Source: a virus
Virus record (IMG/VR): IMGVR_UViG_3300020057_000121
Coordinates: 1 to 28,773 of that record
Length of the DNA: 28,773 bases
Direction: 5' to 3' (one strand)
A program made the position numbers and the translations under genes. The notes beneath the pieces were generated by a model that was given only the letters and a program-made list of their open reading frames with translations, was not told the origin of the DNA and did no database searches. Shown here in pieces: positions 1-28,773 of this stretch (position 1 is its first letter; every line of letters begins with the position of its first letter).

Positions 1-2
1 CC

Positions 3-902
3 TCTCGCACTATCTCAGTAATCAACAGAAACACTACAGCAAACAATGCTCAAGGTATTGCATTACGCTCTGTATCAATCAATGGTACTACTCAGTCTGG
101 TGTAAAACTTATTGCAGTCAACACTGCACGTACTACAACAGGACTGACATCTGACTTTGCGATCTTTACTAACGTAAACGGTACAATTTCAGAAAAAATG
201 AGAGTTACGAGTGTAGGAAACGTCGGCATCGGCACAACCTCTCCATTCTCACTCCTTTCCGTCGCCGGCTCTGCATACATCGGCGGCAACTTCACAGCAA
301 CCGGCACCGCATCAACCACAAACCTTTCCATTACCTCTATCACCGGCTCTACTCAGTGTCTCCAGGTGAACACTCTCGGTCAGGTTTCAGGTACAGGTTC
401 AGCTTGTGGATCTGGCTCCGGAGGAGGCTCAAACTCAAAGTGGGCAACATCAACAGATACACAATTCATTCAACCTAACGGGGGGACAACAATGGGGCTT
501 CTTATCGGTACAACCACGCCTAATCGGTTTACCTCTCTCGTGTTTGCTTCAACTACTCCAACCATAAGCCTTACGGACACAAATGCTCCTACGGACAAGA
601 AACATATATTGCTAGGTAACTACGATGGTGTATTCCACATAGGAACATCAACAGATGCCCTTTCAGCAACATCATCTCTGATAAGTATTGACGGAGGACA
701 GTCACCATCGCTCTCAGTAGGTACTTCTACCGCTTCGGGAATGTTGAACTTGGGCAGAAACGGCGCTTCAACAAACTCAACTACGACAGTGTTTATGCAT
801 AAGATTCAATTCGATGGTTATAACACTGCTGGGACAAGAGTATGTATGTATGTAGTCGGTACAACATTCACAGTTACTAGCGGAGCTTGTGGTTCAAACT
901 AA
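3..902 (+). CDS. Tail fibre / adhesin-like protein, 3' part (5' end outside window)
   Basis: The frame is open from base 3, so this is the C-terminal part (299 codons) of a longer gene that begins before the window. It contains FAIFTNVNGTISEKMRVTS followed by GNVGIGTTSP, a beta-rich pattern common in phage fibres and in surface proteins of Patescibacteria. A Ser/Thr/Ala-rich stretch with QCLQVNTLGQVSGTGSACG and a GSGGGS linker follows. The C-terminus has a Cys-containing stretch ending in SGACGSN. No enzyme motif is visible. The stop TAA shares its last base with the start of the next gene, suggesting translational coupling. The role is inferred to be host-surface binding in the virion. The family is recognised only by pattern, and a phage-carried host-type surface protein is an alternative. 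Confidence 0.7.
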   Translation, partial: SRTISVINRNTTANNAQGIALRSVSINGTTQSGVKLIAVNTARTTTGLTSDFAIFTNVNGTISEKMRVTSVGNVGIGTTSPFSLLSVAGSAYIGGNFTATGTASTTNLSITSITGSTQCLQVNTLGQVSGTGSACGSGSGGGSNSKWATSTDTQFIQPNGGTTMGLLIGTTTPNRFTSLVFASTTPTISLTDTNAPTDKKHILLGNYDGVFHIGTSTDALSATSSLISIDGGQSPSLSVGTSTASGMLNLGRNGASTNSTTTVFMHKIQFDGYNTAGTRVCMYVVGTTFTVTSGACGSN

Positions 903-1714
903 TGAAAAAACTTTTACTCATATTAGCCCTAATACTTCTCCCGCAGTTTGCCTATGCAGATATTACAACTGGACTTGTAGGCTGGTGGAAATTCGATGAA
1001 GGTAGCGGAACCAATGCTGCGGATTCAGGTAGTGGAGGTAATGCTGGAACTTTAACAAATTCTCCGACGTGGGTATCGGGAAAAATCGGTAATTCTGCTA
1101 TCTCTTTCGATGGGGTGAATGATTATGTGGATATAGGAAATCCATCAGCACTACAAATAATTGGCCAAATTTCTCTATCTGCGTGGGTAAATGTTGATGT
1201 GTTTGGGGATGGAAGTAATGGATGTGCTGGTTTTTGTTCTGCAATTATAGAAAAAGGATTTTCTGGTGGAAAAGAGGCATATGTTTTACGCATACAATAT
1301 CCCACTGCTAGACTTACACATGAACTAGCCGTCCTGTCTTATGATGGTACAGATAATGGAACTTACTGGGCAAAAACCGGATGGAACACTGGTGTATGGC
1401 ATCATGTTGTAGGTGTTTATAATGGTACAAATTGGATTCTTTATTTTGATGGCGTGAATGTAGCACAAACATCCGACGGAACAGGAGCAATATCTTCAGG
1501 AGTCGCTGTTACTATAGGAGCTGCTATTATCAATGGATCCCCCGTAAGGTACTTCGATGGGAGTATCGACGATGTCCGCATCTATAACCGCGCTCTTTCA
1601 TCTACAGATGTAGCAGAACTTTATGCGTATCCAACAGTTACTACCTCAATCCCGCGAATGATAATAAACTTCGGTAGATGGATTATCAATCAAGGTAGAC
1701 TTTTAATTAACTAA
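902..1714 (+). CDS. Secreted LamG-domain (concanavalin-like) protein
   Basis: The protein has 270 aa. The start at 902 is chosen because it overlaps the preceding stop (TAATG) and gives a textbook signal peptide, MKKLLLILALILLPQFAYA, with cleavage expected after AYA. The body is one LamG/concanavalin A-like jelly roll: it opens with GLVGWWKFDEGSG, continues with ISFDGVNDYVDIG, then GVWHHVVGVYNGTNWILYFDG, and closes with FDGSIDDVRIYNRALS. Such domains bind carbohydrate or protein ligands and this exact style is frequent in Patescibacteria surface proteins. Export is unusual for a protein next to fibre genes. It may decorate the infected cell or assist adhesion. The fold is well supported; ligand and role are unknown. 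Confidence 0.85.
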   Translation: MKKLLLILALILLPQFAYADITTGLVGWWKFDEGSGTNAADSGSGGNAGTLTNSPTWVSGKIGNSAISFDGVNDYVDIGNPSALQIIGQISLSAWVNVDVFGDGSNGCAGFCSAIIEKGFSGGKEAYVLRIQYPTARLTHELAVLSYDGTDNGTYWAKTGWNTGVWHHVVGVYNGTNWILYFDGVNVAQTSDGTGAISSGVAVTIGAAIINGSPVRYFDGSIDDVRIYNRALSSTDVAELYAYPTVTTSIPRMIINFGRWIINQGRLLIN

Positions 1715-1716
1715 AT

Positions 1717-2046
1717 ATGAATCCAGTCATAAAAATAATCGCAACAGCAGTCATAGCGATATCAGGAACACTCACAGCCGTGAGTATGGTTCCGGAAAAT
1801 ATTGATTCTCAAACTCAATATAAAAAAGTAGACGACAATACCATTCGTGTAACAAATATTCAGGTAGATATAGAGGATTTAAATATTGACGAAATAAAAA
1901 GAGTTCAGGACATTTTTATAAAGAGAAAGGATGACGTAGCGAAAGGTTTAGTTGATCCACTTATGAGATATGAAGATTTTTTCATTGAAAAGTATCAAAA
2001 AATGATAGATGCCGCATCACAGGTGGGTGTCGAATTGAAACAGTAG
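1717..2046 (+). CDS. Small membrane-anchored protein of unknown function
   Basis: The protein has 109 aa and starts two bases after the LamG stop. An N-terminal hydrophobic segment (about residues 4-25) could be a signal anchor. The rest is charged and helical, with DIEDLNIDEIKRVQDIFIKRKDD and a C-terminal helix that could form a coiled coil. I do not recognise a family. Its place just before the lysis genes suggests an envelope role such as a spanin-like or holin-associated function, but nothing in the sequence proves this. Confidence 0.65.
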   Translation: MNPVIKIIATAVIAISGTLTAVSMVPENIDSQTQYKKVDDNTIRVTNIQVDIEDLNIDEIKRVQDIFIKRKDDVAKGLVDPLMRYEDFFIEKYQKMIDAASQVGVELKQ

Positions 2047-2072
2047 TTATTAGATTTTATTAGATAATTAAA

Positions 2073-2303
2073 ATGACTGATAAACCATATGAGAATAGAG
2101 AGATAGACAGCATGTTCAAAGATGTACATGAAAAATTGGATTTGATTATTAGAACAAATAATTTAACTTTAATTCAGGCCACAAAGACAAATGGGCGGGT
2201 TAGTAAGCTTGAAAGGAATATTCTCGTTGTCTCTTATGTGGTGGGAACAATTCTCCTTTTAAAATTCCCGCAAGTTATTGAAACGATAATGAAATTTATA
2301 TGA
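2073..2303 (+). CDS. Small coiled-coil protein with C-terminal membrane helix (holin/XhlA-like)
   Basis: The protein has 76 aa: an N-terminal charged helical part (residues 1-50, with FKDVHEKLDLIIRTNN) and a single hydrophobic helix near the C-terminus (about residues 51-70, ILVVSYVVGTILLLKF). This layout resembles XhlA-type accessory holin proteins, which have a cytoplasmic coil and one membrane segment. Its stop overlaps the start of the cysteine-hydrolase gene (ATGATGA), so the two are probably translated together. This supports a part in lysis. The call is by architecture and context, not by a diagnostic motif. Confidence 0.6.
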   Translation: MTDKPYENREIDSMFKDVHEKLDLIIRTNNLTLIQATKTNGRVSKLERNILVVSYVVGTILLLKFPQVIETIMKFI

Positions 2304-3535
2304 TGAATTATGGATACAAACCGCCGGTAAAAGAACCAGAGCACTATGTATTAGGTGCCGTGGGACAATCGTTACCAAAAGTGGTGGTAAGACCTGATGG
2401 GCAGTGGGATGCCTTCTTACCAAAGGATGAGTTCCAGAGAGATGATGAAGGTTTTGATACTGCTAACTGTACAGCATACGCGTCAGAAAACGCATGGGAG
2501 ACACTTATAAAAGCTAGGTACGGGATTGATATAGACTTCTCGGAGCGTGATCTAGGTATCAGGGCCGGTACGTTCCCGCCTGGTAACGATCCTAAGACCG
2601 TCGCCGTCACAGCTCGCAAGCAAGGACTCATCATAGACTCCATGCTTCCTTTTAGTTCAGATATTCGTGATGCTGAAACCTATTATTCATATCAGGAGGA
2701 TAAGAAGAAGCGCGAGTGCGATGCGGCGGCTTCTCAACACTTGGTTAAGTTTTCAATAGGCGAAGAGTATGTGAGTGGTGATGTGGCCTCAATGAAGGAG
2801 GCTTTGAAGTATTCCCCGCTTGGGGTGGCACTGTACGCTTGGTATAAGGAGGGTGAGGTATTTGTAAGGCCACAAGGGGGGCAGGACACTCACTGGACTA
2901 TGATCTATGGATACTACGATAACGGAGACTGGAAATGTTTCGACAGCTATAATTACTCTAAAAAACGCCTTGCAAAAGACTTTGGTTTTAGGATTTTAAT
3001 GCGATACCACATAGAGCAGAAGTTATACGTGGAACTTTCAGTCATACAGAAGTTCATTAAAATATTACAAGACCTCGGGATAGTAAAAAAAAAATCAGTG
3101 ATTGAAGCACCGCCAGTAATTGAGATACCTATTGAGAAACCTAGTTTACTCGACATTGTTAAGCAATTTCTAAACACGGATCCTACACCTGACGACCTCA
3201 CGCCGGATGATGTGGCATGCGCTGAATCGTTGAGTACCCTTATAAAAAAGATCTACCCCGATTTTCCGGTGCTCCAATCGACCGTAGATCTAGACCGAAA
3301 GCTTTTTTTGGATAAGAGGTTCCAGCGTGTATTGAAACCAGCTCCGGGAGTGATTATTGTTTCACCAAGGACAGCCCACACGCTTGGGCACACGGGTGTA
3401 TTTACCACTGATAATATAATCGCTTCTAACACATCGAAGACAGGACTCTTTGTGGAGAATTACGAGTGGAACGAGTGGATTCGGGAGATGAAAATGAAAA
3501 GGCATCTTAACATATACCTATACGAAATGGTATAA
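2300..3535 (+). CDS. Two-domain cysteine hydrolase, probable endolysin
   Basis: The protein has 411 aa. The N-terminal domain (about 15-240) looks papain-like: a candidate nucleophile Cys57 in TANCTAYASENAW, and His198 followed by an acidic/Asn position in DTHWTMIYGYY..WKCFDSYN. A linker rich in Ile/Pro/Glu (about 265-300) leads to a second domain with Cys307 in DVACAESLSTLI and His364 in LGHTGVF, the arrangement of NlpC/P60 or CHAP peptidases. Two cysteine hydrolases in one chain suggest cleavage of two bonds in the peptide part of the host wall. It sits between two small membrane proteins and upstream of a lytic transglycosylase. There is no signal peptide, so a holin would be needed for export. 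The domains are inferred from motifs; structure prediction would settle the second one. Confidence 0.75.
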   Translation: MMNYGYKPPVKEPEHYVLGAVGQSLPKVVVRPDGQWDAFLPKDEFQRDDEGFDTANCTAYASENAWETLIKARYGIDIDFSERDLGIRAGTFPPGNDPKTVAVTARKQGLIIDSMLPFSSDIRDAETYYSYQEDKKKRECDAAASQHLVKFSIGEEYVSGDVASMKEALKYSPLGVALYAWYKEGEVFVRPQGGQDTHWTMIYGYYDNGDWKCFDSYNYSKKRLAKDFGFRILMRYHIEQKLYVELSVIQKFIKILQDLGIVKKKSVIEAPPVIEIPIEKPSLLDIVKQFLNTDPTPDDLTPDDVACAESLSTLIKKIYPDFPVLQSTVDLDRKLFLDKRFQRVLKPAPGVIIVSPRTAHTLGHTGVFTTDNIIASNTSKTGLFVENYEWNEWIREMKMKRHLNIYLYEMV

Positions 3536-3536
3536 T
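3528..3536 (+). promoter_or_regulatory. Extended -10 promoter candidate TGGTATAAT
   Basis: TGG followed by TATAAT (3531-3536) overlaps the end of the cysteine-hydrolase gene, 24 bases before the holin-like gene. The same nonamer occurs at 3848 and 4471. No good -35 hexamer is visible at 17 bases. Confidence 0.5.
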
Positions 3537-3560
3537 ATTAATAGTTAATTTAATAAAAAA

Positions 3561-3746
3561 ATGGGAATTTCAAGAGAATATATTGCGAGTTTGACAGTTA
3601 TTATAGTGAGCCTTTTAGGGCTATTTGGTATTGATGTGGGTAGTGAAGAACTTACCGCAATCATAACTGGTGCCGCGGCCCTTTATGTTATCTATCGAAA
3701 GATACAGAAAGGAGAGATCACACCATTGGGAGCGAGAAAGAATTAA
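3561..3746 (+). CDS. Holin-like small membrane protein
   Basis: The protein has 61 aa with two hydrophobic helices (about 8-23 and 30-46) separated by a short turn containing GSEE, and a polar, basic C-terminal tail ending GARKN. This matches small class II phage holins in size and topology. It lies between the two-domain hydrolase and the transglycosylase, under a TGGTATAAT promoter and followed by a terminator at 3805. It would form membrane lesions that release the hydrolases. The start follows an A/T-rich leader without a Shine-Dalgarno. Confidence 0.75.
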   Translation: MGISREYIASLTVIIVSLLGLFGIDVGSEELTAIITGAAALYVIYRKIQKGEITPLGARKN

Positions 3747-3804
3747 GGTTCCTTACTGGAGTACACGTTACGTACGACACACTGGTCTGGAAATAAAAAA
3801 CGGT

Positions 3805-3848
3805 AAAGGCCGAGGAGTAACTTTTACATGCCATCGGCCTTTTACTTT
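3805..3848 (+). terminator. Rho-independent terminator
   Basis: A perfect 9-bp stem AAAGGCCGA (3805-3813) / TCGGCCTTT (3834-3842) is followed by a T-rich stretch. It ends the transcript carrying the holin-like gene and is immediately followed by a new promoter. Confidence 0.8.
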
Positions 3849-3856
3849 GGTATAAT
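3848..3856 (+). promoter_or_regulatory. Extended -10 promoter TGGTATAAT
   Basis: TGG plus TATAAT (3851-3856) lies directly after the terminator, 120 bases upstream of the transglycosylase gene. The terminator-promoter tandem recurs at 4435/4471. The leader from about 3863 is roughly 110 nt long. Confidence 0.6.
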
Positions 3857-3975
3857 ATACGTCTACCTTGGACACCCTACCGCACTGCACTCCTGTTCGT
3901 AATCTCGTCGATTACTGATTCAGGTGAGAATTGACCGTATGATTTTATTTCAATACAATTTTAGAATCATTCCTA

Positions 3976-4374
3976 TTGCTTGGACTCTTAATGGCGACTC
4001 CTATCCTTACCGAAGCAGAAACAATCGAAATACCCTATCAGTTTAACTCTAAAAGCTCCGTAGAGGACTTTATTATCGCTGAAGCTATGAAGTATCATTA
4101 TCCGCCAATGAGAGCCGTGGCGATAGCTAGGGCTGAATCAGGGCTTTATATAAATGCCAAGAACACAGGATCTACCGCTTCAGGGACATTTCAGTTTATT
4201 AATGGGACATTCAAAGGATTTTGCATAGATAAATACCAACTAACAGATACTATGAAAGATAAGAATAATCCCGCTGTACAGATCAAATGCGCCGTACGTA
4301 TGTTAGCTGAAGGTGGTGAATCCCATTGGAGTGAATCTCGGGGAGTGTGGGGTAAGGTCTACGGTAACACGTAG
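3976..4374 (+). CDS. Lytic transglycosylase (SLT domain)
   Basis: The protein has 132 aa from a TTG start. ATG codons lie inside, at 3991 and later. The frame is open upstream to a stop at 3940, so a longer hydrophobic leader is possible. The N-terminus (LGLLMATPILTEAET) looks like the end of a signal peptide. The SLT fold is clear: catalytic Glu54 in AIARAESGL, then ASGTFQFINGTFKGFC, and NPAVQIKCAVRMLAEGGESHW. The enzyme cleaves glycan strands between MurNAc and GlcNAc. With its own promoter it complements the cysteine hydrolase in host lysis, or acts during entry. The domain call is strong; the exact start is uncertain. Confidence 0.85.
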   Translation: MLGLLMATPILTEAETIEIPYQFNSKSSVEDFIIAEAMKYHYPPMRAVAIARAESGLYINAKNTGSTASGTFQFINGTFKGFCIDKYQLTDTMKDKNNPAVQIKCAVRMLAEGGESHWSESRGVWGKVYGNT

Positions 4375-4434
4375 GCCTAATAATCGACGACTGTTCTGGT
4401 CGTAAGGATTCGACTCCCTTTCCCAGCGACAAAA

Positions 4435-4458
4435 GTACCCTATTACGAGGGTATTTTT
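4435..4458 (+). terminator. Rho-independent terminator
   Basis: The stem TACCCT (4436-4441) / AGGGTA (4448-4453) is followed by TTTTT. It ends the transglycosylase transcript. Confidence 0.75.
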
Positions 4459-4470
4459 GTATTTGTTTCA

Positions 4471-4479
4471 TGGTATAAT
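4471..4479 (+). promoter_or_regulatory. Extended -10 promoter TGGTATAAT
   Basis: TGG plus TATAAT (4474-4479) lies just after a terminator. The leader before the phosphoesterase start is about 160 nt, contains short inverted repeats and shows no recognised riboswitch. Confidence 0.6.
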
Positions 4480-4643
4480 ATGTTACGGACTATTCTTTGA
4501 AAGGTATGTGGCAGAGACTCCTAATCCATTCGACACGGATAACGGAGGACGTTTCTTCAAAAGCGTTCGGAAGCGGCTCTTGCTGATTGCACACAATCGG
4601 CTATGAGTCCCTGCTACATACAAAAATACAACAAGGGTTCATT

Positions 4644-4982
4644 GTGAATGACAAAATAATAGGGCGGCCAATCCGCCTAAACAGACACAACCTCCTTTTA
4701 AAAGGAGGCAAACGATATGCCGAGGTAATTTTCATCGGCGATGTTCATTATGGTTCTCCACAATTCGACAAGAAGAAATTCTTGGCGATGCTTGAGTACT
4801 GTATTCAAAACAACCTCTACGTCTTCTTAATGGGAGACTTGATTGAGATGGCTACGCGTCATTCAGTTGGCGCGGGAGTTTACGAACAGGAATCAAATGG
4901 GGATTCTCAACACGAGCAAATGGTCGAGTGGCTTAAACCACTTGCCAAGAAAAAGCTCATATTGGGAACCCACAGTGGCAAT
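4644..4982 (+). CDS. Calcineurin-like metallophosphoesterase, exon 1
   Basis: This is the N-terminal 113 codons of an intron-split gene. The GTG at 4644 is preferred because AAGGG lies 7 bases upstream and the protein begins sensibly (VNDKIIGRPIRL); the frame is open back to a TTG at 4587. The metal-binding motifs of the family are visible: FIGDVHYGS (D and H) and LMGDLIEMATR (D). The exon ends in GTHSGN, the first half of the invariant GNHE motif, and without splicing it stops at once (TAA 4983-4985). Joined to 5349-5789 it gives a 259-aa enzyme acting on phosphoester bonds; the substrate is unknown. It has its own promoter and terminator. Confidence 0.85.
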
Positions 4983-5348
4983 TAACAAAAATGGTTGCCC
5001 CCTCTAGCGATAGAGGTAAAAAAAATCTGGCCATTTGCTGGAATAACCTTAGAGCCTTAACTACGAAACAGTAATTCGAAAGGATAAGCTGAAAGTGAAA
5101 ATGTTAAGGATTGGTCAATCAGCAGGAAAGGCTCCGCACATTGCTTGACTTAAGTAATAGGAGAATCCTCAACGACTACACGCCAGACACTTGTGCATAA
5201 TCACGAAGTATTGATTCTTTAAAGGGTTACACCTTGAAGAATATGGAGTGGGTTACACACTCTGAAAATTCAAGACGAGGCTCTGTCAGCCAGCACAAGT
5301 TGAAGATATAGTCTGAACTGCATGGAGACATGCAGATTAACAAAATTA
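4983..5348 (+). ncRNA. Group I self-splicing intron
   Basis: This 366-nt intron has no open reading frame of note. Core pairings can be written by hand. P1: exon GGCAAU (4977-4982) with GUUGCC (4994-4999), including the required U-G at the splice site. P2: CCUCUA/UAGAGG (5001-5016) with a GCGA loop. P3: UCUGGC (5026-5031) / GCCAGA (5182-5187). P4: UGCUG (5036-5040) / CAGCA (5120-5124). P5: CCUUA (5047-5051) / UAAGG (5105-5109). P7: GACUA (5174-5178) / UAGUC (5309-5313) within AAGAUAUAGUC. P8: 5189-5195 / 5202-5209. P9: CUGCAUG/CAUGCAG (5318-5335) with a GAGA loop. P10: exon CAU (5349-5351) with AUG (4991-4993). Removal rebuilds GNHEER exactly. The predicted last base is A rather than G. Confidence 0.9.
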
Positions 5349-5789
5349 CATGAAGAAAGAGCATACAAAGAGACTGGTGTTAATATTGCGAAAGCATTGG
5401 CACGAGAACTCTGTATTCCTTATCTTGGTGACGCTTGTTGGAGTGAGTTCAGAGTCGGTACTGAAAAGTACTCTCTCTATTCACTCCACGGCAGGACAGG
5501 TTCGCGGTTTGACGGCACAGCACTACTTGCACTGGAACGAATTTCAACCTCGTTCTTTGCAGACCTAGTGGCCATGGGACATACCCATAAGTGCATCAAC
5601 TCCGCAATCTTAATCCAACGGGTAATCGACGGGAAAGTTAAGGAGCATAAAAAGTTCCTACTCATTACTGGTCATTACCTTCGCTATGACGGCGGCTACG
5701 GTCAAACACTCGGTTTACCTATCGGAAAACTTGGCTCTCCGAAAGTTAAATTCTTCGCAGACAAACACGACCTTTTAATTAGTTGGTAA
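5349..5789 (+). CDS. Calcineurin-like metallophosphoesterase, exon 2
   Basis: These 147 codons including the stop complete the phosphoesterase. The exon begins with HEERAYKETGV, so the spliced product reads GTHSGNHEERAYKETG, the expected GNHE metal/catalytic motif. Later motifs are ADLVAMGHTHKC (GHTH metal ligands) and LLITGHYLRYDGGYG. An apparent independent start at 5322 lies inside intron stem P9 and would give a protein lacking half the active site, so it is not a real start. Unspliced RNA can only give an inactive N-terminal fragment, so activity depends on splicing. A terminator follows five bases after the stop. Confidence 0.87.
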   Translation, partial: HEERAYKETGVNIAKALARELCIPYLGDACWSEFRVGTEKYSLYSLHGRTGSRFDGTALLALERISTSFFADLVAMGHTHKCINSAILIQRVIDGKVKEHKKFLLITGHYLRYDGGYGQTLGLPIGKLGSPKVKFFADKHDLLISW

Positions 5790-5793
5790 AACT

Positions 5794-5816
5794 AAGGGCG
5801 TAACAGCCCTTTTTTG
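5794..5816 (+). terminator. Rho-independent terminator
   Basis: The stem AAGGGC (5794-5799) / GCCCTT (5806-5811) continues into a T tract. It closes the phosphoesterase transcript. Confidence 0.8.
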
Positions 5817-5820
5817 TTTC

Positions 5821-6003
5821 ATGAAAATACTACGTAAAGGCATGTTACCTCCTGAAAAGGAGTACCAAGGTGAGTGTTCGTATTGCAATTGTTTTGTCAT
5901 CTGTTCTTCAAACGAGGTAACTTGGGAAGAAGACAGAAACCAAGACTATGCAACGGTCAAGTGTCCAACGTTAGGTTGTGTTCAAAAAATATACCTGAAA
6001 TGA
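5821..6003 (+). CDS. Small zinc-ribbon-like protein
   Basis: The protein has 60 aa. After MKILRKGMLPPEKEY it has CSYC (about 19-22) and later KCPTLGC, so four cysteines could bind one zinc. Small phage proteins opening with this type of MKI.R.G.LP..K.Y motif and a CxxC pair are common. They are thought to bind nucleic acid or protein, with no proven function. Its TGA overlaps the next start (ATGA), which supports both genes. Confidence 0.7.
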   Translation: MKILRKGMLPPEKEYQGECSYCNCFVICSSNEVTWEEDRNQDYATVKCPTLGCVQKIYLK

Positions 6004-6230
6004 ACCATCGAATCCATCGCACTATCATCGTGGATGAATGCCGCACTTACATAGTGCATCTTTCATTCATTACGGAGCCATGTTCTGAAAAAAACATCTC
6101 CGTCAATGTCATATCGGTAATGCCGATACAAACTCGTCAGGTAATGCTTAGTGACCACGTTAAAAAAGATGCACAACTGCGACTTTTGTTTGAGGGTCAT
6201 AACCCTCCGACCAACAACACCGAGATATGA
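6000..6230 (+). CDS. Unknown 76-aa protein
   Basis: The start at 6000 overlaps the previous stop by ATGA; the longer frame upstream is a shadow of the zinc-ribbon gene. The product (MNHRIHRTIIVDECRTYIVHLSF...) is probably a small alpha/beta protein with alternating hydrophobic residues. I recognise no motif. The 3' end overlaps the next gene by about 62 bases, which is more than usual and lowers confidence. Confidence 0.5.
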   Translation: MNHRIHRTIIVDECRTYIVHLSFITEPCSEKNISVNVISVMPIQTRQVMLSDHVKKDAQLRLLFEGHNPPTNNTEI

Positions 6231-6342
6231 TGGTAGGTATTTCTGCTCACAAACTCATCAGTCATTTTATATTGCTGATAAGCTTGTCAGAAAGAACACA
6301 CCCGTATTCTCTCGCTTAGGGAAACCTAAGCTCAAACCATGA
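6169..6342 (+). CDS. Small zinc-finger-like protein
   Basis: The protein has 57 aa from ATG 6169; a GTG at 6151 is an alternative. It has CDFC near the N-terminus and RYFCSQTHQSFY further on, a CxxC...CxxxH arrangement that can bind one zinc. Similar tiny 'treble-clef-like' proteins are frequent in phages. The end overlaps the start of the next frame by ATGA. The function is unknown; nucleic-acid or protein contact is the usual guess. Confidence 0.6.
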   Translation: MHNCDFCLRVITLRPTTPRYDGRYFCSQTHQSFYIADKLVRKNTPVFSRLGKPKLKP

Positions 6343-6704
6343 ACAGGTCTAGGTTTGATCCAGTGGATGCAATTCTCCTTATAGGGTTTTTGCTTCTTCT
6401 GTATCTTCTAACCAGAGGGTTTTTTTATGGTCATTATCATCGGCCAGAAAGTTCGTGTATTCACGCAACCCCTTGGACAGATACATCAAGAGGGGTATGC
6501 CGTTATGGTAAAGAGGGTCTGTCAGGTTTGGCAGAAAAAGATGAATTGGACAGGTTTCATCGTGGTGAAAGATTCTGTCTTGACGACAGGATTCTATCCC
6601 CATGGAAAGGAATTCGACCTTATTTTTCAAGAACTTCCCCCCATCACAGGGTTTACTACCGAAGACTGGGGAGAGGTGATAGAGCTTGGAGCGGCTGCAC
6701 CTAG
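6339..6704 (+). CDS. Membrane-segment frame overlapping the trypsin-fold gene
   Basis: The start overlaps the previous stop by ATGA. Only the first ~30 residues look like protein: MNRSRFDPVDAILLIGFLLL and following residues form one transmembrane helix. After about base 6430 the translation is rich in Arg, Cys, His and Trp and is clearly a shadow of the overlapping gene at 6427. The switch point is a run of seven T at 6420-6426. Either this is a short membrane protein with an out-of-frame tail, or slippage at the T run (+1) joins the helix to the protein encoded from 6427, giving a membrane-anchored product. Confidence 0.4.
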   Translation: MNRSRFDPVDAILLIGFLLLLYLLTRGFFYGHYHRPESSCIHATPWTDTSRGVCRYGKEGLSGLAEKDELDRFHRGERFCLDDRILSPWKGIRPYFSRTSPHHRVYYRRLGRGDRAWSGCT

Positions 6705-7002
6705 TGTGGGTTCTTTCTACAGTCAAGGTTCGCCTATTATGCCAGGGCAAATGTTGTTTTCTATAGGTTCATTCTTTGGAATACCCTACACGCTTGTCGC
6801 TTGTGAGGTAGAAAAGGTCTTAATCGCAAACCATGTGATGAATGACCAACGACTGGGGCTTCTTGACGAACATTCGGCAGGAAGTCCGGTATTCAATCAA
6901 CAGTGCCAATTAGTAGGCATACTTGAGGCTTATATTGAAAAGACTGACAGGATGGTTATTAGGAGCCTTACAGCGAACGCTAGTGGTTTGCTTAAAGGAT
7001 AG
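6427..7002 (+). CDS. Trypsin-fold protein, probably catalytically degenerate
   Basis: The protein has 191 aa. AGAGGG about 8 bases upstream may serve as a ribosome binding site. The order of strands resembles a small chymotrypsin-like domain: GFIVVKDSVLTTGF (normally ..GfvV..~~iLTnaHv), then PSVGSFYSQGSPIMPGQMLFSIGS, then EHSAGSPVFNQQCQLVGILEA (normally G.SGsPV.n..G.lvGi). At the His position the sequence is TGF, and the nucleophile position of GxSGxP appears to be Ala, so a working triad is doubtful. A terminator follows. The fold is inferred from spacing. It might be a binding protein built on a protease scaffold. Confidence 0.6.
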   Translation: MVIIIGQKVRVFTQPLGQIHQEGYAVMVKRVCQVWQKKMNWTGFIVVKDSVLTTGFYPHGKEFDLIFQELPPITGFTTEDWGEVIELGAAAPSVGSFYSQGSPIMPGQMLFSIGSFFGIPYTLVACEVEKVLIANHVMNDQRLGLLDEHSAGSPVFNQQCQLVGILEAYIEKTDRMVIRSLTANASGLLKG

Positions 7003-7009
7003 TTATTTT

Positions 7010-7034
7010 AAGCCACTTTAGTAGGTGGCTTTTT
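7010..7034 (+). terminator. Rho-independent terminator
   Basis: The 7-bp stem AAGCCAC (7010-7016) / GTGGCTT (7025-7031) is followed by TTT. It separates the trypsin-fold gene from the replication region. Confidence 0.75.
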
Positions 7035-7058
7035 AGTTGTCATCAAGGATTTTATACC

Positions 7059-7067
7059 TTATCCACA
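7059..7067 (+). promoter_or_regulatory. DnaA box, perfect TTATCCACA
   Basis: A perfect DnaA-box nonamer lies 17 bases upstream of the -35-like sequence of the ribbon-helix-helix operon. The main box cluster is 2.2 kb downstream. It could let DnaA, or the phage DnaA-domain protein, control this promoter. Confidence 0.55.
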
Positions 7068-7075
7068 ACTAGCCC

Positions 7076-7104
7076 TTGCACAATTGTATACAATTGTATA
7101 CGAT
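7076..7104 (+). promoter_or_regulatory. Promoter with palindromic operator
   Basis: TTGCAC (7076-7081) and TACGAT (7099-7104) are spaced by 17 bases. Between them lies a perfect 16-bp palindrome GTATACAATTGTATAC (7086-7101), part of a tandem CAATTGTATA repeat. The gene six bases further on encodes a ribbon-helix-helix protein, so autoregulation by blocking the promoter is likely. Confidence 0.6.
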
Positions 7105-7110
7105 ATATTT

Positions 7111-7284
7111 ATGACCAAACCAAAACCAAAAATCATTCTTTCTATCCGAATCTCAAGAGAGCTTTATAAGTCATTAGTTTTATTAGCTAAGAAAGAAAAT
7201 AAGACGATCAGCGCAATAGGTGAAGGTGTTATGTGGGAAGGTGTGGCAGTAATTAAAAGGACTCAATATAATATAATTCAATGA
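7111..7284 (+). CDS. Ribbon-helix-helix (CopG/Arc-type) regulator
   Basis: The protein has 57 aa. ATG 7111 is chosen over the upstream 7084 because the latter would run through the palindromic operator. The N-terminal strand PKIILSIRISRELYKSL and the helix LLAKKENKTISAIGEG match the RHH fold, where the strand pairs in a dimer and inserts in the DNA major groove. It probably represses its own promoter through the palindrome at 7086-7101. Its stop overlaps the next start (ATGA), making an operon with the small membrane protein, an HNH protein and possibly recA. Confidence 0.7.
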   Translation: MTKPKPKIILSIRISRELYKSLVLLAKKENKTISAIGEGVMWEGVAVIKRTQYNIIQ

Positions 7285-7418
7285 AAAACAAAACCGAATT
7301 TGATTTTACTCCTCAAGGAGTAGAAAAGGAACTAAATTTTGCTCAATCTTGCGGTCTTGCAGCAGTGATACTTGTAGTTTTATTAGTACTAGGAAATCTA
7401 TTTTTAGGACTCGACTAA
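7281..7418 (+). CDS. Small single-span membrane protein
   Basis: The protein has 45 aa. It starts in ATGA overlap with the RHH stop and ends one base before the HNH gene. Residues about 25-43 (GLAAVILVVLLVLGNLFLG) form one membrane helix; the N-terminus is polar and charged. The tight packing supports a real gene. The function is unknown. Confidence 0.6.
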   Translation: MKNKTEFDFTPQGVEKELNFAQSCGLAAVILVVLLVLGNLFLGLD

Positions 7419-7419
7419 T

Positions 7420-7800
7420 ATGAAAGCAATTCCATTAAAAATGCGTGAAAAGATGAATTCAATGTTCTTTTATGAAATTTGCGCTCGGCAGCATGCGTTT
7501 CGAGATCATGTTTGTAAGGCAAATCCTATGACTGGCCAACCAATAGAATGGGAACATGCTCTTACTTACAAAGGACAGCGAGTAAATGAAATTTGGGCAA
7601 TCATACCTCTTTGTTGGTGGGCGCATAGTGGCGGAGGATTGATAAAAGATATTAGCAAATGGATAGCTTTAAACAGGGCAACACAAAAAGAGCTTAGGAA
7701 TCCGAAATACATAAAGAATACATGGGAAAAAGATCTTCTTTATCTAAACGGAAAGTACGGAGGCTACTCTATGCCGAAATTTATAAAAATGCGGGAATAA
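7420..7800 (+). CDS. HNH-fold nuclease-like protein
   Basis: The protein has 126 aa. Motifs seen: RDHVCKANP, then PIEWEHALTYKG (the WEHAL segment fits the first His of an HNH beta-beta-alpha metal site), then AIIPLCWWAHSGGG (the PLC..xH part). This is the layout of short phage HNH proteins, which nick or cut DNA. It could be a free-standing homing nuclease or a structure-specific nuclease serving the adjacent recA. The second zinc-binding cysteine pair is incomplete. Confidence 0.6.
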   Translation: MKAIPLKMREKMNSMFFYEICARQHAFRDHVCKANPMTGQPIEWEHALTYKGQRVNEIWAIIPLCWWAHSGGGLIKDISKWIALNRATQKELRNPKYIKNTWEKDLLYLNGKYGGYSMPKFIKMRE

Positions 7801-7916
7801 ATAAAAAAATAGATGTTTTGTCTAATTATTCCTTATAAAAACGGCTACCTTGGTAAATGCAGGTCCAAAGAAGTTTTCGGTATTACTAGGATGGAGGTTA
7901 TAAAATTATTCCTACA

Positions 7917-8969
7917 ATGACAAAAGCTAAAGAAAAGAAAATAGGTCTAGGTGTAACAAATACCATACAGGCCATTAAAGATAAATTTGGTGATGATTCT
8001 ATTATGCTAATGGATCAGCAAGCCATTGTAGGATTAGATGCAATACCTACAGGGTCCTTTGGTTTAAATATCGCTCTAGGCATCGGAGGACTGCCTAGGG
8101 GACGTATTGTAGAGATATTTGGTCCAGAGTCCAGTGGTAAGACAACCCTCGCTCTACACGCCATTTCTGAAGCTCAGAAGGCCAATCCAGAAGGTAACTG
8201 CGCTTTTATAGACGTAGAACATGCCATGGATCCAGAATATGCTAAAAAAATAGGTGTGGATATCAAAAAGCTTTATGTTTCTCAACCAGATTCCGCCGAA
8301 CAAGCATTAGATATGGTGGAGATAATGTTACAGTCCGGAGAATTTGATGTGATTGTAATTGACTCAGTGGCCGCTTTAACTCCAAAAGATGAAGTCGAAG
8401 GTGAGATGGGACAGCAATTTATGGGCAAGCAAGCTCGTTTGATGGGTCAAGCTATGCGTAAATTGACTGCTATAAGCGCAAAATCTAAAACAGTGATTAT
8501 CTTTATCAATCAGATCCGTATGATGCTTAATGTTTTTCCCGGAGGAAATCCAGAAACAACTCCCGGAGGTAAGGCATTAAAGTTTGCTGCTTCGGTCCGA
8601 TTAGATATACGCCGAATAGCTCAGATTAAAAAAGGAGATGAGATTCTAGGCGGAAGGGTCCGAGTTAAGGTGGTTAAAAATAAGGTGGCTCCTCCATGTC
8701 GAATAGCCGAGTTCGATCTTATGTACAACGAAGGAATATCTCGTGAAGGTGAGATCTTAGCGATGGGAGAAAAGATCGGTGTGGTAGAAAAATCCGGGCA
8801 TACCTACAAATATCTAGATATAAGCCTAGGTCGAGGATATGATGCCAGCCGCCAATATCTCAAAAACAACCCTAGTACAGCAGATATCATAGTTACTGAT
8901 ATTCTAAATAAATTGAAAGCAGAAGTTCCTGTAGAGAGTCCAGTAGTTGAAGAAGTATCTAATGAATAA
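7917..8969 (+). CDS. recA: RecA recombinase
   Basis: The protein has 350 aa, full length for RecA. Walker A is GPESSGKTT (69-77), the catalytic Glu101 lies in IDVEHAMDP, Walker B is in VIVIDS (145-150), loop L1 lies around 157-165, and loop L2 contains FINQIRM...GNPETTPGG. It forms filaments on single-stranded DNA and drives strand exchange. In a phage this serves recombination-dependent replication and repair. L2 is unusual: one residue longer before GNPETT than in E. coli RecA, with Pro in place of a Thr. The C-terminus ends in an acidic tail. It is followed after two bases by the DnaA-domain gene, so the two are co-transcribed. The gene is too divergent around L2 to be a recent host copy, but this was judged only by eye. 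Confidence 0.95.
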
Positions 8970-8971
8970 CA

Positions 8972-9364
8972 ATGTCACCTCAACGAAACTTATCAATCGA
9001 CGATATAGAAAACCTTATATACGCCATATATAAGGTTACTTCTATTGATTTTAAATCCATCAGCCGGAAGAAAAATATTGTTCTTGCTAGATGGGTCTCT
9101 TGGGTAGTTATATCTGAATATCTTGGTTTATCTTCTGTTTCAATAGGTAATCTACACAATCGAGATCACACTACTGTCTTACATGGTATGAGACAAGTAA
9201 AAAAAACACATGGAATTGATATACTTAGGTTCAAAGAAATGCTTGTGGATAAGTATAGGGACAACGTGTGGATAAACAACAGTTTAAATTCTAGAGAAAA
9301 AATTGTCCCCGTGATATCCACAGAAATAAATGCTCAAAAGTGGATAACTCATAAAGGAAAATAA
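8972..9364 (+). CDS. Stand-alone DnaA domain IV (origin-binding) protein
   Basis: The protein has 130 aa. Residues 6-80 match DnaA domain IV: a starting helix SIDDIENLIYAIYKVT, the basic loop SRKKNIVLAR (31-40), a helix WVSWVVISEYLGLS, then SIGNLHNRDHTTVLHG with the DnaA signature RDHTTV at 64-69. Full-length DnaA has about 450 aa; the AAA+ ATPase and domains I-II are absent and there is no room for them before 8972. The protein should bind TTATCCACA boxes but not assemble an ATP-dependent filament. At least four near-perfect boxes lie inside the 3' half of its own gene and three follow it. It may compete with or recruit host DnaA. Residues 95-130 have no known match. Confidence 0.85.
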   Translation: MSPQRNLSIDDIENLIYAIYKVTSIDFKSISRKKNIVLARWVSWVVISEYLGLSSVSIGNLHNRDHTTVLHGMRQVKKTHGIDILRFKEMLVDKYRDNVWINNSLNSREKIVPVISTEINAQKWITHKGK

Positions 9365-9588
9365 GGCTTTAAATATGGTTATATACTAGTTATACCCAAC
9401 TAATACCCGTTATCCACAGGTATATTAGTAATAATAAGGTTTTATATAAAAAATATAATTATTAAGAAACATGTGGATAACTACAAAATATTCGTCTTAG
9501 ATCTATCTTAGATTCGTCTTAGATTTGTCTTAAGTCGTTCTACAACACCTAAATGTCCGCATCGTAAAGTAAATCTTAGTTATCCACA
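9244..9588 (+). other. oriC-like replication origin candidate
   Basis: Seven DnaA-box-like nonamers lie in 345 bases. Perfect matches are 9244-9252 (-), 9267-9275 (-), 9410-9418 (+), 9472-9480 (-) and 9580-9588 (+); one-mismatch sites are 9314-9322 (+) and 9339-9347 (-). Right after the 9410 box comes GGTATATTAGTAATAATAAGG, resembling the DnaA-trio element, then an A/T-only stretch (about 9439-9466) suited to unwinding. Iterons follow at 9495. This box-trio-AT order is that of bacterial basal origin unwinding systems. The bases from 9365 to 9631 carry no gene. Confidence 0.75.
9495..9535 (+). repeat. Four 11-bp-period iterons (TCTTAGAT)
   Basis: TCTTAGAT occurs at 9495, 9506 and 9517, with a variant TCTTAAGT at 9528. 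The period is 11 bp, about one helical turn, so all copies face the same side of the DNA. It is a probable binding array for an initiator or regulator next to the DnaA boxes. Confidence 0.75.
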
Positions 9589-9631
9589 TGTTTTCTTGTA
9601 AAATAAAGCAATTAGTAGTAATATAGCAAGT

Positions 9632-9772
9632 ATGGATAAAATTACACGAACAGGAATATTTGTTTCCCCGGAAACACATTATAAATTAAAAAAAATGGCG
9701 GTGAACAAGAAAATGACTTTTGATGAGCTTTTACAATATCTCATTCTCATTGAGGAACAGAACAAAAAATAA
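9632..9772 (+). CDS. Small ribbon-helix-helix-like protein
   Basis: The protein has 46 aa starting 43 bases after the last DnaA box. ITRTGIFVSPETHYKLKKMA and KKMTFDELLQYLI give the strand-helix-helix pattern of Arc/MetJ-type DNA-binding proteins. It is a candidate binder of the iterons just upstream or a regulator of the following RNA. No ribosome binding site is evident, as is common here. Confidence 0.6.
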   Translation: MDKITRTGIFVSPETHYKLKKMAVNKKMTFDELLQYLILIEEQNKK

Positions 9773-9782
9773 AATATATTTT

Positions 9783-10067
9783 AGTGATTATGATGAGAGC
9801 GAATAGGATATAAGAAGTAAGGGTACTCTGGTCCCGACTGGAGTGCTACAGAGGGCTTTAATTCTATTCGTTCTCACATGATCATTAAAAAGTAGAATAG
9901 GCAATAGAGCGGATTAGTAGCGTTTGATAGAGCGGTTAGGCAGTACATCACATGGTGGGTAAACAGGAGTAGCTAGTATTTAGGCTGGCCACCGATACTG
10001 CAAGGTGAAAAAATACAGCGACTCCCGTTTGCCCATCATACGAGTAGGTGCAACTCCTACATGCCCC
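9783..10067 (+). ncRNA. Large structured non-coding RNA candidate
   Basis: The 316 bases between 9772 and 10089 hold no gene but strong inverted repeats. Hairpin 1: 9783-9806 pairs with 9864-9886 (about 23 bp, one bulged A, three G-U pairs), enclosing CTCTG/CAGAG. A linker carries two direct repeats, ATAGAGCGG(A)TTAG, at 9904 and 9927. Hairpin 2: 9954-9970 pairs with 10021-10037 (17 positions, two G-U, one A-C), continued by 9972-9981 with 10011-10019. Last is a T-arm-like hairpin GUAGG-UGCAACU-CCUAC (10044-10060). Wobble pairs in long stems favour an RNA. No tRNA, tmRNA, SRP or RNase P pattern fits. It lies between the origin and the methyltransferase. Confidence 0.65.
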
Positions 10068-10088
10068 ATTAGGTAATTAAATAATTAT

Positions 10089-10664
10089 ATGAAAACAGGA
10101 CAAGGAAATAAAATAGCAGGCGGAAATCCAATGAGAGGGCGTGCAGAGAACGATTACTATGCTACTCACACAGATAGCACCAAAGCATTATTGGCTGTAG
10201 AAGAAATAATATACCCAGCGTTAGAGCCAGCTTGCGGTGAGGGGCATATCTCAAAGTTACTTGATCCCTTTAAAACAAAATCATTTGATTTAGTGGACAG
10301 AGGATATGGGAATGGTGGTGTTGATTTCCTTACAAACGATTTTGTTGGAGAATACAGCACGGTAATTACAAACCCTCCGTTTAATTTATTTCAAGAGTTT
10401 GTAGAAAAAGCATTAACAATAGCGACACACAAAGTAATAATGTTTGGAAAGTTGCAAGCACTAGAGGGAAAGAAACGAGCAACCTTTATGCAAAACTCGC
10501 CATTAAAAACTGTATATGTATTCAAATCTCGCCAACAGCCATTAAGAAACGGAAGTGAAGTTGATGAACTGACAGGAAAGAAAATGAACAGTAGTACAAT
10601 AGCGTTTGCTTGGTTCGTCTGGGAAAAGGGCTATGTCGGAAAGCCCTCAATAGAATGGATATAA
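10089..10664 (+). CDS. DNA N6-adenine methyltransferase-like protein
   Basis: The protein has 191 aa. The SAM-binding motif I is in EPACGEGHISKLL (about 46-58), and the catalytic motif IV is NPPF (95-98) in TVITNPPFNLFQEF, typical of N6-adenine or N4-cytosine methyltransferases. The small size and lack of a separate recognition domain are usual for phage orphan methylases. It may protect phage DNA from host restriction or mark the origin, but no restriction partner is present. It opens the accessory operon of HNH and Cys-rich proteins. Confidence 0.8.
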   Translation: MKTGQGNKIAGGNPMRGRAENDYYATHTDSTKALLAVEEIIYPALEPACGEGHISKLLDPFKTKSFDLVDRGYGNGGVDFLTNDFVGEYSTVITNPPFNLFQEFVEKALTIATHKVIMFGKLQALEGKKRATFMQNSPLKTVYVFKSRQQPLRNGSEVDELTGKKMNSSTIAFAWFVWEKGYVGKPSIEWI

Positions 10665-10669
10665 ATAAT

Positions 10670-10837
10670 ATGAACTACACATCACAAGAAGAACACGACC
10701 ACTTTGAGGGAGCTGCGGAGCAATCTGTTCCGCAAAAGCCTATGACCAACACAGAAAAAAGATTAGCGGATAAGGAAAACTGTGCTATACTTAAGACATA
10801 TGAAAAAACAATTAAGAAAACACCAATTAGACCCTAA
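10670..10837 (+). CDS. Unknown 55-aa acidic/basic small protein
   Basis: ATG 10670 is chosen, six bases after the methylase stop; the longer frame from 10610 is a shadow. The product begins MNYTSQEEHDHFEGAAEQ and ends with a basic tail (KTIKKTPIRP). There is no motif. The last 38 bases overlap the HNH gene, which may have inserted here. Confidence 0.45.
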   Translation: MNYTSQEEHDHFEGAAEQSVPQKPMTNTEKRLADKENCAILKTYEKTIKKTPIRP

Positions 10838-11306
10838 TTTTTATGCAAGAGTCCATTATTGGCTTAGAAAAGAGTTTGGCAAAGCCGACAAGTGTGAAAT
10901 GAAAGATTGCTCTGGTAAGTCTAGTAATTACGCATACGCTCTTTTGAAAGGAAAAAGTTACGAATGTAAAAGAATTAACTTCAAAAAGATGTGCAAAAGT
11001 TGCCACTCTAAATATGATGTTACAGATGAGGGTAAAAAAGCAATATCTCAAAAATTAATGGGGCATCCAGTTTCAAAAGAATTAAGAGAACATTTAAGTC
11101 AGAAGTTCACAGGAAAAGAAAAACCTAAATCGTGGAAAAAAGTATATGCCTACAAAGAAGGTAAATTGATAAAAGTATATGAAAGTGTAAGTAAGGCGGC
11201 GAAGGATTTGAATGTAAGTGCTGGAAATATAAGTTCTTGCTGTAGTCCTAAATATCCACAAGCTATTACTATAAGAGGTTTTAATTTTAGCTATAACAAA
11301 ATATGA
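10800..11306 (+). CDS. HNH homing endonuclease-like protein with NUMOD1 domain
   Basis: The protein has 168 aa from ATG 10800; GTG 10782 is an alternative. The N-terminal HNH-type zinc domain has HYWLRKEFGKADKCEMKDC and later MCKSCHSKYD (Cys32, Cys37, Cys65, Cys68, His69). Residues about 115-163 (VYAYKEGKLIKVYESVSKAA...) match the NUMOD1 DNA-binding repeat found in homing nucleases. It is therefore likely a free-standing homing endonuclease. It overlaps the previous gene by 38 bases and the next by ATGA. It could mobilise itself or act in trans for the group I intron at 4983, which has no nuclease of its own. Confidence 0.8.
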   Translation: MKKQLRKHQLDPNFYARVHYWLRKEFGKADKCEMKDCSGKSSNYAYALLKGKSYECKRINFKKMCKSCHSKYDVTDEGKKAISQKLMGHPVSKELREHLSQKFTGKEKPKSWKKVYAYKEGKLIKVYESVSKAAKDLNVSAGNISSCCSPKYPQAITIRGFNFSYNKI

Positions 11307-11638
11307 ACAACAAATATATTACGAAAAGATTAGAAGAGTTTGACATAGCTTTTCCAAAAGGAGGAACGTCTGGCTGGATTGGCGACCCAAGCTATCCCGC
11401 AGATTTATGCTGTGGGGCTGATTCTTGTTTGCCTAATTGTGATGAAAAAAAGAGAGAAGCAATCAAGGCTTTCCTCGCTGAATCTATCCACCAAGCAGTA
11501 GCAGAGGAGCGGGAGAGGGTGGTGGGGGTGATAAATGAGGTACTTGATATTGCGAAAGGTAACCTATACCCGTATCAAGATGACAAAGAAAGATTGGAAA
11601 TAGTGATAGAAAAGTTAATGACCCTCCCTAGACATTAA
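11303..11638 (+). CDS. Cys-rich head / coiled-coil protein, family member 1
   Basis: The protein has 111 aa and starts in ATGA overlap with the HNH gene. The N-terminal third has CCGADSCLPNC, a possible zinc site. The second half is a charged helix beginning QAVAEERERVVGVI. The motif QAxAExRxRVxxxI is shared with the next two genes, which differ in their Cys-rich heads. The function is unknown; modular small proteins of this kind are common in phage accessory regions. Confidence 0.6.
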   Translation: MNNKYITKRLEEFDIAFPKGGTSGWIGDPSYPADLCCGADSCLPNCDEKKREAIKAFLAESIHQAVAEERERVVGVINEVLDIAKGNLYPYQDDKERLEIVIEKLMTLPRH

Positions 11639-11655
11639 CAGATAAATAAAGATAC

Positions 11656-11937
11656 ATGAACCACCCAGAACACATTTGTAGATTCAATGACGCACCACAA
11701 ACTTGTGAATGTTATGACGAAGGTTATAAACAAGCCCTAGCAGAAGAAAGGGATAGGGTGAGAGATAAAATAAAGAGCATGAGTCTAAAAAGTGAAAACT
11801 CTATTGATAAATTACTAGAAGACAGCGAGCAAAACAGGATAACAAATCTTCTCAATCAAAATATGGTTATAGGCTATCAGGTTGCATTAAGCGACCTCCT
11901 CGCCACACTCCAAGACAAAACAGATAAAGAATTATGA
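11656..11937 (+). CDS. Cys-rich head / coiled-coil protein, family member 2
   Basis: The protein has 93 aa. The head has HICRFNDAPQTCECYDEGY, then the shared helix QALAEERDRVRDKI, then a longer helical tail with GYQVALSDLLATLQ. The stop overlaps the next start by ATGA. It is related to the flanking genes by the helix motif, but the cysteine pattern differs. Confidence 0.6.
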   Translation: MNHPEHICRFNDAPQTCECYDEGYKQALAEERDRVRDKIKSMSLKSENSIDKLLEDSEQNRITNLLNQNMVIGYQVALSDLLATLQDKTDKEL

Positions 11938-12263
11938 AAATAACACGATGCCACATTTGCGATAAACCATTCTTCCCAAATCCAAGCACTACTGATTTTG
12001 CTCAAGGATTTGACCCTAATGCTTGCCCTCAATGTAATGCCAATGCCATTAAAAACTCACAGATTGTAGATAATAAAACTTACTCAATCGCACAAGCCAT
12101 AGCAGAAGATAGAGCGAGGGTAAACGTAATTATACAAAACATATTATTAGCGGTAGAAAGTTCTGCTCATAAAAATGAAAAAGGAGAAGATGTAGTTTAC
12201 GCAGGTCAAGTGAACAGACTAATGGGGGAAGTAGACGACCTCCTTTCCTCCTTGACTTCATAA
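11934..12263 (+). CDS. Zinc-finger head / coiled-coil protein, family member 3
   Basis: The protein has 109 aa. The head is a clear zinc finger: RCHICDKPF and later ACPQCN (two CxxC pairs about 26 residues apart). The shared helix SIAQAIAEDRARVNVII follows, then an acidic C-terminal helix. It is the third tandem member of the family and starts in ATGA overlap with member 2. Confidence 0.65.
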   Translation: MKITRCHICDKPFFPNPSTTDFAQGFDPNACPQCNANAIKNSQIVDNKTYSIAQAIAEDRARVNVIIQNILLAVESSAHKNEKGEDVVYAGQVNRLMGEVDDLLSSLTS

Positions 12264-12286
12264 TAATAATAATATATACTTAATCT

Positions 12287-12385
12287 ATGAATAAATGTAA
12301 ACATTGTTTTTACGAATGGGTATCAAGGGTCAAAAAACCTAGACAATGCCCGAACTGTAAACGCCAAATTAAGTATGAAAAATAA
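12287..12385 (+). CDS. Tiny zinc-ribbon protein (32 aa)
   Basis: The sequence MNKCKHCFYEWVSRVKKPRQ continues with CPNCK, giving two CxxC knuckles 16 residues apart in a rubredoxin-like ribbon, and a basic tail. It overlaps the following HNH gene by 11 bases. The size and spacing are typical of small phage zinc ribbons that contact nucleic acid or protein. Confidence 0.65.
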   Translation: MNKCKHCFYEWVSRVKKPRQCPNCKRQIKYEK

Positions 12386-12833
12386 GATTTGTATATTGTG
12401 TAAAATGGAAAAGACCGTTTTGGAGTTTTATAAGTTGTCTGCTAATCGAAACGGTCTTCAGGGTTCCTGTAAAAAATGTTGGGATGCAAGGAGTTTACTA
12501 AATAAACGTAAGAATTACGACCCCGTGAAGCAACTAGAGTGGTCATTAAAAAGAAAACAAGAAGGTCGACAGATGCGAGATTTTTTGCGACAAGTGGTAA
12601 AGTTCCCAGAGAAATACAAAGCGAGGTATACGCTAAAGGACGCAGTAAAAAGTGGTAAGGTGAAAAAGGAGCCGTGCGTAGTGTGTGGAAATGTAAAATC
12701 CCAAGGACATCACGACGACTATTCAAAACCACTACAGGTGAAATGGTTATGCCAGATACATCACGCCGACTTACACTTTAATTTTCGTCGATACGCCTCT
12801 CTAGACACACCATTAACAGATAAAGATATATGA
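12375..12833 (+). CDS. HNH/endonuclease VII-like zinc-finger protein
   Basis: The protein has 152 aa. The N-terminal zinc finger has CILC (6-9) and CKKC (32-35) around NGLQGS, as in the recombination endonuclease VII-like group. The C-terminal part has EPCVVCGNVKSQGHHDDYS, then WLCQIHHADLHF, an HNH-like metal site (Cys101, Cys104, His112-113, Cys126, His129/130, His134). It may resolve branched DNA or nick; activity is unproven. A helical linker lies at 40-95. It overlaps the next start by ATGA. Confidence 0.65.
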   Translation: MKNKICILCKMEKTVLEFYKLSANRNGLQGSCKKCWDARSLLNKRKNYDPVKQLEWSLKRKQEGRQMRDFLRQVVKFPEKYKARYTLKDAVKSGKVKKEPCVVCGNVKSQGHHDDYSKPLQVKWLCQIHHADLHFNFRRYASLDTPLTDKDI

Positions 12834-13066
12834 CAAATAAAGAAATAGCCATGTTAGAACTTAGAGGAGATAGACTTATTTTAATTCAAAAGTTTGGAAA
12901 AATGAATGCTAGTCAGGTTGAGGTTGATGTAACTGGAGTTTGGCACTTTTTCAGGGACTATCAAGAATACTTGAGTACGCCCTTAGACAAACCATCAAAT
13001 AAAAAGAGTGGCAGATTACCAAATTGTGTTGGAGAAAGTTGGGGGCATACTGGGGCTTGTAAGTAA
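12830..13066 (+). CDS. Unknown 78-aa protein
   Basis: The protein starts in ATGA overlap with the HNH-like gene. The central part MNASQVEVDVTGVWHFFRDY is amphipathic; the C-terminus has two Cys (NCVGESWGHTGACK). I recognise no family. It is the last gene of the accessory operon. Confidence 0.5.
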   Translation: MTNKEIAMLELRGDRLILIQKFGKMNASQVEVDVTGVWHFFRDYQEYLSTPLDKPSNKKSGRLPNCVGESWGHTGACK

Positions 13067-13109
13067 CTACCTATATAAATATATGAGAGAAATAAAAGAT
13101 AAGTAAAAA

Positions 13110-13246
13110 TCGCCCTAAGGCGACTTAAACCGGTGAAATGGGGTCCTCCAGCACCTAGATATATATATTTATTGTGTCCTTGTGGGACAAGATAATACTA
13201 GCACATACACAAAGATAGTCAATCTTTTATAACAAGTTATACAAAG
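13110..13246 (+). promoter_or_regulatory. Leader of the late operon with inverted repeats
   Basis: The 225 bases before groEL hold a hairpin TCGCC-CTAA-GGCGA (13110-13123), whose T run lies on the minus side, and an imperfect palindrome CTTTTATAAC-AA-GTTATACAAAG (13224-13246) suited to a dimeric regulator. The A/T-rich stretch up to 13291 may hold the promoter. It is not the CIRCE heat-shock element. Confidence 0.4.
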
Positions 13247-13291
13247 TGTGATAGTATATAAATATAATAATTTTTTAAATAAAATAATAAA

Positions 13292-15004
13292 ATGGCAGAC
13301 ATAACAGAAGTTCTTACTGGTATAGCGGCAAGAAAAAAGATCCTTGCGGGAGTAAATAAGGTTTATGACACAGTAAAACTTACTCTTGGTCCGGAAGGAA
13401 AGAATGCGATCCTCCCTCGAACAGGCAATCGTGGTCCTCGAAATACAAATGATGGTGTGACGATAAGTGAGAATATAAGACTCAAAGATGAACATGAACG
13501 ATTAGCAGCTGATGCTTTTAAAGAAGGCTCTAAAAAGACAAATGAGCTTGTAGGTGATGGCACGACTACAACCGCCGTGATTGCCGGTGATCTTATAAAT
13601 CGAGTGTTTGGTATGATTTCAGAACAAGATGTGCCTTCTGCCAGCCTTATAAGCTCCAAAACTCCTGTTCGTAAAGGTGTCCGGGCGCTGAGACAAGAGA
13701 TGAAAGAAGCTAAAGATTTAGTTATCGCTGAAGTTAAGGCTCAAGCAAAGCTTATTAAAACTCTCGCGGATCTTGAGAAGATCGCTATTATTTCAATAGG
13801 TAAGGAAGATGAGGAAGCCGCTAAGAGTGTTGCAAAGCTTATATGGGAGATTGGTCGAGATGGCGCTGGAAACTTCATGGATAACCACGTGGACGTTACT
13901 GAGGGGTATAAAAGAACTTTGGAGACAGAAGTTATTCGTGGTATGAGATTCCCTTCAAAAGTAGGATCAAAAGCATTTGTAAATAATCCCGCACGATTTG
14001 AAATGATCGTCGAGGATACAGCAGTTTTGATAACTAACTACAAATTGGATAATCCATGGCAGGTGGTTGCTATCCTAGATCGAGTGAAAGTACCAAGGAT
14101 AGCTTTTTTTGCTCCAGACTTTTCTCCGATGGTTATAAAGTCTCTTATTGAAACTACAAAAAATGGTATGGAGTGCTATCCGATAAAATGTCCAGCTCTA
14201 CGAACTGAACAACTAGAAGATCTTGCTGTTTATACCGGCGCAACAGTTATTGATAAGGAAATTGGAAAGAAACTAGAAACAGTCACAGTGACAGACTTAG
14301 GATTTGCTGGTAAAATAGTAGTTAAGGATACCGAAAATCGGGAGGATGCAGTTCTCTTGGGAGGTAGGGGTGAACTAATAAAACGAGGAACAGGAACCTT
14401 GATATCGGAGAGGTGTGACATTCTAAAAAAACAGATTAAAGAATCTAGGAATGATATCACTCGCATTTCACTTGAGAAGCGTATTGCAAGCCTATCATCT
14501 GCTGTTGGAGTCATCCGTGTAGGATCCACAACGAGCGCAGAGGGTCTTTACCTTAAGCTTAAGGTAGAAGATGGTGTCTTTGCTTGTAAGGCGGCACTGG
14601 ATGAGGGTTATGTGGCAGGTGGAGGTCTTTGTTTAAAGAAGATCGCCGACAAGCTTCCACATAACATTCTTACGGAAACTCTTTTAGCACCTTACAATCA
14701 GATCCAAAAGAACGCCGGGGGCAATTTGGAGATAGGAAAGGATGTAGTAGATCCAGCAAAAGTAGTACGTCTTGAAGTTGAACACGGTGTATCAGTTGCT
14801 TCGATGCTTATCACGACAGATATCCTTATCCCTGAGATCCGCGAAAAATCTCCGGTTGAGGGATATGAAGAAATTGCAAAAGCAATCAGAACCTATTCAT
14901 ACTACTGGGCAAAGAAGGAGGGAATGTTAAAAGCTTCTGAGGACGAGGCAGAATCAGATAGGAATAAAGCGTTCGAGTCAGTATTAGATGGCGATAAAGG
15001 ATAA
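13292..15004 (+). CDS. groL: Phage GroEL-type chaperonin
   Basis: The protein has 570 aa, slightly longer than bacterial GroEL. Equatorial ATP motifs are kept: TLGPEGKN (31-38), NDGVT (53-57), GDGTTT (88-93), and later VEDGVFACKAALDEGYVAGGG with the Asp needed for hydrolysis. The intermediate and apical regions are divergent, and the C-terminus lacks the GGM repeats, ending in a charged tail. No groES is visible in the window. Some phage chaperonins are known to work without a co-chaperonin, so a single- or double-ring machine dedicated to virion proteins is plausible. It stands right before terminase and head genes, which supports a late role. Confidence 0.92.
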   Translation: MADITEVLTGIAARKKILAGVNKVYDTVKLTLGPEGKNAILPRTGNRGPRNTNDGVTISENIRLKDEHERLAADAFKEGSKKTNELVGDGTTTTAVIAGDLINRVFGMISEQDVPSASLISSKTPVRKGVRALRQEMKEAKDLVIAEVKAQAKLIKTLADLEKIAIISIGKEDEEAAKSVAKLIWEIGRDGAGNFMDNHVDVTEGYKRTLETEVIRGMRFPSKVGSKAFVNNPARFEMIVEDTAVLITNYKLDNPWQVVAILDRVKVPRIAFFAPDFSPMVIKSLIETTKNGMECYPIKCPALRTEQLEDLAVYTGATVIDKEIGKKLETVTVTDLGFAGKIVVKDTENREDAVLLGGRGELIKRGTGTLISERCDILKKQIKESRNDITRISLEKRIASLSSAVGVIRVGSTTSAEGLYLKLKVEDGVFACKAALDEGYVAGGGLCLKKIADKLPHNILTETLLAPYNQIQKNAGGNLEIGKDVVDPAKVVRLEVEHGVSVASMLITTDILIPEIREKSPVEGYEEIAKAIRTYSYYWAKKEGMLKASEDEAESDRNKAFESVLDGDKG

Positions 15005-15006
15005 AT

Positions 15007-15111
15007 ATGAAATTTTATACCTTTCAAAAGAATTTTATTATAGATATCGGTCGCCACAGTTTTGTTCTCAGTTTTAAAGTTCCGTTTATTAAGCACGGTC
15101 ATAACGTATAA
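15007..15111 (+). CDS. Unknown 34-aa protein
   Basis: The frame MKFYTFQKNFIIDIGRHSFV, 34 aa in all, starts two bases after the GroEL stop and ends five bases before the next small frame. Alternating hydrophobic residues suggest two beta strands. Support is positional only. Confidence 0.45.
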   Translation: MKFYTFQKNFIIDIGRHSFVLSFKVPFIKHGHNV

Positions 15112-15115
15112 ATTT

Positions 15116-15220
15116 ATGCCACAATCAGGAGCCGCTCGAAAGAGTATGATGAAGAAGCCAATGAAGCACGCTAAGAAGATGAAAGTAAAGAAATCAAAGT
15201 CAGGTAAGAAGGGTTACTAA
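15116..15220 (+). CDS. Very basic 34-aa protein
   Basis: MPQSGAARKSMMKKPMKHAK continues with more Lys and ends SGKKGY. About 14 of 34 residues are basic, mostly Lys, suggesting binding to DNA or acidic protein. It lies between groEL and the terminase small subunit, five bases from both neighbours, so it may act in packaging or head assembly. Confidence 0.55.
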   Translation: MPQSGAARKSMMKKPMKHAKKMKVKKSKSGKKGY

Positions 15221-15225
15221 AAGCT

Positions 15226-15834
15226 ATGCCAGTAAAAAGAAAGAAAACAAAAACAAAGTCTCAGATCACGGATGCAGTTTTACCGCATAAAAACAATCCT
15301 TACGGAGCTAATCAATGGGTGGCTGATCCCCGACAACAACTTTTTCTTTCTTATTACTTGAATCCTAAAAGTCCTACATTTTCAATTGCTATACATAGTG
15401 CATTGAAAGCTGGTTTTGCCAAAGAGTATGCTGAAAACATAATGAATTTGATGCCGGACTGGCTAGCGGAAAGACTGGGGAAAATATCCCCTATGCTTTT
15501 AAAAGCTGAAAGAAACCTTAATGAATTACTAGATCTTCCATCTGAAACTCAAGCTATGGGAGCCTTTGGTCCTATATTTAATAAAATTGGTAAAGGAAAA
15601 AATAGTAAAAAAGAGCCTGTTTTTGTACACAACACTGGACTACTTAAAATAAAATCAGATGTATCACAGTTTGTAGCAGAGCGTATTGGTAAATCAAAAT
15701 ATGGTCCAAAGGTCGCTGATACAAGTGTGTTTAATATAGCTATTTTCAATGATGAACAACGAGAAACAATCGCTCGACGAATTATCGCCAGAGGATCTAA
15801 TGGTAATAGAGGGAGCGAAAAACAACCTAGTTGA
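15226..15834 (+). CDS. Terminase small subunit-like protein
   Basis: The protein has 202 aa. A basic N-terminus (MPVKRKKTKTKS) is followed by WVADPRQQLFLSYYLNPKSP and SALKAGFAKEYAENI, the helix-turn-helix region typical of small terminases (..RQ..F...Y......A...AGY). It is immediately followed, with overlap, by the ATPase subunit, the usual order. It would recognise the packaging site on phage DNA and regulate the motor. The C-terminal half, with FVAERIGKSKYG, is probably oligomerisation and large-subunit binding. Confidence 0.75.
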   Translation: MPVKRKKTKTKSQITDAVLPHKNNPYGANQWVADPRQQLFLSYYLNPKSPTFSIAIHSALKAGFAKEYAENIMNLMPDWLAERLGKISPMLLKAERNLNELLDLPSETQAMGAFGPIFNKIGKGKNSKKEPVFVHNTGLLKIKSDVSQFVAERIGKSKYGPKVADTSVFNIAIFNDEQRETIARRIIARGSNGNRGSEKQPS

Positions 15835-17194
15835 TTTTGAGGTCGCTACTGATCCTCGATATAAGCCGAATTGGCATCACGAAAAGATTGCTAAAGAGCT
15901 TGAACACATCGAAGTTTTTGGTGATAGGGATTATAAAATCCTTATTATTACTGTCCCGCCAAGACATGGAAAATCGAAACAATGTTCCATAGACTTTCCT
16001 ACGTGGTACTTGGGACGTAATCCAGAAAAAGAGATTATTATTACATCTTATTCCGCCGAACTAGCTGAAGGATTCGGTGGTAAAGCTCGTGATAAAGTAG
16101 ACACACCTGCCTATAAAAATATATTTAATACACGACTCAAAGAAGATGAAAAAGCCCGTGGTAGGTGGAGTACTAACAAAGGTGGTGGATATGTTGCCGC
16201 CGGAGTAGGTGGTGCTATAACCGGACGTGGTGCTGATATATTGCTTATTGACGATCCAGTTAAAAACAGGGAAGAAGCAGAATCGGCTGTATACAGAGAG
16301 AAAACATACGACTGGTTTACTTCAACGGCTTTCACTCGTCTTTCACCCGGTGGCGTAGTGATTATTATTATGACACGGTGGCACATGGATGATCTTGCCG
16401 GACGAATCCTTGCAGATGAGGATCTTTGTAAAATGACAAAGGTTATCAAATTTCCCGCAGTAGCAATTGAAAATGACGGTATAAGACTAATAGGTGATGC
16501 TTTATGGCCGGAGAGATACACAACCGAAGCCCTTGGAAAGATAAAAGTGGCTATCGGACTTTACGACTTTGCCGCACTTTACCAATGCAATCCAATTCTC
16601 ACTGAGAAACAAGAGTTCAATCCTGATTGGTATGTTGATATCTCAGAAGCTGAGCTGGCTGTAAAATCAACCGCAAGGTATTTAACTGTTGATACGGCCA
16701 TGTCTAAAAAATCACAAGCAGACTTTTGTGGTTTCGTAGATAACGAAGTAGATAAAGAAAACTTTTGGAATCTTCGCGCATGGCGGGCAAAGATTGGTCC
16801 GGAAGAACTTGTGGACTCTCTTTTTGCTCTACAGGAACGCCGGAAGTATTCTTCAATAGGTATTGAACGAACGGCTTATCTCGATGGATTGAAACCATTT
16901 CTTGATTCTGAACAAAGAAAACGCAATAGATTTTTACCTATTATTGAATTGAGTCATAAAGGAACCGCAAAGGAAATTAGAATACGAAGTATCATTCCAA
17001 GATATGCAACAAAATCTGTTCGCCATGTGAAAGGTCAATGCGATGCTCTTGTAGAAGAACAAGCTCAGTTTCCAAATGGTATGCATGATGATGTTCTCGA
17101 TGCCCTCGGGTATCAAGATCAGATAGCTTCAATTATTAAAGGCGGATCAACAACAACCAAGCCAACTTACTCCGGATATAATCGCCGGTCATAA
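15800..17194 (+). CDS. Terminase large subunit
   Basis: The protein has 464 aa from ATG 15800, chosen because AGAGGA lies just upstream; ATG 15749 would add 17 residues and overlap the previous gene by 86 bases. ATPase motifs: Walker A VPPRHGKS (about 52-59), Walker B ILLIDD (147-152), coupling motif MTRWH (191-195). Nuclease motifs: YLTVDTAMSKK (Asp298) and a C-terminal HDDVLDALGY. It powers DNA packaging into the prohead and cuts concatemers. The 60-residue region before Walker A contains the usual adenine-binding helix. Strong call. Confidence 0.93.
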   Translation: MVIEGAKNNLVDFEVATDPRYKPNWHHEKIAKELEHIEVFGDRDYKILIITVPPRHGKSKQCSIDFPTWYLGRNPEKEIIITSYSAELAEGFGGKARDKVDTPAYKNIFNTRLKEDEKARGRWSTNKGGGYVAAGVGGAITGRGADILLIDDPVKNREEAESAVYREKTYDWFTSTAFTRLSPGGVVIIIMTRWHMDDLAGRILADEDLCKMTKVIKFPAVAIENDGIRLIGDALWPERYTTEALGKIKVAIGLYDFAALYQCNPILTEKQEFNPDWYVDISEAELAVKSTARYLTVDTAMSKKSQADFCGFVDNEVDKENFWNLRAWRAKIGPEELVDSLFALQERRKYSSIGIERTAYLDGLKPFLDSEQRKRNRFLPIIELSHKGTAKEIRIRSIIPRYATKSVRHVKGQCDALVEEQAQFPNGMHDDVLDALGYQDQIASIIKGGSTTTKPTYSGYNRRS

Positions 17195-17268
17195 CCTAAT
17201 TTGTTATTTTTATGTTACAATTATATCCAGTCCACATGGTAAGATGTGCTAATTTTTAATAAAATATT

Positions 17269-19218
17269 ATGATTGGCGATACATCATCGGCTAAAGCTGC
17301 TGTTTCTAGTTACACTCCTTCAAAAGAAATTCAAGACTTTACTGCTACTGTTCAAAAAGATTTTTCAGACGGTGTTGAAATACTCAATAGACCATGGACA
17401 GAGCTTAATGATCTCTCAGTTATTGATCGTATGAACCGCGACCAAAGGACTTTTAATGCCTTTGTAGACGAAAATATAGAAGATCCAGCAGAAGCATGGA
17501 AGTGGCGCGGAACACGCTCCAAGGCTCGAAATAAGGCTATTGCCATGCATGCTCAGATCACTGCCGGATACATCATTCCTATGTTCATGGCTCAAAATGA
17601 GAACGATGAAGAAGATCGTTGGTTTTCTGACGCTATGCGTGATATTACAGAGTGGATGGTGAACAACTCAAACTATAAATCTTCATTCCTTATGGCCTCT
17701 ATGGGTATGTTGGTCAATCCAGTAACCTATCTTGGCGGGGAATACGCTCAAGTCTTTCAAACTATTAAAGAGAAAACTGATAAAGGATTCACCTCAAAAG
17801 AAATTATTGACGAAGTCCTGTCAGGTTTTCAAGCTCCAGTATATTCCGCCGATCAGATTCTTATTAAAAACGCTTACGAGCAGAACATCCAGAAGCAAGG
17901 TAACTTAATCAAACGCCGTTTTATAGATAAAAACGAAGCAGAAGCAAAGTATGGAGAACACGAGAATTGGGAATACGTCCAAGCAGGAACCAAATCAATC
18001 TACAGTGCAGATCAAGGACTGTTCTATGATGTTAAAGATGATGAACATCCTTTCCTTGTTGAAGAAGCAACCTATTTAAACCGCCGAAGTGATACAGAAG
18101 TATGTTTCATTGGTGGTATTTATCTTGGTGATAATGATGTAGATAATAATCCTATACGCCATAGAGATAATCGAAACGCTCCAAAGTATAATGTGGTCCC
18201 TTTTGGATATCAAAGAGTTAATGAACACTTCTTTTACTACAAATCATTGATGAACTCTCAGTATTGGGACAATCAATTACTTGATGCTCAATATGAAGTA
18301 GGTATGAACCGGGCATTTCTTGATACAAACATGCCTTTAGCTGTCTCAGGAACCGATAAAGTGGACTCAGATATCATCTTTCCTAACGCTGTTACCGCCT
18401 TTGCCGATAAAGATGTCAAGGTTACTGCTATGCTCCCACAAGCAGATCTTAGTAAGATGTTCGGCGCTATGGCTGTTGTTGAAAAATCAATGGACGAATC
18501 ATCCATTTCAGATGTCACTGGAGGCAATCTTCCACAAGCAAACCAAAAAGCTACAGGTATTGCTATCGCAGAACGTAACGCAAAGGTATTACTTCAAGGC
18601 GTTGGTAAGACTCTAGCCGAATCAATCGTGCAGTACGGTGGACTTATGGCCGATATCGCTATTACTCACCTAAGTATTCCTCAAGTCGAGGAAATTATCG
18701 GTGAACAAAGCAAATTAAAATACCGCTCATTTATCCTAAAGGACAAAACAGTAGGAGGACGTAATGTCTCTAAGGTATTAAAATTCGATAAAACCCTACT
18801 TAGCGCAGAGATGACTGATAAGGAGAAAAAATCAGAAGGATATAAATTACTCGAACAAACAGGTTATCCAGAGAATGATCAGGAGATATACCGAATCAAT
18901 CCAGAGCTTTTCGCGCGCATGAAGTATCTTACAACCGTAGAACCAGAGCGTATGTTCCCTAAGAATGAAGAATTTATGCAAGCGATGTTCTCTCAACTTA
19001 TGACTCAGATGCAAAACAACCCTTATGTGTCTCTTGAAGCACTCACACGCAAGACTTTGTATCAATTCTTACGTGGAGATGCAGATGAGGTTATGCAGAA
19101 GCCTCAAATGACACAACCTATTGATCCGAACAACCCAGAAGTGCCAAATAGTAAGGCTGGTGATAAAGCTGTGACGAAAGGATTATCAGGTGGACTTGCG
19201 AGTGTTGGAATTGCGTAG
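17269..19218 (+). CDS. Portal protein (P22-like)
   Basis: The protein has 649 aa. The length, the early segment RPWTELNDLSVIDRMNRDQRTFNAF, and the late region DVTGGNLPQANQKATGIAIAER are those of P22-type podovirus portals. A C-terminal part with FPKNEEFMQAMFSQLMTQM and a Pro/Gly-rich end follows. It forms the dodecameric ring at one vertex through which DNA enters and to which the neck binds. It follows the terminase after 74 bases of A/T-rich leader. Confidence 0.88.
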   Translation: MIGDTSSAKAAVSSYTPSKEIQDFTATVQKDFSDGVEILNRPWTELNDLSVIDRMNRDQRTFNAFVDENIEDPAEAWKWRGTRSKARNKAIAMHAQITAGYIIPMFMAQNENDEEDRWFSDAMRDITEWMVNNSNYKSSFLMASMGMLVNPVTYLGGEYAQVFQTIKEKTDKGFTSKEIIDEVLSGFQAPVYSADQILIKNAYEQNIQKQGNLIKRRFIDKNEAEAKYGEHENWEYVQAGTKSIYSADQGLFYDVKDDEHPFLVEEATYLNRRSDTEVCFIGGIYLGDNDVDNNPIRHRDNRNAPKYNVVPFGYQRVNEHFFYYKSLMNSQYWDNQLLDAQYEVGMNRAFLDTNMPLAVSGTDKVDSDIIFPNAVTAFADKDVKVTAMLPQADLSKMFGAMAVVEKSMDESSISDVTGGNLPQANQKATGIAIAERNAKVLLQGVGKTLAESIVQYGGLMADIAITHLSIPQVEEIIGEQSKLKYRSFILKDKTVGGRNVSKVLKFDKTLLSAEMTDKEKKSEGYKLLEQTGYPENDQEIYRINPELFARMKYLTTVEPERMFPKNEEFMQAMFSQLMTQMQNNPYVSLEALTRKTLYQFLRGDADEVMQKPQMTQPIDPNNPEVPNSKAGDKAVTKGLSGGLASVGIA

Positions 19219-19251
19219 TAAAATTAGTAGTAAGAAAAATAATTTTTAAAT

Positions 19252-19701
19252 ATGGAAATAAAATCATTCACGTTAGTAGATGCTCAGAAGCTCGATCGAG
19301 CATTAAACGGTACTCCCCGAGGAGATGGTACTACAATTGGAGGTGTAGGAAACGGCGCATATTTTTTAGAAGGAAAATGGATGCGTAATGGTGAAGAGCT
19401 AGAAGAATCAAAAGTAGAAATTCTTGAATCAGCTGTTTTGGCTGAGTATGACAAAGTTGGCGGTCTTATCCGAAAGAATGGTGACAAGGTAAAAACTGGC
19501 TCTTTCTTTGATTTTAAAGGAAAAAAGCCCTTTGATAAACCAAAGGTTTCGTTTGTATATCAAGTAAACGGCAAGTTTATCGAAGTTCCAGAAGGTAAGG
19601 AGCTTCCCGGAGAAGTTAAAGCCGTGAAGATGTTAGAAGAGCAGGATTTGGATACGAATGAGGAAGTTGAAGAAAAGAAGTCAAAGAAGAGTAAAAAATA
19701 A
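19252..19701 (+). CDS. Unknown 149-aa head-region protein
   Basis: The N-terminal two thirds are mixed alpha/beta with LNGTPRGDGTTIGGVGNGAYF, and the end is an acidic then Lys/Ser-rich tail (EEVEEKKSKKSKK). I recognise no family. Its place between portal and scaffold suggests a head-assembly or internal protein. The charged tail could contact DNA or scaffold. Confidence 0.6.
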   Translation: MEIKSFTLVDAQKLDRALNGTPRGDGTTIGGVGNGAYFLEGKWMRNGEELEESKVEILESAVLAEYDKVGGLIRKNGDKVKTGSFFDFKGKKPFDKPKVSFVYQVNGKFIEVPEGKELPGEVKAVKMLEEQDLDTNEEVEEKKSKKSKK

Positions 19702-19704
19702 ACC

Positions 19705-20052
19705 ATGGAATCATCAGAGTAAACAATCTTACAAAAACATCTCGCTCGATTTATAGTCGGTGAAGTATTCAACACTATAACCGAAGAAGATATCTTAAAG
19801 ATTAAAGCTCCGGGTGTTTGGGAACATAAAAGTAAATTACTCAGTCCTGGACAAGTAAAAGCCCTCAAATCAGAGGCGTAGTTGTTTAAAGAATCAGGAT
19901 TGTGGAAAATACTTTTCGCGGAGTTACAGTGGTTAGCCTATAAACGTGGATATGTGGAATCAAAGACGGAAGCAGATCTCATCGCCGGAAAGCTTCTAAC
20001 TTATCTCACAAATGTTATAGACACAAAGTTGAATCGGATGATCGACAATTGA
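19705..20052 (+). pseudogene. Stop-interrupted head-region gene (or readthrough gene)
   Basis: One frame runs 116 codons from ATG 19705 to TGA 20050 with two internal stops: TAA at 19720-19722 (codon 6) and TAG at 19879-19881. The rest is convincingly protein-like: LQKHLARFIVGEVFNTITEE, DILKIKAPGVWEHKSKLLSP, GQVKALKSEA-stop-LFKESG, LWKILFAELQWLAYKRGY, KTEADLIAGKLLTYLTNV. No indel is needed, and both stops are one C-to-T change from Gln codons. Without readthrough only fragments could be made. It lies between two intact virion genes. Decay, sequence error, a non-ATG start after the TAA, or programmed readthrough are all possible. Confidence 0.6.
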
Positions 20053-20071
20053 AAACAGAAAACCGTCACGC

Positions 20072-20136
20072 TTGGTAAGAAGCGAGGGCGGCTCGACGGA
20101 GCGCTTGATCTTGTTGGATGGTCCAACTCTTACCAG
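20072..20136 (+). ncRNA. Possible three-way-junction RNA element
   Basis: TGGTAAGA (20073-20080) pairs with TCTTACCA (20128-20135), enclosing GCTC/GAGC (20091-20102) and GTTGG/CCAAC (20113-20127). It is richer in G+C than its surroundings and is followed by a terminator-like hairpin. It could be an attenuator ahead of the scaffold gene. The same stretch is also an open frame, so chance cannot be excluded. Confidence 0.35.
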
Positions 20137-20170
20137 TTAGACATTCAATACTATCGGGCTATCCGTTAAG

Positions 20171-20194
20171 CCTCCCTCACAAAGGAGGTTTTTT
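20171..20194 (+). terminator. Terminator-like hairpin that also holds a Shine-Dalgarno
   Basis: CCTCC (20171-20175) pairs with GGAGG (20184-20188), followed by TTTTTT. The GGAGG is also the strongest ribosome binding site in the window, six bases before ATG 20195. The element may terminate transcription in part or hide the ribosome site. Confidence 0.6.
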
Positions 20195-20278
20195 ATGTAC
20201 TGGCGAGACCCAGATGCCGTAAGGCTTTATATGATAATAAGTCTACAGATGACTCTAACTCTGATGTCACAATTATGA
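20195..20278 (+). CDS. Leader peptide coupled to scaffold gene (27 aa)
   Basis: MYWRDPDAVRLYMIISLQMT is followed by a few residues and a TGA that overlaps the scaffold ATG (ATGA). AAAGGAGG lies six bases upstream of its start, while the scaffold ATG has no such site, so scaffold translation probably depends on this frame. The neighbouring frame also reads protein-like from 20218, so a frameshift is another option. Confidence 0.5.
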   Translation: MYWRDPDAVRLYMIISLQMTLTLMSQL

Positions 20279-21048
20279 CTGAAGAACAAAAAAAAGCCGA
20301 AACTGCTAAGCTCGAAGCTGCTAAAAAAGCTAAGGAAGATGCAGATGCTACCGCAGCCGCTGCCGAAGATGATGAATCTGAGGAAGAGGATAAGGGAGCT
20401 GACGACGAGGACATTGAAACCCCAGACTATGAAAGTCTACTTAAAGCTGAGCGAGAAGCGCGAGAAAAGGCTGAACAAGCACTCGCAGACAAAAGGTTTA
20501 AAGATTCTGAGCGCAAACGTAAAGGAGATGATGATCAAGACGGTGAAGAGGATGAATCCGATGAGGATGATAAGCCTTTAACTCGAAAGGATCTACAAAA
20601 CCTCCTAGCACGGGAACGCCAAGTTACCCAAAAGGAACTACAAGAAGATAGCATCGTAAAGATAGCTACTGAGTTGTCGGAATCCGAACCGGAAGCCAAG
20701 CTTGTCGCAGAGATATATAAAAATCGCACATGGCCCGCTCATCTTTCACTACGTGAACAGCTTGAGGAAGCACATGCGATAGCTCATCATAAGAAACTAC
20801 AATCCACAAATTCAGAGCTTCGGCGTGCTTTGAAAGCGAAAGGTGTAGCTTCAAACGATGCAGCAAGTTCTCATAAAGATCCACTTGCAGGAACCGCACC
20901 AAAACTATCAACAAATGATGCGGCTTCATACACAAGAGCAGGATTTACGTTTGATACAGCTAGAAAGATCTATAGGAAAAAACTCCCTAACGGAAAGTTT
21001 TACAATAAAGATCCGAAAACTAAGAAAACTTTCATCACAGACAATTAG
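20275..21048 (+). CDS. Head scaffolding protein
   Basis: The protein has 257 aa. The first 110 residues are a highly charged coiled coil with acidic runs (EEDKGADDEDIE and GDDDQDGEEDESDEDD). The middle is helical (RKDLQNLLARERQVTQKELQ), and the C-terminus is basic (FTFDTARKIYRKKLPNGKFY), the part that normally binds the capsid. This composition, size and position directly before the decoration and capsid genes fit a phage scaffold that templates prohead assembly and leaves afterwards. The call is by composition and order, since scaffolds share little sequence. Confidence 0.75.
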   Translation: MTEEQKKAETAKLEAAKKAKEDADATAAAAEDDESEEEDKGADDEDIETPDYESLLKAEREAREKAEQALADKRFKDSERKRKGDDDQDGEEDESDEDDKPLTRKDLQNLLARERQVTQKELQEDSIVKIATELSESEPEAKLVAEIYKNRTWPAHLSLREQLEEAHAIAHHKKLQSTNSELRRALKAKGVASNDAASSHKDPLAGTAPKLSTNDAASYTRAGFTFDTARKIYRKKLPNGKFYNKDPKTKKTFITDN

Positions 21049-21080
21049 TCACTAAAGGGATTACAACGCTTATCAGCAAC

Positions 21081-21102
21081 GATGGTTTATAAAAAAACCA
21101 TC
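21081..21102 (+). other. Intercistronic hairpin
   Basis: GATGGTTT (21081-21088) pairs with AAACCATC (21095-21102) around an A-rich loop, 24 bases before the decoration gene. There is no T tract downstream, so it is more likely an mRNA processing or stability element than a terminator. Confidence 0.5.
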
Positions 21103-21125
21103 AACGTAATTCATATATAAAATCT

Positions 21126-21650
21126 ATGATCGCAGATCTTAAAGTAATTGGTCCTTGCGCAATCTTTCCACGTTACCTCGTAGCAGGTGGCACAAAGATT
21201 CGTGTAGGTGAACCAGTTCATTCAGTAGCAACATCATCATCTGGAGCGGCTTCGGCTAATACAGTGGTGCTTGCAGCGGCAGACGGCCCAGTAATAGGAA
21301 CTCATCGTTTTGCAGGAATTGCAAACGAGAACGCTCTTCTTGCAGCAGTCGGAACCGTTCTTGAACAATTCTTGAACAGCGCATGTCCAGTTCCAGCAGT
21401 TGGACGTATTCGAGGTAGGGCAGAAACAGCAGCTTCAGTAGACACTCTTACTGAACTTGCTCTTCTTATTGGAGACTATGTTCTTATCGACTATGCAGCA
21501 ACCGGAGCAACAGATGGTGGCCCACTTTACACACTAAAGGAAGGCGCAACAGCTGATACTTCAGGTCTTGAAATTGTTGGTGGAAACACAGCCCTTTCAA
21601 CCCTCGATGTAACCGTAGAAGCGAGAGCATATCGACACGACGTAAGCTAG
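21126..21650 (+). CDS. Probable head decoration (cement) protein
   Basis: The protein has 174 aa, rich in Ala, Gly, Thr and Val, mostly beta. The N-terminus IGPCAIFPRYLVAGGTKIRV is followed by GEPVHS and by THRFAGIANENALLAAVGTV, features often seen in small decoration proteins placed between scaffold and major capsid genes. Trimers of such proteins stabilise the expanded capsid. There is no membrane segment or enzyme motif. The role is inferred from order and composition. Confidence 0.65.
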   Translation: MIADLKVIGPCAIFPRYLVAGGTKIRVGEPVHSVATSSSGAASANTVVLAAADGPVIGTHRFAGIANENALLAAVGTVLEQFLNSACPVPAVGRIRGRAETAASVDTLTELALLIGDYVLIDYAATGATDGGPLYTLKEGATADTSGLEIVGGNTALSTLDVTVEARAYRHDVS

Positions 21651-21690
21651 TAGTTGGTTTGACGGTATTATTCCTTAATTCTTAACAGCC

Positions 21691-22656
21691 ATGAACCTAC
21701 AAGGTGGACATACAACAGCCCTCTCTCCAGATGCAGTACAAACGGAGATTGACGGCGTGGCATACGAGAAGTACCAGAGGACACAGCAACCTGGATACCT
21801 CTCAGCAAATGACGAATTTTTCTTCAAGCAGTCTTCAGAACCATTACTTGCTTATACTTGGGATGAGGATTCCAACGTAGGAGGCTTTGATGAGACAGAT
21901 GAGCAAGAAGAACTTACAAACACTGATACCTTCATTGGCAACACCAAGACGAAGCGTATGCAGAAATGGACGAAACAGATTCCTGTTTCTTCAGAAGCCT
22001 TCCATGCCGATAAGGTAGGAAAGCGCCAGCGAATTGGTGAACAGATGGGTGACAGAGCAAGACTTACTCAGGATAAGAAGGCAATTCTTAACACATACGG
22101 AGATGCGTTTACAGGATCTGTAAACACAACTCCGGATGGTCAGGCTTTGGCTTCAAACTCTCACACTACACTTAAAGGTGTAACTGTAGACAATCTTGAG
22201 ACATCAGTTTTTTCAGCCGATGGACTTTGGGTTTCAGTTCAGTCTCTTGCGAACCAGAAGGCTCAGGACGGTGAAGCCGGATCTTATGTATTTGAAGGTA
22301 CACTTGTTCCATTTATCCTTTATAAGACAGCAAAGGAGACTATGGATTCAACACTTGTACCGTTCTCAGGAGAAAATCAGGTAAACATTTTTGACACCAT
22401 TTATGGAGCAGTCAAAATTGCAGCATCTATTTTCCTTGGATCAACGTACAACACATCTACGAACGCAAACACGTCTTACCACGTAGTTTCTTCTCAGCAC
22501 ATGGTTAATCGAAAGGTGCATCGCGATCTTTATACGAGCATGATTTTGCCAGAATACACAGCAAATGACTCGTATGCTTATCGTGGTCGCTTCCTCGAAG
22601 CTCATTTCCCAGAATCATTCTGCGGTTATGTCGGTAGCAACGGTACAGTCGCTTAA
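21691..22656 (+). CDS. Major capsid protein (HK97 fold)
   Basis: The protein has 321 aa. Features: an N-terminal arm, then RMQKWTKQIPVSSEAFHADK (the PVS.E spine-helix region), GEQMGDRARLTQDKKAILNT, and TTPDGQALASNSHTTLKG, the DG..L.S.SHT segment common in HK97-type capsid proteins. The C-terminal domain runs to the end (HRDLYTSMILPEYTAND...). No fused scaffold domain is present, consistent with the separate scaffold gene. It builds the icosahedral shell. Confidence 0.85.
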   Translation: MNLQGGHTTALSPDAVQTEIDGVAYEKYQRTQQPGYLSANDEFFFKQSSEPLLAYTWDEDSNVGGFDETDEQEELTNTDTFIGNTKTKRMQKWTKQIPVSSEAFHADKVGKRQRIGEQMGDRARLTQDKKAILNTYGDAFTGSVNTTPDGQALASNSHTTLKGVTVDNLETSVFSADGLWVSVQSLANQKAQDGEAGSYVFEGTLVPFILYKTAKETMDSTLVPFSGENQVNIFDTIYGAVKIAASIFLGSTYNTSTNANTSYHVVSSQHMVNRKVHRDLYTSMILPEYTANDSYAYRGRFLEAHFPESFCGYVGSNGTVA

Positions 22657-22680
22657 TTTACCACTTAATCACTAACCAAA

Positions 22681-23064
22681 ATGAATAAATTCATTACGGG
22701 AGTGATAGGACTTGTAGCAATTACAGCTCTTATTATCTCTTTGGCGAAGGTTGGTGGTAATAGCCAGCCAGCCGCAGATCTTGGTGCATCGGGTACACGC
22801 TTTCCTAACGGAATCAGCGCGAACAACGTATCGCCAGCAGTAGGTCAAATTATCGGTACTACTTTAACAACCGGATCGCTCACAGTTACGACTTCAAACA
22901 CCGCAACCTCAACGAGCTATCTAGGATGTATAAATACTACCGCAACTTCGACTGCAACAAGGATCAGAATGGTCTTTACAGATACAGCTACCACTACAAA
23001 AGCAGGTCCTAACGGCACATCAGCCAATGGATCAGTTCTTTGGCAGTACGGTACTTGTCCTTAA
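22681..23064 (+). CDS. Membrane-anchored Thr/Ser-rich virion-region protein
   Basis: The protein has 127 aa. Residues 1-24 (MNKFITGVIGLVAITALIISL) form a signal anchor. The rest is a beta-type domain rich in Thr, Ser and Ala with two or three Cys (GCINTTATS, YGTC), reminiscent of Patescibacteria surface proteins. It lies between capsid and neck genes, so it may be a virion or envelope-exposed protein. No family is recognised. Confidence 0.6.
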   Translation: MNKFITGVIGLVAITALIISLAKVGGNSQPAADLGASGTRFPNGISANNVSPAVGQIIGTTLTTGSLTVTTSNTATSTSYLGCINTTATSTATRIRMVFTDTATTTKAGPNGTSANGSVLWQYGTCP

Positions 23065-23070
23065 AGCTTT

Positions 23071-23105
23071 GCTCACTTTGTCCCTTTATGGGGACAAAGA
23101 CGAGC
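23071..23105 (+). other. Strong intercistronic hairpin
   Basis: CTTTGTCCC (23076-23084) pairs with GGGACAAAG (23091-23099), with an outer GCTC/GAGC (23071-23074 / 23102-23105). There is no T tract, so a processing site, partial stop or 3'-end protector is more likely than full termination. Confidence 0.6.
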
Positions 23106-23134
23106 ATGGCTCACTTATAAGTTAATTATTAAAA

Positions 23135-23572
23135 ATGAACAATTTATCACTTAAACAAAAGATAGTAGCAGCGCTTATGGCGCTAGTTGCCATATTTGGT
23201 GGTAGCTCAGTAGTAAATAACCTTGGAGCCGGAGGAGGATATCAAACAGCCCCAACTTTCTCTGTCGCTTCTTCTACCGCTTTTACTCTCACGACTACAT
23301 CTCAGAGATTACTAGCCTCATCGACTCCAACGAAACGTCTAGCCGCAACAATTCAGCCGGTCAATTGTACTCTTGTAACCGGAGGTCTTATTTACATGAG
23401 AGCTTTTAATGATGCTCCAGCCACAGCCGCAACAGGTATTGCAGCGTTCGGATCATCTACACTCGCACTTGAAGATTATCCAGGCACTCCAGTAGTTCAA
23501 GGATCTGTTCAAGGAATTACAGCAGCCGGAACCTGTACGGTATTAGTGACGGAATGGATTTCGCGGTTTTAA
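23135..23572 (+). CDS. Membrane-anchored virion-region protein 2
   Basis: The protein has 145 aa. The N-terminus has a charged start, then a hydrophobic segment (IVAALMALVAIFGG, about 11-25), followed by a Gly linker and a compact beta domain (TAFTLTTTSQRLLASSTPTK ... CTVLVTEWISRF) with two Cys (about 99 and 136) that could form a disulfide. It resembles the preceding gene in layout though not in sequence. The function is unknown. It may be exported or sit in the virion. Confidence 0.6.
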   Translation: MNNLSLKQKIVAALMALVAIFGGSSVVNNLGAGGGYQTAPTFSVASSTAFTLTTTSQRLLASSTPTKRLAATIQPVNCTLVTGGLIYMRAFNDAPATAATGIAAFGSSTLALEDYPGTPVVQGSVQGITAAGTCTVLVTEWISRF

Positions 23573-23590
23573 AAGTTAATAACACTCAAA

Positions 23591-24775
23591 TTGACAATAG
23601 ATGAAGTAAAAGCAAATCTTGGCGCACTCTTGCATGGCGGCGATGCAGATGATCTTGATGATGTTGATCTTCTTCTTGAGCGTTCCGCAAATAAGGTTTT
23701 ATCTAAAGTAGATCCATTGGAGACTATAAGGACGGCAACTCTTTCTCAGACAATCCATGATGATGTTTATAACTACGCCGCACCTTCAGACTTTAAAAAG
23801 CTTATAGATCTAATTCCACAAGACAACAGGCAGTTATGGGATAAGGTGGTAAGAAACCCCGCAGGACAATTCGACTTACTTAAAGCAATCCAGAATAAGG
23901 TTATATCCATAGAAGGCTCAGAAGGCTCTAAAATCCTCCGTATCAACTGGAGAACACGTAAAGGTAAAGTTCTCAACTCAATGGACTCTCTCACGGGTAA
24001 CGGCACGTGGAGCGCCGTAGGGAGCGCAACAGGAGTCAAGGTCAATACGATATTCAAGAAATCAGGCTCAGGTTCAGTAGAGTTCGATCTTGTCTCTTCC
24101 GGAGATGGAATTAAGAACACTGCTCAAACCGCCCTAGATCTTACTGATGAAGATGAAGTGGCGGATATATTCGTGTGGTTATACCTTCCATCAGCCCCTA
24201 CAAGCATCTCAGCACGCTGGGGAAACGATCTTACAGCAAACTATTGGTCCTCAACCGCTCAGACAGCACAAGCAGACGGGACAGCCTTTAAAACAGGATG
24301 GAATCTATTAAAATTCTCATGGGCTTCAGCTACAGAAACAGGCACAGTGGTCCCTACAACCGTAGATTCATTTCAGATCACAGTCGCAAACTCTTCGGCC
24401 ATGGTAAACATTCGTGTTGATAACATTATATTTTCAATCGGACGTAACTTTGATATCAAATACTATTCAAAGTATCTTCTAAAAAATACCGCAGGGACAT
24501 GGATAAGCCGAACAACTAATGATAATGACGTAGTGGTCCTAGATAATGACGGAATAGAAATTTATCATAGAGAGAATCTTATCGCCGCCGGACAGCAATC
24601 TCAAAACAGCGCCTATGACTTCACATGGGCAGGTATTGAACTAAACGGTAACACATCAGCTCCACATCCAGCAGATAGAATTGGTCTATATGGAAAATAC
24701 CGCGGAGAACATCCTTCTCAATCAGTTAAAATAGTATTTAACTACGGTGGTAAGCCGGGTAGAGGTAGATGGTAA
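23591..24775 (+). CDS. Head-tail connector (neck) protein with inserted beta domain
   Basis: The protein has 394 aa from a TTG start; no ATG fits before the conserved helix. Residues 1-75 are helical (TIDEVKANLGALLHGGDADD, then LLERSANKVLSKVDP and YNYAAPSDFKKLIDL), as in head-tail adaptor proteins. Residues about 130-280 look like a separate carbohydrate-binding-type jelly roll (SGNGT-like opening, TGWNLLKFSW, MVNIRVDNIIFSIG). The frame ends with a beta-rich part similar to other neck proteins and a basic tail. It would sit under the portal, and the inserted domain could contact sugar or stabilise the neck. Confidence 0.6.
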   Translation: MTIDEVKANLGALLHGGDADDLDDVDLLLERSANKVLSKVDPLETIRTATLSQTIHDDVYNYAAPSDFKKLIDLIPQDNRQLWDKVVRNPAGQFDLLKAIQNKVISIEGSEGSKILRINWRTRKGKVLNSMDSLTGNGTWSAVGSATGVKVNTIFKKSGSGSVEFDLVSSGDGIKNTAQTALDLTDEDEVADIFVWLYLPSAPTSISARWGNDLTANYWSSTAQTAQADGTAFKTGWNLLKFSWASATETGTVVPTTVDSFQITVANSSAMVNIRVDNIIFSIGRNFDIKYYSKYLLKNTAGTWISRTTNDNDVVVLDNDGIEIYHRENLIAAGQQSQNSAYDFTWAGIELNGNTSAPHPADRIGLYGKYRGEHPSQSVKIVFNYGGKPGRGRW

Positions 24776-24784
24776 AACAAAACT

Positions 24785-26752
24785 ATGAATCCAGAAGACA
24801 TTTTTGAATTTAAAATGAGGGACATCTTTCCGGGCTACAATAGCGCGAGCGATAAAACTAAGCTCAAACCCGGCTTTCTTATTCGAGGTTCAAAGAATGT
24901 ATATAAAAAAGTAAACGGCAATCTTGCATCACGTCCGGGACTAAAGCGCCGAGGATCAGTAGATGCGACTCAAGCAGGAGTCAAATCATCACATGAGTTT
25001 GAAACTAACCTTGGTGCCGTTCGCACTCTACGAGTAGCAGGTGGAAAATTAGAGGTGGAATCAGATCTTGTGACAACAGGAACGTATGTTTGGTATGAAC
25101 TTAAACTCACTTCTACATTAGAGTCACTTGCCGGTACTTATACTAGATTCGTATTTGATTCATGGTGGGATCCAGATGATAAATCTTCAAGACTTGTAAT
25201 GGTCCGAGGTGATTCAAGGATTCTTTACTGGTCCGGAGGAATGGTTCTTATAGATTCCGCGCCAACCGAAACAACCCTAAAAAAACAAGGCACTACAACT
25301 TGGGCGCAAGAAGGTTTTGCTTTAACTATCGCTGGAGAAAAGAAAGTTATGTTAAGTGATGGCCGAGAGATAACTTATACCGGCGGAGAAGGAACAACAA
25401 CTCTTACCGGAGTCACATATTCATCCGGGGATTCTTTGACTGTTACTTCAGGGATGGTCGCAATTCAATCTGTTTTTTCAACAGCTGGAGGTGCTACAAA
25501 GATGTTTCCGTCTACATACACCCCAGATTTTATTAAAGTCTTTGGAAACCAGTCTTTTGTTGGTTCATATTCATCTCGTCTTATTTATCAATCAGCGGAT
25601 TCAACCCCATCAGGTTCACCTTTAGGGTTTTTAAATTATGAAAACACAAGTGATCGTGTCGCTGGGGATCCAGATGTTATCACTCTTGATAATCTTGCAA
25701 AAGGAATTGGAGAAAAAAACGGACAGCTCGTTATTTTTGCCGGCAACGATGAGATGTATCTAATTACTCCAAACACGAATGTTACATTTGCCTACACTAT
25801 TAACGCAGCCGCTGACAGAGCTTTCGTTTACAACAAAGTAGAAAAGAAAGTCCTCACAGGACTCTCCAGCGCCCTAGGGCATGAGTTTATAGGTAACTTC
25901 GGAGATTATCTCGTATGGGTAGATCAGAAGCATCAGTTAAGAGCTTTGGGAGCTTTCACAAACGAAGTCACTATCAAACCTATTACATTGTCTCTTCCGG
26001 TCCAAACAGAACTCTTTGAAGATGATTTTACCGGAGGACACCTTAAGACTATAGAGGACACAATTTATATAACCGCGCCGAACAACGGAAGAGATTGGAT
26101 GTTCACCTCTCGCGAAACAGTAAACAATGACGGATCTGTATCATCAGAAAAATTCTGGCATGCTCCGCAAGTACGATCCATTTCACGCTTCGCTCTAATT
26201 GATGGAACAGTTTATGGATACTCAAATGTAAATCCGCAAATTTATCAAGTATGGGACACAGGTCAATGGTTTGATGATGTTCCCTCAGGAGAAGAGATGC
26301 CTTATTCAGTGGTAATGACGTTTTCTTATGAGAACAATAATCGCCCGCAAGGACTCAACTATTTTGATAAGGCGTACTTTGAAGGCTTCATGATGCAAGG
26401 TGTAGATCTAAAAGCCCTAGTCTTATTCGATTATCAAGGGTCCAAAGGCACTAGAGAATTGGAAGTAAGTAAAGAGGGAAACCTTGCTAGTTTTTACACA
26501 GGAATAAATCCTTCATCCCTTGGAGACTTAGCTCCCGGACTCGCGCCTTTAGGTGATGGAATTATTGAAGAAAGCAACTCTGAAGAAACTGTACCGAAGT
26601 TTCGAGCGATATGTAATATTCTTCAGGCAAAAGATTGTTTTGATTACACAATTCAGGTCTATAGTTTAGAAAGTGATGCACGTTGGGAATTGTCACGCTT
26701 TGGGTTAAATGTCAAAATATCCAAGAATAATCCGACATTTTTAAGAAAATGA
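24785..26752 (+). CDS. Tail hub / stabilization protein (P22 gp10-like)
   Basis: The protein has 655 aa, almost all beta. The opening GFLIRGSKNVYKKVNGNLAS followed by RPGLKRRG matches the S.N....G.L..RPG motif of podovirus tail hub and DNA-stabilization proteins. Repeated segments such as FIKVFGNQSFVGSYSSRLIY and NGQLVIFAGNDEMYLITPN indicate beta-propeller-like repeats. It would close the portal channel and carry the fibre. It lies directly after the neck gene. Confidence 0.7.
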   Translation: MNPEDIFEFKMRDIFPGYNSASDKTKLKPGFLIRGSKNVYKKVNGNLASRPGLKRRGSVDATQAGVKSSHEFETNLGAVRTLRVAGGKLEVESDLVTTGTYVWYELKLTSTLESLAGTYTRFVFDSWWDPDDKSSRLVMVRGDSRILYWSGGMVLIDSAPTETTLKKQGTTTWAQEGFALTIAGEKKVMLSDGREITYTGGEGTTTLTGVTYSSGDSLTVTSGMVAIQSVFSTAGGATKMFPSTYTPDFIKVFGNQSFVGSYSSRLIYQSADSTPSGSPLGFLNYENTSDRVAGDPDVITLDNLAKGIGEKNGQLVIFAGNDEMYLITPNTNVTFAYTINAAADRAFVYNKVEKKVLTGLSSALGHEFIGNFGDYLVWVDQKHQLRALGAFTNEVTIKPITLSLPVQTELFEDDFTGGHLKTIEDTIYITAPNNGRDWMFTSRETVNNDGSVSSEKFWHAPQVRSISRFALIDGTVYGYSNVNPQIYQVWDTGQWFDDVPSGEEMPYSVVMTFSYENNNRPQGLNYFDKAYFEGFMMQGVDLKALVLFDYQGSKGTRELEVSKEGNLASFYTGINPSSLGDLAPGLAPLGDGIIEESNSEETVPKFRAICNILQAKDCFDYTIQVYSLESDARWELSRFGLNVKISKNNPTFLRK

Positions 26753-26760
26753 GTTATAAT
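26732..26760 (+). promoter_or_regulatory. Possible promoter before the fibre gene
   Basis: CCGACA (26732-26737) and TATAAT (26755-26760) are 17 bases apart, just before the fibre start at 26774. The -35 hexamer matches the consensus in four of six positions. It overlaps the end of the hub gene. Confidence 0.4.
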
Positions 26761-26773
26761 TAACAATAAATAT

Positions 26774-28645
26774 ATGGAATTTTTTAAACAATTTATTTCG
26801 ATAGTCACAGCTGGGATGATTGGTATTGGTTCATGGTTCGGCTTTATACCAGAATCTCAAATACTCCCTCAAAATCAAATTGTAAATGATGTTTCATTAG
26901 GCGCTTTCAACACAACCGGAGGAAAATCTTACAGATTAAAAGCATCAGTTGGAATATCAGACACAACTGTAAATCTATCCAGCTTCAAAGAGCCGGTTTC
27001 AAACATTGCATATACAATGGCGTATATCAATACAACTATCGGATACGGAACTCTCGATCCGCAAATTCCTGATAAATCTGAGTTTGTTTCATTCACAGGT
27101 ATAACTCAAAATTCTGATGGATCCGCCGCTCTCACAGGAGTAACCCGTGGACTCACACGAACTCCAGCCAGCGCAGGTTGTACTGCTTCCACGACTCTAG
27201 CGGTAAGGCATCCAGCACAATCCATATTTATACTCTCAGATTCTCCATGTCTCTTCGCGGAATATGCTGTAAAACAAAACGATGAGTCTATCTCAGGATC
27301 ATGGACATTTCCTACTCCAACCGCAGCAACAAACGCCGCAACAAAGACTTATGTAGATACTTTGGTAAACGGAGGAGCTGTATCAACTGATGCAATTATT
27401 GTCGCCGCAACAGCAGGTGAAACTATTTCATCAGGAAACATTGTCTACTTTAATAAATTCGAGGGTGAATGGCGCAAAGCAGATGCAGACTTTGCTTCTA
27501 CTAGCCTCACGGTCCTATTAGGAGTTGCTCAAGGAGCTGGCACAGATGGAATTGCGATATCTGGAGGTGTTCTCTTAAGAGGTCTTGATCTTAAAAATAC
27601 AAACACAGGAGGTACTGCTGGAACTATTTTATATCTTTCTGGTACTGCTGGTGCAACAACCACGACCGCCGGAACATTTGAAAAAATCCTTGGATATGTG
27701 AAGTCGGCAACGAACACTTATTTTACAGGTAATTCATTTTCCGCAGATATTTTATCTTCTGGTAGAGTATCGGATCATATTATTCCTACATCACTTGCGA
27801 CAACAACTTTTACTGGAACTACAACAATAAACACTACAAAGTTTGTAAACACTACAGGAGGTAAGGCATTTCAGTATGGTGGTAATGGATCAGATGGTAA
27901 TCTTACTATTACTTCCGGCGCAACGAATATTGATCTTGGTGCTTCCTCTTATGTAGTAAAGAATTATACAAACATATCAATCACTGGATCTGGTTCACTT
28001 ACATTTTCTAACCCAAACTCTAATGGAACGGTGGTGTTTTTATTGAGTCAAGGATCAACAACACTTACATCTAGTGCCGCTCCAATGGTAAGTATGAAAG
28101 GAATGGGTGGTATTGGTGGAAATGAGAATGATACATCGGGTAGTGTAGGTTATCCGGGCTACACATATAATATTTGGGGAAATAATGGTGGTGGTGGTTC
28201 AGTAAACGGCTCCGCCCCTGGTGGTGGTGAATCATTCTTAACTGCTTCTTCATCAAAATTCAGATACTTTCCATCAAACAACTCATACCTTTCTCAAAGA
28301 TATCCTTTTATATTTACAGGTGGCGGAGGAGGAGGTGGTAGTGTTAGTGGTTCCGGCGATGGTGGAAATGGTGGTGCTGGCGGCGGGGGGCTTATAATAG
28401 AAACAGCAGGAACACTAATATTCACAACATATATTGGTTTAGCTGCTAACGGTATTAACGGAGGTAATGCGACTCTTAATGGTTCCGGCGGTGGAGGCGG
28501 CGGAGGAGGTTTTGTAGGTCTTTATTCCGGGACAATATCTTCTCAGACTGGCACAATCAACGTAGACGGTGGTGCTGGTGGTATTGGTAGTAACAACGGT
28601 GGTGGTGGCGCGAGTGGTACTTCAACTATAACCTTACTCCCTTAA
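26774..28645 (+). CDS. Tail fibre / adhesin with N-terminal membrane segment and Gly-rich tip
   Basis: The protein has 623 aa. Residues about 4-24 (FKQFISIVTAGMIGIGSWFGF) are hydrophobic. Residues 40-180 form a beta domain with a repeated TGVTRGLTRTPASAG-type motif common near the base of phage fibres. Thr/Ala/Gly-rich repeats follow. Residues from about 440 to the end contain several polyglycine blocks separated by short strands, similar in style to the Gly-rich tips of T-even adhesins that set host range. The function is inferred to be binding to the host surface. Confidence 0.72.
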   Translation: MEFFKQFISIVTAGMIGIGSWFGFIPESQILPQNQIVNDVSLGAFNTTGGKSYRLKASVGISDTTVNLSSFKEPVSNIAYTMAYINTTIGYGTLDPQIPDKSEFVSFTGITQNSDGSAALTGVTRGLTRTPASAGCTASTTLAVRHPAQSIFILSDSPCLFAEYAVKQNDESISGSWTFPTPTAATNAATKTYVDTLVNGGAVSTDAIIVAATAGETISSGNIVYFNKFEGEWRKADADFASTSLTVLLGVAQGAGTDGIAISGGVLLRGLDLKNTNTGGTAGTILYLSGTAGATTTTAGTFEKILGYVKSATNTYFTGNSFSADILSSGRVSDHIIPTSLATTTFTGTTTINTTKFVNTTGGKAFQYGGNGSDGNLTITSGATNIDLGASSYVVKNYTNISITGSGSLTFSNPNSNGTVVFLLSQGSTTLTSSAAPMVSMKGMGGIGGNENDTSGSVGYPGYTYNIWGNNGGGGSVNGSAPGGGESFLTASSSKFRYFPSNNSYLSQRYPFIFTGGGGGGGSVSGSGDGGNGGAGGGGLIIETAGTLIFTTYIGLAANGINGGNATLNGSGGGGGGGGFVGLYSGTISSQTGTINVDGGAGGIGSNNGGGGASGTSTITLLP

Positions 28646-28646
28646 T

Positions 28647-28773
28647 ATGGATCCTACTATAGACATGGAAGGACTAACGGCACAGGACTTCACTCGCCGA
28701 TATAAAGAAGCTCAAGCGGCTGAAACCACTCTTAAATCGCAAGGATATGCTTCGGCTGACTATAAAGAGGTCC
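28647..28773 (+). CDS. Partial gene, unknown, 5' part
   Basis: ATG 28647 opens a frame that leaves the window: MDPTIDMEGLTAQDFTRRYK continues with EAQAAETTLKSQGYASADYK. It is helical and charged, possibly a virion or ejection protein, one base after the fibre stop. Too short to name. Confidence 0.5.
   Translation, partial: MDPTIDMEGLTAQDFTRRYKEAQAAETTLKSQGYASADYKEV

Follow-up and report, generated by a model that had tools for sequence, protein, structure and literature searches.

The window, meaning the whole stretch of DNA that was analysed, is the IMG/VR record IMGVR_UViG_3300020057_000121, a linear sequence of 28,773 bases with no end repeats. It belongs to a small phage that probably infects Patescibacteria. 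Directly behind its recA gene, and starting 2 bp past the recA stop codon, lies an ORF coding for an orphan DnaA domain IV, which is followed by a gene of the phage methyltransferase family phrog_799. DnaA boxes, a very A/T-rich element and an array of short direct repeats are found in the 3' end of this ORF and in the sequence beyond it (Table 1). A sixth perfect box is located upstream, between a terminator-like sequence (7010-7031) and tandem palindromes (7083-7104), and the operon that it heads runs through recA into the domain IV gene. The palindromes, ATTGTATACAAT and ATTGTATACGAT, overlap each other, precede a ribbon-helix-helix-like ORF and are likely an operator.

Table 1. Features of the orphan domain IV locus and of the operon leading into it (window coordinates)
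Feature	Position	Strand	Remarks
DnaA box TTATCCACA, sixth perfect, isolated	7059..7067	+	intergenic head of operon
recA	7917..8969	+	TIGR02012, 436 bits (cut-off 325); directly 5' of domain IV gene
Orphan DnaA domain IV gene	8972..9364	+	ORF, 130 aa; PF08299 and fold match
DnaA box TTATCCACA, perfect	9244..9252	-	coding 3' end, codons 91-94
DnaA box TTATCCACA, perfect	9267..9275	-	coding 3' end, codons 99-102
DnaA box-like ATATCCACA, 1 mismatch	9314..9322	+	coding 3' end
DnaA box-like TTATCCACT, 1 mismatch	9339..9347	-	coding 3' end
DnaA box TTATCCACA, perfect	9410..9418	+	points into A/T-rich element
Candidate DNA-unwinding element	9421..9471	.	51 bp, 90% A+T; between inward-facing boxes 9410 and 9472
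DnaA box TTATCCACA, perfect	9472..9480	-	points into A/T-rich element from the opposite side
Iteron-like array	9490..9532	+	TCTTAG/TCTTAA at 9495, 9506, 9517 and 9528; TRF
DnaA box TTATCCACA, perfect	9580..9588	+	shares inverted repeat with 9472 box
DnaA box-like TTATCCATA, 1 mismatch	9631..9639	-	faces 9580 box over a 76% A+T stretch
46-aa ORF, weakly ribbon-helix-helix-like	9632..9772	+	PF20605, E 0.1, below cut-off

The 130-aa protein matches the profile PF08299 (Bac_DnaA_C) over its full 69 positions (1-69) with residues 9-76, at 53.6 bits (cut-off 31.5) and an E-value of 2.3e-14. The full-length DnaA profile TIGR00362 scores 54.5 bits against a cut-off of 343.9 and is matched only at positions 343-420, and the profile scan detected no AAA+ ATPase domain. 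An AlphaFold model, based on a 3-sequence alignment, has a pLDDT of about 90 over residues 11-80 and is poor beyond residue 98; the protein is laid out as a domain (residues 9-79), a long helix (84-106) and a low-confidence tail (98-130). The top PDB folds for the model are the DnaA domain IV structures 1J1V, 3PVP and 8BTG. The entry 1J1V, a complex of the E. coli domain IV with a DnaA box, is both the best PDB match by sequence (E 1e-5) and the closest fold (E 2.7e-4, TM 0.73 on target), so that the structure prediction proposed as a check in an earlier, sequence-only reading of this DNA returned the expected domain. According to the alignment with 1J1V, the E. coli contact residues R399, R407, D433, H434, T435, T436 and R442 are kept as R32, R40, D65, H66, T67, T68 and R74, among them the TTATNCACA contact residues R399, D433, H434 and T435 (R32, D65, H66 and T67), whereas S400, Q408 and K443 are changed to K33, W41 and Q75. 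Profile and predicted fold thus agree with the sequence-only reading, which had described a protein with the DnaA signature and no ATPase domain, and indicate that it is a complete DnaA domain IV and not a full-length DnaA initiator. A passage of PMC5835720, citing Roth and Messer 1995, states that domain IV alone is sufficient for sequence-specific binding to duplex DNA.

The cluster at 9244-9588 contains five perfect TTATCCACA boxes and two with one mismatch, the seven nonamers that the sequence-only reading had picked out. In 300 simulations with a third-order Markov model, the mean was 0.51 perfect boxes per window and the maximum 2 per 345 bp, against the 5 observed, and dinucleotide shuffles point in the same direction. 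A host-type box cluster beyond chance is therefore present. Four of the seven sites (9244, 9267, 9314 and 9339) are situated within the coding 3' end of the domain IV gene, which in part specifies the low-confidence tail of the protein, and hence the DNA sites may shape the coding tail.

The A/T-rich element between the inward-facing boxes ranks second weakest among the 60-mers of the window by nearest-neighbour stacking, and its A+T level recurs in the window only near 13237. The trio-like TAGTAATAATAAGG (9426-9439) and the A/T-only run (9440-9465) that had been noticed past the 9410 box are indeed there. Their interpretation as a DnaA-trio is not supported. DnaA filaments proceed 3' to 5' along the trio strand (PMC6669920), and the strand complementary to the DnaA-trio reads 5'-YTD-3' (PMC8235120); by this published polarity the plus-strand TAGTAATAATAA past the 9410 box lies on the wrong one of the two strands. 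Within 16 bp of a box and on the strand that a trio would occupy, the 9410 box has an NTN run of 5 (P 0.05 per site) and the 9472 box one of 8 (P 0.004), but strict YTD runs amount to only 1-2 at either box, and A/T-richness would account for the match. The DnaA-trio as named was rejected, with a run near chance and, for the 9410 box, the wrong strand. The iteron-like array has an 11-bp period and about 3.9 copies, with an extra TCTTAG at 9574, and is enclosed by a 17-bp perfect inverted repeat (9467-9483 and 9577-9593) that includes the 9472 and 9580 boxes. The 46-aa ORF that follows could possibly encode an iteron binder. Immediately downstream of it, positions 9773-10088 form a non-coding stretch of 316 bases with a predicted folding energy of -109.6 kcal/mol (z -6.3 vs shuffled sequence), folding into two long hairpins with a T-arm-like GTAGG-TGCAACT-CCTAC near its end; it gave no Rfam match above chance and no tRNA call. 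No GC-skew switch was found near 9.4 kb, where the skew stays positive, so that this check, also proposed earlier, lends no support to an origin; it is weak evidence either way since nearly all main genes of the window are on the plus strand.

The window RecA shares mostly 62-70% identity with RecA proteins throughout one order of Patescibacteria (genomes of 0.4-1.0 Mb), compared with 50-60% for other sampled Patescibacteria, where the single 65% match (G188) is itself a member of the candidate order, and at most 61% for genomes from other phyla. This similarity suggests that the host is probably within that order, which is named from RecA similarity only; recA could have come from a non-host. 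The 30 dnaA loci of the candidate host order contain 27 perfect TTATCCACA boxes where 1.1 are expected, and the host DnaA should therefore be able to read the phage boxes. A search for prophages with the same capsid returned none in 397 genomes of the order, but it had no positive control and is uninformative for that reason.

Part of the sequence-only reading was that the locus mimics a bacterial oriC. In the sense of a captured host sequence this is not supported: no meaningful nucleotide match to the 30 host dnaA regions was found, the identity of the domain to DnaAs of Patescibacteria does not exceed 45%, and in a tree it clusters with phage orphans and not with host DnaAs, at weak support (0.69-0.75). 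A recent capture of a host dnaA 3' end together with oriC is accordingly not supported by identity, nucleotide comparison or tree. The same observations weigh against an assembly artefact in which such a fragment was joined to a phage contig, as do the facts that the gene for the domain is short, has a start of its own and is followed by the phage methyltransferase gene. The stretch occurs in one contig only, and the adjoining recA resembles host recA, which would fit an artefact; we nevertheless regard it as highly improbable.

No helicase, primase, polymerase or replication initiator was recognised among the window proteins scanned, and the DNA-metabolism genes are recA, a metallophosphoesterase/exonuclease gene, endonuclease genes and a methyltransferase gene. 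The linear record may be incomplete, so that an initiator could lie outside it, a point that we counted against an origin at this locus. A sister phage (G130; 29,135 bases), whose portal, GroEL and capsid proteins are 56%, 63% and 80% identical to those of the window phage, encodes a replication initiation protein, recognised by its PHROG match (E 1e-14), and has neither PF08299 nor a box cluster. Domain IV and box cluster are likewise missing from the stretches examined of two further relatives (L357 and L359). From these differences, the initiation module appears to have been swapped within the phage group. No second contig with the domain IV and box stretch was found, and the locus is known from one contig.

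Phage-borne proteins of this kind are otherwise common. A scan of IMG/VR viral contigs for RDHTTVxH codons, among the matches listed, points to at least about 100 orphan domain IV genes, and the Big Fantastic Virus Database (BFVD) holds many such proteins labelled 'DnaA C-terminal'. Those from uncultured Caudovirales in BFVD and those of phrog_16091 and phrog_27829 are, like the window protein, domain IV only, with no ATPase and about 80-200 aa. The phrog_16091 profile matches the 130-aa protein weakly (E 0.047, residues 7-98) and also matches full DnaAs; candidate phrog_16091 orphans in the host order were rejected, as nearly all, among the matches listed, are full-length DnaAs. A single-sequence search of IMG/VR found no close homologues of the 130-aa protein. 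Some phage orphan genes adjoin O-like or DnaD-like initiators. Among the 109 orphan loci surveyed (window locus included; picked by codon pattern among the matches listed), the window locus is the only one with a box cluster, defined as at least 2 perfect or at least 3 degenerate boxes, within 1 kb, and in this it differs from the other 108. These other loci, among the matches listed, show no excess of boxes (8 observed vs 7.7 expected in 1.05 Mb), and, conversely, PF08299 is absent from all 80 of the IMG/VR contigs examined that have two direct boxes within 30 bp. The arrangement of gene plus boxes, which the sequence-only reading had suggested looking for in related phages, is thus absent from G130, from the stretches examined of L357 and L359 and from the other listed loci. 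Orphan domain IV is a familiar and widespread kind of phage protein, and it is the pairing with boxes that is unusual. INPHARED matches of the MT83xxxx series were rejected as orphans, being DnaAs of 414-476 aa with an ATPase domain. The INPHARED records MT835965, MT837266, MT838540, MT838777, MT838945 and OR846603, labelled as phage, encode bacterial-type DnaA with an ATPase domain, and some of them may therefore be bacterial sequence. No study of the function of orphan DnaA domain IV proteins was found in the literature searched.

The boxes beside the gene suggest that the phage borrows the replication-start system of its host. The best reading, to which we would give an even chance, is a host-DnaA-dependent phage origin combined with a phage-encoded, ATPase-less, box-binding regulator. 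We hypothesize that a replication origin of host style extends from about 9244 to 9640, that its perfect boxes are occupied by host DnaA, and that the inward-facing boxes at 9410 and 9472 serve to open the 51-bp element between them, which would then be the loading place for host DnaB and the replisome. The phage domain IV protein would occupy the same boxes; having no AAA+ domain it could not build an opening filament, and would hence work as an occupancy regulator that times when host DnaA fires the phage origin. It may also hold firing back, displace DnaA from the phage origin, as the sequence-only reading had proposed, or flag the boxes for a different factor. That the locus acts as an origin, that it uses host DnaA and that the orphan regulates and does not help are all inferred here. 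The host-type origin of the sequence-only reading is supported by the domain IV fold, the box excess, the meltable element and the absence of a recognised initiator, and not by a DnaA-trio or the GC skew. We also counted against the best reading that most phage orphan genes, among the matches listed, have no nearby boxes, from which it follows that the usual role of the family needs no boxes in cis. The more specific proposal, that an oriC-type phage origin with a dedicated cis-acting, ATPase-less domain IV replaces the usual initiator gene and lets the phage time firing by host DnaA, is tentative and, on balance, doubtful.

The position of the 7059 box in an intergenic operon head makes transcriptional feedback possible, and the orphan, acting at this box, may tune how its own operon, recA included, is transcribed. 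Autorepression had earlier been proposed from the four boxes in the gene's own 3' coding end; those boxes exist, and repression there is less likely than via the 7059 box. The orphan could also be mainly a transcription regulator, with the 7059 box and the boxes at 9244-9588 as operators for the early operon and downstream genes, and with no origin at all. The perfect box beside the tandem palindromes would fit such a role, and there is a precedent in the gene transfer agent activator GafA (PMC9638019), which activates promoters with a DnaA-like N-terminal domain; in Hyphomicrobiales, a small DnaA-like gene stands in front of gafA. The 9410-9588 cluster, on the other hand, encloses a strongly A/T-rich element and iterons with no obvious promoter (the region does not exceed shuffled sequence in its number of promoter-like sites), and several boxes around a weakly melting element resemble origins more than operators, for which reasons we consider purely transcriptional regulation rather unlikely.

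Somewhat less probable still is an action in trans, with the orphan occupying host oriC boxes and blocking new rounds of chromosome replication, the phage boxes then being a host-DnaA-dependent origin or a decoy. The same nonamer is found in the dnaA regions of the host order, and the orphan loci listed, mostly without boxes and at chance level overall, suggest that the family often acts elsewhere; yet the phage's own cluster would be blocked as well, short of a difference in level or timing. The cluster could also be a DnaA sink like datA, titrating host DnaA from host oriC: the phage genome is multicopy, and its five perfect boxes are presumably of high affinity. Such a sink would need neither an A/T-rich element between inward-facing boxes nor iterons, and it would meet competition from the domain IV that the phage itself encodes, which makes it quite improbable. 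The preferred host-DnaA-dependent origin has relatives among known systems. In iteron plasmid and lambda-type origins, DnaA boxes, an A/T-rich element and short direct repeats occur in one locus, and the window locus has the same combination, although no Rep or O was recognised and its repeats are 11 bp and few. It resembles bacterial oriC regions with a basal unwinding system, such as B. subtilis incC and H. pylori oriC2, in that a TTATCCACA cluster adjoins the coding end of a domain IV and boxes aim into an A/T-rich element; it differs from them in having no convincing DnaA-trio and no full-length dnaA, and adds iteron-like repeats and symmetric inward-facing boxes. GafA of gene transfer agents shares with the window protein a DnaA-like DNA-binding domain outside DnaA, but its second domain, which is sigma-like, was not seen in the window protein, and GafA also binds the omega subunit of RNA polymerase (PMC9638019). 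Among the listed orphan loci compared, it is here alone that a likely DNA target adjoins the gene, and a single fragment of 700 bp would therefore suffice for testing what an orphan does. If the best reading is true, a host-type origin and a small regulator have taken over from the initiator gene in a phage, and the case comes from Patescibacteria, a phylum whose phage biology is little known.

Elsewhere in the window, a divergent phage groEL (13292-15001; 570 aa; phrog_5725) is kept by the relatives at 31-63% identity, and just 5' of it, at 13234, is the place where the window melts most easily. In L359, low-complexity repeats (AHGAHGAQGA and RSVRSMRSL, in different frames) lie at 5434-5730 within a larger ORF. 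A group I intron at 4973-5335 (82 bits with the Rfam model RF00028) interrupts the metallophosphoesterase/'DNA repair exonuclease' gene of the window, whose two halves (4587-4985 and 5322-5789) correspond to neighbouring parts of phrog_7339.
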